Position numbers and translations under genes: made by a program
Notes under the pieces: model-generated
What the model was told of the DNA's origin: nothing
The model's database searches: none
What the model saw: only the letters and a program-made list of their open reading frames with translations
From: an uncultured Spirochaetaceae bacterium
GTDB taxonomy: Bacteria > Spirochaetota > Spirochaetia > Sphaerochaetales > Sphaerochaetaceae
Assembly: GCA_944389505.1 (NCBI GenBank)
Contig: CALXMP010000012.1
Span: 1-57,935, forward strand
Direction of reading: 5' to 3'
Length of the DNA stretch: 57,935 bases
Shown here: in pieces, positions 1 to 57,935 of the stretch
Position numbering within the stretch: position 1 is the first letter of the stretch
Layout of the letters: each line of letters begins with the position of its first letter

Positions 1-4
1 GACT

Positions 5-23
5 GGAGACTTAGACAGTCTCC
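5..23. terminator. short perfect hairpin at the window edge
   Basis: GGAGACT, a five-base loop, then AGTCTCC form a perfect 7-bp stem. It lies downstream of the broken minus-strand transposase and could be its terminator or an element-end hairpin. The window ends too soon to see a T-run, so the role is open. Confidence 0.35.
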
Positions 24-102
24 TATGAATAAGCAAATGGTGGAATAAAGATGACTCTCTTTTCCCACTCTTGATACGGGGATGATAATACTGGGGAATT
101 CC

Positions 103-450
103 TCATGATAATTTGGGGATTTTCTCTTGATAAAACACAGCCATTCCGGTTATCGTTCTCAGATTGCTGCTGGAAAGAAGCCTGTCCCTTGCTGCTGTCA
201 TCGTCTTTTCCTGGAAATACAGCTTAACGGCATGCACTGCCAGCACTGAAAGGAGAGTATGTCCGGGACGCCCTGTACGGCTTCTTCCCTCATCGCACCT
301 CACTGAAGCAGGCATGACGGATACACGATTCTCCCACACCTCCATGAAACAAAGCTCATCATCTGTCGGCCGGAAGAAGAAACATGGCGAAAGGTCTTCA
401 GATGTGAAGAGAAGCGGTTGAATGGAAAGAGGATAAGCTGTAGACTGCAT
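103..450 (-). pseudogene. truncated IS transposase, N-terminal part (IS1182/IS5-like)
   Basis: The 115-residue frame begins with a good Shine-Dalgarno (AAGGAG, seven bases before the ATG). It carries an FFRPTDDELCFMEVWENR segment and an RTGRPGHTLLSVLAVHAVKL segment, which resemble the DUF772-type N-terminal domain of IS1182/IS5 transposases. That family is usually 400-550 residues. Here the frame stops just after a SNLRTITGM segment, and none of the other minus-strand frames continues the protein to the window edge, so the catalytic DDE domain is missing. I read it as a dead fragment. The family call is from memory of the motif and is moderately sure. Confidence 0.55.
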
Positions 451-1105
451 ATGAGGTCTCCTTATGTTGGTTTTGGTCGATTAACATTATAACAGGATTG
501 ACCTCATTTTTATATATAAAAAGGATTTGTTTGGATAAAAAGCTGAAAATGCCATGAAAGATCATGACTGATGGTCAATACTGAGACCTCAAAGCCACAC
601 ATTCTGCATATTCATGCAGCTTTTCATTGAAGACCTGAGTTTTGAAAAAAGCTCATTTATATTATTTTACTACGCGCGCGTGCATAATGCGCGAGGGAAA
701 ATTCCTCAAAAGGTACGCTGAAAACTCGGGTTTTCCACCGGCTGATTGTGGAATGTGCATTTGCTTGTGATCTTTCTTATTGATAATTTCGTCAATGCCT
801 TATCAATCTGATTCAAAGAGACTTGTGGCAGTGGTTTGCATCATCTTTTGCTGTATTCACCGCGTAACACATGCTTTTTCTTAAAAAGGGGGATTCTCTT
901 TTTACTCTGGAAAAATTAAAATATCAGAGAGCAAGAAGAGTAGCTCTAGTAGATTCTCTTAACCCCAAGGATTATTTCTGTGACGGCCTCCCTCATGGGA
1001 GGTTCTCGTCTTGTCGCAGAAAAGATAACAGACAGTTCTCATAGAAATTGCGTATTATCTTTATTCTTATCCCCCCTTTTCTGCTCATTCATCAAATAAA
1101 TTTCC
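451..1105. other. long intergenic stretch without a convincing gene
   Basis: About 650 bases with no supported gene. Visible structure: an alternating CG run near 673-682; a perfect 8-bp inverted repeat ATTGATAA (779-786) / TTATCAAT (800-807); a small hairpin CCTCCC-TCAT-GGGAGG near 987-1002; and a C6T4 tract (1071-1080) that is the inverse of the AAAAGGGGGG at 1121-1130 in the promoter downstream. None of these can be assigned a function from sequence alone. Confidence 0.4.
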
Positions 1106-1136
1106 TTGACAAGGGGGGTAAAAAGGGGGGTAAAAT
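1106..1136 (+). promoter_or_regulatory. promoter with two G6 tracts in the spacer
   Basis: TTGACA (1106-1111) and TAAAAT (1131-1136) are separated by 19 bases made of two GGGGGG blocks; the second block abuts the -10. The spacer is two bases longer than the 17-base optimum, so loss of two Gs would be expected to strengthen it. The same layout, TTGACA then a G-tract then the -10, recurs before the lipoprotein genes at 3482 and 53249. Length variation of such tracts by strand slippage is a known phase-variation mechanism in spirochaetes and other bacteria. Variation here is inferred, not seen. Confidence 0.6.
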
Positions 1137-1170
1137 TAGCCAAGAAAATCAATTGGAGAGGTTTGAGAGA

Positions 1171-3060
1171 ATGAATAGAAAGCCAATCTTCACTATTGTT
1201 CTGTCTGCTCTTCTTGTCCTCGCATTGTTTGCGGGATGTGAGCAGGCACAGCTTAATCTGCCTAAGAAGGTCGTCTCCGCTGAGATCATCCAGACCGGCG
1301 ACTTCCTTGCAGGGCAGGACTTCGATCCAACGAAGTTCGAGGTCAGGGTCATCTATGATGACAGCTCTGAGACAAGGCTCAATGGCGGAAACGTCGTTAC
1401 GCTTGACAGCGGCACAGAGGTTGTCCTTACATCAACTGTTTCTGCTACAGCAGGCATCGGTGTTGACGAGAAGCCTTTCACGATCGTTGGCGCTCCTGTA
1501 AGGATCACTCCTGTTGACAGCATTGCTGTTACGGTTCCTGCTGAAGCCGTAAAGACAAGCTCCACGTACAAGGGTGGCTCTGTCAATGCTGATGATGTAA
1601 AGGTCAGCGCTACATACACAAGCCTTTTCGGCGGCCAGTCCGTGACTGTTGATCTTCCTTATAAGGGTGTTGAGGCTACAGTTGAGGCCAAGCTTGATGC
1701 TGCTCTCGAGGCAAAGACCGGCGCTACAGGCACAGCTACAGTGACAGCAAGCCTTGGTGGAAAGACTGCTACAGAATCAATGGATGTTGTATATTCAGCG
1801 TCAACATCAGAGGATTACTCAGGTTATACATGGGCAATGGATGGAGATGGAAAGGGCATTGTGGCTTACAGGCTTGTTCCTGCGACAACATCCAACAGCG
1901 TAAGATACATCAATGGCGGCGCATTCGATGCAGCTTCCATGATTGAGCTTTACAAGGTCCTTACAACTGCTGATCAGTCCAAGTTCGCTTATGAGCTTAT
2001 CGACAATGCTGATGTCAAGTATACACTTGAGGATTACCTTGATGCTGATCATAAGAACAACTTCACAGCTTCTCAGAGCTTCGCTAGGGTTTCCTTCGTA
2101 TATGCTTATCAGACAGAGGCGGATGCTCCATACAACAAGGATACATTCGTTACAAAGGCAGCGTATGTCATCACATCCGATGTTGTTGAGTCAGATGCAG
2201 AGGGTATTTATCTTGCAGAAAATACCACGAATACTGAGACAAATGCGATGATCAAGATCGATCTCACGATGGATTATGTTACAGCACTGTCAGCTACCAC
2301 AAACAGGCTCTACATTGTCGGCGGAACTCCTGTTGCTTCTGATTTCACAGTCAAGGCTACATATAAGAGCGGAGTGACAGCAGAGCTTGAGCCTACTACA
2401 GATTACACAGTTGATAGCACTGCGCTTGTTGCAGGTACAACATCTGTAAAGGTAACTCTTGTAAATACAACTGATTATGACAAGTACAGCGATGCAGTCA
2501 CTGAGACAAATGCAGCTATCCGCATTGTCGATAATTACATCCAGTCTGTAACAGCTACATATGTCGGAAATGGCAACAGGACTCCGAAGCAGGCTATCGG
2601 TCAGGCATACAAGGAATCGGATTTCGAGTTTACCATCAACTGGGTCAAGAATGGCGATGATGATCCAAAGCCAGATGTAAGCTATACATTCAGTGCTGCT
2701 CCTACAAAGGTCGCAACGGATAATGAGGTGACAATCACATACTCAGTTCCATCAATCGGCCAGACAGGAACAACGAAGGTTTCGAATATCGAATCCATTG
2801 ATATCCCGTCGAGCATTTCCTTCGTTGGAGCAAGAGCAGGGGCTGTATTTACAGCCGGTGCACCTAACAAGGGCGACTTTGTATACAATGTCATCTGGGC
2901 CAGCGGTCTGAGGGAGTCGACGAACAATGGCCGCGGATTCAATGTCGTATTCAACCCGGCAGAACTCGTTGTTGGTGCGAATACCGTTACAGGAACCTGG
3001 GAGACATTTGGCTGGACAGGTACGATCGGAGGATCTGTACCTGTAACGGTCAATCAGTAA
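1171..3060 (+). CDS. surface lipoprotein with Ig-like (Big_3-type) repeats
   Basis: A 629-residue predicted lipoprotein. I chose the ATG at 1171 because GGAGAGG precedes it and a canonical lipoprotein signal follows (hydrophobic stretch, then LFAGC, lipidated Cys23); an upstream ATG at 1048 would start ahead of the promoter. The mature part has repeated Thr/Val/Ala-rich beta segments. The first, with a GQDFDPTKFEVRVIYDD stretch, looks like a bacterial Ig-like group 3 domain that often occurs in adhesins. The lipoprotein at 3482 is a paralog: both share SAEII, then L.G.DFDP, then a GG turn. Expression is probably set by the G-tract promoter. Binding partner unknown; adhesion or immune variation is inference. 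Confidence 0.8.
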   Translation: MNRKPIFTIVLSALLVLALFAGCEQAQLNLPKKVVSAEIIQTGDFLAGQDFDPTKFEVRVIYDDSSETRLNGGNVVTLDSGTEVVLTSTVSATAGIGVDEKPFTIVGAPVRITPVDSIAVTVPAEAVKTSSTYKGGSVNADDVKVSATYTSLFGGQSVTVDLPYKGVEATVEAKLDAALEAKTGATGTATVTASLGGKTATESMDVVYSASTSEDYSGYTWAMDGDGKGIVAYRLVPATTSNSVRYINGGAFDAASMIELYKVLTTADQSKFAYELIDNADVKYTLEDYLDADHKNNFTASQSFARVSFVYAYQTEADAPYNKDTFVTKAAYVITSDVVESDAEGIYLAENTTNTETNAMIKIDLTMDYVTALSATTNRLYIVGGTPVASDFTVKATYKSGVTAELEPTTDYTVDSTALVAGTTSVKVTLVNTTDYDKYSDAVTETNAAIRIVDNYIQSVTATYVGNGNRTPKQAIGQAYKESDFEFTINWVKNGDDDPKPDVSYTFSAAPTKVATDNEVTITYSVPSIGQTGTTKVSNIESIDIPSSISFVGARAGAVFTAGAPNKGDFVYNVIWASGLRESTNNGRGFNVVFNPAELVVGANTVTGTWETFGWTGTIGGSVPVTVNQ

Positions 3061-3074
3061 TTGAATTTTATTTT

Positions 3075-3095
3075 GCTGCCTGGCTTCCAGGCAGC
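3075..3095 (+). promoter_or_regulatory. 9-bp intergenic hairpin between lipoprotein and HTH gene
   Basis: GCTGCCTGG - CTT - CCAGGCAGC forms a perfect stem between the lipoprotein stop and the Shine-Dalgarno of the small HTH gene. It lacks a following T-run, so it looks more like an mRNA-stabilising or attenuating stem than a full terminator. An analogous stem sits at 4654-4683 in the second cassette. Confidence 0.55.
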
Positions 3096-3108
3096 TTACG
3101 GAGGGCTT

Positions 3109-3324
3109 ATGGAAGAGAAAGAGTCCCTCCCGAGAGAGCGTGCTTTTTTCATTCCGAATGAGAAGAGGCGCGAATGCCTCAGGCTTTTTTCGGAGGGTTA
3201 TGGCTATAAGAAGACTGCCCATGTGACTGGACTGAATGTGTATACGGTCCGTGATTATAAGAGGCGTTATGCACAGGGAGACTGCTCTTGGGCAGAACGG
3301 GGGCCGATTACCCCCCGTTTTTGA
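3109..3324 (+). CDS. small helix-turn-helix protein, cassette 1
   Basis: Seventy-one residues from the ATG at 3109, which has GGAGGG just upstream; an earlier ATG-like start at 3061 has none. Residues 14-61 form a homeodomain-like helix-turn-helix (NEKRRECLRLF, then GYKKTAHVTGLNVYTVRDYKRR), followed by a conserved SWAERG tail. The fold resembles the DNA-binding heads of IS3-type transposase OrfA proteins, but no transposase is present. It is nearly identical in its core to the protein at 4702 and sits in the same place, after an Ig-like lipoprotein. A regulator of the adjacent lipoprotein is plausible; a domesticated transposase head is the alternative. Its last codons form a terminator. Confidence 0.7.
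   Translation: MEEKESLPRERAFFIPNEKRRECLRLFSEGYGYKKTAHVTGLNVYTVRDYKRRYAQGDCSWAERGPITPRF
3296..3322 (+). terminator. terminator built into the 3' end of HTH gene 1
   Basis: AACGGGGG (3296-3303) pairs with CCCCCGTT (3312-3319) and runs into TTTTT. The stop codon TGA (3322-3324) lies inside the T-run, so the last codons of the gene double as a Rho-independent terminator. Confidence 0.6.
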
Positions 3325-3348
3325 TATTTTATTTTTGAAATTTGTTAA

Positions 3349-3380
3349 GATCCTGCAATAATGCTTTGCAGGGTCTTTTT
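3349..3380 (+). terminator. Rho-independent terminator after HTH gene 1
   Basis: GATCCTGCAA (3349-3358) pairs with TTGCAGGGTC (3366-3375), one G:U pair included, followed by five Ts. It separates the first lipoprotein cassette from the promoter of the second. Confidence 0.75.
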
Positions 3381-3418
3381 CATTTTTAAAATTACCCTCC
3401 TTTTTTGACTAAATTTCA

Positions 3419-3448
3419 TTGACAATGGAGAAGGAAGGGGGGTAATAT
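3419..3448 (+). promoter_or_regulatory. G6-tract promoter of the second Ig-like lipoprotein
   Basis: TTGACA (3419-3424), an 18-base spacer ending in GGGGGG, then TAATAT (3443-3448). Loss of one G would give the 17-base optimum. An inverted repeat ATTACCC (3391-3397) / GGGTAAT (3440-3446) brackets the promoter and could be an operator. Confidence 0.6.
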
Positions 3449-3481
3449 GCAGTCAGAATTAATCATTGGAGGAGAGTACTT

Positions 3482-4645
3482 ATGAAGAAAGTATTCATTG
3501 GAGTTCTTGCAGCTCTCATGCTCTTTGCTTTCACAGCATGCGATCAGAAGATTCCTGAGATTCCGAAGAAGGATGTACAGGTTCTTTCCGCAGAAATCAT
3601 CGAAGGCGATCTCGGATATCTTGTAGGTAGGGATTTCGATCCATCAAGATATACCGTTGAGATTACATTCAACGACCTTTCCACGACAACTGTCGGTGGT
3701 GCAAGCATCCTTACAGCTGATACTTCATTCGGAAAGAACGCTGGTGCACAGAAGATTACAGTCAATTATGGCAATACACAGTCAGTAAATCCTGTTTACG
3801 TCTATGCCTATGATGCTGCTTCTATCTCTGTTGACGCTTCTGCTGCAACAACAACATACGAGCAGGGAAAGTTCTATCCAGATGCAATCGATAAGGATGA
3901 CCTTGTTGTAACAGTAGTCCGCACAGATGGCGTTGAGGAGACTCTTGCTAATGATGAGTACGTAGTCGAGACTGCTCCTGGCACAACAGCAACATCTGGT
4001 GTTGTTACTGTAAAGTTCGGATCTGTTTCTGATACTTATGATGTAACAATCTCAGAGGCACCGCTTGATATTGATCCAGCAATGACATATGTCAATGGAA
4101 TCAAGTCCGCTGAGTATGTTGGTGATACACTTTACATCTCTGACAGCAACCGCACTACAGCTGCTACTACTGCTTCCAACTGGAAGATTGTTGCAACAAC
4201 GCCATATGGTGATTATGAGCTTCAGGCTGGTGATGCTTCCAACGTAAGCTTCGACAGCAGGACAACTCTTGCTTATGGTGAGAATGTCATCGCAATCACA
4301 GTTACAGTCGGTTCTAAGTCCTATACTGTATATGAGACTGTTACCGTCGAGAACGATCTCGCAGATCCTCGCCTCATCACTGGCTACACAGTTGTTATCA
4401 ACTCTGCAGTAGGTAAGGATGTTGTTCTTACAGAGGCTGACTATGCAAAGTTTGCTCCAGCTGTAATGGGCACAAATGCTGCAACAAACGCGGAAGTCAA
4501 GACTGGTTTCACAGTAGTTGATCTTTCCAAGCATTTCTTTACAGCGGATGAGACAACTGGTACTGTTAATGTCACATTCACTTGGGAAGGAAGTGGAGAT
4601 AAGGAATACACTGTAAACAATGTGCCTGTAAGCATTACAAGGTAA
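3482..4645 (+). CDS. surface lipoprotein with Ig-like domains, paralog of the 1171 gene
   Basis: A 387-residue lipoprotein with a typical signal (KK, hydrophobic stretch, AFTAC, lipidated Cys20) and a strong Shine-Dalgarno (GGAGGAG) before the ATG. Residues 35-90 match the first Ig-like unit of the 1171 protein: LSAEIIEGD, LVGRDFDPSRY, then a GGASIL turn. The rest is a series of beta-rich, Thr/Val-rich segments consistent with two or three more Ig-like folds. It is shorter than its paralog, so repeat number differs. Role inferred as a surface-exposed adhesin or antigen. Expression likely depends on the G-tract promoter at 3419-3448. Confidence 0.8.
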   Translation: MKKVFIGVLAALMLFAFTACDQKIPEIPKKDVQVLSAEIIEGDLGYLVGRDFDPSRYTVEITFNDLSTTTVGGASILTADTSFGKNAGAQKITVNYGNTQSVNPVYVYAYDAASISVDASAATTTYEQGKFYPDAIDKDDLVVTVVRTDGVEETLANDEYVVETAPGTTATSGVVTVKFGSVSDTYDVTISEAPLDIDPAMTYVNGIKSAEYVGDTLYISDSNRTTAATTASNWKIVATTPYGDYELQAGDASNVSFDSRTTLAYGENVIAITVTVGSKSYTVYETVTVENDLADPRLITGYTVVINSAVGKDVVLTEADYAKFAPAVMGTNAATNAEVKTGFTVVDLSKHFFTADETTGTVNVTFTWEGSGDKEYTVNNVPVSITR

Positions 4646-4653
4646 AATGTTTC

Positions 4654-4683
4654 TGGCCTGCTCCATGACTTCAGAGCAGGCCA
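4654..4683 (+). promoter_or_regulatory. 10-bp intergenic hairpin between lipoprotein 2 and HTH gene 2
   Basis: TGGCCTGCTC and GAGCAGGCCA form a perfect 10-bp stem around a ten-base loop, directly before the AGGAGG of the next gene. Its position matches the stem at 3075-3095 in cassette 1 although the sequences differ, suggesting a selected role such as partial termination. Confidence 0.6.
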
Positions 4684-4701
4684 ATACTAGAGGAGGACGC
4701 A

Positions 4702-4905
4702 ATGGAAGACAAGAAGCCGTCCCTCCGGTATCGTGTTCCTAACGAAAAACGCAGGGAATGCCTAAAACTCTTTGAAGAGGGAAATGGTTATAAGAAAACC
4801 GCGAGAATCACTGGGCTGAATCTATATTCCGTCCGGGATTATCGGCGGAGGTACGCGCAGGGCGATAGTTCCTGGGCAGAAAGAGGCGAGGTTTCCGCCA
4901 GATGA
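4702..4905 (+). CDS. small helix-turn-helix protein, cassette 2
   Basis: Sixty-seven residues with a GAGGAGG Shine-Dalgarno. The core (NEKRRECLKLFEEGNGYKKT, then ARITGLNLYSVRDYRRRYAQ, then SSWAERG) is almost the same as in the 3109 protein, so the two are recent paralogs. The helix-turn-helix resembles transposase/homeodomain-like DNA-binding heads. No enzymatic domain follows. It is probably cotranscribed with the lipoprotein at 3482 through the hairpin at 4654-4683, and a terminator follows at 4913. I infer a DNA-binding regulator tied to the lipoprotein; its target is unknown. Confidence 0.7.
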   Translation: MEDKKPSLRYRVPNEKRRECLKLFEEGNGYKKTARITGLNLYSVRDYRRRYAQGDSSWAERGEVSAR

Positions 4906-4912
4906 AACTGGA

Positions 4913-4940
4913 GGCCGTGGAATTACCGCGGTCTTTCTTT
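4913..4940 (+). terminator. terminator after HTH gene 2
   Basis: GGCCGTGG (4913-4920) pairs with CCGCGGTC (4926-4933), two G:U pairs included, followed by TTTCTTT. Confidence 0.65.
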
Positions 4941-4956
4941 GTCCTAGGAGGCTGCA

Positions 4957-5604
4957 ATGCTTATACGGTTCAGCAGGAAATTCCGTGATGATACCCAGAG
5001 AATTTACAGGATAGATTTTGAAAGATCTGAGAATAGCGATGGTTGCTTGTTTCAGCAGGGGTATGATATCGAAGATAATATAGACCCGAAAATACGGAAG
5101 TATAACTCTGTGAACCGGATAGAAGAGACTCTGCCAACCGTGGATAAGGCTTCTAGGAATTATATAAATGGATTTCCAGATAACAATTCGATGCGGATTC
5201 CTTTTGATTCAATGTTTAATACCAGTGATAGCAAATTCCTTGATCTGATTACTGTTGTAGGGATATCTTCTGCATTCAGCCATTGTTTTATCCCTTATTC
5301 TGGTGTCCCTTTTCGAGACAGTAAATTCATATCATCCAATATTGGTAGTAATCTCATTGGGAAGAATATTCCGGATTGGGCTATGACTGGACGGCATATC
5401 TATTTTCCATCGCAGGATTTCATTAATAAGTATATTTCGCCTTTAGAGGACCTTTTTGGATACGGTTTTATTGGGAAAATTGAATATGGACAGAATGAGT
5501 CCAGTCTGAGTACTGCTTTCTGGATAGATTCTGCCGATCTTGATCCGGTTCATGCATGCAGTGATCCCATCTATAAGAAACTATGCGATTGTCTAACAAA
5601 TTGA
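4957..5604 (+). CDS. hypothetical protein
   Basis: A 215-residue protein with a clear AGGAGG Shine-Dalgarno. It has no signal peptide or membrane segment; the N-terminus is charged. I recognise no domain. Residues 60-70 read TLPTVDKASRNY, close to SIPTVDKSSKNY in the lipoprotein at 54621-55529, and in both the motif follows a low-complexity or variable segment. This could be a shared domain boundary. It follows the second lipoprotein/HTH cassette behind a terminator and is probably transcribed on its own. It could also be a lipoprotein homolog that lost its signal sequence. Confidence 0.55.
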   Translation: MLIRFSRKFRDDTQRIYRIDFERSENSDGCLFQQGYDIEDNIDPKIRKYNSVNRIEETLPTVDKASRNYINGFPDNNSMRIPFDSMFNTSDSKFLDLITVVGISSAFSHCFIPYSGVPFRDSKFISSNIGSNLIGKNIPDWAMTGRHIYFPSQDFINKYISPLEDLFGYGFIGKIEYGQNESSLSTAFWIDSADLDPVHACSDPIYKKLCDCLTN

Positions 5605-5683
5605 TGATTAGAGTGCAGCGCTTAGGAAATACAGATTCTATGCCGGATTTCGATGGACAATATTTTATATAAAGCATATGCTG

Positions 5684-5719
5684 ATATTGGAAAGGAATTG
5701 CATTCCTTATTCCTAATAT
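5684..5719. repeat. long imperfect inverted repeat
   Basis: ATATT-GGA-AAGGAAT, a TGC loop, then ATTCCTT-TTCC-AATAT give a stem of about 15 bp with two single-base bulges. It lies between the hypothetical gene and the phase-variable lipoprotein. There is no T-run; the role is unknown. Confidence 0.45.
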
Positions 5720-5728
5720 TAATGATGA

Positions 5729-5765
5729 GGACCTTCTCTTAGCTTGTGCGGGGAGGGTCCATTTT
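5729..5765 (+). terminator. terminator-like hairpin
   Basis: GGACCTTCTC (5729-5738) pairs with GGGAGGGTCC (5751-5760) through ten pairs, two of them G:U, followed by ATTTTAT. Probably ends transcription of the 4957 gene. Confidence 0.6.
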
Positions 5766-5863
5766 ATACGATATCAGAGAAGTATTTCTATATATCCGGA
5801 AGCCTCATTTCCTTGTATAATTGCGCACTCACGAGTATTCTTCTGTACAGAAGGAAATTTTAT

Positions 5864-7409
5864 ATGAGAAATTTTACCCCCCCCCCGTAGGATTATATCC
5901 CGTGCTCTCGGGCTACTGATTTTTCTGGCTATAATCACATCGTGCAGACAGAATGTCATGATTCCAATCCAGATGCCGGAAAAATGGACTGTTACGTTCA
6001 TAAGTGATCCCGAAGAAGCTATGGCAACATATACTGATACGGCTATCGGAAACTCGTATAGGCTTGACGAACCATCTTCCGTCGATGGATATGAATTCAG
6101 TCATTTCCGGCTTTCGGATGGATCAATCCTCAATGCTGGGGAGACAATCAGCTATAGTGGCAAGAATGTTACCGTATATATTGTATGGATCCCAGTGATA
6201 ACGATAGATTCCAGTACTGGTTCAGCGAATCTTATCTCTGCTGCTTTACAGAACCTGTCTGCTGGCAATTATATCATTGACCTTTCCGCCGGTTCTTACT
6301 CTGAAGAGAATGATATAGAGATCAAGACTGGCCAGAATATCGCGATAAGGGCCACCTCTGCATCTGAAACGATCGTCAGCAGCGCTATAAAGCTTCAGGA
6401 AGGATCATCTGTTGCTCTTGAGAATATTACTCTCCAGAAAGCCGATGCTTCTTTGATTGAAGCAGAGACCGGCGGAGTTGCTATCAGTGTGGATTCCTCA
6501 ATTCTGAATGCCTCAGGGACTGGAAGAGGAATAGATGTAACTGTTCCAGTAGGTTCAACAGGAGATGAAGTCCATATTGCTGTAAGCAATTCCGTAATAA
6601 ATGTCGCAGCTGCAGCAACAGGTCCAGTTGGGACAGCTAGGGGTATTGATATAAACAACTACACATATGAGCTATCCTCTCCATTCGCCGGTCGTCTTGA
6701 GGCACTGATCCTTGACCTCGATAATGTCAGCATCAATGACACTACAGGAGGGTCAACGATTGGTGTTTGCATTGCAAATGTTGATTATATGGATGTCGAT
6801 ATGACTGGATGCACTATCGGTCTGCAGAATATCCATTATGCGACCTGCATCGATACATGCGGAACGTCTGATAGAAGAAGCTCCGTTGATATTGATGGTT
6901 GCACCATAAAGGGCTGGTATTGCGTATATCTCCGTGATGCATGCATAGGATTCGACGTCAATGTAAAGGATTCGGATCTTACAACCATCAATACACAGAA
7001 AGGTAACAATAACGGAATCGCGGTTATGCAGATGCATGATTCTCAGGATTGCATTATTACTGCCAATGACTCTCATATGTTATTTGGAAATATTGGAGAT
7101 GAATATAGTGAAGGACTTATATTTGGATTCCAGTATAATAATGATGTCTATACAAAGGGAGGCAATTGCCGGTTTGTAATCAACGGCTGTGATTTTACTC
7201 TTAATAGACCGATGACAGCCCGGATGAAGTTTGCAGCAATCGATAACTTTACATATACCGATAATTACGTACGTAACACATATGAGATGGATTCGTATTC
7301 TATAAACAGCTTATTGAACCTTATACCAGGTACCGAGGTTTTTCCGGTAACGCAACCTTTTACAGTCGATGGAGAGACAATAGACTTTACAGAGTACTTT
7401 CTTCAATAG
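5864..7409 (+). pseudogene. phase-variable beta-helix lipoprotein, OFF at C10
   Basis: AAGGA (5851-5855) and an ATG at 5864 open a frame that meets ten Cs at 5877-5886 and stops at TAG 5888-5890. With nine or twelve Cs the frame joins the long frame ending at 7409, giving a lipoprotein of about 514 residues. Its signal reads RRIISRALGLLIFLAIITSC, with Cys27 as the lipidated residue. Without the tract, the long frame has only an ATG at 5958, which would remove the signal. After the signal comes an InlB B-repeat-like unit (WTVTFISD to VTVYIVW), then a long Ala/Ser/Ile-rich parallel beta-helix with many short D/N-rich turns. This arrangement is a typical slipped-strand switch, here in the OFF state. 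A true dead gene or sequencing error is the alternative. Confidence 0.75.
5877..5886 (+). repeat. poly-C tract (10 Cs), candidate phase-variation switch
   Basis: Ten consecutive Cs start thirteen bases after the first base of the start codon. Frame arithmetic: the ATG is in frame 2 and the lipoprotein body in frame 0 (position modulo 3), so removing one C or adding two restores the reading frame. On the opposite strand the tract reads as a G-run followed by TAAAATT, the same string seen at the -10 of the 1171 promoter. Confidence 0.8.
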
Positions 7410-7425
7410 GGTTCAAACTTGAAAT

Positions 7426-7457
7426 ATCCTGCCTGAGTAGGTTTTAGGCAGGATTTT
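7426..7457 (+). terminator. terminator after the beta-helix lipoprotein
   Basis: ATCCTGCCT (7426-7434) and AGGCAGGAT (7446-7454) form a perfect 9-bp stem followed by TTTT. Its presence argues that the phase-variable gene is a maintained transcription unit. Confidence 0.75.
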
Positions 7458-7670
7458 CAGAATTTTGAAATACCCACTGCATTGGGACATAAAAATGCTG
7501 CTTCAATCATCCGGCACAGGAGCAAATGTTATGCGATATGCAGCTATCAAGTCTGAATGCTGGTATACTGTATACGGCACTGCCATATCATGGTAGGCGG
7601 TTGGCTTCCAGTCGTAACACACTGGAGCCTGTATAGGCTTCACGGATTCTTCATGATGAAAGGAGCTTAT

Positions 7671-7823
7671 ATGGTTTTGGAAATAATCAAGGCGATACTG
7701 GATCTTGCCTCAAAGGCACTGGCCTTCATGGGTCTTTACAAAATAGTGTGGGATTTGTATCTGAAAGGGCCTCTGAAAGAAGCGAATATGATCTTGAGGA
7801 AGAAGTATTCGGTATCCCTGTAG
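7671..7823 (+). CDS. possible small hydrophobic peptide gene, 3' end fused to IS debris
   Basis: The 50-residue frame has a good Shine-Dalgarno (AAAGGAG) and starts with an amphipathic/hydrophobic stretch, MVLEIIKAILDLASKALAF, resembling small membrane peptides or type I toxins. The last 15-18 residues overlap the end of the ISL3 fragment on the other strand, so the natural C-terminus may have been replaced. A hairpin with GGCTTCCAGT / ACTGGAGCC arms lies about 50 bases upstream. It could also be chance; no homolog is recognised. Confidence 0.3.
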   Translation: MVLEIIKAILDLASKALAFMGLYKIVWDLYLKGPLKEANMILRKKYSVSL

Positions 7824-7915
7824 CCATAGGCTTTTCTTCTTATTGTCTTAATCATGTTGTTCACACCCTCAACTTTCCCGGAGGAGATGGGGAACTTGGC
7901 ATGGTATACGATTCC
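7736..7915 (-). pseudogene. ISL3-family transposase, C-terminal fragment
   Basis: About 60 residues on the minus strand match the C-terminal end of ISL3 transposases: HAKFPISSGKVEGVNNMIKT followed by KAYGYRDTEYFFLKI. The similarity starts abruptly near 7915, exactly where the IS1595-type similarity begins on the other strand, so the rest of the gene has been replaced. It is a dead fragment. Confidence 0.7.
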
Positions 7916-8395
7916 CATAAGAGGAGAAGCGATGGCAAGGAGTATAGGGGCATATCCAGAAACCAGATCTGCATAGGCATCGCATATGATGGATCCAATG
8001 TCTATTGCTGCCTTCTCGGGCATGGCAAGCCCTCGCAGAAATCTGTATACAATGGATTCAAGGCCCATGTAGTACCAGGCTCGACATTGATCCATGACAG
8101 GGAGAAAGCACATAAGAAGCTCATCCAGGAGCTGGGGCTGGAAAGCATTGAATACGATTCGAAGCAGCTGAAGGGTCTTCCGGATTCAGAGAATCCCCTT
8201 GAACCCATAAACAGGCGATGCTATGAGCTCCAACGTCTGATGCGCCGGCATCCGGGCTTCAGCCGTGATGATCTTCCTGGTTACCTTGACCTGTTTTCAT
8301 ACATACATAATCCTCCACAGGACAAGTATGAGAAGGTAGAAAACCTCATAAAACGGATTCTTGAAAATCCAAATTCTCTGAAATACAGGGACTAA
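7916..8395 (+). pseudogene. IS1595-family (ISXO2-like) transposase, C-terminal fragment
   Basis: About 160 residues resemble the second half of an IS1595/ISXO2-type DDE transposase: an EYRGISRNQICIGIAYDGSN segment, then STLIHDREKAHKKLIQELGL, where the IHD motif carries the second catalytic Asp. The zinc-ribbon head and first catalytic residue are missing. The frame appears open from 7748 only because it reads antisense through the ISL3 remnant. Non-functional on present evidence. Confidence 0.65.
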
Positions 8396-8819
8396 ACTGC
8401 GATTGAACGCTTTAAATGAGGTTTTTCAGCAACGCTGTGCAGATAGGAGTTTAAATATAAAAAACGCTATAAATGTATCATTATCTCAGCCAATGGATCT
8501 TGATCATGAGAAATGAAAAGCATGATCATGGAATCATGACACAGGAACGAGACGCAGTCATATTACGGAAGAATCGAGAGAGGGGAGCATGCCGCGACCA
8601 TTGATACATGCTATCTGATCGCAACGTTCCTACAGATCAATGTTTCCGTGCTGTTTAATGACTTGCCAATCTAACCCATACGCATGAAAAGGACTCTGTT
8701 TGCTCAATGTCACGCATTTTATCTAGATTTGTATTAGCCTCTAAAATCGCTTTCTCCATAGACCTCTTTACTCCATTTAGATGCTGAAGCCCTATCATAA
8801 AGGCTTATGTTCCTTCCTA
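8396..8819. other. intergenic stretch, no gene seen
   Basis: About 420 bases after the IS1595 fragment. I see short CATGATC/GATCATG-type repeats near 8500-8540 but no coding potential and no clear terminator. It is likely decayed element DNA between the IS remnants and the ParA/caspase operon. Confidence 0.4.
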
Positions 8820-9710
8820 TCAGCCAATAAGCTTGATAGCCACAGGCACCAGATTTGTTATCGGTGTCTGTTCCGTATATCTCCACCCATCAGATATCTC
8901 TTTAAAGAGGCCATCGGCAGTCAGAGACCTGTTGAAGTATCCCGTTCTCCCATGTATTGTCTTCTCGCATCCCGAAATAGTTATCCCCCTTGAACTGAAT
9001 GATGTATGCTTCCAGTCAAGGATTCCTAGGATAGATGCAGTAAGCGCTCCATGGGATTCCTGTTCCCCGCTTTCCGCATAGACAGGTATCATATAAGACA
9101 GCTCATCAGATCCGGATGCGGCAATGACCTTCACCGACCGCAGGTCAAGCTTGCCGAACATGTCTGCAAAGGCATCCAATATTGATTGATCAGGACTGAT
9201 TGCCATTGCTCCGGAATAGCACGCGTCGATAATTGCAATAGCAGGAGCATCCTTCGCTTCCAGTACATCGAAAACCGAGTCCATTGCAAGCTTCTCATAA
9301 TCTGCTTCCGCTGATCCTACGGCAAGGAATGTATTCCCGTCGTCTTCCACGTCTCCGTGCCCAGAATAATAGAAGATTATCAGATCATCCTCTGTTGAAG
9401 GTATATCAGCGATAGCCTCGATTATCGCGTCAGCATCAGGGTAATCCGGGGCGTCCTTATCAGCTTCCGCACTGTACTGAACAAGATAAGACACATTGGT
9501 ATTGATTCCTCTCTGCCTATACATATCAGAAAGGCATGATCCGATTTCCAATGCATCATCCGGGCACCCTAGAAGATCCGGAGCACTGCTGTCCCGATAA
9601 TCCAGCCCCACCGATATGATATATACTGTGGCTTCCTTGGTATTCCCGTAAGGAGTACAGGCTGTGAGGGCAGTAGTAAGCATAATTAGTATTAGATTAA
9701 GATTACGCAT
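8820..9710 (-). CDS. caspase-like (peptidase C14) lipoprotein
   Basis: A 296-residue predicted lipoprotein: hydrophobic leader ending ALTAC, lipidated Cys18. The mature part has the caspase/metacaspase core, with the catalytic His in FYYSGHGD (His118) and the catalytic Cys in IIDACYSG (Cys164). The beta-strand before each fits the family (DDLIIFYY; PAIAIIDA). Most bacterial caspase homologs are cytoplasmic and cleave after Arg/Lys; lipid anchoring puts this one outside the cytoplasm, presumably in the periplasm or on the outer membrane. It overlaps the upstream barrel gene by 8 bases, so translation is coupled. It is the last gene of the operon. Substrate unknown. Confidence 0.85.
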   Translation of the reverse strand: MRNLNLILIMLTTALTACTPYGNTKEATVYIISVGLDYRDSSAPDLLGCPDDALEIGSCLSDMYRQRGINTNVSYLVQYSAEADKDAPDYPDADAIIEAIADIPSTEDDLIIFYYSGHGDVEDDGNTFLAVGSAEADYEKLAMDSVFDVLEAKDAPAIAIIDACYSGAMAISPDQSILDAFADMFGKLDLRSVKVIAASGSDELSYMIPVYAESGEQESHGALTASILGILDWKHTSFSSRGITISGCEKTIHGRTGYFNRSLTADGLFKEISDGWRYTEQTPITNLVPVAIKLIG

Positions 9711-10248
9711 AGGATCCCATCTCCACTGATATGCCCAATCCTGCGGTTATTCCGAATGTGTCTCCGGAAAATCGCATTCGGACAGGAGCAAGGATGCTGA
9801 ATGATACAGGAACTCTCAGGATTGTTCCTGACAGACTTGCGAATCTGTATCTGGCAGAACCACCAGCCACAAACTCAGCAATAGGGTATCCATTCATCCA
9901 GCTAATTATCATACCAAATTCTGCATCAAAAAGCCATTTATCATCCCGGAACATTGCACCGAGGCTGAACAGAACACCATAGGCATGTGCAAGCGATAGA
10001 AATGGTTCAAGCGACATTGCTGGAGCATCGAACAGGAATCCTGCCTTGCCGTACAGGGCAATATTCTCATGGATTTCCCCTCCAATCGCGTAAGACGCAG
10101 CAATACCCCAGTCAATAACGGAGATTGCATCCATCGATCTATATCCTGTGCTTACATCTATCCCGAAAGAACTGTGAAGCTCTGCCGCGGATGCCGCCGA
10201 TGAGGCTGCGAGCAGGAATCCTGTCAGAATGCATGCCCCTTTTCTCAT
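9703..10248 (-). CDS. outer-membrane beta-barrel protein
   Basis: A 181-residue protein with a cleavable signal peptide (MRKG, hydrophobic stretch, ASAAE site near residue 22). Alternating hydrophobic strands with aromatic girdle residues follow (IDWGIAASYAIGGEIHE, IALYGKAGFLF, FGITAGLGISVEMGSYA), consistent with an eight-stranded barrel. Its start overlaps the stop of the RHH gene in an ATGA, and its end overlaps the caspase gene, so it belongs to the same coupled operon. It may be the surface partner or porter of the caspase lipoprotein; that is inference. Confidence 0.7.
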   Translation of the reverse strand: MRKGACILTGFLLAASSAASAAELHSSFGIDVSTGYRSMDAISVIDWGIAASYAIGGEIHENIALYGKAGFLFDAPAMSLEPFLSLAHAYGVLFSLGAMFRDDKWLFDAEFGMIISWMNGYPIAEFVAGGSARYRFASLSGTILRVPVSFSILAPVRMRFSGDTFGITAGLGISVEMGSYA

Positions 10249-10532
10249 CTTCCCTTCCTCTTCATCTCAGCCATCCTGAGATCCTGCGCTATTCTGTCCT
10301 TTTCATGATTCTCCTCTCTGTCTTTCTCAACAAGCATATTGATATATGCGCTGTGAGTACCGAACTCCAATCCCCGAAATGCTATATAGTTGAGATTGCG
10401 CTGGGTTATGGAATATGTCGTATCGCAGTAGACCTCTCCGGGGTTCCTCCTGACAGGCGCACCCCTTTTCTTCTTGGAATCCGCATTCGGACCCACCTTA
10501 TAGAACGAATCTAGGAAATCCTCTTTTGCCAT
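10245..10532 (-). CDS. small ribbon-helix-helix DNA-binding protein (ParB-like partner)
   Basis: Ninety-five residues. A basic N-terminal tail (SKKKRGAPVRR) precedes a strand (YCDTTYSIT) and two helices, the second reading THSAYINMLVEKDRE, a pattern typical of ribbon-helix-helix proteins. Type Ib partition systems pair a short ParA with exactly such a small RHH centromere-binding protein. GGAG lies 11 bases before the ATG, inside the 8-bp repeat array, so binding to the array could repress its own translation or transcription. It is followed by an ATGA overlap with the barrel gene. A CopG-type regulator without partition function is the alternative. Confidence 0.6.
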   Translation of the reverse strand: MAKEDFLDSFYKVGPNADSKKKRGAPVRRNPGEVYCDTTYSITQRNLNYIAFRGLEFGTHSAYINMLVEKDREENHEKDRIAQDLRMAEMKRKGR

Positions 10533-10533
10533 A

Positions 10534-10642
10534 GCTATTTATCTCCATTGCTATTTGTTTTAATTGCTTTTGTGAACAGCTATTTACCTATTCAGCAGTT
10601 CATCCATTTAGCTATTCAATTACTCAACTATTCAACTAATCA
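10534..10642. repeat. 8-bp degenerate direct-repeat array, candidate parS centromere/operator
   Basis: The gap between parA and the RHH gene is filled with octamers of consensus GCTATTCA (plus strand). From 10579 they run without spacing: GCTATTTA, CCTATTCA, GCAGTTCA, TCCATTTA, GCTATTCA, ATTACTCA, ACTATTCA, ACTAATCA. Three further GCT(A/T)TT copies at 10534, 10550 and 10566 are spaced by 16. In the plasmid pSM19035 an RHH protein (omega) binds contiguous unspaced heptads as its centromere and operator; this array has the same style with an 8-bp unit. It overlaps the last codons of parA and holds the RHH ribosome-binding site. Confidence 0.6.
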
Positions 10643-11390
10643 GTTCTAATACTTCCTCTGTGAACCGGCTGTAATCATCAGCGGGCTTGGATCCGCTTCT
10701 GAATTCATAGAGATCTTCCCGCCGGGCCTGGGCCATCTCGATTGACACTCCCTGCCGGATCTTTGCATCAAAGACTCTCGTTCCGGCTTGATGCGCTGTA
10801 TTCTCAAGCACAGCCAGCACTTCCTTTGAAAGCCGTGTCTTGCTGTTGAACCTAGTAATGAGGATTCCTAGGATCTTTATCTCATGCTTCCCCTTTTCCC
10901 TTACTGCTGAGATAATGCTGAAAAGGGATGATAAGCCCTGGAGCGAGAATGCAGACGCATTCACAGGGACAATAAGATATTGCGCAGTGCTGAATCCATT
11001 CATCGAAAGGATCCCAAGAGATGGCGGTGCATCGATAATGCAGTAATCATAATCGTTGCAGATATCTCCTAGCTTCTCATCAAGAATGGAGTAGGCATAA
11101 GGCTGTGTGAGCCTCCTGTCGGCATCGGCAAGCATGATCGAGCAGGGAATCACATCCCCTGCAAAGGAGCTGCAGATGCAGTCCTTTATTCCGTTATCCC
11201 CATTGAGAAGCTCAAATAATCCACAGGCCGAGTCTGGATCTATTCCCAGTGAAGATGAAAGATTCCCTTGAGGATCCGTATCAACAAGGAGAACCCGGAA
11301 CCCTCTCTTATTGAGCCCAAGCCCTAATGCCGCTGCCGTCGTGGTCTTTCCGACACCGCCTTTCTGATTGGCAATCATTATGGTTTTCAT
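10632..11390 (-). CDS. parA: ParA-family partition ATPase
   Basis: A 252-residue ParA/MinD-type ATPase. The deviant Walker A, KGGVGKTT, is at residues 10-17, the A' motif VDTDPQGN follows, and Walker B sits in CIIDAPPSLG. The length, with no N-terminal helix-turn-helix, fits type Ib ParA proteins or chromosomal Soj. I chose the internal ATG at 11390: it overlaps the upstream stop in an ATGA and has AGGAG eight bases before it, while an ATG 30 bases earlier lies inside the preceding gene. No parB of the large KorB type is nearby. The partner is more likely the small RHH protein. It probably segregates or positions something: a former plasmid, or the downstream surface proteins. Confidence 0.85.
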   Translation of the reverse strand: MKTIMIANQKGGVGKTTTAAALGLGLNKRGFRVLLVDTDPQGNLSSSLGIDPDSACGLFELLNGDNGIKDCICSSFAGDVIPCSIMLADADRRLTQPYAYSILDEKLGDICNDYDYCIIDAPPSLGILSMNGFSTAQYLIVPVNASAFSLQGLSSLFSIISAVREKGKHEIKILGILITRFNSKTRLSKEVLAVLENTAHQAGTRVFDAKIRQGVSIEMAQARREDLYEFRSGSKPADDYSRFTEEVLELIS

Positions 11391-11629
11391 ACATTTCTGC
11401 TCCTGTTTCTTCTCATCCATGCAGAAGGATTATCCTGAAGTGAATATTCATACCTGTTCTCCCATTCAGGGTTGTACTTAGGATCCCTGTAGAAGTCCCG
11501 GAAGGTGTAATAGGGAATATTGTTCTCTCCGGCAAACTGCCGCATGCTTATCCCTTCCTCATCTCTTCGCTTCAGGAAGGAGCGGACAAGCTCCATCTTC
11601 GTTTCCTCTGAATATCGTTTCTGTTTCAT
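11387..11629 (-). CDS. small HTH protein, first gene of the ParA operon
   Basis: Eighty residues from the ATG at 11629, which has GGAGG upstream (an ATG seven codons earlier would encode the Shine-Dalgarno). The sequence MKQKRYSEETKMELVRSF, then EEGISMRQFAGENNIPYYTF, resembles the helix-turn-helix head of transposase OrfA proteins, with a C-terminal SAWMRR that recalls the SWAERG ends of the small HTH proteins at 3109 and 4702. Its stop overlaps the parA start, so it is translationally coupled. Probable operon regulator; function not proven. Confidence 0.65.
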   Translation of the reverse strand: MKQKRYSEETKMELVRSFLKRRDEEGISMRQFAGENNIPYYTFRDFYRDPKYNPEWENRYEYSLQDNPSAWMRRNRSRNV

Positions 11630-11650
11630 TGCGCTGCCTCCACAATACAC

Positions 11651-11848
11651 AGTGATTCAACTACACGGGCAAATCCCTGTGTAATCACATAGATAAATGC
11701 TTATTTAGCCGTTGTGAAGAGTGGCCAAATGGCCAGTGTCCGCTGGTGTTACATCTTAGTCCGGACACAACTGTTGCATTTTATAGATTTCTTTGGTATA
11801 TTAGTATTTAAGATGCAAATCAGAGATGGTGGTAGGTGTTAAGAGGAT
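11651..11848. promoter_or_regulatory. divergent intergenic region with several inverted repeats
   Basis: Between the ParA operon and the rluD operon. It carries TGGCCAAATGGCCA, a GTGTCCG...CGGACAC inverted repeat around a 19-base loop, and an ACACGGG...CCCTGTGT hairpin. These are candidate operators for the small HTH protein encoded next door, but I cannot assign them. Confidence 0.35.
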
Positions 11849-12175
11849 ATGAGACGGATAATAGCATTGCTTCTAGCTGTGCTTATAGCCCTGCCACCGC
11901 TTGCTGCAGATACGATTGATTTTGAATATGAGCCTTATACCGAAGAGGAATTCCCGATCTGGTCGCATGAGCTCAGAAGAGCTGAGTCGATATTCTTCGG
12001 TTCGCTTGTTATAACATTCCCCGTGGCTATGGGTGTGTACTCCCTTGCTTCAATGCTGGGGATGCCTGGCCCTTCTGAGGAGTATCAGCAGGTTCTTATC
12101 CAGGCAGGGATAGCAGCAGGGCTCTCTCTGATTATCGCAGGCACTGACTGGATTCTCGGGAAGGTCGGCAATTGA
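11849..12175 (+). CDS. small membrane protein upstream of rluD
   Basis: A 108-residue protein with a signal sequence (MRRIIALLLAVLIALPPLAA) and two likely membrane segments (residues 50-70 and 82-102). Between them lie acidic stretches (YEPYTEEEF). No family recognised. The stop overlaps the TTG start of the pseudouridine synthase, so both are translated from one message. Confidence 0.6.
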   Translation: MRRIIALLLAVLIALPPLAADTIDFEYEPYTEEEFPIWSHELRRAESIFFGSLVITFPVAMGVYSLASMLGMPGPSEEYQQVLIQAGIAAGLSLIIAGTDWILGKVGN

Positions 12176-13122
12176 TAAGGCATAGGACAGCTGATCTCGA
12201 GGCATCTGCCGAAGGGCGAGTCGATCTCATAGCATCAAAGGAATGTGATATACAGCGCTCTGTGTTCTCTCAGGAGAGCACTCTGATTGCCATCAATGGG
12301 AAGAAAGCGAAGAAGAGTGCTAGGGTCAAGGCCGGCGATAGCATTCATATTGAATATGATGAAGAGGTTTTCGAAGGGCTTGAAGGGGAGGATATTCCCC
12401 TTTCCATCATATATGAGGATGATGATATCCTTGTGATAAACAAGGAGCAGGGCATTGCCGTCCATCCAGGAGCTGGCTGCTATTCAGGTACCGTTGCCAA
12501 TGCGCTTGTAGGGCGTTATGGCGATGATTTCAGCACATCCGATGATGATACAAGGCCTGGAATCGTCCATCGCCTTGATAAGGATACCTCCGGTGTCATG
12601 ATAATAGCCCGTACTCTCGAGAGCCAGCACAGGCTTCAGGAGCAATTCAGCGCGCACAGGACGGAGAAGCATTACTATGCGATAGCCAAGGGCTTCTTCA
12701 CATCCCAGGAAGGGATTATAGAGAAGAGAATCGAGAGGGATCCCTGGAACAGGAAGAAGTTCCGTACAACCGATTCTCCTGTCAGAGGCAAGGATGCGAA
12801 GACTGCGTACAGAGTCCTCAGACAGATGGATGGCTATGCGCTTCTCGATGTCCGCATATATACAGGAAGAACCCATCAGATCCGTGTGCATATGCTCTCG
12901 ATAGGCCATCCTCTTCTCGGAGACCCCATCTATGGACCGAAGGATTCCTCATTTCCTGATGCATCATTGATGCTCCATGCCAGGGAACTACGGATCCGCC
13001 ATCCTTCAACTGGCAGGGAGATGGTATTCGAAGCGCCGATTCCTGACCGCTTCCAGCGTGTCATATGCGCGCTTTCAGGTTCCTCTTATCCCAGTCAGCA
13101 GACTCAAGAAGATCATGATTGA
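12172..13122 (+). CDS. rluD: RluD-type 23S rRNA pseudouridine synthase
   Basis: A 316-residue enzyme of the RsuA/RluA family. Residues 15-60 form an S4 RNA-binding domain (INGKKAKKSARVKAGD); the catalytic motif HRLDKDTSG is near residue 136, with the Asp as nucleophile. RTHQIRVH and GDPIYG follow as in RluD. Members convert uridines in helix 69 of 23S rRNA. The start is TTG at 12172, overlapping the previous stop (TTGA); no better ATG exists before the S4 domain. The 3' end overlaps the convergent hydrolase gene by about 60 bases. Confidence 0.85.
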   Translation: MIRHRTADLEASAEGRVDLIASKECDIQRSVFSQESTLIAINGKKAKKSARVKAGDSIHIEYDEEVFEGLEGEDIPLSIIYEDDDILVINKEQGIAVHPGAGCYSGTVANALVGRYGDDFSTSDDDTRPGIVHRLDKDTSGVMIIARTLESQHRLQEQFSAHRTEKHYYAIAKGFFTSQEGIIEKRIERDPWNRKKFRTTDSPVRGKDAKTAYRVLRQMDGYALLDVRIYTGRTHQIRVHMLSIGHPLLGDPIYGPKDSSFPDASLMLHARELRIRHPSTGREMVFEAPIPDRFQRVICALSGSSYPSQQTQEDHD

Positions 13123-13663
13123 ACATCTTCTCGATCCTGAGTTTCGATAATGCCCCATGTCCCGGGTAGATTATCGCTGTATCAGGAAGAGTCAGCAGTC
13201 TTGTGCAGATGGAATGGACAAGCAGTTCCTTCTCGATATGGCTGTGCGTTGTCGCTATCGATCCGGATAGAAGCGTATCACCGGTGAAGAGTGCTCCGCC
13301 GTCTATCCTGTATACAAGCGAATCCATGGAGTGTCCGGGAACGGATATAGCCTCTATATCGAGATTGCCGATTCTAAGCCTGCTGCCATCGCTGATACGT
13401 CTGCATTTTATCCCGTTGATCTCATCTGATGCGGAATAGATATCAACGGAATAGATCTTTGTCAGTGTCCCTAGCCCCTCTGTGTGGGTGATATGCCTGT
13501 GTGTTATGAGCACGGCGGCAAGATTCCTGCAGCAGCTCTCGACATGTTCGATGATCTCCTTGTCGATATGCGCAGGATCGACAATCAGTCCCGTTCCTTC
13601 GTCATCGACGACAAGGTACACATTCGCAAGGCGCTCTGCTGATAGATGCGGGTATATCTTCAT
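13061..13663 (-). CDS. metallo-beta-lactamase-fold hydrolase (glyoxalase II-like)
   Basis: A 200-residue MBL-fold protein. The first metal motif reads THRHITHTEG, so the usual HxHxDH has Thr in place of the Asp that binds the second zinc. Later motifs are normal: PGHSMDS, FTGDTLLSG and YPGHG. This argues for an altered or single-metal site. The family includes hydroxyacylglutathione hydrolases and persulfide dioxygenases. The start overlaps the stop of the pentapeptide gene (ATGA), so they are coupled. Its 3' end lies inside rluD on the other strand. Substrate unknown. Confidence 0.75.
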   Translation of the reverse strand: MKIYPHLSAERLANVYLVVDDEGTGLIVDPAHIDKEIIEHVESCCRNLAAVLITHRHITHTEGLGTLTKIYSVDIYSASDEINGIKCRRISDGSRLRIGNLDIEAISVPGHSMDSLVYRIDGGALFTGDTLLSGSIATTHSHIEKELLVHSICTRLLTLPDTAIIYPGHGALSKLRIEKMFNHDLLESADWDKRNLKARI

Positions 13664-14265
13664 ATCGTATACCCCTCTTCCTTCCTGAAGAAGGCCTCCT
13701 CAGGATTCGAGTACCGGAAGGATACATTCTTCGTCATTGCTGCCCGGAAATTCGTGCGCTTCAGGTTGCAGTCCTCCATCGATGTATCCACAAGCTTCGC
13801 AAGCGAGAAGTTGGAGAAGTAGAAGTCGTTGGAGGAGAAGTCGGAGTTATGGGCGTCGATGCCCATGAAGCTGTTATGTATGACAGTCGAATCATTTATC
13901 CTGCAGTCGATGAACGATGAGCCTGCGAATACCGAGTATCTTATATCATCGCCGATGAATGAGCATCTGCGGAATATGCAGTAATCGAAGAATGATTCGA
14001 TTATCGAGGCGCTGTCGAATGTTGTATCCTCGAAGACCGTGAAGGAGAAATTGGAAGCCATTATGCACAGCCCCTTGCCGGATCTCACACCCCTGATCTC
14101 CGCATTCACTATCGATATGTCCCTGATAAGGCTTCCGTTCTCCAGATTGCCGATGAAACCAGAGAGTATGGCTTCCTTATCTGGATTATGATGATAGCAG
14201 TATCCTGTATCCTTGTATGCGAATGCAGGGCAGCCTGTAGCGGAGCATCTGGTCAGCGGAAACAT
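13660..14265 (-). CDS. pentapeptide-repeat-like protein with N-terminal Cys/His motif
   Basis: A 201-residue protein. The N-terminus (CSATGCPAFAYKDTGYCYHH) looks like a small zinc-binding knuckle. From residue 60 on, five-residue units with a central Phe/Leu/Ile (NFSFT, CIFRRCSFIG, NSDFSSNDFYFSNFSLAKL, NLKRTNFR) build a right-handed quadrilateral helix as in pentapeptide proteins. Some family members mimic DNA and protect gyrase, but nothing here shows that. A perfect TTGACA (minus strand, 14294-14299) overlaps the -35 of the divergent rsgA promoter. Confidence 0.65.
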   Translation of the reverse strand: MFPLTRCSATGCPAFAYKDTGYCYHHNPDKEAILSGFIGNLENGSLIRDISIVNAEIRGVRSGKGLCIMASNFSFTVFEDTTFDSASIIESFFDYCIFRRCSFIGDDIRYSVFAGSSFIDCRINDSTVIHNSFMGIDAHNSDFSSNDFYFSNFSLAKLVDTSMEDCNLKRTNFRAAMTKNVSFRYSNPEEAFFRKEEGYTI

Positions 14266-14290
14266 AATCTATGTTCTCTCCTCAGCCGGT

Positions 14291-14326
14291 TTGTGTCAAT
14301 CTTCACTGTGTGCTATCATTCGCGAT
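14291..14326 (+). promoter_or_regulatory. rsgA promoter predicting a leaderless mRNA
   Basis: TTGTGT (14291-14296), 17 bases, TATCAT (14314-14319), then only seven bases to the ATG at 14327. Transcription should start at or next to the A of the start codon. No Shine-Dalgarno is present. The -35 overlaps the minus-strand TTGACA of the divergent gene. Confidence 0.6.
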
Positions 14327-15247
14327 ATGCGCTTCCAGATACGGCGGTCCATCAACAATATCTATACAGCAGCATCCCTCGATGATGGCAGGATATATAC
14401 CTGCCGGATAAAAGGTAAGGTCATGAAAGGCAGGGAGTGCGAGTACAGCCCTATCGCTGTCGGTGATATAGCGGAAGGTGAGCCGTATTCATCCGAGGAG
14501 GCACTGATACACGCAGTACTGGACAGGAAGAGCGCATTCCAGCGATGGAATACCAAGCGCGAGCTCAATCAGACAATCGCCGCAAACCAGGACATAAGCG
14601 TTATCGTGGTCTCTCCGCTCTCTCCGCCGCTTCGGCCACGGTTCCTTGACCGTGCAATTGCCTGTTCTTCAGGCGCTGAGATCATCATTGTCCTGAACAA
14701 GGCCGATGAAGCGGATGATGATGCATATGAGACGCTGAGGCTATACAGCGGACTTGGATTCCGTGTCATATATACATCCTCTGTCTCAGGGGAAGGCCTC
14801 GATGAGCTAAGGGCAGCTCTCATGGGAAAATGCTCTGCATTCGTTGGCCAGAGCGGGGTTGGGAAATCAACGCTGGTCAATAGATTGACTGGCAGCGGAC
14901 AGCGTATAGGCGATATCTCGGAGAAATACAATAGGGGACGCCATACGACGAATCATTCTCTGTATATCGAAGGCGATGGCTTCTCGATAATAGATACCCC
15001 CGGTGTCAGGGAGATAGAGGTTCCCTTTGAGGATCTTCAGAAGGTCTCCGAGGCCTTTCCCGAGCTCCCTTCAGGTGAATGTCTCTATGATGGATGCCTG
15101 CATCAGGGAGAGGATGGCTGCATCGTCCCAGAGCTTGTGGAGAAAGGGCTGGTAGACGAAAATAGATATGAGAGCTATCTGCGCATCATCGATGCTCTCA
15201 GGGACAGAAAGCCCGCATATATGAGGAACAGAAAGAGCCGTGGATGA
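14327..15247 (+). CDS. rsgA: ribosome small-subunit GTPase RsgA
   Basis: A 306-residue circularly permuted GTPase: G4 (NKAD) near residue 123 comes before G1 (GQSGVGKST) near 172 and G3 (DTPG) near 222. The C-terminal zinc cluster, ECLYDGCLHQGEDGC, is at about 250-265. The N-terminal OB fold starts at MRFQIRRSINNIY. RsgA checks 30S maturation. I chose the ATG at 14327 because family similarity begins there and a promoter ends just before it; an in-frame ATG at 14213 would lie upstream of that promoter. It overlaps mutS2 by 8 bases. Confidence 0.88.
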   Translation: MRFQIRRSINNIYTAASLDDGRIYTCRIKGKVMKGRECEYSPIAVGDIAEGEPYSSEEALIHAVLDRKSAFQRWNTKRELNQTIAANQDISVIVVSPLSPPLRPRFLDRAIACSSGAEIIIVLNKADEADDDAYETLRLYSGLGFRVIYTSSVSGEGLDELRAALMGKCSAFVGQSGVGKSTLVNRLTGSGQRIGDISEKYNRGRHTTNHSLYIEGDGFSIIDTPGVREIEVPFEDLQKVSEAFPELPSGECLYDGCLHQGEDGCIVPELVEKGLVDENRYESYLRIIDALRDRKPAYMRNRKSRG

Positions 15248-17522
15248 TAGAACTGTAAGGGATATAGAGCTTGATAAGGTCCTTGATGGCGTCCGGAAGT
15301 ATTCGCTCTCCCCAGAAGGGCGAGAGGGAATATCCCCATCGCTGTTCACTTCCGATCCTGATGTGATTGAAAGCCGTGCTGCGGTTATTGACCGTTATAT
15401 GTCCCTTCCTGAGGGCGATGCTCCCGATCCATTCCCTCCTGTAAGGGATATCTTCTCATATGCATCACGCACCCATGCAGATCTCTCCGGTGCCGATATA
15501 CGGCGTGTCGGACTCTTTCTGGCATCTTATATTTCAATGCTCAAGTATATAGGCGAGGAAGATGATATACACAGCGAGGACGAGGTCCTTTCCGACGATA
15601 TCCTCTCAGCCCTTGATACCGATGGTGCCGTATACGATGATCATCCCCGCCTGAGGCCTCTCCAGAGAGAGCTTGAAAGGGTCCGGTCAGAAAGGATGAG
15701 GAGCGCCGCCTCTTTCATGCATGATAACCGCGATAGCATACAGCAGTCAGAACCTTTATATCGTAATGAGCGTATAGTAATCCCATTACGGAATGATTCA
15801 AAGATTGTTGATAGCTGCTATGTCTCAGGTTCATCTTCATCCGGCTCAACGCTCTTTGCAGAGCCATTCGAGCTTGTATCCCTGAATAACGAGGCAGTGA
15901 TCGCAAGGGAGCGCATACAGGCGGAGAAGGCAAGGATCCTGCACGAGCTTTCCGATAGAGCCAGAAGCACGATACCTTTCATGAAGAAGATGCTGGAGCG
16001 TGTGATCGTCTTCGATTTCCACCATTCCTTTGCTGTCTGGGCAAAGAGGCGTAAGGCTCATCATCCGCAGCGAGGGGCAGAGCTATCCCTGCTCAATGCC
16101 GTACATCCCCTTATCGGGAAGGATGCTGTTCCTATCACCGTAAGGCTCGATAAAGGCATCAAGGCAGTTGTATTCTCCGGCGCAAATGCCGGCGGAAAGA
16201 CGGTAACGATGAAGACGATTGCTCTCTCTGTTGCTTTGAATCAGATCTCTGGCTATATAACGGCTTCGGAGCTTTCCGTGCTTCCTGTTTTCTCCTCCAT
16301 CTATTCCGATATCGGGGATGGGCAGTCAATCCAGGATGCGGCATCGACGTTCTCTTCGCATATGAAGAATATCGCATCGATAACCTCCCGCTGCGATGAT
16401 GCATCCCTTGTCATTCTTGATGAGCTTGGATCTGGGACGGATCCGGAGGAGGGTGCAGCCCTGTCATCTGCAATCCTTAGATATCTTGCATCGCATGCTT
16501 GTCTCACATGCATCACATCGCATTACTCCCAGGTGAAGAGCTTTGCATACTCCGAGGAGAATATGATGAATGCGTCGATGGAGTTCGATGAGCGTTCCGG
16601 GCTTCCTACATACCGTGTGCTTGAGGGAATTCCGGGAGACAGCCACGCCGTTGCGACTGCAAAGCGGATGGGAATGCCTCGAGTCATCACAGAGGAAGCC
16701 TCAAAGGCTCTGATGGGAGGTGAGGAGTCCTCTGCGAGGATCATAAAGGCGCTTTTGTCGAAGGAGAGGACTCTCGACAGGAAAATGACAGAGCTTTCTC
16801 TGAAGAACAGGGAAGCAGAGAGGCTTCGCTCAGAGCTTGCGGAGAAGGAGAAGAAGCTTGATGCGCTTGAGAATGAGCTGAGAAAGGATGGTGTTGCAGA
16901 GCTGTCATCATACCTCAGATCATCGCGCAGAACGCTCGAGAATCTCATCAGCGATATCCGCACAGGAAAGCTCACGACGGAGAAGATCCAGAAGGCAAAG
17001 GCCTTCATGCGCGATGTGGAGAAAAAGAGGGACACAGAGGAGAGCCTTGTAAGGGAGGAAGATGATGATGTGCAGGATGATCGTCCTTTCGCTCCTGGCG
17101 ATGATATCCTCTGCGGCAAGGCCGGGACTTCTGGCAAGGTTCTTGAGGTGAATGGGAACAATCTTGCAGTCCTGCTTGAGAACGGTCTCCGCATGACGAT
17201 AAAGCGCAGCATGGCAAGGCACAGCAAAAAGGAAGAGCCCAGGAAGGCTGCTCTGAGCTTCTCGGGAAGCTCCAGAAAGGCTTCATACACAATCGATCTG
17301 AGAGGCCTCACGCTTGAGGAGGCACTGCAGAGGATGGATGACCAGATGGAGGCTGCTATCCTTGCTGGAATGGGTACGTTCGGCATCATCCATGGCTTCG
17401 GAGATGGCATTCTCTCCCGCGGTATCCATGACTACCTTTCGAAGCGCAGAGAGGTGAAGGACTACTACTTTGCCCGTCCGGAGGATGGCGGTATGGGCAA
17501 GACCTATGTCGAACTGAAGTAA
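15240..17522 (+). CDS. mutS2: endonuclease/ATPase MutS2
   Basis: A 760-residue MutS2 protein starting at GTG. The Walker A motif, GANAGGKTVT, is near residue 315; LDELGSGTDPEEGAAL is the Walker B/signature. A coiled-coil region follows (about 500-600), then a C-terminal Smr nuclease domain (about 680-760, with DLRG and HGFGDGIL). MutS2 suppresses recombination, and in some bacteria rescues collided ribosomes, which fits its coupling to rsgA through an 8-base overlap. No clear terminator follows. Confidence 0.88.
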   Translation: MDDRTVRDIELDKVLDGVRKYSLSPEGREGISPSLFTSDPDVIESRAAVIDRYMSLPEGDAPDPFPPVRDIFSYASRTHADLSGADIRRVGLFLASYISMLKYIGEEDDIHSEDEVLSDDILSALDTDGAVYDDHPRLRPLQRELERVRSERMRSAASFMHDNRDSIQQSEPLYRNERIVIPLRNDSKIVDSCYVSGSSSSGSTLFAEPFELVSLNNEAVIARERIQAEKARILHELSDRARSTIPFMKKMLERVIVFDFHHSFAVWAKRRKAHHPQRGAELSLLNAVHPLIGKDAVPITVRLDKGIKAVVFSGANAGGKTVTMKTIALSVALNQISGYITASELSVLPVFSSIYSDIGDGQSIQDAASTFSSHMKNIASITSRCDDASLVILDELGSGTDPEEGAALSSAILRYLASHACLTCITSHYSQVKSFAYSEENMMNASMEFDERSGLPTYRVLEGIPGDSHAVATAKRMGMPRVITEEASKALMGGEESSARIIKALLSKERTLDRKMTELSLKNREAERLRSELAEKEKKLDALENELRKDGVAELSSYLRSSRRTLENLISDIRTGKLTTEKIQKAKAFMRDVEKKRDTEESLVREEDDDVQDDRPFAPGDDILCGKAGTSGKVLEVNGNNLAVLLENGLRMTIKRSMARHSKKEEPRKAALSFSGSSRKASYTIDLRGLTLEEALQRMDDQMEAAILAGMGTFGIIHGFGDGILSRGIHDYLSKRREVKDYYFARPEDGGMGKTYVELK

Positions 17523-17734
17523 TCCGGTAGCGTATCACACGGAAGCATCATGATTCCTGTATCATGGCATTACTGTATTGGTATTATTGTTTGCATGCAA
17601 TTGATTGGTATGCATATATAACAGTGCAATAAACTTTATAATTTTAATATAAATTCTGTAATTTAAAATATAATAACAAATTTAAAATGCATAATAACAT
17701 CATATTTCAGATATTATTATGCATGATTATCATT
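17523..17734. other. AT-rich convergent spacer
   Basis: A stretch of about 200 bases between convergent mutS2 and eamA that is far richer in A/T than its surroundings (runs of TTTAAAATATAATAAC type). I see no gene and no clean terminator hairpin. It could mark a past insertion or simply serve as a U-rich termination zone. Confidence 0.4.
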
Positions 17735-18610
17735 TTATTTTCTGAGAGTTTTAGGATTGATCTGCGATATAATGACTGCACCGAATACAAGGAGGCATCC
17801 GAAGAGCTCCTTTCCATTCATCCTCTCTCCGAGTATCAGTGCTCCTCCGATGGCAGCCCATACGCTTTCAAGAGAGAGTATCAGAACGGCATGGTCGGGG
17901 TTCATGTATTTCTGTCCGACTACCTGGAGTGTATATGCGATTCCGCAGGAGAATGCTCCAGCATAGAATACAGGGAGCCATGCTTCCATTATCGAGCTGA
18001 CTGCAGGTTCTTCAAAGAGGAACATGCCTATTGAGGAGAGTATGCCTCCTATGAGGAACTGCAGCATCGAGAGGAGTATCCCGTCAACATCCTTTCCAGT
18101 CCTGTCTATCGCCATGATATGGAGTGCGAAGAGGAATGCGCATGCGATGAGAAGACCGTCGCCTGCTGAGAGCGATAATCCTTCAGAGAGTGTCAGGAAG
18201 TACATGCCTACAAGGGCAGCAGCTGCGCATAGCCATGTCCTGAGCCCTGGCCTCATCCCGAATACCATTGAGATTATCGGAACGATGATGATGTAGAGCG
18301 ATGTTATGAATCCTCCCTTCCCTGCGCCGGAGACTGCGATGCCTGCCTGCTGCGTCACGGCAGCGGCTGAGAGACAGAGCCCGCAGATTGCTCCTCCTTT
18401 AAGGGCTTTGCGGAAGTATTCCCTGTCGCCTCTGTGTCTCCGTATTCCGGGGATGGCGAAGGGAATGAGAACGATAGCGCCTATGATCAGGCGTACGGCA
18501 TTGAATGTGAATGGCCCTATGCTCTCTGCTGAGACGGACTGTGCTACAAATGAAAGACCCCATATCAATGAGGTCAGGAGCAGGAGAAGGCCTGCATTTC
18601 TTTCTTTCAT
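17735..18610 (-). CDS. EamA/DMT-family transporter
   Basis: A 291-residue inner-membrane protein with ten hydrophobic segments in two five-helix halves, the mark of EamA drug/metabolite exporters. Typical strings include LIWGLSFVAQSVSAE near the start and the second-half EamA motif AIGGALILGERM. I chose the ATG at 18610 (MKERNAGLLLLL) because a promoter, TTGATT-17-TAAACT, ends seven bases before it; the 36-base upstream extension has no promoter and no Shine-Dalgarno. Substrate unknown. Confidence 0.75.
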   Translation of the reverse strand: MKERNAGLLLLLTSLIWGLSFVAQSVSAESIGPFTFNAVRLIIGAIVLIPFAIPGIRRHRGDREYFRKALKGGAICGLCLSAAAVTQQAGIAVSGAGKGGFITSLYIIIVPIISMVFGMRPGLRTWLCAAAALVGMYFLTLSEGLSLSAGDGLLIACAFLFALHIMAIDRTGKDVDGILLSMLQFLIGGILSSIGMFLFEEPAVSSIMEAWLPVFYAGAFSCGIAYTLQVVGQKYMNPDHAVLILSLESVWAAIGGALILGERMNGKELFGCLLVFGAVIISQINPKTLRK

Positions 18611-18684
18611 GGCGGAGAGTTTACAGAGTGAGGCTGGGGTAATCAAGAGTTGCGCGGTCGATTTTGCCGTGTGATAATCCTCAT
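18611..18684. promoter_or_regulatory. back-to-back promoters for eamA and udp, both predicted leaderless
   Basis: Minus strand: TTGATT (18641-18646), 17 bases, TAAACT (18618-18623), seven bases, ATG of the transporter. Plus strand: TTGCGC (18650-18655), 17 bases, GATAAT (18673-18678), six bases, ATG of uridine phosphorylase. Neither start has a Shine-Dalgarno. The two -35 boxes are three bases apart. Confidence 0.6.
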
Positions 18685-19470
18685 ATGGTTGATTACATGA
18701 ATGGAACAGGAGTCCAGTACCATATCCGTACGAAAAAAGGCGATACAGGCCGCTATGCGATACTCCCGGGCGATCCGAAGCGCGTTCCCCTTATCGCAAA
18801 GTACCTCGATGATGCTGTCCAGATAGCGGATAACAGGGAGTATGTGACATATACCGGCTATCTCGGAGGGGAGAAGGTCTCCGTCACATCAACCGGCATC
18901 GGCGGTCCCTCTGCAGCGATTGCTATGGAGGAGCTCTTCAGGTGCGGTACCGATACATTCATACGCATCGGCACATGCGGAGGGATATCGATGGATGTGT
19001 TGAGTGGGGATGCTGTGATTGCGACAGGGGCTGTGAGGCAGGAGGGCACAAGCCTTCAATATGCGCCCCTGGAATTCCCCGCCGTTGCGGATTTCGGCGT
19101 CGTCCAGGCTCTTGTTGAAAGCGCTATAAGCCATGGCTCCCGCTATCATACGGGAATCGTGCAGTGCAAGGATTCCTTCTATGGCCAGCTTGATCCTGAT
19201 AGAATGCCTGTATCAGGCGAACTGAAGACGAAATGGGAGGCATGGAAGAGGCTGGGCGTCCTCGCATCGGAGATGGAGAGCGCCGCTCTTTTCACAGTCG
19301 CCTCATCCCTTGGAGCCCGATGCGGCTCTGTCTTTGCAGTCGTAAGCAATCAGGAAAGGGCAGCCGCTGGGCTGGATAATCCCATCCTCCATGATACAGA
19401 CCTCGCGATCAGAATCGCAGTCGGGGGCATAATGAATCTTATCCTGAAAGACAGGAAATCATCTGTATAG
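18685..19470 (+). CDS. udp: uridine phosphorylase
   Basis: A 261-residue nucleoside phosphorylase of the PNP/UDP family. [13 protein letters not shown] near the start, RIGTCGGI (phosphate site) and [14 protein letters not shown] (nucleoside site with the conserved Glu-Met-Glu) are clear. It splits uridine with phosphate to uracil and ribose-1-phosphate in the cytosol for salvage. The start at 18685 follows the -10 box by six bases; a TTG at 18664 would start ahead of the -10. Purine versus pyrimidine preference cannot be proven from motifs alone. Confidence 0.8.
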
Positions 19471-19767
19471 GCTGATTCCCCGGTCCTTGTACTCCTTCTC
19501 CGTCCTCTCAAGAAGCGCTCTGAGATCCTCATCGCTTCCTGCTTCCTTCTCAAGATCGATGGAGAAGAGCTCTAGCCCAGTCTCCGAGTAATCCTTCTGC
19601 AGCTCTGACGACCTGTGGCTTCCGAGATCCAGCGAGAAGCGTTCCTTCGTGATATCATTCACAGCATCCTCCGTTGCCGTGAGATAGACCTTTCCTGAAA
19701 GCAGATTCCTTATTGATATAAGCCCTCTGACGGGCTTGTCCCTTGTGTACAGCTCTTCGATATTCAT
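19459..19767 (-). CDS. GIY-YIG-like protein with a degenerate active site
   Basis: About 102 residues from the ATG at 19767 (a start 75 bases earlier is possible). [20 protein letters not shown] followed by [19 protein letters not shown] matches the layout of GIY-YIG nuclease proteins (GIYKI-N...GKVYIGST...H.N..LQ.D...G...F). The second motif reads VYLTA instead of YIG and the first is GLI, so the nuclease may be inactive. It is convergent with udp, whose last bases it overlaps. Function unknown. Confidence 0.55.
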
Positions 19768-19841
19768 CGCTGGAATATTATCCAAAATCGACATAAAAGC
19801 AAATAATGAGCAAACTTCATATTGAAAATAGGTGTAATCCA

Positions 19842-19870
19842 TTGATTGTACATGCCCGTTGTTCTATAGT
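19842..19870 (+). promoter_or_regulatory. V-ATPase operon promoter
   Basis: TTGATT (19842-19847), 17 bases, TATAGT (19865-19870), with a normal leader and AGGTGG before the first ATG. Confidence 0.6.
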
Positions 19871-19901
19871 CATAGAAAACAAAAGAATTCAGGTGGAATA
19901 A

Positions 19902-20483
19902 ATGGAACAGCAGATTCAGGATCTTGTTGCCTCTATCCGCAAGGAAGGCATTGACAGCGCAAAAGCCGAAGCCGAAAGGATAATCAGCGAAGCCAGGGCT
20001 CAGGCCGATGCAATCGTGAAAGAGGCTGAGAAAGAGCGTGATAAGATGATCGCGGATGCTGAGAAGTCGATCGCGCTTGAGAAATCCTCCTCCGAGGCGA
20101 CGATAAAGCAGGCTGCACGCGATGTCTCCCTCTCTCTGAGGAAGAGCATCGAGGATGAGTATTCGAAGATACTCTCAGCGGCTATATCAAAGGAAATGCA
20201 TGGAAGCAATCTTGTTTCCATCATCAGTGCGGTTCTTTCAGGCGATCTCTCGGGGAAGGCTGTCGAGCTTCCGCAGGAAGATCTCAGTGCGCTTTCCGCA
20301 GAGCTTTCGAAGACATTCGCCTCTGAGATCGCATCGGGTCTTGAGTTCAGGCCTTCCCAGTCTGTGCAGGCAGGGTTCAGGATCTCGGAAAAGGATGGCT
20401 CCGGATATATCGATGTTTCCGCAGAGAAGTGCCAGGAGCTGCTCTTCCCATATCTTTCGGATTCTCTGAAGTCCATTCTCTGA
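19902..20483 (+). CDS. atpE: V-type ATPase subunit E
   Basis: A 193-residue protein. Residues 1-90 form a long charged coiled coil with Ala/Glu/Lys heptads, the peripheral-stalk half of subunit E; the C-terminal part is the globular A/B-binding head. It is the first gene of the seven-gene operon, as in Borrelia burgdorferi (BB0096) and Treponema. It links the catalytic head to subunit I. Sequence identity in this family is low, so the call leans on coiled coil plus position. Confidence 0.8.
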   Translation: MEQQIQDLVASIRKEGIDSAKAEAERIISEARAQADAIVKEAEKERDKMIADAEKSIALEKSSSEATIKQAARDVSLSLRKSIEDEYSKILSAAISKEMHGSNLVSIISAVLSGDLSGKAVELPQEDLSALSAELSKTFASEIASGLEFRPSQSVQAGFRISEKDGSGYIDVSAEKCQELLFPYLSDSLKSIL

Positions 20484-20489
20484 GGTCCT

Positions 20490-21023
20490 ATGGCTGAGTA
20501 CTACTATTTTGCTTCGACTCTTCCGATGCTCTCAATGGGCAAGGAACTTCCGATCACATATGAGGAATTCATGGCAAAGGCCAGGGAGCAGCTTTCCAAG
20601 AAGGATTACAGGGATCTTGAGAAGGCTGTGTTCTCTTCCTCTGCCGATGCTGCAGGGAATCCTGTCGTAAGGGAGTGGCAGGAGTACTCGGAGAAGATAA
20701 GGGCAGTAATGAATTCCGTCAGAGCTGAGAAGCTCGGCTTCCCCGGATACGAGGTTGTGTCCGGAGGGGAGAAGATCTTCGAGGACCGCATAAGATCGAT
20801 TGTCGAGGATCTCGATCCGCTTGAAGGCGAGAGGGCTCTTCTTGGAATGTACTTTGATTTCCTGTCGTCGAGGGAGGGCGGGTCTCCGTTCTCTTCCCGT
20901 GCTCTGATGATATACTCGCTGAAGCTTCAGCTTATGGAGCGCAGCTCATCATTCAGCCAGAAAAAGGGTCTTTCGGAATTCGACAGGCTATATAAGGAAA
21001 TTGAAACGGATATTTTCCGGTAA
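20490..21023 (+). CDS. DUF2764 protein of V-ATPase operons
   Basis: A 177-residue soluble protein beginning MAEYYYFASTLPMLSMG, the hallmark opening of DUF2764. It sits between subunits E and A, where spirochaetes such as Borrelia have an uncharacterised gene (BB0095). Its position and constant linkage suggest it replaces the missing C (central stalk/rotor adaptor) subunit or helps assembly; this is inference. Confidence 0.75.
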   Translation: MAEYYYFASTLPMLSMGKELPITYEEFMAKAREQLSKKDYRDLEKAVFSSSADAAGNPVVREWQEYSEKIRAVMNSVRAEKLGFPGYEVVSGGEKIFEDRIRSIVEDLDPLEGERALLGMYFDFLSSREGGSPFSSRALMIYSLKLQLMERSSSFSQKKGLSEFDRLYKEIETDIFR

Positions 21024-21032
21024 GGAGATAAT

Positions 21033-22760
21033 ATGGCATCAACAGCTTCTGGCCTGGTGACCGGCGTCAACGGGAACATGGTTAATGTTAGGTTCTCGGA
21101 CCAGGTAATAAAGAACGAGGTAGGATACATCCATGTAGGTGATACCCGTCTCAAGAGCGAGATCATAAGGATCACCGATGGAATAGCATCGCTTCAGGTC
21201 TATGAGATGACCGGAGGAATCGCAGTAGGCGATGAGGTCGAATTCACAGGGGAGATGCTCTCTGTAGAGCTTGGCCCTGGACTCCTTACCCAGGTCTTCG
21301 ATGGACTGCAGAACCCTCTTCCCGGACTAGCGGAGAAGTGCGGGTTCTTCCTTGAGAGAGGTGTGTATCTCGATCCTCTCCCGGATAAGGAGTGGGATTT
21401 CACTCCTACGAAGAGCGTAGGGGACAAGGTGATTGCCGGCGATTCATTCGGCTATGTCCCAGAGGGCATCTTCCGCCATGAGATCATGGTCCCATTCACG
21501 CTCCAGGGAGAGTGGACGATTAAGAGCATCGCCGATAAAGGCATGCATAGAAGCCGTGAGACAATCTGCGTGATCGAGGATGGAAGGGGCAATGAGAGGG
21601 ATCTCTCAATGATCATAACCCAGCCTGTGAAGGTCGCTATCAAGGGTTATGCGGACAGAGTCCTTCCCGATGAGACCATGGTCACGAAGGTAAGGATCAT
21701 CGATACCTTCCTTCCTGTGGCAAAGGGCGGTACTTACTGTATCCCTGGTCCATTCGGCGCAGGAAAGACCGTTCTCCAGCATCTGACTTCAAGGAATGCT
21801 GATGTCGATATCGTAATTATCGCAGCATGCGGCGAGCGTGCTGGTGAGGTTGTCGAGATCCTCAAGGAATTCCCTGAGCTTACTGACCCGAAGACCGGAA
21901 GAAGCCTCATGGAGAGGACCATCATAATCTGCAATACATCGAGTATGCCTGTTGCGGCAAGAGAGGCTTCCGTATACACGGCGGTAACGATGGCTGAGTA
22001 CTACAGGAATATGGGACTGGATGTCCTCCTTCTTGCTGATAGTACTTCCCGCTGGGCGCAGGCTATGAGAGAGATGTCTGGTCGTCTCGAGGAGATTCCT
22101 GGAGATGAGGCATTCCCTGCATACCTTGAGTCAAGGATTGCAGAGTTCTATGAGAGAGCAGGAAAGGTAAAGCTCCGCGATGGACGCACAGGCACTGTCA
22201 CGATCGGTGGAACGGTATCCCCGGCTGGTGGAAACTTCGAGGAGCCTGTAACTCAGGCGACGCTCAAGGTCGTAGGTGCATTCCATGGTCTTTCCAGAGA
22301 GCGCTCCGATGCAAGAAAGTATCCTGCAATCGATCCTCTCGATTCATGGTCAAAATATGAGGGGATAATCGATAAGGATAAGGTTGCCGAGGCATATTCA
22401 TACCTCAGAAGGGGCAATGAGGTCGGACAGATGATGAAGGTCGTCGGAGAGGAGGGAACATCGCTTGAGGACTATGTGGTCTATCAGAAGGGTGAGTTCC
22501 TCGATTCGGCATATCTCCAGCAGAATTCCTTCGATCCTGTTGATGCTTCCGTCACAGTAGACAGGCAGCGCCTTGTATTCTCCGTCATGTACGATATCCT
22601 CACTTCATCATTCGCGCTTGAGGATAAGAAGGACGCACGTCTCTTCTTCAATGAGCTCAGGCAGCGTTTCCTTGACTGGAACGGAACTGCGGAGTCTGAT
22701 GAGCGCTTCGGAACGCTCAAGGAGGATCTCGAATCCTTCTATAAGGGAAGGAGGAAGTAA
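21033..22760 (+). CDS. atpA: V-type ATPase catalytic subunit A
   Basis: A 575-residue subunit A. The Walker A motif reads GPFGAGKTVLQH (near residue 238). The non-homologous insertion typical of V/A-type A subunits precedes it, and the DSTSRWAQAMREMSGRLEE motif follows. It hydrolyses or makes ATP in the cytosolic head. Good Shine-Dalgarno (AAGGAGA). In spirochaetes the complex probably pumps Na+ or H+; the ion is set by subunit K, not here. Confidence 0.93.
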   Translation: MASTASGLVTGVNGNMVNVRFSDQVIKNEVGYIHVGDTRLKSEIIRITDGIASLQVYEMTGGIAVGDEVEFTGEMLSVELGPGLLTQVFDGLQNPLPGLAEKCGFFLERGVYLDPLPDKEWDFTPTKSVGDKVIAGDSFGYVPEGIFRHEIMVPFTLQGEWTIKSIADKGMHRSRETICVIEDGRGNERDLSMIITQPVKVAIKGYADRVLPDETMVTKVRIIDTFLPVAKGGTYCIPGPFGAGKTVLQHLTSRNADVDIVIIAACGERAGEVVEILKEFPELTDPKTGRSLMERTIIICNTSSMPVAAREASVYTAVTMAEYYRNMGLDVLLLADSTSRWAQAMREMSGRLEEIPGDEAFPAYLESRIAEFYERAGKVKLRDGRTGTVTIGGTVSPAGGNFEEPVTQATLKVVGAFHGLSRERSDARKYPAIDPLDSWSKYEGIIDKDKVAEAYSYLRRGNEVGQMMKVVGEEGTSLEDYVVYQKGEFLDSAYLQQNSFDPVDASVTVDRQRLVFSVMYDILTSSFALEDKKDARLFFNELRQRFLDWNGTAESDERFGTLKEDLESFYKGRRK

Positions 22761-24059
22761 ATGCAGAAGGTCTATACGAAGATTGAATCTATTGTTGGAA
22801 ACGTCATCACTGTCAGGGCAGAGGGCGTAAGGAACAATGACCTGGCAGAGATCACGACATCGCGCGGCAAGGGTTTTGCCAACGTAATAAAGCTCGATGG
22901 GGACAAGGTATCCCTTCAGGTATTCCAGGGAGCAATGGGTGTTTCCACAGGAGACAGCGTCCGCTTTCTAGGTGTGCCGATGAGAGTCAGCTTCTCCGAT
23001 AATCTTCTCGGACGCATCTTCGATGGTGCAGGCCATCCGAGGGATAACGGTCCTGAGCTTACGGAGAACATGATTGAGATCGGTGGTCCTTCAGTAAACC
23101 CGTCAAGGAGAATCCTCCCGAATAAGATGATCAGGACAGGTATCCCGATGATCGATGTATTCAATACCCTCGTTGAGTCGCAGAAGCTTCCGATCTTCTC
23201 AATCTCCGGCGAGCCATATAACCAGCTTCTGGCCCGTATCGCTATGCAGGCCGAGGTTGATATCATCGTTCTCGGAGGAATGGGACTGAAGTATGATGAC
23301 TATCTCTTCTTCAGGAATACGCTGGAAAGCTCCGGCGCTCTCTCAAGAACGATAATGTTCATCCATACCGCATCCGATCCTACTGTAGAATGTACACTTG
23401 TTCCGGACCTCTCGCTTGCTGTAGCGGAGCGCTTTGCCCTTCAGGGAAAGAAGGTCCTCGTTCTTCTTACCGATATGACGAACTTCTGCGATTCGCTGAA
23501 GGAGACTGCGATTACGATGGAGCAGGTTCCTTCCAACAGAGGATACCCTGGCGATCTCTATTCCGCTCTCGCATCCCGCTATGAGAAGGCTGTATCGTTT
23601 GAAGGTGCCGGATCCGTTACGATCCTCGGTGTCACGACGATGCCTGGCGATGATGTAACCCATCCTGTACCGGACAATACCGGATACATCACCGAGGGAC
23701 AGTACTATCTGAAGAATGGTCACATCGAGCCATTCGGATCGCTTTCCCGTCTGAAGCAGAACGTCAACAAGGATACACGCTCAGACCACAGATCGCTGAT
23801 GGATGGCATGATCAAGCTCTACAGCGCATACAAGGATTCCCTTGAGAAGCGCTCAATGGGATTCATGATGTCTGACTGGGATGAGAAGCTCCTGAAGTAT
23901 GGTGCGGAGTTCGAATCGAGGATGATGGACCTCTCTGTGAATATTCCTCTCGAAGAGGCTCTCGACGAGGGCTGGAAGATCCTTGCTGAGTGCTTCGAGC
24001 CTAATGAGACAGGACTCAGGACTGAGCTCATAGAGCAGTACTGGCCCAAGGAGCGCTAG
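22761..24059 (+). CDS. atpB: V-type ATPase regulatory subunit B
   Basis: A 432-residue subunit B, starting directly after the subunit A stop. It lacks a Walker A lysine, as expected for B, and has [20 protein letters not shown] in its place. It also has the [17 protein letters not shown] and [20 protein letters not shown] segments. It forms the head hexamer with A. Confidence 0.92.
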
Positions 24060-24060
24060 A

Positions 24061-24672
24061 GTGGGTGTAAAGCTTACCAAGAATGAGCAGAAGAAGCAGA
24101 AGGACGCCCTTAAGCAGTTCCAGCGCTATCTTCCCACGCTGCAGCTCAAGCAGCAGCAGCTCCAGGCTGTCATAAGGGAGTCTGAGCAGGAGATAGCGAA
24201 GCTGAAGGAGGAGCAGGCCAAAGCCAAGGCTTCCCTTTCAGGCTGGATCGCTGTATATGGTGAGAATGCTTCTTTCCCCCCTGAAAGATCCATCGGTACG
24301 CTTGTCAAGGTCGACAGGATAGAGAAGGACAGGGGGAATATAGCTGGTGTGGAAGTGCCTGTGTTCAGGGAGCTTGTCTTCAAGCCCATTGAATACGATC
24401 TGGACTTCTATCCGCTCTGGGTCGACAAGGCGATTGTCGCCCTGAGGGATATAGCGAAGTTCGATGCACTTGTAAGGACTCTGGAGGAAAGGATCGAGCT
24501 CCTTTCTGCAGAGCTTAGAACGACGACACAGCGCGTCAATCTCTTTGAGAAGGTGAAGATACCTGAGGCAAAGGAGAATATCAGGGTGATAGGAATCTAT
24601 CTCCAGGATCAGCAGACGGCCGCTGTTGTGCGCGGAAAGATAGCCAAGAAGAAGCTGGTGAAGGCAGGTTGA
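24061..24672 (+). CDS. atpD: V-type ATPase subunit D (central shaft)
   Basis: A 203-residue protein starting at GTG one base after the B stop, with AAGGAG inside the end of gene B as its Shine-Dalgarno. Two long helices at each end (KKQKDALKQFQRYLPTLQL; RTTTQRVNLFEKVKIPEAK) pair into the rotating shaft of V-ATPases. The central part is globular. Confidence 0.87.
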   Translation: MGVKLTKNEQKKQKDALKQFQRYLPTLQLKQQQLQAVIRESEQEIAKLKEEQAKAKASLSGWIAVYGENASFPPERSIGTLVKVDRIEKDRGNIAGVEVPVFRELVFKPIEYDLDFYPLWVDKAIVALRDIAKFDALVRTLEERIELLSAELRTTTQRVNLFEKVKIPEAKENIRVIGIYLQDQQTAAVVRGKIAKKKLVKAG

Positions 24673-24673
24673 T

Positions 24674-26527
24674 ATGATAGCTAAGATGAAGAAAACAGTC
24701 ATTGCAGCCTCCAGAAGCCAGAAGGATGAGCTTTTGGTCTCGCTCCGTGATCTGGGCGTGATGCATATCACCGACATGATCTCCAAATCCCAGAGCCTCG
24801 ATGCAATGGAGAAGGAGAGGAGCGAATACGACCATGTGCTTCAGGTGCTGAAGGAGCGCGGAGGAAAGAAGGTCAAGGCTGCGAAGGCAATCTCCGGCGA
24901 GGAGTTCGCTTCTGTCCATGGCTCTCTTGTATCCCTTCTTGCTGAAGAGGACAGCCTCAATGGTTCCTTGATTGCTCTCAGGAACGAGCGCGAGAGAATC
25001 TCTCCGTTCGGTGATTTCAATCCCGATGAGCTGACTTCTCTTGCCTCTGAAGGTATCGATATCCATATCTACACAGGGAATGCGAAGGATGCTGAGATTC
25101 TGAGGAATGATCCTGACTGCAATTTCATACCTGTTGCATACAATGGCAAAGGCATTGCCATCGCACTTGTTTCAGGGACGATACCGGAAGGTTCATCATT
25201 TTCTGAGTTCAGGCTTCCGAAGAAATCCCTTGCCCGGATCGACAAGGAGATACTTGAAGGGGAGAGCAGGCTGAAGGAGATTGCCTCTAAAATCAGTGAG
25301 GCAGCTGCATATGTGCCGTCCTATGAATCATTCCTGAAGAGAAAGGATGAGGCGATAACGTTCGAGCGTGTCTCCGAGAGCGTTGAAGGTGATGATATCA
25401 TCTACCTCACTGGATATATCCCCGAGGAAGATGAGGATGCTTTCAAGTCATATGCGAAGAAGTATTCCCTTGCTTATATGCTCTCTGATCCTGATGATGA
25501 GGACAATCCTCCTACGAAGATCAACTACAAGGGCTTCGTAAGAATCGTCAAGCCTGTTTTTGATATCCTTGGAACAGTACCCGGATACCGTGAGTATGAT
25601 ATCTCATCGTACTTCCTGGTGTTCTTCTCGCTGTTTTTCGCGATGATCATTGGTGATGCGGGCTACGGCATCATATTCATCCTTATCGGGCTGTATATGC
25701 AGCATAAGGCGAAGAAGTGCTCGGATCTGAATATCCTCATATACGTGGTAGGTGCTGCGACTGTAGTATGGGGAGCTGTCACGGGAACATGGTTCGGATC
25801 GGAATCCATTCTATATAAGCTTCCGTTCCTCCAGAAGCTCGTGATACCGAGCATTGCCAACTACCCGGAGGTCTTCGGGCTGGATGCTACGTATACGCAG
25901 AACATGCTGATGAAGTTCTGCTTCATACTCGGTGCAGTGCAGCTCTCGCTTGGAAGGATAATCAATATAATCAGGAAAGCGAAGGAGAAGGATATATCGC
26001 TTCTGGCCGAGCTCGGCTGGCTGATCGATGTCATTCTGCTGTACTTCCTCGCACTGAATCTTGTTATCGGGGAGCCATGCTCGATATCGTTCATCGCAGG
26101 AGGTGTCGGTCTGGGATTCGTCCTTGTCTGCGTGTTCTCCGCACAAGGTCCTGGCATCCCGTTCGGGACAGGCCTGAAGCAGGGGCTTGCGGGCTTCTTC
26201 ACGACCTTCCTCGATACGATCTCATGCTTCTCGAACCTGATGAGCTATATAAGGCTCTTCGCGGTCGGTATGGCATCGCTTGCAATCGCCCAGTCGTTCA
26301 ACAACATGGGTGATGGAATGATGCATGGTCCAATGCTTGTCATCGGCATAGCCGTGATAGTGCTCGGCCATGTGCTCAATCTTGTGATGGGTCTTCTCTC
26401 CGTCGTCGTACATGGTGTAAGACTCAATCTTCTGGAATTCTCCGGAGCTCTCGGAATGGAGTGGGCCGGATACAATTACGAGCCGTTCAGAAAGACGGTT
26501 CAGGATAAATCTGCTAGCAATAGCTAA
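24674..26527 (+). CDS. atpI: V-type ATPase membrane subunit I
   Basis: A 617-residue subunit I (a-subunit equivalent). Residues 1-310 are a cytosolic stalk-binding domain with coiled coils. The C-terminal half has about eight membrane helices, from YFLVFFSLFFAMIIGDAGYG onward. The conserved helix with SNLMSYIRLFAVGMASLAIA carries the essential Arg that faces the K ring. It forms the ion half-channels. Confidence 0.9.
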   Translation: MIAKMKKTVIAASRSQKDELLVSLRDLGVMHITDMISKSQSLDAMEKERSEYDHVLQVLKERGGKKVKAAKAISGEEFASVHGSLVSLLAEEDSLNGSLIALRNERERISPFGDFNPDELTSLASEGIDIHIYTGNAKDAEILRNDPDCNFIPVAYNGKGIAIALVSGTIPEGSSFSEFRLPKKSLARIDKEILEGESRLKEIASKISEAAAYVPSYESFLKRKDEAITFERVSESVEGDDIIYLTGYIPEEDEDAFKSYAKKYSLAYMLSDPDDEDNPPTKINYKGFVRIVKPVFDILGTVPGYREYDISSYFLVFFSLFFAMIIGDAGYGIIFILIGLYMQHKAKKCSDLNILIYVVGAATVVWGAVTGTWFGSESILYKLPFLQKLVIPSIANYPEVFGLDATYTQNMLMKFCFILGAVQLSLGRIINIIRKAKEKDISLLAELGWLIDVILLYFLALNLVIGEPCSISFIAGGVGLGFVLVCVFSAQGPGIPFGTGLKQGLAGFFTTFLDTISCFSNLMSYIRLFAVGMASLAIAQSFNNMGDGMMHGPMLVIGIAVIVLGHVLNLVMGLLSVVVHGVRLNLLEFSGALGMEWAGYNYEPFRKTVQDKSASNS

Positions 26528-26537
26528 GGAGAAGGAT

Positions 26538-26975
26538 ATGGAAAATCTTGCTTATCTCGGAATGGCATGTGCACTCTGCTTATCTGCACTTGGATCAGGA
26601 CTCGGAACAGGATGCGCTGGTCAGAGCGCAGTCGGCGGCTGGAAGAAATGCTATGCTGCGGGAAAGCCCGCTCCATTCATCATGGTCGCATTCGCAGGAG
26701 CGCCTCTTACACAGACAATCTACGGCTTCCTGCTTATGAACTTCATCAGATCAGCATTTGACGGCGGCGCATCATACCTGCTCTGCCTTGGAGCCGGTGT
26801 CTTCGGCGGACTCGCAATCGGTCTTTCCGCATGGATGCAGGGCAAGGTCGCAGCAGCATCATCCGATGCACTCGCTGAGACTGGAAAGGGAACGGCTAAC
26901 TACTTCATCGTTATCGGTATCACCGAGACAGTCGCTCTCTTCACACTCGTCTTCTGTCTCCTGCTTCTCGGCTGA
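26538..26975 (+). CDS. atpK: V-type ATPase membrane ring subunit K
   Basis: A 145-residue proteolipid with four membrane helices in two tandem hairpins (GLGTGCAGQSAVGGW; GLAIGLSAWMQGKVAAAS). The carboxylate is kept in the last hairpin (VIGITETVALFTLVF, the Glu), while the matching place in the first hairpin has Gln (GAPLTQTIYG). One carboxylate per four helices is typical of V-type rings. The GITETVALF site context is compatible with either Na+ or H+. Last gene of the operon. Confidence 0.88.
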   Translation: MENLAYLGMACALCLSALGSGLGTGCAGQSAVGGWKKCYAAGKPAPFIMVAFAGAPLTQTIYGFLLMNFIRSAFDGGASYLLCLGAGVFGGLAIGLSAWMQGKVAAASSDALAETGKGTANYFIVIGITETVALFTLVFCLLLLG

Positions 26976-27032
26976 TATAGGAACGCGTATCCTGCTCTGG
27001 ATATCGGGGCAGGGGATGCGGGAAACAATAAT

Positions 27033-27070
27033 AAGAGCAGAGCTCAATCCAGGGCCCTGCTCTTCTTCTT
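27033..27070. terminator. bidirectional terminator between atpK and the patatin gene
   Basis: AAGAGCAG (27033-27040) pairs with CTGCTCTT (27057-27064) around a GC-rich loop, followed by CTTCTTT. It lies between two convergent genes. Confidence 0.6.
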
Positions 27071-27087
27071 TCAGTACTCTGCTTTCT

Positions 27088-27933
27088 CTAGATTCCAAGG
27101 AACGGAATGATCTTCTCCGCGTCCTTGTATCCCTTATCGTACAGCCTCATGATATCCTCATCCCTGTGCTTCAGCGTCGTGACGCCGCAGGTGTCATCCG
27201 GGGCTATCACAAGGAGCTTTCCCTCCTTCTCATATCTTTCCATGCCCCTGATCTGGCTGTTGTATGTCTCAGCCCTCATCAGCATAGCTTTCCCCGCTTC
27301 CGGGTAACGCCTGGAAAGCGTATTACCGATCCATCTATCCTTCTCAGGATCCCTGACGAAATCTCTCGGCTTCGTGAGTATTACGATGACCTTGTCAGCT
27401 CCCATGCTGAATGCCTTTTCGTATGGTATCGGATCAGAGATGCCTCCATCATAATAAAGCTTTCCGTTGAACTCTATCGGCTTACATGCCACGGGTAGGG
27501 CCGCTGTCGCCTCAAGTACCGTCAGATTGCCGATCTTTATTGAGCTCTTTTCAAGATATTCCGGCTTCCCCGTATGGGCATTCGTCGCTACAAAGACCAT
27601 ATCGGAAGAAGAGCGGAGGAATGTCTCTGCATCAAATGGATCCTCGCATCCAGGCAGGGAGAGGTCCTCATAGATGTATTTTAGATTCATGAACGTACCG
27701 CGCGTCAGAAATGGCCAGAGTCCCATATACTGCCTGCGTTTTGGATAGACAGTGAAGTACCTCAGAACCCTTCCCCTCTGCCTGGCAAAGTACGTGGCGA
27801 GATCCGCAGCTCCAGCGGATACACCGATGCCAAGATCTATCGGATAGAGATCATTGTCCATCAGATAGTCATATATCCCAGCGCCGTAAACGGCCCTCAT
27901 CCCGCCGCCGACGTCGATAAGCGCAGTTCTCAT
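27088..27933 (-). CDS. patatin-like phospholipase
   Basis: A 281-residue patatin/RssA-type lipid acyl hydrolase. The nucleophile elbow is GVSAG (Ser39), the catalytic Asp lies in YYDGGISDPIP, and an oxyanion-like Gly-rich loop (DVGGGMRAVYGAG) opens the protein. No signal peptide is seen, so it is probably cytosolic or membrane-associated. It resembles the YjjU type. TGTACA-17-TAGAAT ends six bases before the ATG, predicting a leaderless message. Substrate unknown. Confidence 0.8.
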   Translation of the reverse strand: MRTALIDVGGGMRAVYGAGIYDYLMDNDLYPIDLGIGVSAGAADLATYFARQRGRVLRYFTVYPKRRQYMGLWPFLTRGTFMNLKYIYEDLSLPGCEDPFDAETFLRSSSDMVFVATNAHTGKPEYLEKSSIKIGNLTVLEATAALPVACKPIEFNGKLYYDGGISDPIPYEKAFSMGADKVIVILTKPRDFVRDPEKDRWIGNTLSRRYPEAGKAMLMRAETYNSQIRGMERYEKEGKLLVIAPDDTCGVTTLKHRDEDIMRLYDKGYKDAEKIIPFLGI

Positions 27934-27985
27934 AGCCCGATTCTAGCCATTTGGAATATCATTGTACATGTACTATCATGGATGT
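27934..27985. promoter_or_regulatory. overlapping divergent promoters for patatin and ZIP genes, both predicted leaderless
   Basis: Minus strand: TGTACA (27963-27968), 17 bases, TAGAAT (27940-27945), six bases to ATG. Plus strand: TTGGAA (27951-27956), 17 bases, TATCAT (27974-27979), six bases to ATG at 27986. The two promoters interlock, so polymerases should exclude each other. Confidence 0.6.
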
Positions 27986-28744
27986 ATGCAGATTGCATTG
28001 CTCTTCATAATACCATTCATAGGCACCGCACTAGGTGCATCAGGGGTCCTGTTCCTGAAGAACGGACTAGGGAAGAGAACGGAAAAGGCTGTGCTGGGAT
28101 TTGCCTCAGGCGTTATGATTGCAGCCTCTGTCTGGTCGCTTCTTCTTCCTGCGATAGAGTCCTCATCGTACTATACGGCAGCATTAGGCTTCCTTCTGGG
28201 TATAGCCTTCCTGCTCTTCATCGATTACCTGACACCGCATCTGCATGCCCTTGCCTCAGATCCGGAGGGAAGACCTTCATCGCTTTCCCGCTCAGCGCTT
28301 CTCATGCTTTCGGTGACAATCCACAATATCCCGGAGGGCATGGCTGTAGGAGCGGGTGCAGCTGTCACGGCAGCTTCCGGCGGAACGATGACATATGCGT
28401 CCGCACTTGCTCTCTCCATTGGTATAGCGCTCCAGAACTTTCCAGAGGGGATGGTCGTATCATTCCCTCTTTACAGGGAAGGAAAGAGCAGGGGCTCTGC
28501 ATTCATCCAAGGTGTCATTTCAGGAGCTGTAGAGCCTGCTGGGGCAGTGCTTGCTTTCATCTTCGTTGGATTCGCAGGCGCTATTCTCCCGCTCTTCCTT
28601 TCTTTCGCGGCAGGAGCCATGTTCTATGTCGTAGTGGAGGAGCTGATCCCTGAGGCATCGGAGGGAGAGCACTCTAATCTGGGTACGATAGGCGCAGCGC
28701 TTGGATTTGCCGCGATGATGCTTCTTGATGGGGTCTTCGCATGA
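27986..28744 (+). CDS. ZIP-family divalent metal transporter
   Basis: A 252-residue membrane protein with eight helices. The metal site helices are intact: HNIPEGMAVGAG in helix 4 and NFPEGMVVS in helix 5. These residues bind Zn2+/Fe2+ in ZIP proteins (ZupT type). The start at 27986 follows a -10 box by six bases; an ATG at 27962 is inside the promoter. It overlaps the following methyltransferase by four bases (ATGA). Imports metal into the cytosol. Confidence 0.82.
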   Translation: MQIALLFIIPFIGTALGASGVLFLKNGLGKRTEKAVLGFASGVMIAASVWSLLLPAIESSSYYTAALGFLLGIAFLLFIDYLTPHLHALASDPEGRPSSLSRSALLMLSVTIHNIPEGMAVGAGAAVTAASGGTMTYASALALSIGIALQNFPEGMVVSFPLYREGKSRGSAFIQGVISGAVEPAGAVLAFIFVGFAGAILPLFLSFAAGAMFYVVVEELIPEASEGEHSNLGTIGAALGFAAMMLLDGVFA

Positions 28745-29472
28745 AGGAGAACAGATACGACGACAAGGAGTTCTTTCTGGCATACAGCCGGATGATGCGC
28801 TCTGAGAAAGGACTGGAGGGCGCAGGGGAATGGCCCGAGCTTGAGAGGCACCTTCCGGATTTCTCCGGCAAGCGGGTCCTTGATCTCGGATGCGGATATG
28901 GCTGGCATGATGCATATGCCGTCCAGCATGGAGCTGAATACGTGCTTGCAACCGACATTTCCAGCAGGATGCTTGAGAGGGCAATGGAGATCAACAGCAA
29001 CAGTGCAATAGAGTATCGCAGAATTGCGATGGAGGATCTTGAGCTTCCCGACAGCTCCTTCGATGTTGTGATAAGCTCCCTAGCATTCCATTACATCAGC
29101 GATTTTCAATCAATGGCTGTAAAGATCCACCGATGGCTGCGTCCTGGCGGGGCATTCGTCTTCTCTGCTGAGCATCCTGTATTCACTGCAGAGGGGTCCC
29201 AGGACTGGTGCTATGGAGAGGATGGGGACATAAGGCACTTCCCGGTCGATAACTACTTCTATGAAGGCAGACGCGAAGCGGTCTTCCTTGGCCAGCATGT
29301 CGTGAAATACCACAGAACGCTGACGACATATGTGCGCTCATTGCTCTCAGCAGGCTTCCGCATACTGGATATCGCGGAGCCACAGCCTCCAGAATCCATG
29401 ATGGAGCTGGATGGCATGAAGGATGAGATGAGAAGACCTATAATGATAATCTTCTCGGCAATTAAGGAATGA
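28741..29472 (+). CDS. class I SAM-dependent methyltransferase
   Basis: A 243-residue methyltransferase. Motif I, VLDLGCGYGWHDAYAV, binds the SAM methionine, ATDIS is the acidic loop for the ribose, and DVVISSLAFHYI is motif IV. It is UbiE/Methyltransf_11-like with a small-molecule or lipid acceptor likely. It is coupled to the ZIP gene by an ATGA overlap. Target unknown. Confidence 0.75.
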   Translation: MKENRYDDKEFFLAYSRMMRSEKGLEGAGEWPELERHLPDFSGKRVLDLGCGYGWHDAYAVQHGAEYVLATDISSRMLERAMEINSNSAIEYRRIAMEDLELPDSSFDVVISSLAFHYISDFQSMAVKIHRWLRPGGAFVFSAEHPVFTAEGSQDWCYGEDGDIRHFPVDNYFYEGRREAVFLGQHVVKYHRTLTTYVRSLLSAGFRILDIAEPQPPESMMELDGMKDEMRRPIMIIFSAIKE

Positions 29473-29534
29473 AATTCCCGATTTTCCCGTTTTGCGGGAT
29501 ATGAATTTAGCCAATCTTGGCAGAGAATAGTAAT

Positions 29535-30023
29535 ATGACTCCTCGGAAGATTCTGATTGTTGTTGTGATCATCGCAGCCCTTCTGGCTATTCTCATAGCA
29601 GTCTCTGGACCGCATGGGGATGCTGGGATTAAAAGCTCTGTCACGACAGTCCATAGCTCTGATATCATTGAAGGGAAGGCAGAGCCTGCCGATTATACTG
29701 AGGACGTAGTCTATCAGGATCAGGAAGAGGAAGCTGAGGCGATCACAGAAGAGAGCTTCATGGTCAGGGACAATCTCTTCAGGGCAGAGGTCGAAGGAAC
29801 GTCTGTCAGGCTCATTTATTCCGAACCTATCACAAATGAGTATGTCTCGGGATTCTTCAGCAAGGAGGACTCGAAGTACGGACTTAGAAGCGCAGGCATA
29901 ACATACAGCTTCCCGGAAGAGGGTATGATGGTCGTGGAATTCCCTGAGATAGCGACTCCACGCAGGATAGCGCGGTGGATGGAGATGTGGTTCGAGGATC
30001 TTCAGTCCTATACGGGCAGATGA
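29535..30023 (+). CDS. hypothetical membrane-anchored protein
   Basis: A 162-residue protein with one N-terminal membrane anchor (ILIVVVIIAALLAILIAV), a long acidic linker rich in Glu (about 35-75) and a small C-terminal domain (VEGTSVRLIYSEPI to ARWMEMWF). The periplasmic domain does not match a family I know. The ATG at 29535 was chosen over an earlier start at 29517 because it is followed directly by MTPRK and the anchor; no clear Shine-Dalgarno precedes either. Confidence 0.55.
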   Translation: MTPRKILIVVVIIAALLAILIAVSGPHGDAGIKSSVTTVHSSDIIEGKAEPADYTEDVVYQDQEEEAEAITEESFMVRDNLFRAEVEGTSVRLIYSEPITNEYVSGFFSKEDSKYGLRSAGITYSFPEEGMMVVEFPEIATPRRIARWMEMWFEDLQSYTGR

Positions 30024-30062
30024 TTATCATTCAGGGCCGTTTTCCGCTATAATCCTCTGTAT

Positions 30063-30374
30063 ATGGTCAGTGACAAGCTAGAGGCTCTTCATCTCTATAG
30101 GACGCTCTCAGAAGGGCTGGAAGGATATGCCGGCATGGAGCCTGATGCAATAGCTCCATCGGATGGATACATCGTGGACAGGAAGCATACCGTGCTTTTC
30201 ATCGTTGACAGGGGCTCTGCCGTCTTCAGCACATCCTGGAGGGAGACCCCTGATTCGAGAGAGCCGCTCGCTGCTGTTACTGCAGGAGAGGGCAGCTTTG
30301 TGCTTTTCCTTCCGGGAGAGCCGTTCATTGCCAAAACAGCCGATGCATCGGTACGTATGTACAGGGTGGAGTAG
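30063..30374 (+). CDS. hypothetical small beta-rich protein (cupin-like)
   Basis: A 103-residue protein. The C-terminal half (GEGSFVLFLPGEPFIAK) recalls the cupin-like tail of YhcH/DUF386 proteins, but the family is longer, so the link is weak. A TATAAT (30048-30053) ends nine bases before the ATG with no Shine-Dalgarno, so this may be another leaderless or very short-leader message. It stops directly before ispG, so the two are cotranscribed. Confidence 0.5.
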   Translation: MVSDKLEALHLYRTLSEGLEGYAGMEPDAIAPSDGYIVDRKHTVLFIVDRGSAVFSTSWRETPDSREPLAAVTAGEGSFVLFLPGEPFIAKTADASVRMYRVE

Positions 30375-31409
30375 ATGTTCTCGTCCAGAAGCGCTCATGT
30401 AAGAGGGATGGAGATCGGGGGAAAGGCCCCTGTGCGCATCCAGACAATGTATGATAGGCCATTTGGCGCAGAGAGCGTCGATGACATACTCCGCCGCATA
30501 ACTTCTCTTTCTGCTATGGGGTGCGATCTCATAAGATTCTCATTCGCATCAAAGAGCGATGCGCCTTTCTTTTTGGAGATAGCATCCCGAAGCCCCATAC
30601 CCGTTGTTGCGGATATACACTTCGACTATCGCATGGCAATACTTGCTATAGAGTCCGGTGCTGATAAGATAAGGATCAATCCGGGGAATATAGGGGCAGA
30701 GTGGAAGACAAGGGAGATCGTCAAGGCGGCTCTGGATCATGGGACTGCGATACGCATAGGTCTGAATTCCGGCTCATTGCCTTCAGGAGAAGGAAGTATT
30801 CCTTCCCGTATGGTATCGAGTGCACTTGGTTATATAGATCTCTTCGAGAGCATGGGATTCGATAACATAGTCGTCTCCCTTAAATCCTCGGATGGTGATG
30901 AGACGGCAGAAGCAGCAAGGCTTTTTGCAGGGGGATCGGGCTATCCGCAGCATATTGGCGTGACGGAAGCCGGTGACAGCGTTATATCGGCAGTGCGTTC
31001 AACCTGGGCTCTCGGAGGCCTCCTCTCGTCAGGCATCGGCGATACGATAAGGATATCCATGACGGGATCGATCGAGGATGAGGTCGCTGCTGCGGCTGAA
31101 CTGCTGCGTGTCACAGGTCTGTCGGAGAAGGGGGTCAGGATCGTATCATGCCCTAGATGCGGCAGGCATACATTCGACACGATAGGATTTCTAAGGGAGA
31201 ACAGAGGCCGGCTTCTTGCCCTAGATAAGAACATCACTGTTGCTATAATGGGCTGTCTTGTGAACGGACCTGGAGAGGCAGGCTATGCAGACTATGCCAT
31301 TACAGGGTATGGTGACAAGGTATATATCTACAGAAAAGGTTCTCTCGTGATGAAGACATCAGCAGAGGATGCCGCATCTGCGCTTTTCGAGGTGATTGAC
31401 GATGAATGA
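30375..31409 (+). CDS. ispG: 4-hydroxy-3-methylbut-2-en-1-yl diphosphate synthase (IspG/GcpE)
   Basis: A 344-residue IspG. The N-terminal TIM barrel starts [20 protein letters not shown]. The C-terminal domain has the [4Fe-4S] ligands in SCPRCGRH and in [11 protein letters not shown]. It makes HMBPP from MEcPP in the MEP isoprenoid pathway. The ATG at 30375 starts right after the previous stop. Its stop overlaps the uvrA start. Confidence 0.92.
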
Positions 31410-34206
31410 TAGACTTGTTATACGCGGAGCCAGGGAACACAACCTCAGGAATATTGACCTGGATCTGCCGAAGGATTCTCTTGTTGTCATATCAGGGCTG
31501 TCAGGTTCGGGCAAAAGCTCTCTAGCTTTCGATACGATCTTTGCAGAAGGCCAGAGAAGGTATATCGAATCACTCTCAAGCTATGCGCGTATGTTCCTCG
31601 GACGCATGGAGAAGCCCGATGTCGATTCCATAGAGGGCCTTTCCCCCGCGATATCAATCGAGCAGAAATCGACGAACAGGAATCCGAGATCCACGGTAGG
31701 TACCGTAACTGAGATATATGACTACTACCGTCTGCTCTGGGCAAGAATCGGCCACAGGCACTGCCCAAAATGCGGACGTGAGATAACGGAGATGTCCGTT
31801 GACCAGATCATAGACCTCATCTTCTCCCATCCCGAGGGCGGAAAGCTGATGATACTTGCCCCCGTCGCACGGGGAAAGAAGGGTGAATTCAGGGCTGTAC
31901 TGGAGGATTCTCTCCGCCTTGGATACCTCAAAGCCGAGATAGACGGCAGGGTCTATTCCCTCGACGAGGGCATTCCCCAGCTCGAGAAGAAGATAAAGCA
32001 TAATATCTCAATCCTTGTCGATAGGGTGAAGAATACAAAGGATGCCAGGACGAGGATCTCCGATGCGATAGAGAAGTGCGCTGAGCTTTCTGCGGGGCTA
32101 TGTGAAGTTGAGTATGTCGACGAGGGTATAACCGAGCTATACAGCGAGAAGAACAGCTGTCCGGACTGCGGTATAACGATTCCTGAGATAGAGCCGCGCT
32201 TCTTCTCCTTCAACTCACCGTTCGGAGCATGCCCTGAGTGCAATGGTCTTGGGTTCAGGAAGGAGTTCGACCCGGATAAGATAATCCCAGACCGCTCCCT
32301 TTCGTACAATCAGGGGGCGATAAGGACGCACAGGCCCGATGCGAATTACTATAGGGCCGGGATTGAGGCTCTGTATAAGCACTATGGCTGCTCCATGGAT
32401 ACGCCTATGGATCAGCTCCCGGAAGGTTTCATCGATGCTCTTCTCTATGGAAGCAGCGATCGGCTGAGCTATACGTATCAGGGAACATCCTCCAAGAAGA
32501 CAACAGAGTTCAAAGGCATCATCACAGAGCTTGAGAGGCGTTATTACGAGACTCAGTCGATGAATATAAGGATGTGGCTCGATTCATTCAGGGAAGAGGT
32601 GACATGCCCCGTATGCCATGGAGACAGGCTCCGCAAGGAGGCTCTCTCCGTCTATATCGGAGGCAGGAACATCATCGATGCTACAAAGCTGAGCGTCTCG
32701 AATACGATACGCTTCTTCCAGTCCCTCGAGCTGACGGATACGGAGAAGGCTATATCCACAGAGATACTCAAGGAGATCAATGCAAGGCTCCATTTCCTTG
32801 AGGATGTAGGGCTTGGGTATCTTACGCTGCACCGCGGCGCTGCGACCCTCTCTGGAGGTGAAGCGCAGAGAATCAGGCTTGCGACCCAGATAGGCTCCGC
32901 GCTCTCAGGCGTGCTGTATGTCCTCGATGAGCCATCGATCGGACTGCATCAGCGCGATAACCAGAAGCTTATTGATACGCTCAAGCATCTCCGGGATCTC
33001 GGGAATACCGTCATCGTCGTGGAGCATGATGAGGATACGATAAGAGCAGCGGACTATGTTGTCGATCTCGGCCCTGGTGCTGGAGAGCGAGGCGGGAATG
33101 TGATTGCGGAGGGAACGCCGAGGGAGATCGAGGCGAATCCCGACTCCATAACAGGCCAGTTCCTTTCAGGGGCAATGACGATTCCTGTGCCTAAGAGGCG
33201 GAAGGGCAATGGCCATCACATCACCGTAAAGGGCTGTTCCAAGAACAACCTGAAGAATATCGATGTGGATATTCCTCTCGGAGAGTTTGTTGTGATAACA
33301 GGCGTCTCTGGCTCCGGCAAGTCGACGTTCCTAAATGAGATACTCCTTCCAGCTGCTGAAGGAAGGCTTCAGAAGAAGAGGGATACGTTCTCTGGCTATA
33401 CCGAGCTGTCAGGGACGGAATATATCGACAAGATCATATCCATAGACCAGTCACCGATCGGGCGTACGCCGAGATCCAATCCTGCGACCTATGTAGATCT
33501 CTTCACCCCGATCCGCGAGCTCTATGCATCGATGCCTGAAGCGAAGGCAAGGGGATACAGCGCCGGGAGATTCTCGTTCAATGTACCAGGTGGAAGGTGT
33601 GAGAACTGTTCCGGCGATGGACAGCTGAAGATTGAGATGCACTTCCTGCCCGATGTGTATGTGAAGTGCGATGTCTGCGAGGGCAGGCGGTATAACAAGG
33701 AGACGCTTGCCGTCACATATAAAGGGAAGAATATCGCGGATGTGCTTGATATGACCGTTGCGGAGGCATATAGCTTCTTCTCTGCCCATCCTAAGATCAG
33801 GAGGAAGCTTGAGACGCTTATGGCTGTAGGCCTTGACTATGTCCGCCTTGGACAGAGCGCCCTTACACTTTCTGGAGGCGAGGCACAGCGCGTGAAGCTC
33901 TCGCTGGAGCTCTCGAAGATACAGACGGGAAAGACGCTCTATGTGCTTGATGAACCTACCACTGGTCTTCATTTCGCCGATGTGAAGAAGCTTCTTGAGG
34001 TTCTTGAGAAGCTTGTTGACCAGGGCAACAGCGTTATCCTCATCGAGCATAACCTCGATGTGATAAAATCAGCAGACTGGATAATCGACCTCGGACCGGA
34101 GGGCGGGGATGATGGTGGCTATCTGGTTGCAGAAGGGACACCTGAGGATATCTCCAGAGTCCCTGAAAGCTATACAGGACATTTCCTCAGGAGGTATCTG
34201 GGATAA
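31402..34206 (+). CDS. uvrA: excinuclease ABC subunit A
   Basis: A 934-residue UvrA. Two ABC modules have Walker A motifs GLSGSGKSS (near 32) and GVSGSGKST (near 635) and two signature LSGGEAQR strings. Zinc-binding Cys pairs appear in CPKCGRE, CPDCGI...CPECNG and CENCSGDG...CDVCEG. It finds bulky DNA lesions and loads UvrB. I chose the ATG at 31402; a TTG at 31396 is also possible. It overlaps the ispG end by 8 bases. The unit runs straight into the lptD-like gene. Confidence 0.94.
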
Positions 34207-37200
34207 ATGCGCAGGCTTTCGGCTCTCCTTATCATCCTCATTTCCGTATCGATGGCGCTTTCCGCAGTTACTGCGGGAACGATCTATTTCGCTACGGATG
34301 ATGAACTGAGGAATATGGCAGAGCTGAGGGGCCTTCCGTCCGATGGAACGAGGGAAGCGCTTCAGAATGCGCTCTATCAGTATGAAGGGCTTGAGGCCTA
34401 TACGGAGGAGATAGAATCGGATGCCGGTGGTTTCACCCTCGATATCCTCCAGGCTGAGAACCTGCTTTCCGATTCCGGAAGCTTCGTGCTTACCGGTAAT
34501 GCCTCGATATCCTTCACAGACAGCAACGGCATCGTCTCCGACCTAAGTGCCGATACGATAATCATCAATACGGACAATAGCCATCTCTCGGCGCTCGATA
34601 ACGTCCATTACCACAGCGACAGCCCAAATGCCTCGATTGATGATATCGATGCGGATATCGTCTCCGTATTCTGGGATTCAGGCGAGATAAAGGTATCCAA
34701 TGCAACCACCTCGACAGTAAGGGAGGGGGAGGATGGCGCGGAGGGTGTTACGATCTTCACCTCAGGAGAGACATTCACATATACCCCGGGAGGATCGATT
34801 CTCTATGAAGGCGGAAGAATCGGCTCTGCAGCCGAGGATCCCCATTCATCGATAACCGCATCCACGATAGCGATGCTGCCCGGGTCCGATATGTTCATCT
34901 CCAATGCATATCTCTCGATAGGACGTGTCCCGATACTCTATCTTCCGTATTTCTTCTTCCCGGGTTCCCGTGTCGTCGGCAACCCATCATTCGGATTCTC
35001 CTCGTCAAAGGGAGCATTCCTCAATACGACATTCGAGATATTCGGCTCATCATCGAAAGTACAGGAATCAGGGGATGATTCATCCTTCATGTCCATGCTC
35101 TCGTCAAGTGATTCCGGTGGCGATCTCCAGCCATATGGCGCATACTATTCCGCCAAGGAGCCGCTTACGCCGCTGCAGCAGTGGGCCAAGGACTCTTCAT
35201 CGTATTTTGCCATCATGGCCGATGCGTATGCGAACACAGGTGTGCATCTCGGTATCGATGGTGTACTGAACTTCTTCGATGGTACGCTCTCCCTCACATT
35301 CTTCAACGGTATAGCCGTATCCCATGCGAATGAGAACTACGGAGTGAAGAACTTCAGGTATTACGGGCAGAATTCGCTCTCGTATGAGAATTTCGGGTTC
35401 GAGGCCGAGCTCTCCGTTCCTTTCTATTCCGATAACAGGGTGCTTCAGGACTTCGGTAACAGAGTCTCTGGCTTCTCGATAATGTCGGTGATACAGCCTG
35501 CGGAATTCCCGGAGGATTACAACTCCTCGATATCGACATTCTCAAGGACACTCGACTTCAATTACACGCTTCCTTCCGAATACCACAACGGTTTCGTTGA
35601 TTCCTTCAGGGTGACAGATACGAATATCGCGGCAGACTACCGCTGGTCGTCATCCGAGAAGAAGTTCTATATGGAGGAGGCAAGCCTCCCGGAGTTCGGA
35701 ATGTCGCTTTCCGGTACGCTCTTCTCGCTTTCAGGGACAACAGGCACCGTGATCAATGCCACAGAAGAGGAGGAGACGGATATAACAGAGCTCCATCTGC
35801 TATCCGATCCACTCCTCTATGATATCTACAAGGCGGAGGAGAGAGCTGCCGCGCAGGCTGCGGGTAAGGACTTCAATGTATCGCTCAAGTACTCGCTCTC
35901 GGAGAGCCTGCGGAATACCTATGAATTCGATGCGAAGGGTGAGACCACCGATGGCAGCTTCTCATCTGACAGCGCGGCCCGTCTCACATTCGAGGCTGAC
36001 ATGGCCGATTACGTATCGCTCGATGCTGTATTCACTCCGTCTTATTCATACATGGTAGAGGACCGCCACCGCGCATCGATCGTGACGGAGAACACCTCCG
36101 TGAATTCCGACGTATCGCTTGCGCTTCCATTCATCGGCCTTCAGTACAACCTCTCAACGAAGCTGATGAATCTCAGAAGCGTCACGCAGGGAAGCGTTGA
36201 GGATGTGACGATGCTCAACCCGGGATGGGACAGGGATACAGTCACAAGCCATTCGATAGGATTCTCGAAGGCTTTCCAGACGGAGTACGGTACATTCACC
36301 CCTGCTATCACATACAGACTGCCACCTCTCTCGGCCTCACTCATCCCGAAGTTCTCATACAGCTATGGCCCATTCGCTCTGTCATTCTCCTGGAGCTTCC
36401 TTGAAGATGATGATACAGGTGATTTCCTCTGCGATCTGATAGAGCTCTCTGCCGGTTACAATGGCACATATATAACCTCATCGATATCGCTCAAGTACCA
36501 GTCAGCGGAGTTCGACAGCAGCGATTTCATGGCACCGTTCTACGGTACGGCATCACTTTCCCTTCGTACTGCGGACAAGAACTGGTCCATCACAGGATTC
36601 CTTGACTATGAATATGAGAGTGCCGGATTCACCCATTATTTCAATGCGATAAGCGCGACGCTCAAGATTCCGTATTTCGATATAATGCTCGAATGGGCAG
36701 GACCTGCGGAGAACCTTTCCTTCAGCGCGATAGAGGCACATGCCGATGTTGATAATGTCTTCTTCCAGCTCTGGAAGGGAAGGCTGTATTTCGGCTTCGG
36801 TCTCCAGGCATCATTCGAGATGGATATGAACAATCCATACGCCGCATCGTTCACGATTACACCGTCATTCACATTCCGTATTGCAGAGTTCCTCGATTTC
36901 AGGTTCTCATTCACCTCATCAAATAATGGATTCTACGATTACTTCAGGACGGGATCATTCTCTATATCGGAGTTCTTCAATGATCTCTGGCAGTCATTCG
37001 ATTTCTTCGGCAACGGACGCTACAATACGAACTTCGTACTTGATGAATGCGCTCTTGAGATAATCCACTACATGGATGACTGGAATCTCAATGTGAAGTA
37101 CTCAGCAGAGGTCCTCCTTAACGGGGATTCCTACGAGTTCGTGCCTGAGTTCTCGATATACCTCAGCTGGAAGACGATACCTGATCTGAAGATTGACCAG

Positions 37201-37239
37201 ACATGGGAAGAGAGGAATGGATCATGGAGGAAGAAATAA
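34207..37239 (+). CDS. LptD/OstA-like outer-membrane protein
   Basis: A 1010-residue protein with a signal peptide (MRRLSALLIILISVSMALSA). Residues 60-260 contain an OstA/LptA-like jellyroll (FVLTGNASISFTD, INTDNSHLSALDNV). The linker VPILYLPYFFFPGSRVVGNP is the characteristic LptD motif ahead of the barrel. The remaining 700 residues are beta strands rich in aromatics and Ser. LptD inserts lipopolysaccharide in other bacteria; many spirochaetes lack classical LPS, so it may export another glycolipid. It follows uvrA directly and its end overlaps the phoH leader. Confidence 0.75.
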   Translation: MRRLSALLIILISVSMALSAVTAGTIYFATDDELRNMAELRGLPSDGTREALQNALYQYEGLEAYTEEIESDAGGFTLDILQAENLLSDSGSFVLTGNASISFTDSNGIVSDLSADTIIINTDNSHLSALDNVHYHSDSPNASIDDIDADIVSVFWDSGEIKVSNATTSTVREGEDGAEGVTIFTSGETFTYTPGGSILYEGGRIGSAAEDPHSSITASTIAMLPGSDMFISNAYLSIGRVPILYLPYFFFPGSRVVGNPSFGFSSSKGAFLNTTFEIFGSSSKVQESGDDSSFMSMLSSSDSGGDLQPYGAYYSAKEPLTPLQQWAKDSSSYFAIMADAYANTGVHLGIDGVLNFFDGTLSLTFFNGIAVSHANENYGVKNFRYYGQNSLSYENFGFEAELSVPFYSDNRVLQDFGNRVSGFSIMSVIQPAEFPEDYNSSISTFSRTLDFNYTLPSEYHNGFVDSFRVTDTNIAADYRWSSSEKKFYMEEASLPEFGMSLSGTLFSLSGTTGTVINATEEEETDITELHLLSDPLLYDIYKAEERAAAQAAGKDFNVSLKYSLSESLRNTYEFDAKGETTDGSFSSDSAARLTFEADMADYVSLDAVFTPSYSYMVEDRHRASIVTENTSVNSDVSLALPFIGLQYNLSTKLMNLRSVTQGSVEDVTMLNPGWDRDTVTSHSIGFSKAFQTEYGTFTPAITYRLPPLSASLIPKFSYSYGPFALSFSWSFLEDDDTGDFLCDLIELSAGYNGTYITSSISLKYQSAEFDSSDFMAPFYGTASLSLRTADKNWSITGFLDYEYESAGFTHYFNAISATLKIPYFDIMLEWAGPAENLSFSAIEAHADVDNVFFQLWKGRLYFGFGLQASFEMDMNNPYAASFTITPSFTFRIAEFLDFRFSFTSSNNGFYDYFRTGSFSISEFFNDLWQSFDFFGNGRYNTNFVLDECALEIIHYMDDWNLNVKYSAEVLLNGDSYEFVPEFSIYLSWKTIPDLKIDQTWEERNGSWRKK

Positions 37240-37241
37240 TA

Positions 37242-38171
37242 ATGGAAAGCTATGTATTCACGCCTGAGGCCGCTTCTGCAGTTCTCGGTCCCAATGACAG
37301 CAACCTCTCATACCTTGAGGCCCTGCTCAGGACCGATCTTTCCGTAAGGGGGACTTCAATTGCCGCATCCTCTGAGTCTCCTCTGTTCATACCGCTCATG
37401 AAGCGGCTTGAGAAGCTGTCGGAGAGGGGCGGGGTGCTTGCAGAGCCTGAGATATTCATGGAATACCAGCTTCTTTCCAATCCTGATGCCGAGGTGGGGG
37501 CGGAAAAGAGCTTTATCGCCGTGCAGGGAAGATCCGTTTATCCTAAGAGCGCGGCCCAGAGACGGTTCATAAGCGCGCTCCGCAATGATTCTGTCGTCCT
37601 TGCTCTCGGACCTGCCGGAACGGGAAAGACCTTCCTTTCGATAATCTGGGCGCTTTCCGAGGTGCTGTCAGGACGCCGCAGCAAGCTTCTTCTTGCTCGT
37701 CCTGTAGTCGAGGCGGGGGAATCGCTGGGCTTCCTTCCCGGCGATCTGCAGCAGAAGCTGAGCCCATACCTCAGACCGCTGTATGATGCGATGGAGTATG
37801 TTCTCCATCCACAGCAGATAAAGAGACTTGAGGATACGGGGACGATAGAGGTCGCTCCTCTTGCATATATGCGCGGCAGGTCCGTCAATAATGCCGTCAT
37901 GATACTGGATGAGGCACAGAATGCATCAAGGTCCCAGATGAAGATGTTCCTCACGCGTCTTGGCGAAAACAGCCAGGCTATAGTCTCGGGCGATCCCTCG
38001 CAGATAGATCTCTCGAGACGATCTGAGTCCGGACTTGAGGAGGCTGCATCCCTGCTTGGTGGTATCGAGGGGATTTCCGTGATAAGATTCACTCATAGCG
38101 ATACCATAAGATCCCGCATCGTGAGGGATATCGTGAGAGCATATTCGGAGGGGAATGATGAAGAGCAGTAG
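37242..38171 (+). CDS. phoH: PhoH-family ATPase
   Basis: A 309-residue PhoH/YbeZ-type protein. Walker A is GPAGTGKTF (near residue 123) and Walker B sits in VMILDEAQNAS. I chose the ATG at 37242 because GGAGG lies about 11 bases upstream; earlier in-frame starts lie in the LptD coding end. PhoH-ybeY linkage is common and points to a role with the rRNA-maturation nuclease YbeY. It overlaps pgpH by about 15 bases. Confidence 0.85.
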   Translation: MESYVFTPEAASAVLGPNDSNLSYLEALLRTDLSVRGTSIAASSESPLFIPLMKRLEKLSERGGVLAEPEIFMEYQLLSNPDAEVGAEKSFIAVQGRSVYPKSAAQRRFISALRNDSVVLALGPAGTGKTFLSIIWALSEVLSGRRSKLLLARPVVEAGESLGFLPGDLQQKLSPYLRPLYDAMEYVLHPQQIKRLEDTGTIEVAPLAYMRGRSVNNAVMILDEAQNASRSQMKMFLTRLGENSQAIVSGDPSQIDLSRRSESGLEEAASLLGGIEGISVIRFTHSDTIRSRIVRDIVRAYSEGNDEEQ

Positions 38172-40350
38172 AATGATCGCCGATTCGCTTGCTGTATTCT
38201 CTGCAAAGCAGAAGGCAGTGCTTTTCATTCTTATCTTCCTTGCAGGAGCGGCGGGTATAATATTCCCTCTGCTTCTTTCCGCGAACCCTGCATTCGTTCT
38301 GAATATCTCGAGGGAGTACCGGGCAGGGGAGCTTTCCGATGAAGATGTCATCGCACCTGCGGATTTCTCATATGTCGATGAGGTCGCGACAAACGATGTC
38401 GTGAAGCGTGCCGCGGAGAGCATCCTTCCGCAGTTCTCATATTCCGTATCCTCATCTATAGCGATGAGGACGAGATTCAATGATTTCAGCCAGGCATACG
38501 CATCTGGCAATCTCTCATCATTTTTCGAAGAGAATGGTATGCATCTCGACAGCGATGCGATTGCCCGTCTCAAATCCCTCTCTGGGGATTCCGCCACAAT
38601 GATCCTTTCGCTTGTTTCAGACTGCATATCCGAGCTTGTCAGCGATGGAATATTCAGTGACGATGGGATACAGGCCGCTGGCAGCGGGGGCTATTCCCGC
38701 ATCGAGATAGAGCCATCGGGTGTTCCATTCGCGCATGCAGGGACTGTCATACCGATCGATGAGGCTGTGACGCTTTCCGGTGTATACAGGTATGTCATCG
38801 GATGGATAAGCGAGTTCTATCCTGATATCGAGAGCGGGAATGCCGATCTTGCTGCAGATATCGTTGCCATGATCGTCGCCCCGAATGTCGATTATGACTC
38901 TGTTCTTACCGTCGCGATGAGGGAGAATGCGGCAGAGACCGTACCCCCTGTGCTGATTGAGGTCAAGGAAGGGGATTACATCCTCCGACGCGATACGATT
39001 GTGACCGATCAGCAGCTCAGGACAATAGAGAGGATGAGGGAGAATGCCGTTGTCTCGATACCGCCAGCCAGAGCATTCGGATACATGATATATATCGCGG
39101 CATTCATAATAATGACCGTATTCCTCCTTTTCTACTTCATACCGTACCGCTACAGGCTGTTCCTGTATCTCACGCTGTTCCTTGTCGCAACGATAGTCAC
39201 GCTGACGCTTTCATACCTCATGGTTCTTGCGCTCGCCCTTGACGGAGTGAGATACGCAGACCCGTTCCTCCCGTTCCTGTTCCTCCCGCTCTTTTCCGCA
39301 GCTGTGACCGGCAGGAAGAGGATAGGATTCTCACTAGGGCTCTTCCTTTCAGGCTGCGCTGTGATCTATCCAGGCTCGAGGAGCTTCACGTTCTTCTACC
39401 TGATTGTCCTGATTGTCTGCTCTATGCTCTTCATGAGGTCGGGCAATGAGAGAATGGATATAATCTATCAGACACTGTTCTCGTCGCTGACGGCGGCTGG
39501 CGTCACGCTGCTTGTCTCCGTTATCTACAGCCAGTCCTATTCCATGATAATGACGAATGTCATCGTATCGATGATCAATGTCGTCATCTCCTTCATCCTT
39601 CTTTCCATAATCCTTCCGATTGCGGAGAAGGTATTCAACGTTCCTACCTCGTACAGACTGCACGAGCTTTCGTTCACCGATACGCCTACGCTGAACAGGC
39701 TCAGCCAGGTTGCGCCTGGTACGTTCAACCATTCGAAGAACGTTGCGGAGATGGCCTATGATGCATGCAAGGCGATTGGGGCCAATGCAGAGCTTGCCAG
39801 GGTCGGAGGGCTCTATCATGATGTCGGCAAGGCCGAGCATCCCGAGTACTTCATCGAGAACCAGAGTGGGCGCAATGTCCATGATGAGATAAACAAGACG
39901 CTCTCTGCTGCCATAATAAAGTCCCATGTGAAGCTCGGTGTCGAGAAAGCCAAGGAGATAGGACTCCCGCAGGAGGTTATCGATATAATCTCCGAGCATC
40001 ATGGCAATGATCTCATAAAGTACTTCTACAATGAGGCTGTGAGGGAGGCAAAGGATAAAGCACAGGTGGTTAGCGAGGAGGATTTCAGGTATACCGGACG
40101 CATCCCTGCAACCCCTGAGAGCGCTGTCGTTATGCTTGCTGACTGCTCAGAGGCCGCGACAAGAACGCTGAAGAATCCAAACCACCAGAAGTACGAGAAG
40201 CTTATCAATTCAATCATCATCGACAAGATGAACTACAAGCAGCTTAACAACAGCCAGCTTACGATCAATGATCTCGATAAGATCAAGGAAGCTTTCATTC
40301 TCTACCTGATGGGACGCGACCACCAGAGAATCGAATACGAGAAGGACTGA
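38155..40350 (+). CDS. pgpH: 7TM-HD cyclic-di-AMP phosphodiesterase (PgpH-like)
   Basis: A 731-residue membrane protein: one N-terminal anchor, an extracytoplasmic 7TMR-HDED domain (to about 300), seven helices (about 305-480), then a cytosolic HD domain with NHSKNVAEMAYDA and the metal motif YHDVGKAEHP, then IISEHHG. The family hydrolyses c-di-AMP to pApA. It lies between phoH and ybeY, a conserved order in many bacteria. The start ATG overlaps the end of phoH; a second ATG follows directly. Confidence 0.87.
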   Translation: MMKSSRMIADSLAVFSAKQKAVLFILIFLAGAAGIIFPLLLSANPAFVLNISREYRAGELSDEDVIAPADFSYVDEVATNDVVKRAAESILPQFSYSVSSSIAMRTRFNDFSQAYASGNLSSFFEENGMHLDSDAIARLKSLSGDSATMILSLVSDCISELVSDGIFSDDGIQAAGSGGYSRIEIEPSGVPFAHAGTVIPIDEAVTLSGVYRYVIGWISEFYPDIESGNADLAADIVAMIVAPNVDYDSVLTVAMRENAAETVPPVLIEVKEGDYILRRDTIVTDQQLRTIERMRENAVVSIPPARAFGYMIYIAAFIIMTVFLLFYFIPYRYRLFLYLTLFLVATIVTLTLSYLMVLALALDGVRYADPFLPFLFLPLFSAAVTGRKRIGFSLGLFLSGCAVIYPGSRSFTFFYLIVLIVCSMLFMRSGNERMDIIYQTLFSSLTAAGVTLLVSVIYSQSYSMIMTNVIVSMINVVISFILLSIILPIAEKVFNVPTSYRLHELSFTDTPTLNRLSQVAPGTFNHSKNVAEMAYDACKAIGANAELARVGGLYHDVGKAEHPEYFIENQSGRNVHDEINKTLSAAIIKSHVKLGVEKAKEIGLPQEVIDIISEHHGNDLIKYFYNEAVREAKDKAQVVSEEDFRYTGRIPATPESAVVMLADCSEAATRTLKNPNHQKYEKLINSIIIDKMNYKQLNNSQLTINDLDKIKEAFILYLMGRDHQRIEYEKD

Positions 40351-40351
40351 T

Positions 40352-40798
40352 ATGTACTTTATTGAAGATGAGCATGGCATGGCCGAAGGCAAGGATGTAT
40401 CGGGAAGCCTCGACAGGATACTTGGCTATCTGGGGGAGGATGGGGAGTTCTCCGTTCACTTCGTCACCGATGATGAGATAAAGGCCCTTAACAGGGACTA
40501 CAGGGAGAAGGATGAACCTACAGATATCCTCACATTCCGCATCCTCGATGGAGAGGAGTTCCCCTCGTTCCCCGGTGAGGAGAAGGAGCTTGGCGATATG
40601 TTCATATCGATGGATGCTATGAGAAGGAATGCTGCCGAGTTCTCCGTTTCCGAGGATGAGGAGCTCTTCAGGCTTCTTGTCCATGGCATTCTGCATCTCC
40701 AGGGCTATGACCATAAGACCAATGACTTCTCTTCAGAGCCGATGCTCATAAGGCAGGAGGAGATCATCCGGGCCTTATTGCCCGGCGGCATCGCCTGA
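40352..40798 (+). CDS. ybeY: endoribonuclease YbeY
   Basis: A 148-residue YbeY with the zinc motif HGILHLQGYDH near its end and the FxTDILTF-type signature (DEPTDILTFRI). It processes 16S rRNA 3' ends and helps ribosome quality control. It follows pgpH after one base. Confidence 0.9.
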   Translation: MYFIEDEHGMAEGKDVSGSLDRILGYLGEDGEFSVHFVTDDEIKALNRDYREKDEPTDILTFRILDGEEFPSFPGEEKELGDMFISMDAMRRNAAEFSVSEDEELFRLLVHGILHLQGYDHKTNDFSSEPMLIRQEEIIRALLPGGIA

Positions 40799-40877
40799 CT
40801 CAAGCCTCGCCAATCTTCCTGAAAGCGGTATTTCTCTTATCACAACTGGCTATTTCAGTAGTATAATCAGAAAAAGC

Positions 40878-40905
40878 TTGACTTCTTGGCATAGAAGGAT
40901 AGTAT
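40878..40905 (+). promoter_or_regulatory. promoter of the sugar isomerase/kinase operon
   Basis: TTGACT (40878-40883), 16 bases, TAGTAT (40900-40905). Transcription should start near 40912, just before the palindrome at 40918. Confidence 0.6.
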
Positions 40906-40917
40906 AGAAATAACCAT

Positions 40918-40933
40918 GCGTGCTCGAACACGC
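40918..40933. promoter_or_regulatory. candidate LacI-family operator
   Basis: GCGTGCTCGAACACGC is a 16-bp palindrome with a single mismatched pair and a central CG, the usual form of LacI-family operators. It sits just downstream of the -10 of the fucI-like/xylB operon, whose LacI-type regulator is encoded right after the operon. As RNA it would also form a stem before the Shine-Dalgarno. Confidence 0.55.
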
Positions 40934-40950
40934 ACGCTGAGGAGGAAGTT

Positions 40951-42432
40951 ATGGCAGGGAATATACCAGACGTGAAACTTGGTATGATCGCAGTCAGCAG
41001 GGACTGCTTTGTTATCTCTATCTCAGAGAATAGAAGAAAGGCTATAGGCGAGGAGTGCAAGAAGCTCGGCATAGAGGTCTTTGAGGCTCCTACTGTTGTA
41101 GAGAATGAGAAAGATGCGCTCAAGGCTATTGATGAGGTCAAGACTGCTGGATGCAATGCTCTCGCTGTCTTCCTTGGCAATTTCGGACCAGAGACTCCGG
41201 AGACGCTCATCGCGAAGTACTTCGATGGCCCTGTGATGTACATGGCTGCAGCGGAGGAGAGGGGAGACAACCTCATCAACGGCCGCGGCGATGCATACTG
41301 CGGAATGCTCAACTGCTCATACAACCTTGGACTGAGGAAGCTTGCCGCATACATTCCTGAGTACCCTGTTGGGGATGCTGCATCATGCGCATCGATGATT
41401 GCGGACTTCATTCCTGTCGCAAGGACAATCATCGGAGTGAAGAACCTCAAGATCATCACATTCGGACCACGCCCGCAGGATTTCTTTGCCTGCAACGCTC
41501 CTATCAAGGCGCTGTATGACCTTGGCATCGAGATCGAGGAGAACAGCGAGCTTGATCTTCTTGTATCCTATCGTGACCACAATGGCGATAAGAGAATCGA
41601 TGGTATCGTAAAGGAGATGGCTGCAGAGCTCGGAACAGGCGATACATATCCCGATCTCCTTCCGCGCATGGCTCAGTTTGAGCTTACGCTCCTTGACTGG
41701 GCGGAGACCCATAAGGGTGCAAGGAAGTATGTCGTATTCGCAGACAAGTGCTGGCCTGCATTCCCGAAGGAATTCGGATTCGAGCCATGCTATGTCAACT
41801 CACGCCTTGCATCACGCGGCATCCCTGTAGCTTGTGAGGTCGATATCTACGGAGCGCTCTCTGAGTACATTGGAACATGTGTCACTGGCGCACCTGTCAC
41901 GCTTCTTGATATAAACAACACCGTTCCTCGCGACATGTATGAGTCTGAGATCAAGGGTAAGTATGATTACTCCCTCGAGGATACATTCATGGGCTTCCAT
42001 TGCGGCAATACACCGTTCTGCCGTCTCTCCGGCGGAGCTATAAAGTATCAGCTGATCCAGAACAGAATCCTGGAGAATGGCAATACTCCTGACTTCACAA
42101 GAGGAACGCTTGAGGGCGATATCGCTCCGGGTGAGATTACGTTCTTCCGTCTCCATTCCAATGCGGATACATCGCTCCAGGCATATATCTGCCAGGGAGA
42201 GGTACTTCCTGTGAAGACAAGAAGCTTCGGAGGAATCGGTATATTCGCTATCCACGAAATGGGCAGATTCTATCGCCATGTGCTTATCGGAAAGAGATAT
42301 CCGCACCATGGCGCGGTTGCTTTCGGTCATGCAGGCAAGGCCCTCCATGCCATTTTCACATATCTCGGCGTGAAGGATATCGCATTCAACCAGCCTAAGA
42401 GCATGCTCTACAGCGACGAGTGCCCATTCTAA
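40951..42432 (+). CDS. FucI/AraA-family sugar isomerase
   Basis: A 493-residue protein of the L-fucose/L-arabinose isomerase fold. Family-like strings are LGNFGPETPETLIAKY, ITFGPRPQDFF, ACEVDIYGALSEY (metal-binding Glu/Asp) and DTFMGFHCGNTPFC. It is shorter and divergent from Escherichia coli FucI (about 590). Paired with an FGGY kinase annotated as xylulokinase, it may turn D-arabinose into D-ribulose or D-xylose into xylulose; the true sugar is unknown. Good Shine-Dalgarno (GAGGAGG). Confidence 0.75.
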   Translation: MAGNIPDVKLGMIAVSRDCFVISISENRRKAIGEECKKLGIEVFEAPTVVENEKDALKAIDEVKTAGCNALAVFLGNFGPETPETLIAKYFDGPVMYMAAAEERGDNLINGRGDAYCGMLNCSYNLGLRKLAAYIPEYPVGDAASCASMIADFIPVARTIIGVKNLKIITFGPRPQDFFACNAPIKALYDLGIEIEENSELDLLVSYRDHNGDKRIDGIVKEMAAELGTGDTYPDLLPRMAQFELTLLDWAETHKGARKYVVFADKCWPAFPKEFGFEPCYVNSRLASRGIPVACEVDIYGALSEYIGTCVTGAPVTLLDINNTVPRDMYESEIKGKYDYSLEDTFMGFHCGNTPFCRLSGGAIKYQLIQNRILENGNTPDFTRGTLEGDIAPGEITFFRLHSNADTSLQAYICQGEVLPVKTRSFGGIGIFAIHEMGRFYRHVLIGKRYPHHGAVAFGHAGKALHAIFTYLGVKDIAFNQPKSMLYSDECPF

Positions 42433-42442
42433 GGAGGAAGAG

Positions 42443-43915
42443 ATGATTGCAGCCGGAATCGATGCAGGAACACAGAGCATCAAGGTGATCGTTTACGATA
42501 GCAGCAGCAAGGAGATCATAGCCTCCCATGCAGAACCCCTTGAACTGATAGTAGGTGAAGGGGGAGTGAGGGAGCAGAAGGCTTCATGGTGGACGGATGC
42601 GGTCAGGAAGTGCTTCTTGGCGATTCCGGCGGATATCAGAAAGAGAATCGGAGTCATATCCGTCTCAGGTCAGCAGCATGGCTTTGTTCCTGTTGCTGCC
42701 GATGGCTCCGTCCTCTACAGCGTCAAGCTCTGGTGTGATACATCAACTGCTCCGGAGTGCTATGAGATAGAGGAGAAGCTCGGTGGAAGGAAGGCCCTTT
42801 CCGAAAGAATCGGCAATCCTATCCTTCCAGGGTATACGGCAAGCAAGATCCTCTGGTTCAGGAAGAACCATCCAGATCTCTATGAGAAGATGGCAACGGT
42901 CATGCTTCCACATGATTATCTCAACTTCTACCTTACCGGTGAGAGAGTGATGGAGAGGGGGGATGCATCCGGTACTGGACTTATGGACATCTTCAAGGGA
43001 ACATGGGACAAGGATGCTGTCGCAGCAATCTCTCCGGATCTGATCGATAGGCTTCCTCCGATTCTTCCAGCGCCAGGGATCATCGGCAAGGTAAAGAAGG
43101 AGATAGCTTCCGATCTCGGACTTTCCGAGGATTGCTCCGTTGCATCGGGCGGCGGAGACAATATGATGAGCGCGATTGGAACAGGCGCTGTCGCAGATGG
43201 TGCTGTTACGATGAGCCTCGGTACATCGGGCACGCTCTTCTCATCTGTTTCCCATGCCTTCCATGACAAGGAGAACAGACTTGCCTCATTCTGCTCATCG
43301 CATGGCACATGGCTTCCGCTTCTCTGCACGATGAACTGTACCGTTGCATCCGAGATCATGAGGGGATTCATGGGCTTTGATGTCAAAGCTTTCGACGGAG
43401 AGGCAGAGAAGGCACCTATCGGCTCAGAAGGTCTTATGATGCTGCCGTTCTTCAATGGAGAGAGGATTCCTGACCTTCCGGATGGCAAGGGTGTCCTTTT
43501 TGGGATGACTCCGGATAACGTCAAGGCTGGGAATATTGCAAGGGCAACGCTTGAGGGTGTTACGTTCGAGTTCCTGCTCGGACTTGAGGCTTTCCGTGAG
43601 AATGGCATTGCCGTCGATTCGATTACGCTTACAGGCGGTGGCTCAAAGAGCCCGTTCTGGAGACAGCTTGTTGCTGATATGTCCGGCTGTCCTGTCCGTG
43701 TTCCAGTCTCCTCTGAGGCTGCTGCTCTCGGGTCGGCTCTACAGGGACTCTGGCTTGCTGAAGGTGGTGATATAAAGGCGATTGCTGAAGAGCATATTGC
43801 ATTCGATCCATCAAAGAGCGCAATGCCTGACATGGAGAACCATAAGAAATATATGGAGCTCTATGAGAAGTGGCATAAGCTTGTTGATATCTCGGTTCCG
43901 ATGTATTCGCTCTGA
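42443..43915 (+). CDS. xylB: FGGY-family sugar kinase, xylulokinase-like
   Basis: A 490-residue FGGY kinase. The phosphate-binding start AAGIDAGTQSIKVIVYD, the ISVSGQQHGFVP substrate motif of xylulokinases and the catalytic Asp in SGGGDNMMSAIGTGA are present; LTGGGSKSPFWRQLVADM is the adenosine motif. It phosphorylates the ketose made by the upstream isomerase for entry into the pentose phosphate pathway. D-ribulose as substrate cannot be excluded. AAGGAGG Shine-Dalgarno 10 bases after the isomerase stop. Confidence 0.82.
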   Translation: MIAAGIDAGTQSIKVIVYDSSSKEIIASHAEPLELIVGEGGVREQKASWWTDAVRKCFLAIPADIRKRIGVISVSGQQHGFVPVAADGSVLYSVKLWCDTSTAPECYEIEEKLGGRKALSERIGNPILPGYTASKILWFRKNHPDLYEKMATVMLPHDYLNFYLTGERVMERGDASGTGLMDIFKGTWDKDAVAAISPDLIDRLPPILPAPGIIGKVKKEIASDLGLSEDCSVASGGGDNMMSAIGTGAVADGAVTMSLGTSGTLFSSVSHAFHDKENRLASFCSSHGTWLPLLCTMNCTVASEIMRGFMGFDVKAFDGEAEKAPIGSEGLMMLPFFNGERIPDLPDGKGVLFGMTPDNVKAGNIARATLEGVTFEFLLGLEAFRENGIAVDSITLTGGGSKSPFWRQLVADMSGCPVRVPVSSEAAALGSALQGLWLAEGGDIKAIAEEHIAFDPSKSAMPDMENHKKYMELYEKWHKLVDISVPMYSL

Positions 43916-43935
43916 GTTTCTCTGGTGAAATAAAG

Positions 43936-43965
43936 ACCTCCTGCTAAGCCAGGAGGTTTTCCTTT
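43936..43965. terminator. bidirectional terminator between xylB and lacI-type gene
   Basis: ACCTCCTG (43936-43943) and CAGGAGGT (43950-43957) form a perfect stem with TTTCCTTT after it on the plus strand. The loop contains the stop codon of the minus-strand regulator. Confidence 0.7.
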
Positions 43966-44948
43966 ATCCTTACGATGTTCTCTGTTATGAGGCTATCAGG
44001 AACACGTCCATCGATCAGGAAGTCCTGCATGCGCCTTATGCTTTCATACCCCTGTCTGTATGGTTCCTGGCAGACCGTCCACTGCACATCACCTGTACGT
44101 ATGAGCTCCCTTGTGGAGGGAACATCATCCGAGGTGAATACGAGCATATCCCTGCCATCAATGCCCTCAACAGCACCCATAAGTCCTGCAGTCGACACAA
44201 AGAGAGTGTCGATCTCAGGATGGAATGAAAGCTCACGCTGGACAATCATCCTTGCCTTGTCATCATCATCGCCGGTCTCGAACTCAGCTATTATTCCAGC
44301 CTCGATCTCTCTCTTTGAAAGAGTGTCCCTGAACCCCCTTATGATCTCATCATGGCCTTTCATATCCTTCGAGCCCTTGAGTATGAGAATCCCTCCGCGC
44401 TTTTGCCCTGCAGTGATTGCAAGCAGCCCCGCATGGAGCGCTCCTTTGCCATAGTAGTCAGGTCCCACATAGCAGAGCCTGGAAGATGATGAAAGGTCTG
44501 AATTGACTGCGGAGAAGGGTAGGCCTGTGCTCTCCAGCGCTGATATCACATCATCGGAATCGATAGTCGCTGCGACAATCGCATCGGCTCCATCCTCCTT
44601 CAGGCTGTTTATTGCGGAAATATGCTTGTCTTTATCGAACCCCCTGATTTCTTTTATCTCCATCGAGAACCCAAGCTCAGAATACTCTCTGTCAGCGCAC
44701 TCCATTCCACGTATCACATCGTTGAAGAAGGGATTCCCTTCCGAAGGCAGTACAACCCCGATAAGATGCGGCTGCTTCCTTGCAGCAAGGATCTTACCTG
44801 CCCTGTTGGGCTGGTATCCTAGTTCCTTTGCCCTTTTGAGCACTAGTTCCCTTACCTCCGGCGAGACCCTTCCTCTGTCATGAAGGACACGGTCAACCGT
44901 TCCTCTTGATACACCAGTGCTTTCAGCAAGTTCCTTGATAGTTACCAT
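43944..44948 (-). CDS. LacI-family transcriptional regulator
   Basis: A 334-residue LacI/GalR regulator. The N-terminal helix-turn-helix reads VTIKELAESTGVSRGTVDRV, followed by the hinge ELGYQPNRAGKILAARKQ and a periplasmic-binding-like sugar domain (LIGVVLPSEGNPFFNDVIRG). Adjacent and convergent to the isomerase/kinase operon, it most likely represses it through the palindrome at 40918-40933 until the sugar binds. No operator copy is seen at its own promoter. Confidence 0.87.
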   Translation of the reverse strand: MVTIKELAESTGVSRGTVDRVLHDRGRVSPEVRELVLKRAKELGYQPNRAGKILAARKQPHLIGVVLPSEGNPFFNDVIRGMECADREYSELGFSMEIKEIRGFDKDKHISAINSLKEDGADAIVAATIDSDDVISALESTGLPFSAVNSDLSSSSRLCYVGPDYYGKGALHAGLLAITAGQKRGGILILKGSKDMKGHDEIIRGFRDTLSKREIEAGIIAEFETGDDDDKARMIVQRELSFHPEIDTLFVSTAGLMGAVEGIDGRDMLVFTSDDVPSTRELIRTGDVQWTVCQEPYRQGYESIRRMQDFLIDGRVPDSLITENIVRIKENLLA

Positions 44949-45024
44949 AATGCTATTTTAACAGGGAATGGATGTCCTTTTGCAGTACTCAGGCAATTAT
45001 TATTCCCTATTTTTCCCAAAGCCT

Positions 45025-45053
45025 TTGACATTATCCCAGAATTCGTTTATAAG
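45025..45053 (+). promoter_or_regulatory. strong promoter upstream of a candidate structured RNA
   Basis: Consensus TTGACA (45025-45030), 17 bases, TATAAG (45048-45053). No start codon follows for nearly 200 bases. Confidence 0.6.
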
Positions 45054-45059
45054 ACTACA

Positions 45060-45205
45060 GTGCCGTCTGCAGGAGCTGGTTCCCATAACTGTTCCGGCGT
45101 TGGTAGCGAAGCATCGGGCCGTTAGCACTAATAAGTATTAGTACTCGGTCGTAAATCCAGCTTGTGTAAAGAATTAGCAGGATTGAAAATATCCTGCATG
45201 CATGT
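45060..45205 (+). ncRNA. candidate structured RNA of about 145 nt
   Basis: Predicted from structure, not from a known family. After the promoter, AGCTGG near 45074 pairs with CCAGCT near 45157. Inside, GGCCG...CGGTC brackets ACTAATA-AG-TATTAGT (45127-45142). A GCAGGAT-TGAAAAT-ATCCTGC hairpin (45177-45197) closes the 3' side, though its T-run is poor. It could be a small RNA, a 6S-like RNA, or the leader of the integrase gene at 45248. Confidence 0.35.
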
Positions 45206-45247
45206 TTCCCTTGATAGTATCGATCCCTGCCTCCGAAAGGAGGAAAA

Positions 45248-46021
45248 ATGGAAAAAAGGATCGCTGACATGATCCTCGACAAGAGGCCCGGGACAAGGAC
45301 CTTCTATTTCGAATTCGTCGAGCCGCGGACCAATCAGATCGTCTCCATCTGCACAGGCAAAGCCGACAGGAAGAAAGCGATGAAGGAGGCCGAGCGCATC
45401 CTGAATGGAGAGGTGATGCCTATGCGCATCGCATCCGAGGAGGCACGCTTCTATATCTATAAGAGAGGCCAGAACGGCGCATACAGCCTCTATTTCATCG
45501 ATCCGAACACCGGCATGGATTACAGGAAGACGACCGGGAAGAAGGACCCATGGGAAGCCTTCGAGATCGCGACTGATATGTACCGTGACATGTGCGAGGA
45601 TCTCTATGTGATAAGCCCGCCGCTGTAGAAGGTAATCCGGCCGTCTCTCTCTCCCGATACAAACCCCAGATACCGCGCTGCGAAGCGCGATGGAACGCTT
45701 TACAGCTATGGGCACGCAAAGCATATGGTCAAATATGCGAGGGATCTCGAGGATATCCTCACCAGGCGGTATCCTAAGCTTCTTAAGAAGGCTGTGAAGG
45801 ATATCGATGCAAGGGATATAAGCACGATCCGCAAGCTGATAATCGAGGAGCTTGGCAGGAACTGCTCAACGATGAAGATGTTCCAGATGGTCAAGGCGCT
45901 ATTCAGCGGCCTTCATGATGAAGGATACATCGACATGAATCCAGCCACGGGGCTGAAGGATCATGTCAATAGGAAGGAACAAACAAAGAGAGTAAACAGA
46001 CAGAAGCTAGGTTTATTGTAG
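45248..46021 (+). pseudogene. tyrosine-recombinase (integrase) remnant with an in-frame TAG
   Basis: One continuous frame of 257 codons broken only by TAG at 45626-45628. The first part (126 residues) has a strand-rich arm-binding-like domain (RTFYFEFVEPRTNQIVSICT; KKTTGKKD-like DYRKTTGKKDPWEAFEIA). After the stop the frame continues through GTLYSYGHAKHMVKYA into a SAM-like core-binding domain (STMKMFQMVKALFSGLHDEG then NPATGLKDHVNRKEQTK). It ends where the catalytic domain (R..HxxR..Y) should begin, so it cannot recombine. A decayed integrase of a lost element. Confidence 0.65.
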
Positions 46022-46029
46022 AATACGAG

Positions 46030-46068
46030 AAAGGAGCTGCTACCATCAGTAACAGCAACAGCTCCTTT
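46030..46068. terminator. bidirectional terminator after the 2-hydroxyacid dehydrogenase gene
   Basis: AAAGGAGCTG (46030-46039) pairs with CAGCTCCTTT (46059-46068) over ten bases, with T/C-rich flanks on both strands. It closes the fructan operon (minus strand) and the integrase remnant (plus strand). Confidence 0.7.
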
Positions 46069-46073
46069 TACTA

Positions 46074-47030
46074 CTAATATTTAAGATCGAAATCTATAAG
46101 ATTCTTCAGTTTTTCTCCTTTTGAGAATCTTCTTAGCTCATCACGGAAAACCGAGAATTGCCTCATATATGTTGTTGGTGATTTCCCGGAGCAGTGTGGA
46201 GTGATGATCATGTTATCAAGCTTCCAGAACTTGCTATCATTGGGAAGAGGTTCTGGAGTAGAGGAGTCTGCGGCAGCTCCTGCAATCCTATTTTCAGAGA
46301 GTGCATCATAAAGAGCATCCTGATCTATAAGACTTCCTCTTCCGATATTTATGAGATATGCATCCGTTTTCATGAGCGCGATTTTCTTCCTGCTCATGAT
46401 TCCTATGGTTTCAGGAGTAGCCGCAAGACAGAGAATGATGAAATCAGCCCGTGGTATGAGACTTTCAAGCATCTCAGTCGTATAAAGCTCGTCCAGATAA
46501 TCCGGTTTTTCAGATGGGGTTCGTTTTACGGCAATCGTATGGACATCAAATGCCTTTAGCTTTCTTGCAAGGTTTCTTCCTACATCTCCAAAACCTACAA
46601 TCAGAGCTGTTGAGCCGAAGAGGTCCTTATTTGCATCTTTCTTGATCCATGCCGATTTTTCCTGATTCCTTATGAAGAACGGGAAATTCCTTGTAAGCGC
46701 AATCATGTATCCGATTATGTGATCTGATATCGGCTTTCCATATATTCCGGAGCTGTTTGTGAGAAGTATATCTGGATTGGCATAGAGAGCCTTATCCACA
46801 TGCTTATCGACTCCGATGCTCGAAAGATGAAGCCACTTCAGATTCCTTGCATTCTTAAGAATCTTCGGATCAGGGAATCCAACCATGATCTCAGCTTCCT
46901 GTATCTGATCTTCCGTAACATCCTTGTCATCGACGATTATAAACTCATGCTGGGGAAAGTCTCTTCTGAGTTCTTCGATATTTTCATCGATGAACTTGAA
47001 TCCAACCGTATTCATTATAAGGATTTTCAT
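46074..47030 (-). CDS. D-isomer-specific 2-hydroxyacid dehydrogenase
   Basis: A 318-residue NAD(P)-dependent dehydrogenase. GSTALIVGFGDVGRNLARKL holds the GxGxxG Rossmann loop, NIGRGSLID the substrate-binding Arg, TPEPLP the catalytic Glu, and TPHCSG the catalytic His. It reduces 2-keto acids such as hydroxypyruvate or glyoxylate. It is the last gene of the fructan operon, so it may regenerate NAD+ during sugar fermentation. Substrate not certain. Confidence 0.82.
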   Translation of the reverse strand: MKILIMNTVGFKFIDENIEELRRDFPQHEFIIVDDKDVTEDQIQEAEIMVGFPDPKILKNARNLKWLHLSSIGVDKHVDKALYANPDILLTNSSGIYGKPISDHIIGYMIALTRNFPFFIRNQEKSAWIKKDANKDLFGSTALIVGFGDVGRNLARKLKAFDVHTIAVKRTPSEKPDYLDELYTTEMLESLIPRADFIILCLAATPETIGIMSRKKIALMKTDAYLINIGRGSLIDQDALYDALSENRIAGAAADSSTPEPLPNDSKFWKLDNMIITPHCSGKSPTTYMRQFSVFRDELRRFSKGEKLKNLIDFDLKY

Positions 47031-47060
47031 GATTTAACCTCCATTTATTTCGTTTTATTA

Positions 47061-47906
47061 TTAGCCTTTAAGTCCTGTTGTTGATATTCCCTGTACATAG
47101 TACTTCTGGAATATGAGGAACAAGACAATCATTGGAATGACAACAATAGTAAGAGCTGCCATTATTGGTCCGTAGTATATTGGCGGGTCTGTGAAGAACG
47201 CCTGGATACCTATCTGCACCGTCCTTTTGGAATCCTCGATAAGGACGATAAGCGGCCATATAAAGTCTGACCAGTGCATGACAAAATCAAGGATGAATAC
47301 TGTAGCGAACACCGGTCCTGATATCGGCAGGACAACCGCAAAGAAAGAATGCAGCCGGTTTGAACCATCGATTGCAGCAGCTTCCAGCAATTCATCCGGC
47401 ACATCAAGGAAGAACTGCCTGAAGAGGAATATGCTGAAGCATCGAGCAGTGAAGGGTAGTATAAGAGCCCAGCGTGTATCAAGCAGATTCATCTTCGTTA
47501 TTATAATGAAGAGAGGAACAACAATGCTCTCGAAAGGAAAGACCATGAGCGCAATGATCAGCGAGAGCACGAATTGCTTTCCTCTGAACTTGAATTTTGC
47601 AAGCGCATAAGCACAGAGGGAGTTGAACGTAAGACTCATCATCAATGTTATTGAGATGTAGATAATACTGTTTGCGATATACTTCAGCAGTGGCACACGT
47701 TCAAAGGCCTGTCTGTAGTTATCAAGTGTAAAGTCCGTCGGTATGAAAGCTGATATCGAGCTCATATCGCGGAAGATATTCTGTTCAGGTTTGAAAGACG
47801 AAGCGATCATCCATAAGAGTGGAATAAGAAACAGAAGCCCGAGAAGAGTATTCACGAGATACAGCGATATAGTTTTTATTATCTGGCGTTTTCTTCTTCC
47901 GATCAT
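47061..47906 (-). CDS. ABC sugar transporter permease (MalG-type)
   Basis: A 281-residue inner-membrane permease with six helices. The EAA loop reads ELLEAAAIDGSNRLHSFFAV, the site that contacts the ATPase, and PFESIVVPLF is typical of carbohydrate-uptake (CUT1) permeases. It pairs with the MalF-type permease three bases upstream. No ATPase gene is nearby; CUT1 systems often share one. Confidence 0.87.
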   Translation of the reverse strand: MIGRRKRQIIKTISLYLVNTLLGLLFLIPLLWMIASSFKPEQNIFRDMSSISAFIPTDFTLDNYRQAFERVPLLKYIANSIIYISITLMMSLTFNSLCAYALAKFKFRGKQFVLSLIIALMVFPFESIVVPLFIIITKMNLLDTRWALILPFTARCFSIFLFRQFFLDVPDELLEAAAIDGSNRLHSFFAVVLPISGPVFATVFILDFVMHWSDFIWPLIVLIEDSKRTVQIGIQAFFTDPPIYYGPIMAALTIVVIPMIVLFLIFQKYYVQGISTTGLKG

Positions 47907-47909
47907 ATC

Positions 47910-48803
47910 CTACCTCTCTGAATCAACAAATTTCTTTATGGCTGTTGACAGCAACAGAACGATAAAGAAGAAGATTACCGATGCAGCACTGGCATATCCT
48001 ATATTCCTGAACTGGAGACCCTGCTGATAGACATAATAGACGATTGTCATTGTCGAATTATCAGGACCGCCCTGCGTCATGACAAATGACTGTGTAAACA
48101 TCTTCATCGCCGCGATTGTCGTCATGAGCACGATGAACACGAATACATTGTGGAGGCTTGGAATCGTTATTGATCGCATCTTCCTCCACCATCCAGCGCC
48201 ATCGATATCAGCAGCCTCATAAAGCTCAGTTGACACCCCTTGGAGTCCCGCAAGGAAGATCATCATGTAATTTCCTGCCGATTGCCAGACTGACATAGCA
48301 ACTATGGAATTGAGTGCTGTATCAGCGCTTCTCAGGAATGGGCATGGGGCTAGACCAATATTTGCAAGAAAGGAATTCAGAAGTCCCTGACCTGGGGTAG
48401 GGTTATAAATAAAAGTCCATAGAATCGAGACAACTGTCATAGATGTAAGCATTGGACTGAAATATGCGATCCGGTAGATTGAGATTCCCCTTATGCTGTT
48501 GTTCACGAGAAGCGCAAGACCAAAGGCCACGACAACCTCAATCGGAACAAGGATAAAGGCATATCTGAATGTATTTCCGATAGCAGTGAGAAAAAGATCA
48601 TCGGTGATTATGTTCTTATAGTTCTCTACCCCGATAAGACTGATCCTGTCAGGACGCAGCATGTTGAAATTGTAGAAGCTGTATCTGACAGCCATGATCA
48701 CTGGCAGGATTATGAAGCTCGCCAATACCAATAATGCTGGAGCAATAAATAAGTATGGTACGATGTCAAAGCAGTTACGCTTCAGGCTGATAGCATTTTT
48801 CAT
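47910..48803 (-). CDS. ABC sugar transporter permease (MalF-type)
   Basis: A 297-residue permease with six helices. The EAA motif reads ELYEAADIDGAGWWRKMRSI. The N-terminal helix and the APALLVLASFIILPV segment fit CUT1 MalF proteins. It partners the MalG-type permease and the binding protein encoded upstream. Confidence 0.87.
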   Translation of the reverse strand: MKNAISLKRNCFDIVPYLFIAPALLVLASFIILPVIMAVRYSFYNFNMLRPDRISLIGVENYKNIITDDLFLTAIGNTFRYAFILVPIEVVVAFGLALLVNNSIRGISIYRIAYFSPMLTSMTVVSILWTFIYNPTPGQGLLNSFLANIGLAPCPFLRSADTALNSIVAMSVWQSAGNYMMIFLAGLQGVSTELYEAADIDGAGWWRKMRSITIPSLHNVFVFIVLMTTIAAMKMFTQSFVMTQGGPDNSTMTIVYYVYQQGLQFRNIGYASAASVIFFFIVLLLSTAIKKFVDSER

Positions 48804-48843
48804 TCAGTTTCTCTTATCAATACAAAAGCATATAAGGATTATC

Positions 48844-48867
48844 TGTCTGCCCTATAGCGGGCAGACA
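48844..48867 (-). promoter_or_regulatory. intercistronic stem-loop between binding protein and permease genes
   Basis: TGTCTGCCC (48844-48852) and GGGCAGACA (48859-48867) form a perfect 9-bp stem in the gap after the binding-protein gene. Such stems stabilise the binding-protein message and lower permease expression in many ABC operons. Confidence 0.65.
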
Positions 48868-48878
48868 GCAGTACAGAC

Positions 48879-50156
48879 TCAGTCTGCGTAATTCATCTGA
48901 TAATCCGAATCAATCTTCTCTACAGCCTCTGCAAGCTTCTCATAAGGATCTGCACCCATGATCACATCAGTGACAACAGAGCCGAATGTCGGATTGAGAA
49001 CTGTCCAGACCGGGGTTCTTGGTCTTGGTACACCGGTTTCCGCCAGCTGTTCCATGAATTTCTTGTAAGGCTCTTCCTGATACTGCGTAAGTGCTTCGGA
49101 TGAGGATTTCCTTGGCGGCAGATATCCGGAAGCCGGGCAACCGGTCATGTTTGCTTCTGTATTCGTCATGTAATCAGCGAACACAAATGCAGCCTCGGGA
49201 TCAGACGCCTTGTTTGTTATTCCTATTGTCCAGCTTCCAGTAGGTGTTCCTGCTACATGGTCATTCGATACTGGATAATATGTTACACCCCAATTGAGAT
49301 CCGGATATGTGCTCTGGAGTGTAGCGATCTGATAGCAAGTACTGAAGAGCATTGCTGACTTGCCGTCAAAGAATTCCGTCGGTGTTGGTTCAATGTTAAC
49401 AAGTTTCTCATCATAGAGCCTCTTCAGCCATGTCAGGAATTCAACTGTTTCCTCTGTATCAAGATATCCCTTGGTTGTAGATCCATCAGCGCTTATGAGA
49501 TCAGTGCCATTCTGTACAAGCATCGGAGAATAGTAATATGTGATCTGTCCGCTGTTTGTATGCATTGTACATCCGTAATGCTCTGATGTCGTAAGAGCCT
49601 TTACGACTTCATAGAATTCGTCCCATGTCCAAGCATCCTCAAGGCGTTCCGGAACAGTGATTCCGGCTTCGGCAAGAATATCCTTATTATAATAGATAGC
49701 AACAGATGATTCCCAGAGAGGAAGCGTATATAGCTTTCCATCATAGCTCCCTTGTTTCAGAGTTGAGTCAAGAAGATCAGCTTTGCTTTCTTCTGTGATC
49801 ATCTCATCCATAGGGATTATGATTCCTGCCTCTGCATATGTTGCGACAGCAGGTCCATCAACGAGTATCAGGTCAGGAAGCGAACCAGCTATTACTGCCG
49901 TATTTATCTTATCCTCGTATCCCTGTGATCCTCCTTTAGGGAATGTCACCTGCTCAACATGATAGGTTCCTGCGTATTTCTCATTGAACCCCTCAAGCAT
50001 TTCAGACCACCAGCCCTCGATTTCAGCTGTATTCTGCGGTCTCCAGACAGTTAAGTTCTTTACGCCAGATTCGGTCGACTCTTCAGAACCGCTTGCAAAT
50101 ATAGCTGCAATTCCAGCAAGCAGTAATACAAGAAGCAATGCTGACTTCTTTCTCAT
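48879..50156 (-). CDS. ABC sugar-binding protein (CUT1)
   Basis: A 425-residue extracellular solute-binding protein family 1 member. The signal ends AAIFASGSEESTESG, with no lipobox Cys, the style seen in many spirochaetal binding proteins; how it stays at the cell is not clear. DLILVDGPAVATYAEAG and LPLWESSVAIYYNKDILAEAG match the MalE-like two-lobed fold. It catches an oligosaccharide, probably a fructan or sucrose given the GH32 upstream. Strong GGAGGAG Shine-Dalgarno. Confidence 0.87.
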   Translation of the reverse strand: MRKKSALLLVLLLAGIAAIFASGSEESTESGVKNLTVWRPQNTAEIEGWWSEMLEGFNEKYAGTYHVEQVTFPKGGSQGYEDKINTAVIAGSLPDLILVDGPAVATYAEAGIIIPMDEMITEESKADLLDSTLKQGSYDGKLYTLPLWESSVAIYYNKDILAEAGITVPERLEDAWTWDEFYEVVKALTTSEHYGCTMHTNSGQITYYYSPMLVQNGTDLISADGSTTKGYLDTEETVEFLTWLKRLYDEKLVNIEPTPTEFFDGKSAMLFSTCYQIATLQSTYPDLNWGVTYYPVSNDHVAGTPTGSWTIGITNKASDPEAAFVFADYMTNTEANMTGCPASGYLPPRKSSSEALTQYQEEPYKKFMEQLAETGVPRPRTPVWTVLNPTFGSVVTDVIMGADPYEKLAEAVEKIDSDYQMNYAD

Positions 50157-50170
50157 ATGATCTCCTCCTT

Positions 50171-51832
50171 TTATATTTCCCAGATGCTTTTCAGCATTCT
50201 GATTTCATTGAGAATGACCTTTGACTTGTCCATAAAATCCGCTGTGGCAAAACGGGTAGGGGATTCTATGAAATATGGCTTAGAGCCATATATAAGCCCG
50301 TCATTGCCGAATACGTGAACAACTGCCTTATCAACGTAGATAACGAGATCCTCTATCAAATCGATTTCAGTAGATAATTCGATCTTTGTCTTGTCATCTT
50401 TATTTCCGTAAACGAATTCCAGCTTCCCTGCGTTGAATTGAAGACCTATATGCATTGAATCATCTTCTGCGAAGACAAGCCGGAAATCCGTATTGCTTAA
50501 GAATCTTACCCGCCAGATGTAAGGTGCAGAGGCTGGGGATGATACGGCATTTTCTTCAAGCTCTTTCAGAGCCTGATGCGGTGATAATCTTAATCCATTA
50601 CTGCCAACGCTGCAGATCAATGGGATGCTCATAGCGCCATTGGATGAGCAGAGTTTCGGATTGAATTCATTATAAGTATCAACGATCCAGGAGAATGCAA
50701 TCTCCTCCGATTCATGCCTGAATAACTGAATAGCATAACTGCCGGTTCCGAAATCAATTTCCTGGATCTTTTTAACTGAAAGAGAGAATCCATCAAGTCT
50801 TCCGATATAAGCACGCATACGACGCTTTTTACCATTCGTACCGGGCTTATCCTGAAGAGAGACGATCAGAGCAGAATCTCCTGATTGATTTTCTATGAAA
50901 TTCGCACATTCAAATGATGCGCAATCCGTGGCTTCCGGATCCTGTAGCATAATCCCTGAATATACCCACTTTCCTTCAATTTCCTTATAGACAAGCACTG
51001 AGCATATGCCATTAAGGGTTGATGCAATAAGGAGAACTTTTTGACCATTGATGAAAGTTATCATTGGATCCCTGAAATTGAAATCATATGAAGGATTCCC
51101 AGGACTATGCTCAATTATCATCTGTTCGTTATAGGTCTTTATGCCATCACATATTGCTTCCGCCTGATATTCCTTTGTAGTGTTATCCCTGATTTTTCTT
51201 GAGAAGCTTCTTGTTAAATAAAGCTTTATCAGGCCATTTTCAACCAGTGCAGAACCGCTATATGCGCCTCCTTTGTGGCTTATGTCATACATGAGCTCGT
51301 CCTGCGGAGTCATAGCTATTGGCATATGACGCCATGATAAGAGATTGTTGCTGACAGCATGTCCCCAATATGTGTTCCCCCATTTCTGCGAAAAGGGGTT
51401 CATCTGATAGAACATATGATAAAAACCCTGATAAAAACAGAGTCCATTTGGATCATTCATCCAGTTGCGTATTGTCGAGAAATGGATCTGGTTTCTTGAG
51501 GGTTCTTCATACAGCTTTCCGATTGATTTTCCTGAATAAGTCTTACCTGTACTGAAATCAAGAAAAGTTACGCCTGTATTCAGGATGGTTCTGGAATCAG
51601 AATAAAGATATGCATATGGTATCTCTGCGTTCTCTGCTTCCAGCGTATAGAGATGATCCGAAAGGATTTCCAGATCATATTTCCATCCATTAGGGGAATC
51701 AACCGATATAACAGCAGAAAGATTATTCCCGATATACAGTCTGACTGAACCTTTCTTGTATCCGGAAGAGGGGATGGAAAGGAGCGCAATCAGTGTATTT
51801 TCTCTGGAATCAAAGACAATCTTATGTGCCAT
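50171..51832 (-). CDS. glycoside hydrolase family 32 (sucrase/fructanase)
   Basis: A 553-residue GH32 enzyme. The nucleophile Asp127 is in WMNDPNG; the RDP motif (FNFRDPMI) holds the transition-state stabiliser; the acid/base Glu is in DCASFECANF. About 110 residues come before the catalytic part, longer than usual. No signal peptide, so it acts in the cytosol on imported sucrose or short fructans. It overlaps the ROK regulator by 11 bases. Exact substrate not determined by sequence. Confidence 0.87.
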   Translation of the reverse strand: MAHKIVFDSRENTLIALLSIPSSGYKKGSVRLYIGNNLSAVISVDSPNGWKYDLEILSDHLYTLEAENAEIPYAYLYSDSRTILNTGVTFLDFSTGKTYSGKSIGKLYEEPSRNQIHFSTIRNWMNDPNGLCFYQGFYHMFYQMNPFSQKWGNTYWGHAVSNNLLSWRHMPIAMTPQDELMYDISHKGGAYSGSALVENGLIKLYLTRSFSRKIRDNTTKEYQAEAICDGIKTYNEQMIIEHSPGNPSYDFNFRDPMITFINGQKVLLIASTLNGICSVLVYKEIEGKWVYSGIMLQDPEATDCASFECANFIENQSGDSALIVSLQDKPGTNGKKRRMRAYIGRLDGFSLSVKKIQEIDFGTGSYAIQLFRHESEEIAFSWIVDTYNEFNPKLCSSNGAMSIPLICSVGSNGLRLSPHQALKELEENAVSSPASAPYIWRVRFLSNTDFRLVFAEDDSMHIGLQFNAGKLEFVYGNKDDKTKIELSTEIDLIEDLVIYVDKAVVHVFGNDGLIYGSKPYFIESPTRFATADFMDKSKVILNEIRMLKSIWEI

Positions 51833-53078
51833 AGCTGATTACCCTTGCATTCTTTCTCTTGATGTATTTAGCTGCATCCTGCAGATACATATCTATTGCT
51901 ACAGCGACGGCACCAAGGACCGAAGGCTCGATTACGAACCCAGGCTGAACAGCAGATATCCATGTACCGCTCAGTGTGCTGAATCTGATCTGCAGCCTTT
52001 CGTAGACATATGATGGAACATTTTCCCTGACTGTATCCTTGATCTTCTCCAGAAGCAGATCTTTTCCTGCGGTGAGGATATCAGTTATTACTATTACATC
52101 TGGATTCAGCATGTTCACTGCATTTGTCAATGCGATACCAAGAAGATATCCGAGTCTTTCAACTCTGCTGCGCGCATAGCAGTCTCCATTCTCCGCAGCA
52201 GAGAAGATCATATGCAGATTGATATCAGCAGAATCCGAAAGAATTGAATCATCGGGAAGATTCTCAATGAAATCATTCAAGAATGCAGATGCGGATGCAG
52301 AGTCATTCAGCCTGGAATATATGCCTTTCTCTTCATCGAATATGATATTCTCGCCGATTTCACCAGCAATACCAAAAGCTCCAACAACCGGTTCATCATT
52401 GATGATAAGGCTTGAATGAAGATGGTCACCTGCAAGAAGATGGAAAAGGACATTGCAGTCATGATTCCCGAACCACCATTCAGCCAAGGCACCAGCTTTT
52501 GCATCGTTCTTGAAATAAATAGGAATGTTTGAGTTCTCACGGATTTCCTTCGCTATGCTTATAAGTTCATCCTTCCCATCAGCCGTATACAGGATGCTTC
52601 CCGATTTCCCGACATAAGGACTTGGAACAGAAGCTCCAGCTGATATGATATTGGGATATTCAAAGACAAGCCTATTGATTGTGTCGCTTATGATATGTAT
52701 CGCATCCTCATATCTGTCATGAAGTGAAATCTCTTTTGTCTCATAATGAGAACAGACACCTTTAAGAGAGAATACGCCAAAAAGGGCAGAAGTCCACGTG
52801 ATCCTGATTCCAATAAACTGCACGCCGCTTTCATTTAACGCTATTGGAATGACGCGTTTGCCATTTAGATTCTTCTCAGAAGACTTTTCAAGAACTACCC
52901 CTTCATCTATGAGATTGTTGACGATCTTCGAGATTGATGCCTGCGTAAGATTCATAGCCTTTGCAAGTTCTGTCCTTGGGCATGCACCGTTCTTCATCAG
53001 ATACTTTACTAAGGCCGATCTATTATGAAGCATCAGATCGTTCTCGTTTGATCCTTTCTGAGATAGGATAAATGGCAT
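51822..53078 (-). CDS. ROK-family transcriptional regulator
   Basis: A 418-residue ROK protein with an N-terminal winged helix (ACPRTELAKAMNLTQASISK) and a sugar-kinase-like body (GAFGIAGEIGENIIFDEEKG, where the usual CGxxGC zinc site is replaced). Members such as Mlc/NagC/XylR repress sugar operons. It is the first gene of the fructan operon and so probably autoregulates it through the inverted repeat at 53099-53128. The ATP-binding residues are not clearly kept, so kinase activity is doubtful. Confidence 0.82.
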   Translation of the reverse strand: MPFILSQKGSNENDLMLHNRSALVKYLMKNGACPRTELAKAMNLTQASISKIVNNLIDEGVVLEKSSEKNLNGKRVIPIALNESGVQFIGIRITWTSALFGVFSLKGVCSHYETKEISLHDRYEDAIHIISDTINRLVFEYPNIISAGASVPSPYVGKSGSILYTADGKDELISIAKEIRENSNIPIYFKNDAKAGALAEWWFGNHDCNVLFHLLAGDHLHSSLIINDEPVVGAFGIAGEIGENIIFDEEKGIYSRLNDSASASAFLNDFIENLPDDSILSDSADINLHMIFSAAENGDCYARSRVERLGYLLGIALTNAVNMLNPDVIVITDILTAGKDLLLEKIKDTVRENVPSYVYERLQIRFSTLSGTWISAVQPGFVIEPSVLGAVAVAIDMYLQDAAKYIKRKNARVISYGT

Positions 53079-53098
53079 TAATAAACTCCTTTTATTAA

Positions 53099-53139
53099 TT
53101 AACTCAGTTAAATCATAAAACGAGTTAAGTATTTTGCAA
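53099..53139 (-). promoter_or_regulatory. fructan operon promoter with an overlapping inverted repeat
   Basis: Minus strand: TTGCAA (53134-53139), 16 bases, TATGAT (53112-53117). TTAACTC (53099-53105) and GAGTTAA (53122-53128) form a perfect 7-bp inverted repeat around the -10. This is a plausible operator for the ROK regulator, which is encoded by the first gene. Confidence 0.6.
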
Positions 53140-53187
53140 TAGAAAATTTCTGATTTTTAATTCAATGGAGTAAATGAGAACCAAATC

Positions 53188-53215
53188 TTGACAAATACCC
53201 GGGGGGGGGTATATT
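53188..53215 (+). promoter_or_regulatory. G9-tract promoter of a surface lipoprotein
   Basis: TTGACA (53188-53193), 16 bases ending in nine Gs (53201-53209), then TATATT (53210-53215). One more G gives the 17-base optimum, so tract length should tune or switch transcription. Confidence 0.65.
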
Positions 53216-53248
53216 CACAGGTGTATTGATATGCCACAGGAGGGATAA

Positions 53249-54568
53249 ATGAAGAGACAGATCAAGCTTTTTGCGGTATTGGCAATTGTTCTTGCTGCAG
53301 GAGCATCGTGCAATAATAATCCTTTGGGTGATCTTCCATTATGGGTTGTTCTTGGGCCATGCTATGCAGGTCATACATGGGAACTTGAATCCCATAAAGA
53401 ACCGACATGCATGGAAACGGGCGAAGATGTATATGTATGCTCTGTGTGCGGGAAAGAGAAGACGGATATTCTGGCAAAGATTCCGCATGCATTCGGAGAT
53501 TATCCAAATGAATGTATCTACTGTCATAATCTGTTCTATTCATCATTGGATGAATTCAATGAAAAAGTGACCCTTGAAAATGCCAAGGGCAAGATTGTCG
53601 AGGTAGCGCTGGGAAACCTGGATTATTCAGATATCGAATATGAAGAGCATAATTCAGGATATAAAGGGAATGGACTTCTTATCGGACGATTGCCAGGCGG
53701 TGATATAGAACCTCTTAACAGATATAACGCAGAACCAGCGGAGAAGGGTGAATATACATTTATTTTCAAGGACGGGACAATTAATTCAAGCTCGAACGGA
53801 TATTCTAGTATTGATAACATCAACGGCTCTGTTATCTATATGCTCATTCCTGGAAACAGCAGCGTGACTTTTGAGAATGTTGTATTCAATAATGTCGTAA
53901 GCTTTGGAATCCAGAACTATACATCCCCGTGGAGCTATCTTGATTCAATCAGATTCGAAAACTGTATCTTTAACGGACTTGTTGTAGGCTATTCACCGGC
54001 GGATAATCTTGTTTTCAATGGCTGCACGTTCAACGAATATCTCAATGGGTATCAAGATGTGGGAACATTCAACTCCTCCAATAATTCCAATCCTATATGG
54101 ATGAGGTCAGGGAAACCCAGTTATTCTGGTGAGCCTTTAGTAGTTTCGATGAAAACTGTGGTTTTCACAAATAATACAGTAACGAGTTCCCGTCCTGTCA
54201 AATTTGAACGTATCGGACAGCTTAGTGAGGCACTTGGGTATACAGCAACATTGACTATCCTTGATAATCAATTCGATATGTCTTGTTCGAATGATGCCGA
54301 TGTGTCAGAGGAAGAGAAGCATATGGCATTGTTCTTAGGGCAGCAAGATAATACCAGCAAATTCATACTTTATGACGATGGAAACAAAGTAAATGACGGG
54401 ATTCCTATGTATACTTCGATGCTTCCGGATTCTGATACAACATCAGGTGGAACATATTATTTCGAAGTTCTAGGAACAAGAATTCTCGACAGAAACGGGA
54501 ACCCGAAGGAGATTACTGCAAGGGTCTGGAAGTCACTGTCAGAAGAATTCGTGATGAGATCGCTATAA
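53249..54568 (+). CDS. beta-helix surface lipoprotein with a Cys-rich N-terminal motif
   Basis: A 439-residue lipoprotein: signal ending LAAGASC, lipidated Cys21; AGGAGGG Shine-Dalgarno. Residues 45-95 carry a Cys/His-rich segment (HTWELESHKEPTCMETGEDV, VCSVCGKEK, ECIYCH) that looks like a small zinc-binding module found in surface proteins of gut bacteria. The rest is a parallel beta-helix with Asn ladders (FENVVFNNVVSFG, FNGCTFNEY). Probably binds a host or dietary glycan or matrix; inferred. Transcription likely depends on the G9 tract. Confidence 0.75.
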   Translation: MKRQIKLFAVLAIVLAAGASCNNNPLGDLPLWVVLGPCYAGHTWELESHKEPTCMETGEDVYVCSVCGKEKTDILAKIPHAFGDYPNECIYCHNLFYSSLDEFNEKVTLENAKGKIVEVALGNLDYSDIEYEEHNSGYKGNGLLIGRLPGGDIEPLNRYNAEPAEKGEYTFIFKDGTINSSSNGYSSIDNINGSVIYMLIPGNSSVTFENVVFNNVVSFGIQNYTSPWSYLDSIRFENCIFNGLVVGYSPADNLVFNGCTFNEYLNGYQDVGTFNSSNNSNPIWMRSGKPSYSGEPLVVSMKTVVFTNNTVTSSRPVKFERIGQLSEALGYTATLTILDNQFDMSCSNDADVSEEEKHMALFLGQQDNTSKFILYDDGNKVNDGIPMYTSMLPDSDTTSGGTYYFEVLGTRILDRNGNPKEITARVWKSLSEEFVMRSL

Positions 54569-54591
54569 CTTATTTTCAGCCAACACAAGAT

Positions 54592-54617
54592 AGGCTCTCT
54601 GTTCTAGGGAGCCTTTC
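54592..54617. terminator. bidirectional terminator between two lipoprotein genes
   Basis: AGGCTCTC (54592-54599) pairs with GGGAGCCT (54607-54614), one G:U pair, followed by TT. It separates convergent lipoprotein genes. Confidence 0.6.
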
Positions 54618-54620
54618 GGA

Positions 54621-55529
54621 TTAAAGTTGGGGGAAATTTTTGGAAACAAAATCAATCAATGCGGATTCCGCTCGTTTCTTAGCTTCTGCTGTAATATCAC
54701 CTGTTATTTCATTGATGCTTGTGCAGAGACTATTCGCAGAAGAGATAGACGGCAATTCAGTTATGGTTTTCAAATCATGACAGGATAGAAGATTCTGTCT
54801 GTTGAGTGACAGAAAATATGTTTGACCGCTTTCAAGAATGCGAAGAACAGCATTTACATTATACACACCATTACTTGTTTCAAGCTTTTCGATTTCTCCT
54901 TCCGATGTAGGTGTTTCATATATCCATTTATGATGAAATTTCACCGGTTTTGCATCTTCTTTTATTGATTGCGGATTAATAGAACTGATTTCTGCACGAA
55001 TAGAATTTGTTGCGAATGCAATCGCATTAGGATCTGTTAATTTTGGACTTATCGCTATACTTTCCACAGATACCAAGTTACTGTCAAAATAAAACGTTCC
55101 AGAAATATTCCTTTCAATATTTATTGTAGCAACACCTTCATATGTTCCTCGATTAGTAAGCCTGTCGTATAGGAAAGTAAAACCATTCTCTGTACTTGAA
55201 AACAACTCCTCTCCAAAGTAGTTTTTGCTTGATTTATCAACAGTAGGAATGCTTTCAGATAGGAGAGAAATGATATCACTCGATGAATTTGAAGTAGAAG
55301 GCTCAGAAGGATCTACTGGCTCAGAAGGATCTACTGGCTCAGAAGGATCTACTGGCTCAGAAGGATCTACTGGCTCAGAAGGATTTTCCGGTTCAGAAGG
55401 ATTTTCCGGTTCAGAAGGATTTTCGGAATTATTTGTACCAGAATTATCATTTCCTGTTACAGGAGAACATGAAGAAAAAGAAAAAAGTGCAAGAATAATA
55501 AAAACAATTATAAAACGCTTGGTAATCAA
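54621..55529 (-). CDS. lipoprotein with a tandem xxPSEP repeat stalk
   Basis: A 302-residue lipoprotein starting at TTG (GAGGA upstream) with lipidated Cys21 (FSFSSC). Residues 36-77 are seven six-residue units, three ENPSEP then four VDPSEP, which form an extended proline-rich stalk that would lift the rest from the membrane. The C-terminal domain starts near SIPTVDKSSKNY, the motif shared with the 4957 protein, and is otherwise unrecognised. The coding repeats are an 18-bp minisatellite. Probably a surface protein; ligand unknown. Confidence 0.7.
   Translation of the reverse strand: MITKRFIIVFIILALFSFSSCSPVTGNDNSGTNNSENPSEPENPSEPENPSEPVDPSEPVDPSEPVDPSEPVDPSEPSTSNSSSDIISLLSESIPTVDKSSKNYFGEELFSSTENGFTFLYDRLTNRGTYEGVATINIERNISGTFYFDSNLVSVESIAISPKLTDPNAIAFATNSIRAEISSINPQSIKEDAKPVKFHHKWIYETPTSEGEIEKLETSNGVYNVNAVLRILESGQTYFLSLNRQNLLSCHDLKTITELPSISSANSLCTSINEITGDITAEAKKRAESALIDFVSKNFPQL
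55300..55425. repeat. 18-bp coding minisatellite, seven units
   Basis: Seven tandem 18-bp units. Units 1-4 (55300-55371) are identical (GGCTCAGAAGGATCTACT) and encode VDPSEP; units 5-7 differ by a few bases and encode ENPSEP. The unit is a multiple of three, so copy-number changes would keep the frame and change stalk length. Confidence 0.85.
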
Positions 55530-55596
55530 GATTGTCCTCGAAATTTAAGTTGCTATATAAAATATTACTTTTTCCAAATTCGCTCAATTCTTTGGA

Positions 55597-55629
55597 TAAA
55601 AGTAAAGCTTCCGAGTTAGCATCGGAAGC
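55597..55629 (-). terminator. terminator of the GLUG-repeat lipoprotein
   Basis: GCTTCCGA (55607-55614) and TCGGAAGC (55622-55629) form a perfect 8-bp stem. Read on the minus strand it is followed by TTTACTTTTA. Confidence 0.7.
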
Positions 55630-55656
55630 CCATTCTACTGTGAGGTTATTTCCGTA

Positions 55657-57550
55657 TCATAGATAAGTAATTGTGAGATAACTAATTCCCGAGCCAATAT
55701 GCTCTTTTGTAATAGGATTGTCGTCTGATATCTTATTATCATTTATATAACAATTTTCAATCGTAATACTTTGCGGAGCAGCTACCAAACCTATAATTTT
55801 ACCTATTATTTTATCGATATTTTCTATTTTTAAATCATCTGTGAAAGTTAATCCCTGAAGAGTTGCGCCTGAACTCTGAAGGTATCCAATAGCACCACCA
55901 GGATAGTTGCTAGAAATATCTCCATTGATTACAACGCCTGAAATTATACTCTTAGCAAATTCTTCTTCGTCTTTGAGAATGCCTGCAATAGCCGAAGCAC
56001 TACAAGCATTTGTAGATACTTTTCCTGTTGAACCTCCGTTTTTAATTTCAGAATTTTGCAATATGCCAACTATTCCACCAGGGGCTGCATATGTTGTATT
56101 TGAGTTGTGAGTAATTGTAACTGCTCCGTGGTTCCACGAAGATATTATTGAAGATCCTGTATACGCACAACCTACAAGTCCTCCGATTTGATAAGCTCTT
56201 TCTGTTCCTTTTATATCTCCACTGTTTATAACATTGCTGATTGTTGCTCCTTTCAATCTTCCCGCTATTCCTCCAATATGATACGAGATTCCAGAAACAG
56301 ACCCGACGTTTGTATCTGTATCTGTTGTACCGGAGATATTTGTTCCGTTATCTGCAGTTCCAACTATACCACCTACAATAAAATCTCCTGTAATATTACC
56401 CTTATTTGTTGTTTCACTTATAGATGTATTACTTGCTGTTCCAGCAATACCTCCAATGTTTGAATAGCCAGAGAATTCCAAATTCCCTTCATTTGATGAA
56501 TTGATTATCGATGAATTTGAAGCTCTGCCAACTAAGCCACCAATAATTCCAGAATTTGTATATGTTCCTTCTGTAAAAGCATCAATGGACTTGAGATTAA
56601 TGCAGTTCTCAATGGTTGAATCTGTAAGTGTTCCCGCAATGCCACCAGAACGAATCTTACCTTTGATGCTTCCATTGTTGTCACATTCATATGTATGTTC
56701 CATTCTCTGCCGATCCGACTATGCCACCGGTTGTTGAGCCAGTTTCTGATGATACAGCTCCTTGATTGATGCAGAATTCAATCCTGCAATGACCTTCAGC
56801 TGCAGATCCTGTAATTCCTCCTGCATAGGTTCCTCCCTCATCAGGTGCATCGAGACCTAATACTGTTGCATTGTTTACACAATGGAGGATGCTGCCACCT
56901 TCCATTTCACCCGCGATGCCTCCGGCTCTTTGAGCTTTGACGGAACCCGATACTTCACAATTCTGGATGACAGCTCCATCCTGCATATTACCTGCAATTA
57001 AACCTGCGGAAGGGGTAGAGTGATTTTCCGGTGTTATCTTTTTATTATTGATATTACCACTGACTTCAATATTCTCAATCAGAGCCCCTGTTCCAAGACC
57101 GCCAAAAATTCCTACGAACGTATTGATATCATCTTCATAGGAGATAGATATTTTAGTCTTATTTTCAGGTGAAGGACCTCTGAATGTCCCCTGGAATGCA
57201 CTTGGTCCTTTTGTTCCTATCGGATTATGATTTGTAAGTGTAATGGGATTTTCAACTTGAAATACAATACCTTCAAATGTTGTCATTCCATCATTAACAA
57301 GTCTAGCTATCTGTTCGATTCCGGCTTGATCGGAAATGATGTATGGATTGCTGACGCTTCCATTTCCCTCAGGGAAGTATTCATTCCATTTACCTGTCTC
57401 AGTTGAATCTTCTCCATCTTCCCAGAATGGCGGAATGGGAACGATTATCTGTCTGCATGATGATACCAAAATAGCTAATATGCAAAGCAATACGACTTCA
57501 GTTATTTTACATAGATTTAACCTATGATTTACTTTACATGTTGATTTCAT
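55657..57550 (-). pseudogene. GLUG-repeat lipoprotein split by a 4-bp duplication frameshift
   Basis: The first part (57550 to 56687) starts with GGAGG before its ATG and has a lipoprotein signal (VVLLCILAILVSSC, Cys32). It stops inside a GLUG-type repeat, GGIVGSAENGTYI. The next frame resumes with ECDNNGSIKGKIRSGGIAGT and runs to 55657. The break lies at ACATACAT (56691-56698 on the plus strand, inverted); deleting one ACAT joins the frames as ENGTYECDNNGS, giving about 630 residues. GLUG repeats (GGIAG.., GGIVG..) form beta-helix adhesin stalks. It may be a slippage-prone switch, a recent mutation, or an assembly error. Confidence 0.75.
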
Positions 57551-57731
57551 GATTTTCCTCCATGTAGGAATAATTGTATCATGGAAAACATGAAATGATA
57601 TTGAGATACTATATATATATGGTTTACAAAAAATTATCTAAAAATCAATCTGATTCAAATGCTGGATTATAGACGATAAATAATTTTCAATAATAATTTA
57701 ACATAAGCTTATTCTACAATCTTTATCGTGA
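57551..57731. other. AT-rich upstream region with a TA repeat
   Basis: AT-rich DNA holding an (AT)5 run at 57611-57620, about 65 bases upstream of the GLUG lipoprotein start. No gene is seen. The dinucleotide run could affect the promoter, but I cannot place the -35/-10 boxes with confidence. Confidence 0.35.
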
Positions 57732-57863
57732 TATATTTTGTACAACGTTTTGGATTCCATAATTTCCCTCATAAAACCGGAGGGTAGAGAAGTGGTATAT
57801 CTGCAGTTCGTCCGTATAGGCACAAGAACCCATGTTGAAGGCCTTGTAAATGAAAATTTATAG
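57732..57863 (+). pseudogene. possible TnpB/transposase C-terminal remnant
   Basis: An open frame without a start, 43 codons ending in TAG at 57861-57863. It reads through KPEGREVVYLQFVRIGTRTH to the stop. It ends seven bases before strong hairpins that look like an IS200/IS605 right end. I infer a leftover C-terminus of an element-encoded protein; the family match is uncertain. Confidence 0.3.
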
Positions 57864-57869
57864 TAATGA

Positions 57870-57912
57870 CCACCGGCCCAGCCGGTGGCTTTAAATCCCC
57901 CTATAAGGGGCC
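57870..57912. mobile_element. hairpin pair resembling an IS200/IS605-type right end
   Basis: CCACCGGC-CCA-GCCGGTGG (57870-57888) and CCCCT-ATA-AGGGG lie a few bases apart near the window edge, with CTGCCGGCAG after them. Stacked subterminal hairpins of this kind mark IS200/IS605 ends, where they are recognised by TnpA and can be part of the omega-RNA. A plain terminator is the alternative. The rest of the element would be mostly deleted. Confidence 0.35.
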
Positions 57913-57935
57913 GTCACCTGCCGGCAGCTAAAAGC

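Follow-up and report, generated by a model that had tools for sequence, protein, structure and literature searches.

The stretch of DNA analysed here (the window; 57,935 nucleotides) is contig 12 of a 2.12-Mb genome in 19 contigs, whose relatives are bins from gut metagenomes, belonging to Candidatus Ornithospirochaeta and Spirochaetaceae. It contains two tandem cassettes on the forward strand, each with a G-tract promoter, a lipoprotein gene, a hairpin, a small helix-turn-helix (HTH) gene and a terminator:

1071..1076 (+): C6 run 5' of promoter 1, inverted relative to the promoter's GGGGGGTA; weak candidate operator half
1106..1136 (+): promoter 1, with TTGACA, a 19-nt spacer containing two G6 tracts, and -10 box TAAAAT
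1171..3060 (+): lipoprotein 1, 629 aa; lipobox Cys codon at approximately 1237-1239, replaceable mature body 1237-3060
3075..3095 (+): hairpin 1, perfect 9-bp stem without U-run (z = -2.5)
3109..3324 (+): small HTH gene 1, 71 aa, HTH_23-type
3347..3377 (+): intrinsic terminator 1 (terminator-like structure) with T-rich tail
3393..3405 (+): TACCCTCCTTTTT, inverted relative to GGGGGGTA; one of only 3 genome matches to its pattern
3419..3448 (+): promoter 2, with TTGACA, an 18-nt spacer containing G6, and -10 box TAATAT
3482..4645 (+): lipoprotein 2, 387 aa, Ig-like beta-sandwich domains; lipobox Cys codon 3539-3541
4654..4683 (+): hairpin 2, perfect 10-bp stem without U-run (z = -2.8)
4702..4905 (+): small HTH gene 2, 67 aa, three-helix model
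4910..4936 (+): intrinsic terminator 2 (terminator-like structure)

The original prediction had described a duplicated cassette at this locus, and every part it named was found in its place, with both hairpins perfect to the exact coordinate. Its "Ig-like" assignment is borne out as well: the Big_3 profile matched 5 of 30 family members (with no match in the window protein 3482-4645 itself), and the Foldseek top hits of protein 3482-4645, the model of which is confident for approximately the first 190 residues only, include the Ig domains of Leptospira LigA. The 2 HTH cores had been called nearly identical; they are indeed similar, but this overstates an identity of approximately 82% over 49 residues and 70% over the whole protein. 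The pair is not a chance occurrence, because the genome has 11 copies of the cassette, the poly-G promoter pattern gives 14 matches in this genome versus 0 for the reversed control, and, though stem sequences differ, the best hairpin stem of 81 of the 95 gaps outperforms 59 or more of 60 simple mononucleotide shuffles of the same gap.

Each of the 11 HTH genes of the window genome is preceded by a lipoprotein gene and an intercistronic hairpin. The HTH gene is present in 30 of the 48 genomes of the genus, at 1 to 16 copies per genome; in a 198-genome sample of the class (92 genera) the 7 positive genomes were all of one genus, and the gene was not found outside the genus. Among the 82 loci with at least 1.45 kb of upstream DNA (three of them counted twice), a lipoprotein lies directly 5' of the HTH gene in about 80. 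An automatic test recovers an intact lipoprotein in 71 of these loci, another 7 follow a lipoprotein once longer or oddly started versions are read, and 2 follow a frameshifted one; the last 2 are a tandem second HTH gene and a remnant. The HTH family had been expected beside lipoproteins in related genomes, and this is where it lies, not mostly beside transposases. The proposal of a functional unit also stands, given an order kept in about 80 of the 82 loci, stems that diverge yet pair, and purifying selection on the HTH gene. What the original prediction missed is that the cassette is multicopy and genus-wide, and that the mature lipoprotein, usually together with the hairpin, is a replaceable module. 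HTH genes are often found at contig ends in relatives (e.g., G007:C103, C105 and C128, G019:C103, G065:C12 and C30), suggesting that near-identical repeats probably break assemblies and that copy numbers may be underestimated. At one locus of the window genome, L018 (G000:C5, approximately 5380-6557), the lipoprotein is frameshifted in the T6 tract of its signal peptide, representing either a pseudogene or a second slippage site; at another (L092, 5001-5500), a tandem HTH pair, the second member of which has diverged, follows a single lipoprotein.

The cassette is a fixed frame, consisting of promoter and signal peptide at one end and ribosome site and HTH gene at the other, around a replaceable mature lipoprotein, usually with its hairpin. 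For several pairs within the window genome, identities are 74-100% for the signal peptide and 79-95% for the HTH protein, and near 28% for the bodies, which is the level of a forced global alignment. Comparing all cassettes, 368 pairs (repeats of related loci included) are alike at the two ends and unlike in the body between them. On the 5' side, similarity mostly ceases at +62 to +72 of the lipoprotein gene, where the lipobox lies; on the 3' side, it most often resumes at -8 to -16 of the HTH gene, the position of its ribosome site. At three loci with synteny to related genomes, compared in four pairs, flanks of 90-99% identity enclose unrelated bodies. Bodies without DNA similarity are present in L019/L123 (3.7 kb of upstream DNA at 94%, the HTH block at 97%), L020/L128 (flanks of 93% and 90%, identical HTH proteins, unrelated hairpins), L016/L082 (2.4 kb of upstream DNA at 96%) and L016/L043 (downstream DNA at 97%), and none of these four comparisons gave significant body similarity at the protein level, except for 39% over 67 residues in L019/L123. 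The L123 body is closest to that of another locus, L020, and the L019 body resembles that of L102 from another species. In L075/L080, a syntenic pair of other species, the body has been retained. Finally, the L017 body is 68% identical to that of L078 in another genome; their HTH cores share 79%, versus 94% for L017 and its paralogue in its own genome. The replaced syntenic bodies and the L017/L078 match demonstrate that bodies and frames have separate histories. The diverged stems noticed originally, which do differ and still pair, are partly the product of module replacement rather than of drift of one stem. Recombination within the conserved ends would be the simplest cause of body exchange. 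Integron-like recombination at attC-type hairpins was rejected, as the 48 genomes gave no integron integrase match over the cut-off and general recombinase similarity only. In L013, L014 and L017, approximately 0.7 kb of DNA 5' of the lipoprotein is common to all three at approximately 92%, suggesting that some copies spread together with their upstream region.

In most cassettes, the promoter is of sigma70 type and holds a run of G5-G12 (usually G6-G12) between the -35 and -10 boxes, with spacers of 16-22 nt in the readable ones (mode 19, mostly 18 or 19). In the window genome, 10 of the 11 cassette promoters are on the assembly, all ten with TTGACA, a poly-G run and TA; the eleventh cassette starts at a contig end. 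Both window copies carry G6 tracts only, and 7 of the 8 other readable promoters of the genome have G9-G11, with G9, G10 and G11 occurring in otherwise near-identical promoters. No poly-G promoter was seen at several cassettes with enough upstream DNA (e.g., L094, L117 and L121). Loci with G6 only tend to a spacer of 18, several with better -10 boxes (TAATAT, TAAAAT, CATAAT), and at G8-G12 loci the -10 is mostly TAGNCT. From these features, the G6 loci, including both window copies, would be steadier promoters and the remaining loci switchable. With their G6 tracts and near-consensus -10 boxes, copies 1 and 2 are therefore probably less phase-variable than these eight other readable promoters of the genome, and are probably steadily expressed members of the family.

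Poly-G promoters are not confined to the cassettes. In three genomes with many such promoters and few HTH genes, each readable one among the loci covered drives a lipoprotein, and the three readable HTH-less poly-G promoters of the window genome likewise drive lipoproteins. One such promoter in the window (TTGACA-N7-G9-TATATT; 53188-54568, + strand) drives a 439-aa lipoprotein with no HTH gene recognised behind it. The numbers of HTH genes and poly-G promoters correlate over the 48 genomes (Spearman 0.84, with kinship ignored and cassettes entering both counts): the 18 genomes without HTH genes have 0-3 poly-G promoters, and those with HTH genes have 9 on average. The HTH gene is not required for this promoter type, since many such promoters occur without it, e.g., in G068, which has 11 poly-G lipoprotein promoters and a single orphan HTH gene with a TATAAT sequence upstream. 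A link between the HTH gene and one promoter variant (longer spacer, TAG-type -10) was rejected, as the HTH-less lipoproteins of G068 share the promoter build. In G020, a divergent HTH homologue faces a lipoprotein with AC-G9-TATTCT upstream.

By position and terminators, the HTH gene is the 3'-end DNA-binding gene of a surface-lipoprotein operon. The AlphaFold model is a three-helix domain (mean pLDDT 79), in which helices H14-26, H30-37 and H41-52 are confident. HTH_23 is matched by 47 of 50 members, with the similarity to HTH_23/28/29 being weak. Foldseek places the domain nearest to the DNA-binding domains of Pax and of transposases, with no E-value reaching significance; searching the HTH profile against sequences of solved structures gave nothing significant, and a PHROGs search returned weak, generic matches only. 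A dN/dS of about 0.11, both within and between genomes, demonstrates purifying selection, and passenger DNA was rejected on this ground. In the recognition region, N40, Y42 and R45 are invariant or nearly so across the genus, so that the paralogues would be expected to recognise one and the same DNA.

A candidate operator is TACCCTCC plus a T-run, inverted relative to GGGGGGTA. The genome contains the TACCCTCCNTTTT pattern at three places, all immediately 5' of a cassette promoter, and the flanking bases match as well (ATTACCC/GGGTAAT in window copy 2, ACTACCC/GGGTAGT in L019 and L020). Since only some of the cassettes have this candidate, we regard it as a lead only.

We propose, with a probability of roughly 50%, that the cassettes are slippage-controlled, recombining lipoprotein operons, the HTH proteins of which regulate poly-G lipoprotein promoters in trans. 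The observed basis is the architecture, its multiplicity, the replacement of bodies and the selection on the HTH gene; slippage, the DNA target and the sign of regulation are inferences. Slippage of the G-run (mostly G8-G12, spacer 18-22) would turn a cassette up or down, and homologous recombination at the conserved promoter/signal and HTH ends would install new bodies. The hairpin may insulate or stabilise the lipoprotein message 5' of the HTH ribosome site rather than terminate it. The HTH protein, as a product of the lipoprotein message, would then be a trans-acting regulator of the cell's own poly-G lipoprotein promoters, leading to auto- and cross-regulation, most likely a repression that limits co-expression; for the sign, repression is our guess. 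The window pair belongs to a genus-wide family of recombining surface-lipoprotein operons, most members of which are probably phase-variable. More tentatively, the loci might form a mutual-control network, in which approximately ten phase-variable loci each make the same DNA-binding protein acting on the poly-G promoters of the other loci, so that slippage results in a near-exclusive choice of antigen and the shared frame takes up new bodies by recombination without rewiring.

Several other readings of the parts have to be weighed against this proposal. The original prediction took the hairpin as a partial terminator that keeps HTH levels low from each lipoprotein message. Conservation of the hairpin in 81 of 95 gaps and T-runs behind it in a few other species (e.g., L040 and L150) would fit, but both window hairpins lack a U-run, and a T4 run follows the hairpin in only 4 of 75 loci, versus 42 of 84 terminator-like structures 3' of the HTH gene (lenient test). 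Moreover, a strong ribosome site of the AGGAGG type usually precedes the HTH gene, and the stem usually ends approximately 18 nt 5' of the HTH start, adjoining this site. Hence, the claim that the HTH protein is made at a reduced level is not upheld, the hairpin is unlikely to be a standard terminator because it usually lacks a U-run (an ordinary terminator was rejected for the window genome on the same T4 count), and a partial one seems rather improbable to us. We give still less weight to the idea that the HTH protein derives from a transposase, binds at the ends of the cassette and promotes the exchange of bodies. The HTH_23/28/29 similarity, the weak structural matches to transposase DNA-binding domains and the fact that the replaced segment ends next to the HTH gene speak for it; against it, the HTH ORFs are mostly 59-81 aa and have no catalytic domain in the same or an adjacent ORF, no integron integrase exceeds the cut-off, and homologous recombination in the conserved ends explains the exchange. 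That the gene is part of an insertion sequence was likewise rejected: it weakly matches transposase-type HTH domains, but no catalytic ORF accompanies it and it follows lipoproteins. The HTH gene does mark the 3' edge of the replaced segment, as would be expected if it were a mere conserved homology arm or a passenger, with gene conversion keeping the copies alike; its near-invariant residues over the genus and its own ribosome site speak against this explanation, which its dN/dS largely refutes and which we consider very improbable.

A different type of alternative accepts the HTH protein as a regulator and assigns it unrelated genes as targets, i.e., a lifestyle switch tied to adhesin expression rather than control of lipoprotein promoters. 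Such a role is played by PapX/FocX of uropathogenic E. coli, DNA-binding regulators whose genes stand last in adhesin operons, as the HTH gene does in the cassette, and which have paralogues in sibling operons (PMC6246914), and the existence of poly-G promoters without an HTH gene would agree with it. The likeness has limits: PapX/FocX are MarR-like winged HTH proteins with about 2 copies that target flhDC, whereas the cassettes encode a homeodomain-like three-helix HTH in up to 16 copies. In addition, none of the 48 genomes of the genus has FliM (flagellated control genomes were positive), so that the classical flagellar target is lacking, PapX-like flagellar repression is unlikely, and flagellar genes were rejected as HTH targets. 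The tracking of poly-G promoter number by HTH number and the divergent HTH-lipoprotein arrangement in G020 also argue against unrelated targets, which we therefore think unlikely, and favour regulation of the poly-G lipoprotein promoters themselves. As a side observation, the absence of FliM suggests that the genus is probably without flagella.

In the open-access literature, we found no description of a spirochete system with lipoprotein, HTH gene and poly-G promoter. Individual elements do have counterparts, those nearest in concept being PapX/FocX, FljA and UpxZ. In the fljBA operon of Salmonella, the regulator FljA lies behind a phase-variable antigen gene, like the cassette HTH gene, and shuts off the alternative antigen; that system differs in using DNA inversion and in having two antigens only. 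FljA is not known to be related in sequence to the cassette HTH protein. In vlsE and tprK antigenic variation, part of an antigen is replaced between conserved flanks; there, segments come from silent donors, whereas here whole mature bodies are exchanged between complete, promoter-bearing loci. Closest to the cassette promoters are those of the T. pallidum surface-protein genes tprE/G/J/L and tp0126, which carry a run of 7-11 G, mostly 9, in or between the promoter boxes; in vivo, the length of this run fluctuates about 9 G, with an effect on promoter activity (PMC7864442). Those genes, however, encode outer membrane proteins, have no known HTH gene or hairpin behind them, and are not known to undergo such body replacement. 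The variable capsule loci of Bacteroides resemble the cassettes in that sibling surface loci encode regulators, UpxY and UpxZ, that act on other loci (PMC7315117), but these work by antitermination and anti-antitermination, are encoded at the operon start, and control polysaccharides. An adhesin role for the cassette lipoproteins is inferred from their Ig-like folds. Taken together, the parts would seem to form a hitherto undescribed antigen-switching system that includes its own regulator. If this is right, an uncultured gut genus possesses a large antigenic-variation system that unites three strategies usually seen apart, i.e., promoter slippage, whole-body replacement and an operon-linked regulator. 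It would then be a natural setting, with many loci, in which to study the coordination of stochastic antigen switches by bacteria, the HTH gene together with a poly-G promoter would be a marker for hypervariable surface proteins in gut spirochete metagenomes, and the HTH proteins would constitute a genus-restricted regulator family with a clear target prediction.

Several other ORFs of the window deserve mention. Adjoining the cassettes (5864-7409, + strand), a C10 run (5877-5886) in the first codons puts a lipoprotein gene out of frame, and a C9 tract would give a read-through lipoprotein of 514 aa, making this gene a candidate for phase variation in the coding sequence. ORFs at 103-450 (- strand) and 7736-8395 (both strands) look by eye like transposase remnants, and one at 8820-9710 (- strand) looks by eye like a lipoprotein with a caspase-like domain.

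Follow-up and report, generated by a model that had tools for sequence, protein, structure and literature searches.

A probable phase-variable lipoprotein gene with a poly-C tract in its signal-peptide region in an uncultured spirochaete

The C10 locus and its reading frames

The window, a stretch of 57,935 nucleotides from an uncultured Spirochaetaceae bacterium (contig CALXMP010000012.1), contains at positions 5864–7409 of its forward strand a lipoprotein gene whose start codon and coding body are, as assembled, in different frames. An AAGGA ribosome-binding site (5851–5855, +) is located 8 nt 5' of the ATG (5864–5866); the MRNF codons are followed by a tract of ten Cs (C10, 5877–5886, +) in the n-region of the signal peptide and then by the stop codon TAG (5888–5890), an arrangement that matches the original prediction base for base. 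In this out-of-frame state the open reading frame (5864–5890, +) encodes just eight amino acids, MRNFTPPP. Removing one C leaves 514 codons open from the ATG at 5864 (MRNFTPPRRIISRALGLLIFLAIITSCRQN...), while adding one leads to a stop after 18 codons. These reading-frame lengths place 9 or 12 Cs in frame and 10 or 11 out of frame, as had been predicted. With one length class in three in frame, the length of the tract between the ATG and the signal peptide would decide whether the protein is expressed.

The body frame (5886–7409, +), which comprises the remainder of the signal peptide and the mature lipoprotein of about 488 residues, is open from 5' of the tract, and its first stop is its own, at 7409. 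It contains 508 open codons, and apart from the tract the gene is intact, bearing out the claim of a body without decay. The signal peptide in this frame reads ...LLIFLAIITSC (RALGLLIFLAIITSC), with the codon for the lipobox cysteine at 5943–5945. The n-region, the hydrophobic stretch and the lipobox cysteine are all in the body frame (RRIISRALGLLIFLAIITSC, continuing as RQNVMIPI...), as in a bacterial lipoprotein that is a substrate of Lgt and Lsp. Per codon, the body frame scores +0.04 log units for codon usage, and the five other frames score −0.19 to −0.89; the range for other lipoproteins is −0.01 to +0.22. Codon usage thus favours the body frame.

In the promoter region of the gene both a good −35 box and a poly-G run are absent. 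A possible −10 box, TATAAT (5816–5821, +), is a weak candidate, as the promoter scan did not list it; with a putative promoter that lacks poly-G, control at 5864 would therefore be translational. Downstream of the body stop, an inverted repeat with arms ATCCTGCCT and AGGCAGGAT (7426–7454) and a short T run form a possible terminator (7426–7458, +). The gene had been described as having its own terminator; the repeat and the T run are present, but they are missing from the list of the terminator scan because the 11-nt loop exceeds the limit of the scan, leaving the terminator plausible only.

Several other features were observed in the window. A 57-bp terminator-like element (5703–5758) has five further copies in the genome, 86–90% identical, four of which lie some 1.7 kb from poly-G promoters of lipoprotein genes, as would fit members of a paralogous family having a 3' end in common. 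The gene at 8820–9710 (−) encodes a caspase-like protein (Peptidase_C14) whose signal resembles that of a lipoprotein; it is adjoined by the gene for a small outer-membrane-barrel-like protein (9703–10248). The AT-rich end of the window contains two neighbouring genes with GLUG motifs (55657–57550, −).

The protein body and its homologues

Searches of Pfam, NCBIfam and PDB sequences with the body returned nothing that names it. The profile of the Listeria-Bacteroides repeat (Flg_new, PF09479) matches three of eight homologues near the N-terminus, with a best value of 7.6e-06, and leaves the protein itself unmatched; a repeat resembling Flg_new is placed at 5988–6173 (+), a position inferred from the alignment with the homologues. 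A single-sequence structure prediction gave a mean pLDDT of 43, with residues 110–240 mostly between 60 and 80. All top structural matches of this weak model in the PDB are beta-helices of the right-handed type (Z 17–19.5, rmsd 3.0–3.4, identity 10–16%), with PL6 alginate lyases ranking first and the adhesins SRRP and PfbA among them; they involve residues 102–416, approximately, of the protein (P0001; 6189–7133, +). The body thus resembles a right-handed beta-helix according to this low-confidence model, so that the predicted beta-helix is backed at the level of the fold, albeit by a weak model. From this we infer a surface beta-helix that may bind or cut carbohydrate. PfbA of Streptococcus pneumoniae, SRRP of Lactobacillus reuteri and the PL6 lyases have a fold like that of the predicted body, but at only 10–16% identity their function cannot be carried over.

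Across 139 genomes of the taxonomic family, a profile search yielded 11 full-length homologues, including the gene at 5864–7409 itself (G000); they have the same lipoprotein signal plan, and the one nearest to G000 is 31% identical. Nine of the 11 carry a 5' repeat, the type and place of which vary. In the n-region are found the C10 of G000, a G11 in G042 and (GA)8 in G036, all three out of frame. G013 has a G9 coding for the glycine residues of its lipobox, VGGGC, and is in frame, while a C9 is positioned just after the lipobox in G023a, out of frame. (GA)n repeats are also present in G012 and G027, both in frame, and in G023b, where a convincing start codon near the repeat is absent. G025 has a G9 in its promoter spacer, and a 5' repeat is absent from G039 and G059. 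At least four homologues are therefore out of frame (G000, G042, G036 and G023a) and three in frame (G013, G012 and G027).

When the relatives were checked for other disabling mutations, the bodies of all ten other full-length homologues proved open regardless of whether the tract put them in frame, and eight of the ten have a differently placed repeat of their own. In a tree of the bodies, in which the deep branching is a weak guide, the (GA)n copies group in a single supported clade, and the remaining copies occupy separate long branches; several independent gains or replacements of repeats in the family would thus be the simplest reading. Comparison of G036, out of frame, with G027, in frame, gave a dN of 0.34 and a dS of 1.40, the high dS making this a rough estimate. 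The dN/dS of about 0.2 suggests purifying selection on the bodies of the (GA)n branch.

Searching a collection of genome contigs with the 5864–7409 protein revealed zero relatives, nor did its 5' sequence match viral contigs; a small 5' similarity at C7:81304 was discarded, as it sits inside an unrelated coding sequence. The gene was also sought in nine named relatives (via promoter matches), including the close relative 'uncultured Spirochaetaceae bacterium isolate E27__bin123', with zero matches, and the close relative G148 is without it.

Long G/C runs in the genome and the genus

Just two G/C runs in the window exceed six nucleotides: C10 and a G9 (53201–53209). The G9 is part of a second switch-like site (53188–53215, +), in which TTGACA and TATATT are separated by a 16-nt spacer holding the run. 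Behind it is a lipoprotein gene (53249–54568, +; MKRQIKLFAVLAIVLAAGASCNNN..., 439 amino acids). A pattern search of the 2.12 Mb genome found 18 distinct G/C runs of 9–12, compared with 0.3–4.9 runs of at least nine expected under Markov models of order 5 to 1. In 256 kb of stretches picked around long runs there are 95 runs of five, 16 of six, one of seven and none of eight, followed by 8, 6, 3 and 1 of lengths 9, 10, 11 and 12; choosing stretches around long runs inflates the long class, whereas the gap at 7–8 has another origin.

All 18 tracts were examined on both strands. At least 15 of the 17 classifiable runs adjoin lipoprotein genes. The tracts are above chance in number and non-random in place, as expected of contingency loci. 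Thirteen are poly-G runs between TTGAC(A/T) and a downstream box, usually TAnnnT, with a spacer of 16–22 nt; 11 of these promoter tracts precede a lipoprotein gene, another precedes a small ORF (L040), and the last reaches the contig end (L052). Two tracts are within signal-peptide n-regions, C10 and a G10 in a second lipoprotein (L046), which is currently in frame (MRKIYKSHTTGGGYKSLTVLVSLLIAVLAITSC) and has no homologues in 47 congeners at E 1e-10. At the other loci, a G9 is located 89 nt 5' of a lipoprotein gene (L041) and a G11 lies 5' of a probably secreted protein (L053). Near-identical 5' regions have unequal tracts, G9 in L039 against G10 in L050 and G9 in L048 against G11 in L051; the related loci L053 and L240 likewise differ, with G11 and G9.

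Two lipoprotein loci have interrupted frames. In L044 (G000:C4:90000-102000), a C9 at 5762–5770 is positioned two bases upstream of the −35-like TTGACT of a lipoprotein gene (MRKKLGIALCLSIAFVMASCTQYDY...), the frame of which is broken by an internal TAG. In L045 (G000:C5:84000-96000, about 6265–6370), a lipoprotein gene has a G10 in its promoter, and a T6 run interrupts its signal-peptide frame; the gene may be a pseudogene or carry a second switch based on T.

The congener data are assemblies throughout. The pattern TTGAC-N7..13-G9 is present in 37 of the 48 genomes of the genus, with 273 matches (long tracts being counted repeatedly) against six for the reversed pattern. Of 31 genus tracts, sampled at a single locus in each genome, at least 25 precede a lipoprotein, as judged by a simple motif test. 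A lipoprotein is located behind the tract in 13 of 15 cases in named spirochaete assemblies versus 7 of 70 in other phyla. In E27__bin123, the V-ATPase B of which is 99% identical, there are 14 tracts of at least eight, among them a further G10 that codes for part of the n-region of a lipoprotein (L246) and a G9 directly after a lipobox (L251). Its loci L245 and L249 have near-identical promoters with G12 and G9, respectively. The 5' ends of the lipoprotein genes of L067, L183, L245 and L249 in this relative are near-identical, each behind a poly-G promoter; the open reading frame of L067 and L183 is 37 amino acids only (MARKTNIFLAIGLVLVAILAGCSDKASYPPYPVSVYI), perhaps representing truncated copies or cassettes.

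Phase variation, alternatives and known systems

The frame arithmetic, the intact body, the excess of tracts at lipoprotein genes across the genome and genus, the unequal tracts of near-identical copies and the repeats of the homologues all back the original prediction of a contingency locus, and we consider the gene at 5864–7409 very probably phase-variable. Slipped-strand mispairing at C10 during replication would gain or lose Cs. With 9 or 12, the start would join the frame of the signal peptide and body (ON), while with 10 or 11 translation would end within about 20 codons (OFF), the assembly capturing the OFF length, C10. In a living population the tract length would be expected to change, the ON form would be exported and lipidated, and switching may vary the cell surface, perhaps in response to host immunity, phages or changing polysaccharide ligands. 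In most sister genes, control would be exerted through promoter spacing, as for tp0126 of Treponema pallidum. On a genus-wide scale, we think it rather likely that a combinatorial lipoprotein switchboard exists, in which a genome would have as many as about 20 slippery tracts, almost all of them beside lipoprotein genes, and with differing tracts acquired repeatedly at promoter, n-region, lipobox and post-lipobox positions in one beta-helix family. Such repeated gains of differing tracts within one family would point to lasting selection on the gene to be switchable, through whichever repeat happens to appear.

The strongest competitor, though itself unlikely, is an assembly or sequencing error, the real tract having 9 (or 12) Cs and the gene simply being on in the sampled population. 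Homopolymers of ten are prone to error, a metagenome-style assembly may miscall their length by one, and the genome is assembled in 19 contigs with 96% completeness. An error would, however, alter the recorded state only, leaving a long C run in the signal peptide, and several homologues are out of frame independently. These homologues are out of frame at differing repeats and have open bodies, those of the (GA)n branch under apparent selection, which also argues against a recent frameshift pseudogene that arose by chance in a homopolymer and never switches back. The gene is out of frame as assembled and the same genome has disabled lipoprotein frames (the internal TAG of L044 and the T6 break of L045), but with 508 open codons, coding-like codon use and the clustering of long G/C runs at lipoprotein 5' ends, decay of this kind seems improbable to us.

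Long homopolymers can provoke transcription slippage, and RNA-polymerase slippage, or ribosomal frameshifting, on C10 might yield some full-length protein in every cell, the tract then setting a level instead of acting as a genetic switch. We give this about as little credence as the pseudogene, if marginally more: it needs no length differences, yet copies do differ in length, and it cannot explain the set of tracts because most sister tracts sit between −35 and −10 boxes, where they are untranscribed. The possibility that C10 is the spacer of a minus-strand poly-G promoter, as in the sister loci, with the lipoprotein frame incidental, is supported by a −10-like TAAAAT after the run on that strand. 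It was rejected as highly implausible, since the minus strand has neither a fitting TTGACA-like −35 box nor a downstream ORF, and the plus strand has a start, a ribosome site, a signal peptide and a conserved body.

Most knowledge of phase-variable surface proteins comes from a handful of pathogens. A spirochaete genus represented by assemblies only, in which the majority of long G/C runs appear to lie beside lipoprotein genes, would offer a way to test which pressures select for phase variation. Metagenome annotation would overlook such lipoproteins, given their out-of-frame starts, or label them pseudogenes. In the beta-helix family, switches appear to have been gained convergently at the 5' ends, which could serve for studying how contingency loci originate.

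Translational phase variation in signal-peptide regions occurs in the opa and pilC genes of Neisseria and the hop genes of Helicobacter pylori. Like C10, these have a repeat in the early codons, ON/OFF control by frame and a surface protein behind it, but the repeats and protein families differ and switching has been demonstrated experimentally there. In the spirochaete T. pallidum, the surface protein genes tprE/G/J, tp0126 and tprL have G homopolymers of 7–11 (PMC7864442). The tp0126 tract is in the −35/−10 spacer, like 13 tracts of this genome, and transcription is optimal at a spacing of 17 nt (PMC7864442). Control is transcriptional in T. pallidum (PMC7864442), whereas the tract at 5877–5886 is coding and acts on the reading frame; being 3' of the ATG, C10 is not a poly-G promoter of this type, which is found instead at 53201–53209. 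No relation was seen between the T. pallidum poly-G genes and the gene at 5864–7409. That slipped-strand phase variation is known for other surface genes, as had been stated, accordingly holds for Neisseria and Helicobacter, and for T. pallidum with its poly-G promoters.

Large repeat-driven repertoires have been reviewed for Neisseria, Campylobacter, Helicobacter and T. pallidum (PMC11868660), the phase-variable repertoire of Neisseria also being covered in PMC5953494. In the library of papers that was searched, none links Sphaerochaeta with phase variation. The gene had been called undescribed: it is nameless in the Pfam, NCBIfam and PDB searches, although its mechanism is a familiar one and it has many sister loci. 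Promoter and coding switches are both known already. The novelty lies in the gene family and the genus, in the nearly exclusive placement of tracts at lipoprotein genes, and in how varied the tracts of a single family are in type and position. As here, the Neisseria and Campylobacter phasomes have many independent switches per genome, in promoters and coding regions (PMC5953494, PMC6321876), although in this uncultured spirochaete genus the long G/C tracts that can be classified are almost all found beside lipoprotein genes. The mycoplasma Vlp and Vpma systems are also sets of independently expressed surface lipoproteins (PMC11868660, PMC2268961), but mycoplasmas belong to an unrelated phylum and Vpma switches by DNA inversion.

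Follow-up and report, generated by a model that had tools for sequence, protein, structure and literature searches.

Changes of promoter spacer length are known as a switch from a few pathogens. In the sections of the literature drawn on here, Treponema pallidum tp0126 carries a poly-G run between its −35 and −10 elements, with a reported optimum of 17 (PMC7864442), and in Neisseria meningitidis the level of the porA transcript tracks the number of Gs between the same two elements; the path from slippage through spacing to promoter strength is described as established for both genes (PMC3899988, PMC7864442). Poly-G runs of varying length are also described in the promoters of T. pallidum tprE, tprG, tprJ, and tprL (PMC7864442), and the vlp system of Mycoplasma hyorhinis is presented as a surface lipoprotein gene set in which each gene is switched by a homopolymer of its own promoter, a mechanism likewise treated as established (PMC10502178).

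The window analyzed here is a 57,935-nt stretch of contig CALXMP010000012.1 from an uncultured Spirochaetaceae bacterium (GCA_944389505.1), taken as a whole. At 53188–53215 it reads, directly from the sequence, ttgacaaatacccgggggggggtatatt, with the homopolymer located between the −35 and −10 elements of a single promoter (Table 1). As in tp0126, the organism is a spirochaete and the poly-G run lies in the spacer; tp0126, however, is described as a single OmpW-like gene, whereas many lipoprotein genes and two promoter classes are found here. The porA gene is likewise one porin gene, from an unrelated bacterium, in contrast to the lipoprotein gene set of this organism. The locus shares with tprE, tprG, tprJ, and tprL the presence of poly-G in promoters of spirochaete surface proteins, although the tprL run, as described, covers part of the −10 element (PMC7864442) and the run here is confined to the spacer. 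In terms of gene organization, there is a likeness to vlp, as several lipoprotein genes in this genome each have their own homopolymer promoter; the vlp run is adenine, whereas that at 53188 is guanine, and the vlp description drawn on mentions no helix-turn-helix (HTH) partner gene (PMC10502178) of the kind discussed below.

The 53188 promoter agrees with the consensus at 11 of 12 positions, has a spacer of 16 nt, and is separated by 33 nt from an ORF whose product begins with MKRQIKLFAVLAIVLAAGASC, a lipobox. The first-pass annotation, which had reported a nine-G tract between the −35 and −10 elements of a lipoprotein gene, was therefore exact on this point. Its further statement that the spacer is one G short of the optimum holds for the length of 16, the optimum of 17 being assumed and unproven. 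The protein had no match in Pfam or NCBIfam, nor among plasmids by tblastn, and its predicted structure (from a two-sequence alignment; mean pLDDT 43.5) was set aside. An ortholog in genome G033 (66% identity) has different neighbors and is preceded by TTGACA-ATCTACTA-G9-TATTGT, with a fixed part of 8 nt and a spacer of 17, such that the architecture is kept while the upstream sequence has diverged. The lipoprotein at C6:13409 is a weaker match and carries a run within its own signal-peptide codons. Divergent from the gene, genes for a ROK-type regulator, a GH32 protein, and a solute-binding protein occupy 48879–53078 on the minus strand; these seem to form a sugar-use locus with no apparent relation to the lipoprotein.

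Table 1. Promoters, genes, and sequence elements of the window, with the basis of each assignment.
Feature	Position	Strand	Basis
Class B promoter, two G6 runs, spacer 19	1106..1136	+	pattern scan, G6 set
Class B lipoprotein, 629 aa	1171..3060	+	lipoprotein rule
HTH gene product of 71 aa, next to class B lipoprotein; 48-nt gap with hairpin	3109..3324	+	
Class B promoter, G6, spacer 18	3419..3448	+	pattern scan, G6 set
Class B lipoprotein, 387 aa	3482..4645	+	lipoprotein rule
HTH gene product of 67 aa (HTH_23); 56-nt gap with hairpin	4702..4905	+	
Lipoprotein frame, C10 run (5877-5886) in signal-peptide codons; start 5864 out of frame as assembled	5864..7409	+	
−35 hexamer TTGACA	53188..53193	+	sequence, pattern scan, consensus scoring
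Spacer fixed part AATACCC, 7 nt, class A	53194..53200	+	sequence, class sorting
G9 tract, touching −10	53201..53209	+	sequence, run counts
−10 hexamer TATATT	53210..53215	+	sequence, consensus scoring
Ribosome-binding site AGGAGGG, ahead of ATG 53249	53238..53244	+	read in sequence
Accessory lipoprotein, 439 aa, in 2/48 genus genomes	53249..54568	+	ORF, lipobox, genus search

The pattern TTGACAN{5,13}G6TANNNT matches the window three times (1106, 3419, and 53188) and was absent from 100 dinucleotide shuffles. Runs of G7 by themselves are not unusual (7 overlapping matches against a shuffle mean of 4.0, with 17 of 100 shuffles reaching 7). Across the whole genome, run lengths are bimodal: there are 70 runs of exactly G6, 4 of G7, and then 19 of G8–G12, mostly G9 or G10, which argues that long runs are kept in this genome. 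All 19 long runs (G≥8) were inspected. Twelve sit between TTGACA and a −10-like hexamer; eleven of these precede a lipoprotein gene, whose signal-peptide frame is broken in one case (L025), and the twelfth lies at a contig end (L039). Of the remainder, one run is found about 90 nt ahead of a lipoprotein gene with no clear −35 element (L016), one is a sense-strand C run ahead of a lipoprotein gene (L009), two fall within lipoprotein signal-peptide codons (L028 and window 5877–5886), one precedes an exported non-lipoprotein (L040), one precedes another non-lipoprotein (L012), and the last (L023) is unassigned, such that lipoprotein genes account for 15 of the 19. At L012 (C1:308316–308326), a G11 run is positioned between TTGACT and a TATAGA-like hexamer, and the adjoining gene is one that we take to be RhuM-like. 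The background −35/−10 spacing of this genome was not learnable from TTGACA...TATAAT, which gave 4 matches against 1 for the reversed control.

The G7 form of the pattern occurs at 198 sites, summed over genomes, in 33 of 48 genomes of the genus, and the reversed pattern gave no match in the same 48. A lipoprotein test set of 60 sites comprised all listed matches in G006, G007, and G009–G014 that had not been sampled before, plus one from G015. An ORF follows 59 of them, and 55 of the 59 encode lipoproteins; the four others are L229 (a secreted non-lipoprotein), L239, L241, and L267 (cut by a contig end). By the same lipoprotein rule, 10 of 165 background ORFs in 148 kb qualify (Fisher p = 6e-37, with paralogs retained in the counts). 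Another 27 genus sites (loci L077–L105) gave 23 lipoproteins, one non-lipoprotein, one truncated gene, and two sites without an ORF. The first-pass annotation had proposed a genome-wide rule and had named as its refutation a motif no more frequent before lipoproteins than before other genes. That outcome was not obtained, and the rule is supported in one direction, from tract promoter to lipoprotein; the converse is weaker, as three of the six rule-called lipoproteins in the window have a tract promoter. These counts also bear on the idea that the runs are artefacts of poly-G sequencing or assembly. The assemblies are drafts, with a number of sites close to contig ends; the flanks are nevertheless orderly on both sides, the orientation is single, lipoproteins lie downstream, and the sites recur in 33 of 48 genomes, which makes an artefact extremely improbable.

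The G7+ sites fall into two classes according to how long the fixed part of the spacer is, with a border set after inspection of the data: at most 8 nt in class A, where it measures 7–8 nt, and at least 9 nt in class B. Among 102 distinct sites, those from other genomes having been drawn with a pattern that allows spacers up to 20, 20 are class A, with spacers of 14–18 (mostly 16–17), and 82 are class B, with spacers of 17–22 (mostly 19); 53188 belongs to class A. G9 is the commonest run length at fixed parts of 7, 8, 9, and 10 alike, and many promoters as assembled, including 53188, are off a spacing of 17–18, which counts against a spacing switch. The number of Gs differs in 24 of 33 pairs with near-identical flanks (paralogs or species; the pairs overlap and are not independent).

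Runs of exactly G6 should slip little. Ten promoter-like sites in the genus have such a run, with a spacer of 18 in eight, 19 in one, and 14 in one; a lipoprotein ORF follows nine, and the spacer-14 site, which lacks an ORF, is probably not a promoter. A spacer of 18 is thus found at 8 of 9 exact-G6 sites versus 20 of 82 unlocked class B sites (Fisher p = 2.6e-4, or 7.5e-4 after removal of one ortholog duplicate), which points to a working spacing of 18 in class B. This value is not transferable to 53188, because the exact-G6 relatives are class B. Compensation within the spacer, by which a long fixed part would be paired with a short run, was unsupported among the unlocked sites (Spearman −0.14, p = 0.15). 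In the first-pass annotation, 53188 was assigned the same architecture as the promoters at 1106 and 3419. All three do have the pattern of TTGACA, G run, and TA in common; however, 1106 and 3419 are class B promoters of the near-constant G6 kind and 53188 is a class A promoter with G9, and they are therefore not the same device.

That annotation also excluded local duplication, which is correct for 53188, as it has no more than a 29-nt core in common with one other site; most class B promoters in this genome, by contrast, are visibly duplicated blocks, with up to 145 identical nt in common. The latter would fit a reading in which all the promoters stem from the duplication of a single block, with the G run carried along as a passenger without a role. 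For class A this reading is largely refuted: the common core is just 21–29 nt, the downstream proteins are largely unrelated, and the G033 ortholog has diverged around a core that is itself retained. The recurrence of the same architecture in other families of the class also speaks against it, and we consider it highly improbable overall.

We conclude that the G9 run at 53188 is very probably a contingency tract that confers phase variation on the lipoprotein through slippage, with a consequent change in −35/−10 spacing. Slipped-strand replication errors would lengthen or shorten the G run between the −35 and −10 elements, the altered spacing would change the fit of RNA polymerase and thereby promoter strength, and expression of the 53249 lipoprotein would go up or down randomly from cell to cell. 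The same device would control some twelve lipoprotein genes of this genome and a much larger number across the genus. Slippage within one strain, and the change in transcription resulting from it, are what we infer from the architecture, conservation, and copy-to-copy variation of the sites. The architecture, its excess over chance, its association with lipoproteins, its retention in the moved G033 ortholog, and the differing G counts of near-identical copies are observed directly. Bimodal run lengths, sites throughout the genus, the lipoprotein link, differing G counts, the moved G033 ortholog, and runs in signal-peptide codons all support slippage, for which tp0126 is a precedent in a spirochaete. 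Missing mismatch repair was considered as a cause and rejected: MutS1 scores above cut-off in 46 of the 48 genus genomes, which gives no hint of a general relaxation of repair and is a point against the slippage reading. Taken as a whole, the first-pass interpretation is partly supported.

What counts against a pure spacing device is the strand bias of the runs. Such a device should take poly-C equally well, yet the poly-C version of the pattern has one match in the genus, the runs that touch the −10 element being sense-strand G 198 times and C once; spacing alone is therefore insufficient as an explanation of this bias. One possibility is that a G run of any length ensures that a weak −10 element is always preceded by G, as a C run would not. 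In a rival reading, the run would act chiefly as a fixed element for binding or structure, for example by supplying this G or a regulator site, with its length of minor importance. The contact with the −10 element, the weak TAGNNT hexamer at 73 of 102 sites, and the 13 G versus 1 C promoter-region runs in this genome would all fit a fixed element, which however need not be a pure run of at least eight Gs, nor leave G7–G8 nearly absent. Nor is a long run indispensable, as the exact-G6 sites with lipoprotein ORFs demonstrate, and the G count of near-identical copies varies. We regard a mainly fixed element as unlikely and retain the slippage reading.

Signal-peptide codons provide a second location for the runs. 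Those at L028 (C6:13736–13745) and L046 (C4:108950–108958) leave the lipoprotein frames open, and that at 5877–5886 of the window is out of frame as assembled. These G or C runs are the frame-switching counterparts of the promoter runs, and a smaller set of lipoproteins would be switched by them.

The two classes also differ in what follows the lipoprotein gene. In the first set of genus sites, an HTH gene of about 67 codons directly follows the class B lipoprotein at 13 of the 17 sites with room for it (one with a broken lipoprotein) and a class A lipoprotein at 0 of 9. In a second set, retrieved after the class border was chosen, the gene is present at 5 of the 9 class B sites that could be used (a tenth was not closed) and at 0 of 10 class A sites, giving 18 of 26 versus 0 of 19 for both sets (Fisher p = 1.1e-6, with orthologs retained). 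It also follows the lipoprotein in 9 of 12 class B loci of named Spirochaetaceae. Besides the two in the window, class B loci with an HTH gene include L010, L031, L035, and L038.

With respect to the Pfam HTH_23 cut-off, the copy at 4702 is above by 0.2 bits and its sister at 3109 is short by 1.1. The median dN/dS of 0.15 (16 usable pairs) indicates purifying selection, and the helices of the predicted model are confident (mean pLDDT 79.6). Among solved folds, transposase and paired-type DNA-binding domains come nearest, with weak matches throughout (best E 0.82); homologs were found neither in phages nor, at E 0.01, among PDB sequences. In 19 of 24 cases, the gap between the lipoprotein and HTH genes contains a hairpin, by z-scores that are rough (mononucleotide shuffles); the stem sequences are unrelated, and a T run past the stem is present in only some gaps. 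The product is best described as a predicted DNA-binding protein that would be co-switched with its lipoprotein. It is possible, though doubtful, that the genus contains two kinds of unit, of which class B is a two-gene operon, with a slippery promoter driving the lipoprotein and, beyond an RNA hairpin, an HTH protein that may set the state of other units and so coordinate display, with the length of the fixed part setting the direction of slippage such that class A would be turned on by gaining Gs and class B by losing one. A unit that is switched on may set the state of others because the HTH copies have nearly the same recognition helix.

Matches extend beyond the genus. They were found in 43 of 139 genomes in a scan of the family, spread over 4 of 22 genera, and in 84 of 394 genomes drawn from the class, where the reversed pattern gave one match. 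The lipoprotein rule is satisfied at 11 of 20 sites sampled from other genera or families, one of the 11 (L310) being doubtful. Named genomes hold at least 119 matching stretches; among the 80 matches listed, the titles of 25 point to spirochaetes (uncultured Spirochaetaceae, Treponema, and Candidatus Ornithospirochaeta stercoripullorum), and the remainder are mainly gut Clostridia and Bacilli. Among non-spirochaete loci (L111–L224), rabbit-gut Clostridia and Bacilli have TTGACA-G8+-TA in front of genes for exported proteins or lipoproteins, with several sites per genome in Lapin-032__bin16 and Lapin-020__bin70. A near-identical TTGACA-AGTATTTAC-G9-TATACT precedes a similar exported protein at L118, L123, and L214, of which L118 and L123 are Streptococcus records. 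Viral contigs gave no match to the G8 or C8 pattern with TATAAT, and a literature search turned up no account of promoters like these for Sphaerochaeta-like or Ornithospirochaeta organisms.

The proposed switch belongs to a kind already described, with a lineage that is new for it and an unusual scale. In an uncultured genus of gut spirochaetes, many surface lipoproteins seem to have spacer-length switching as their principal control, and, if the two-unit reading is true, slippage that is random in each unit would give rise to a coordinated display.
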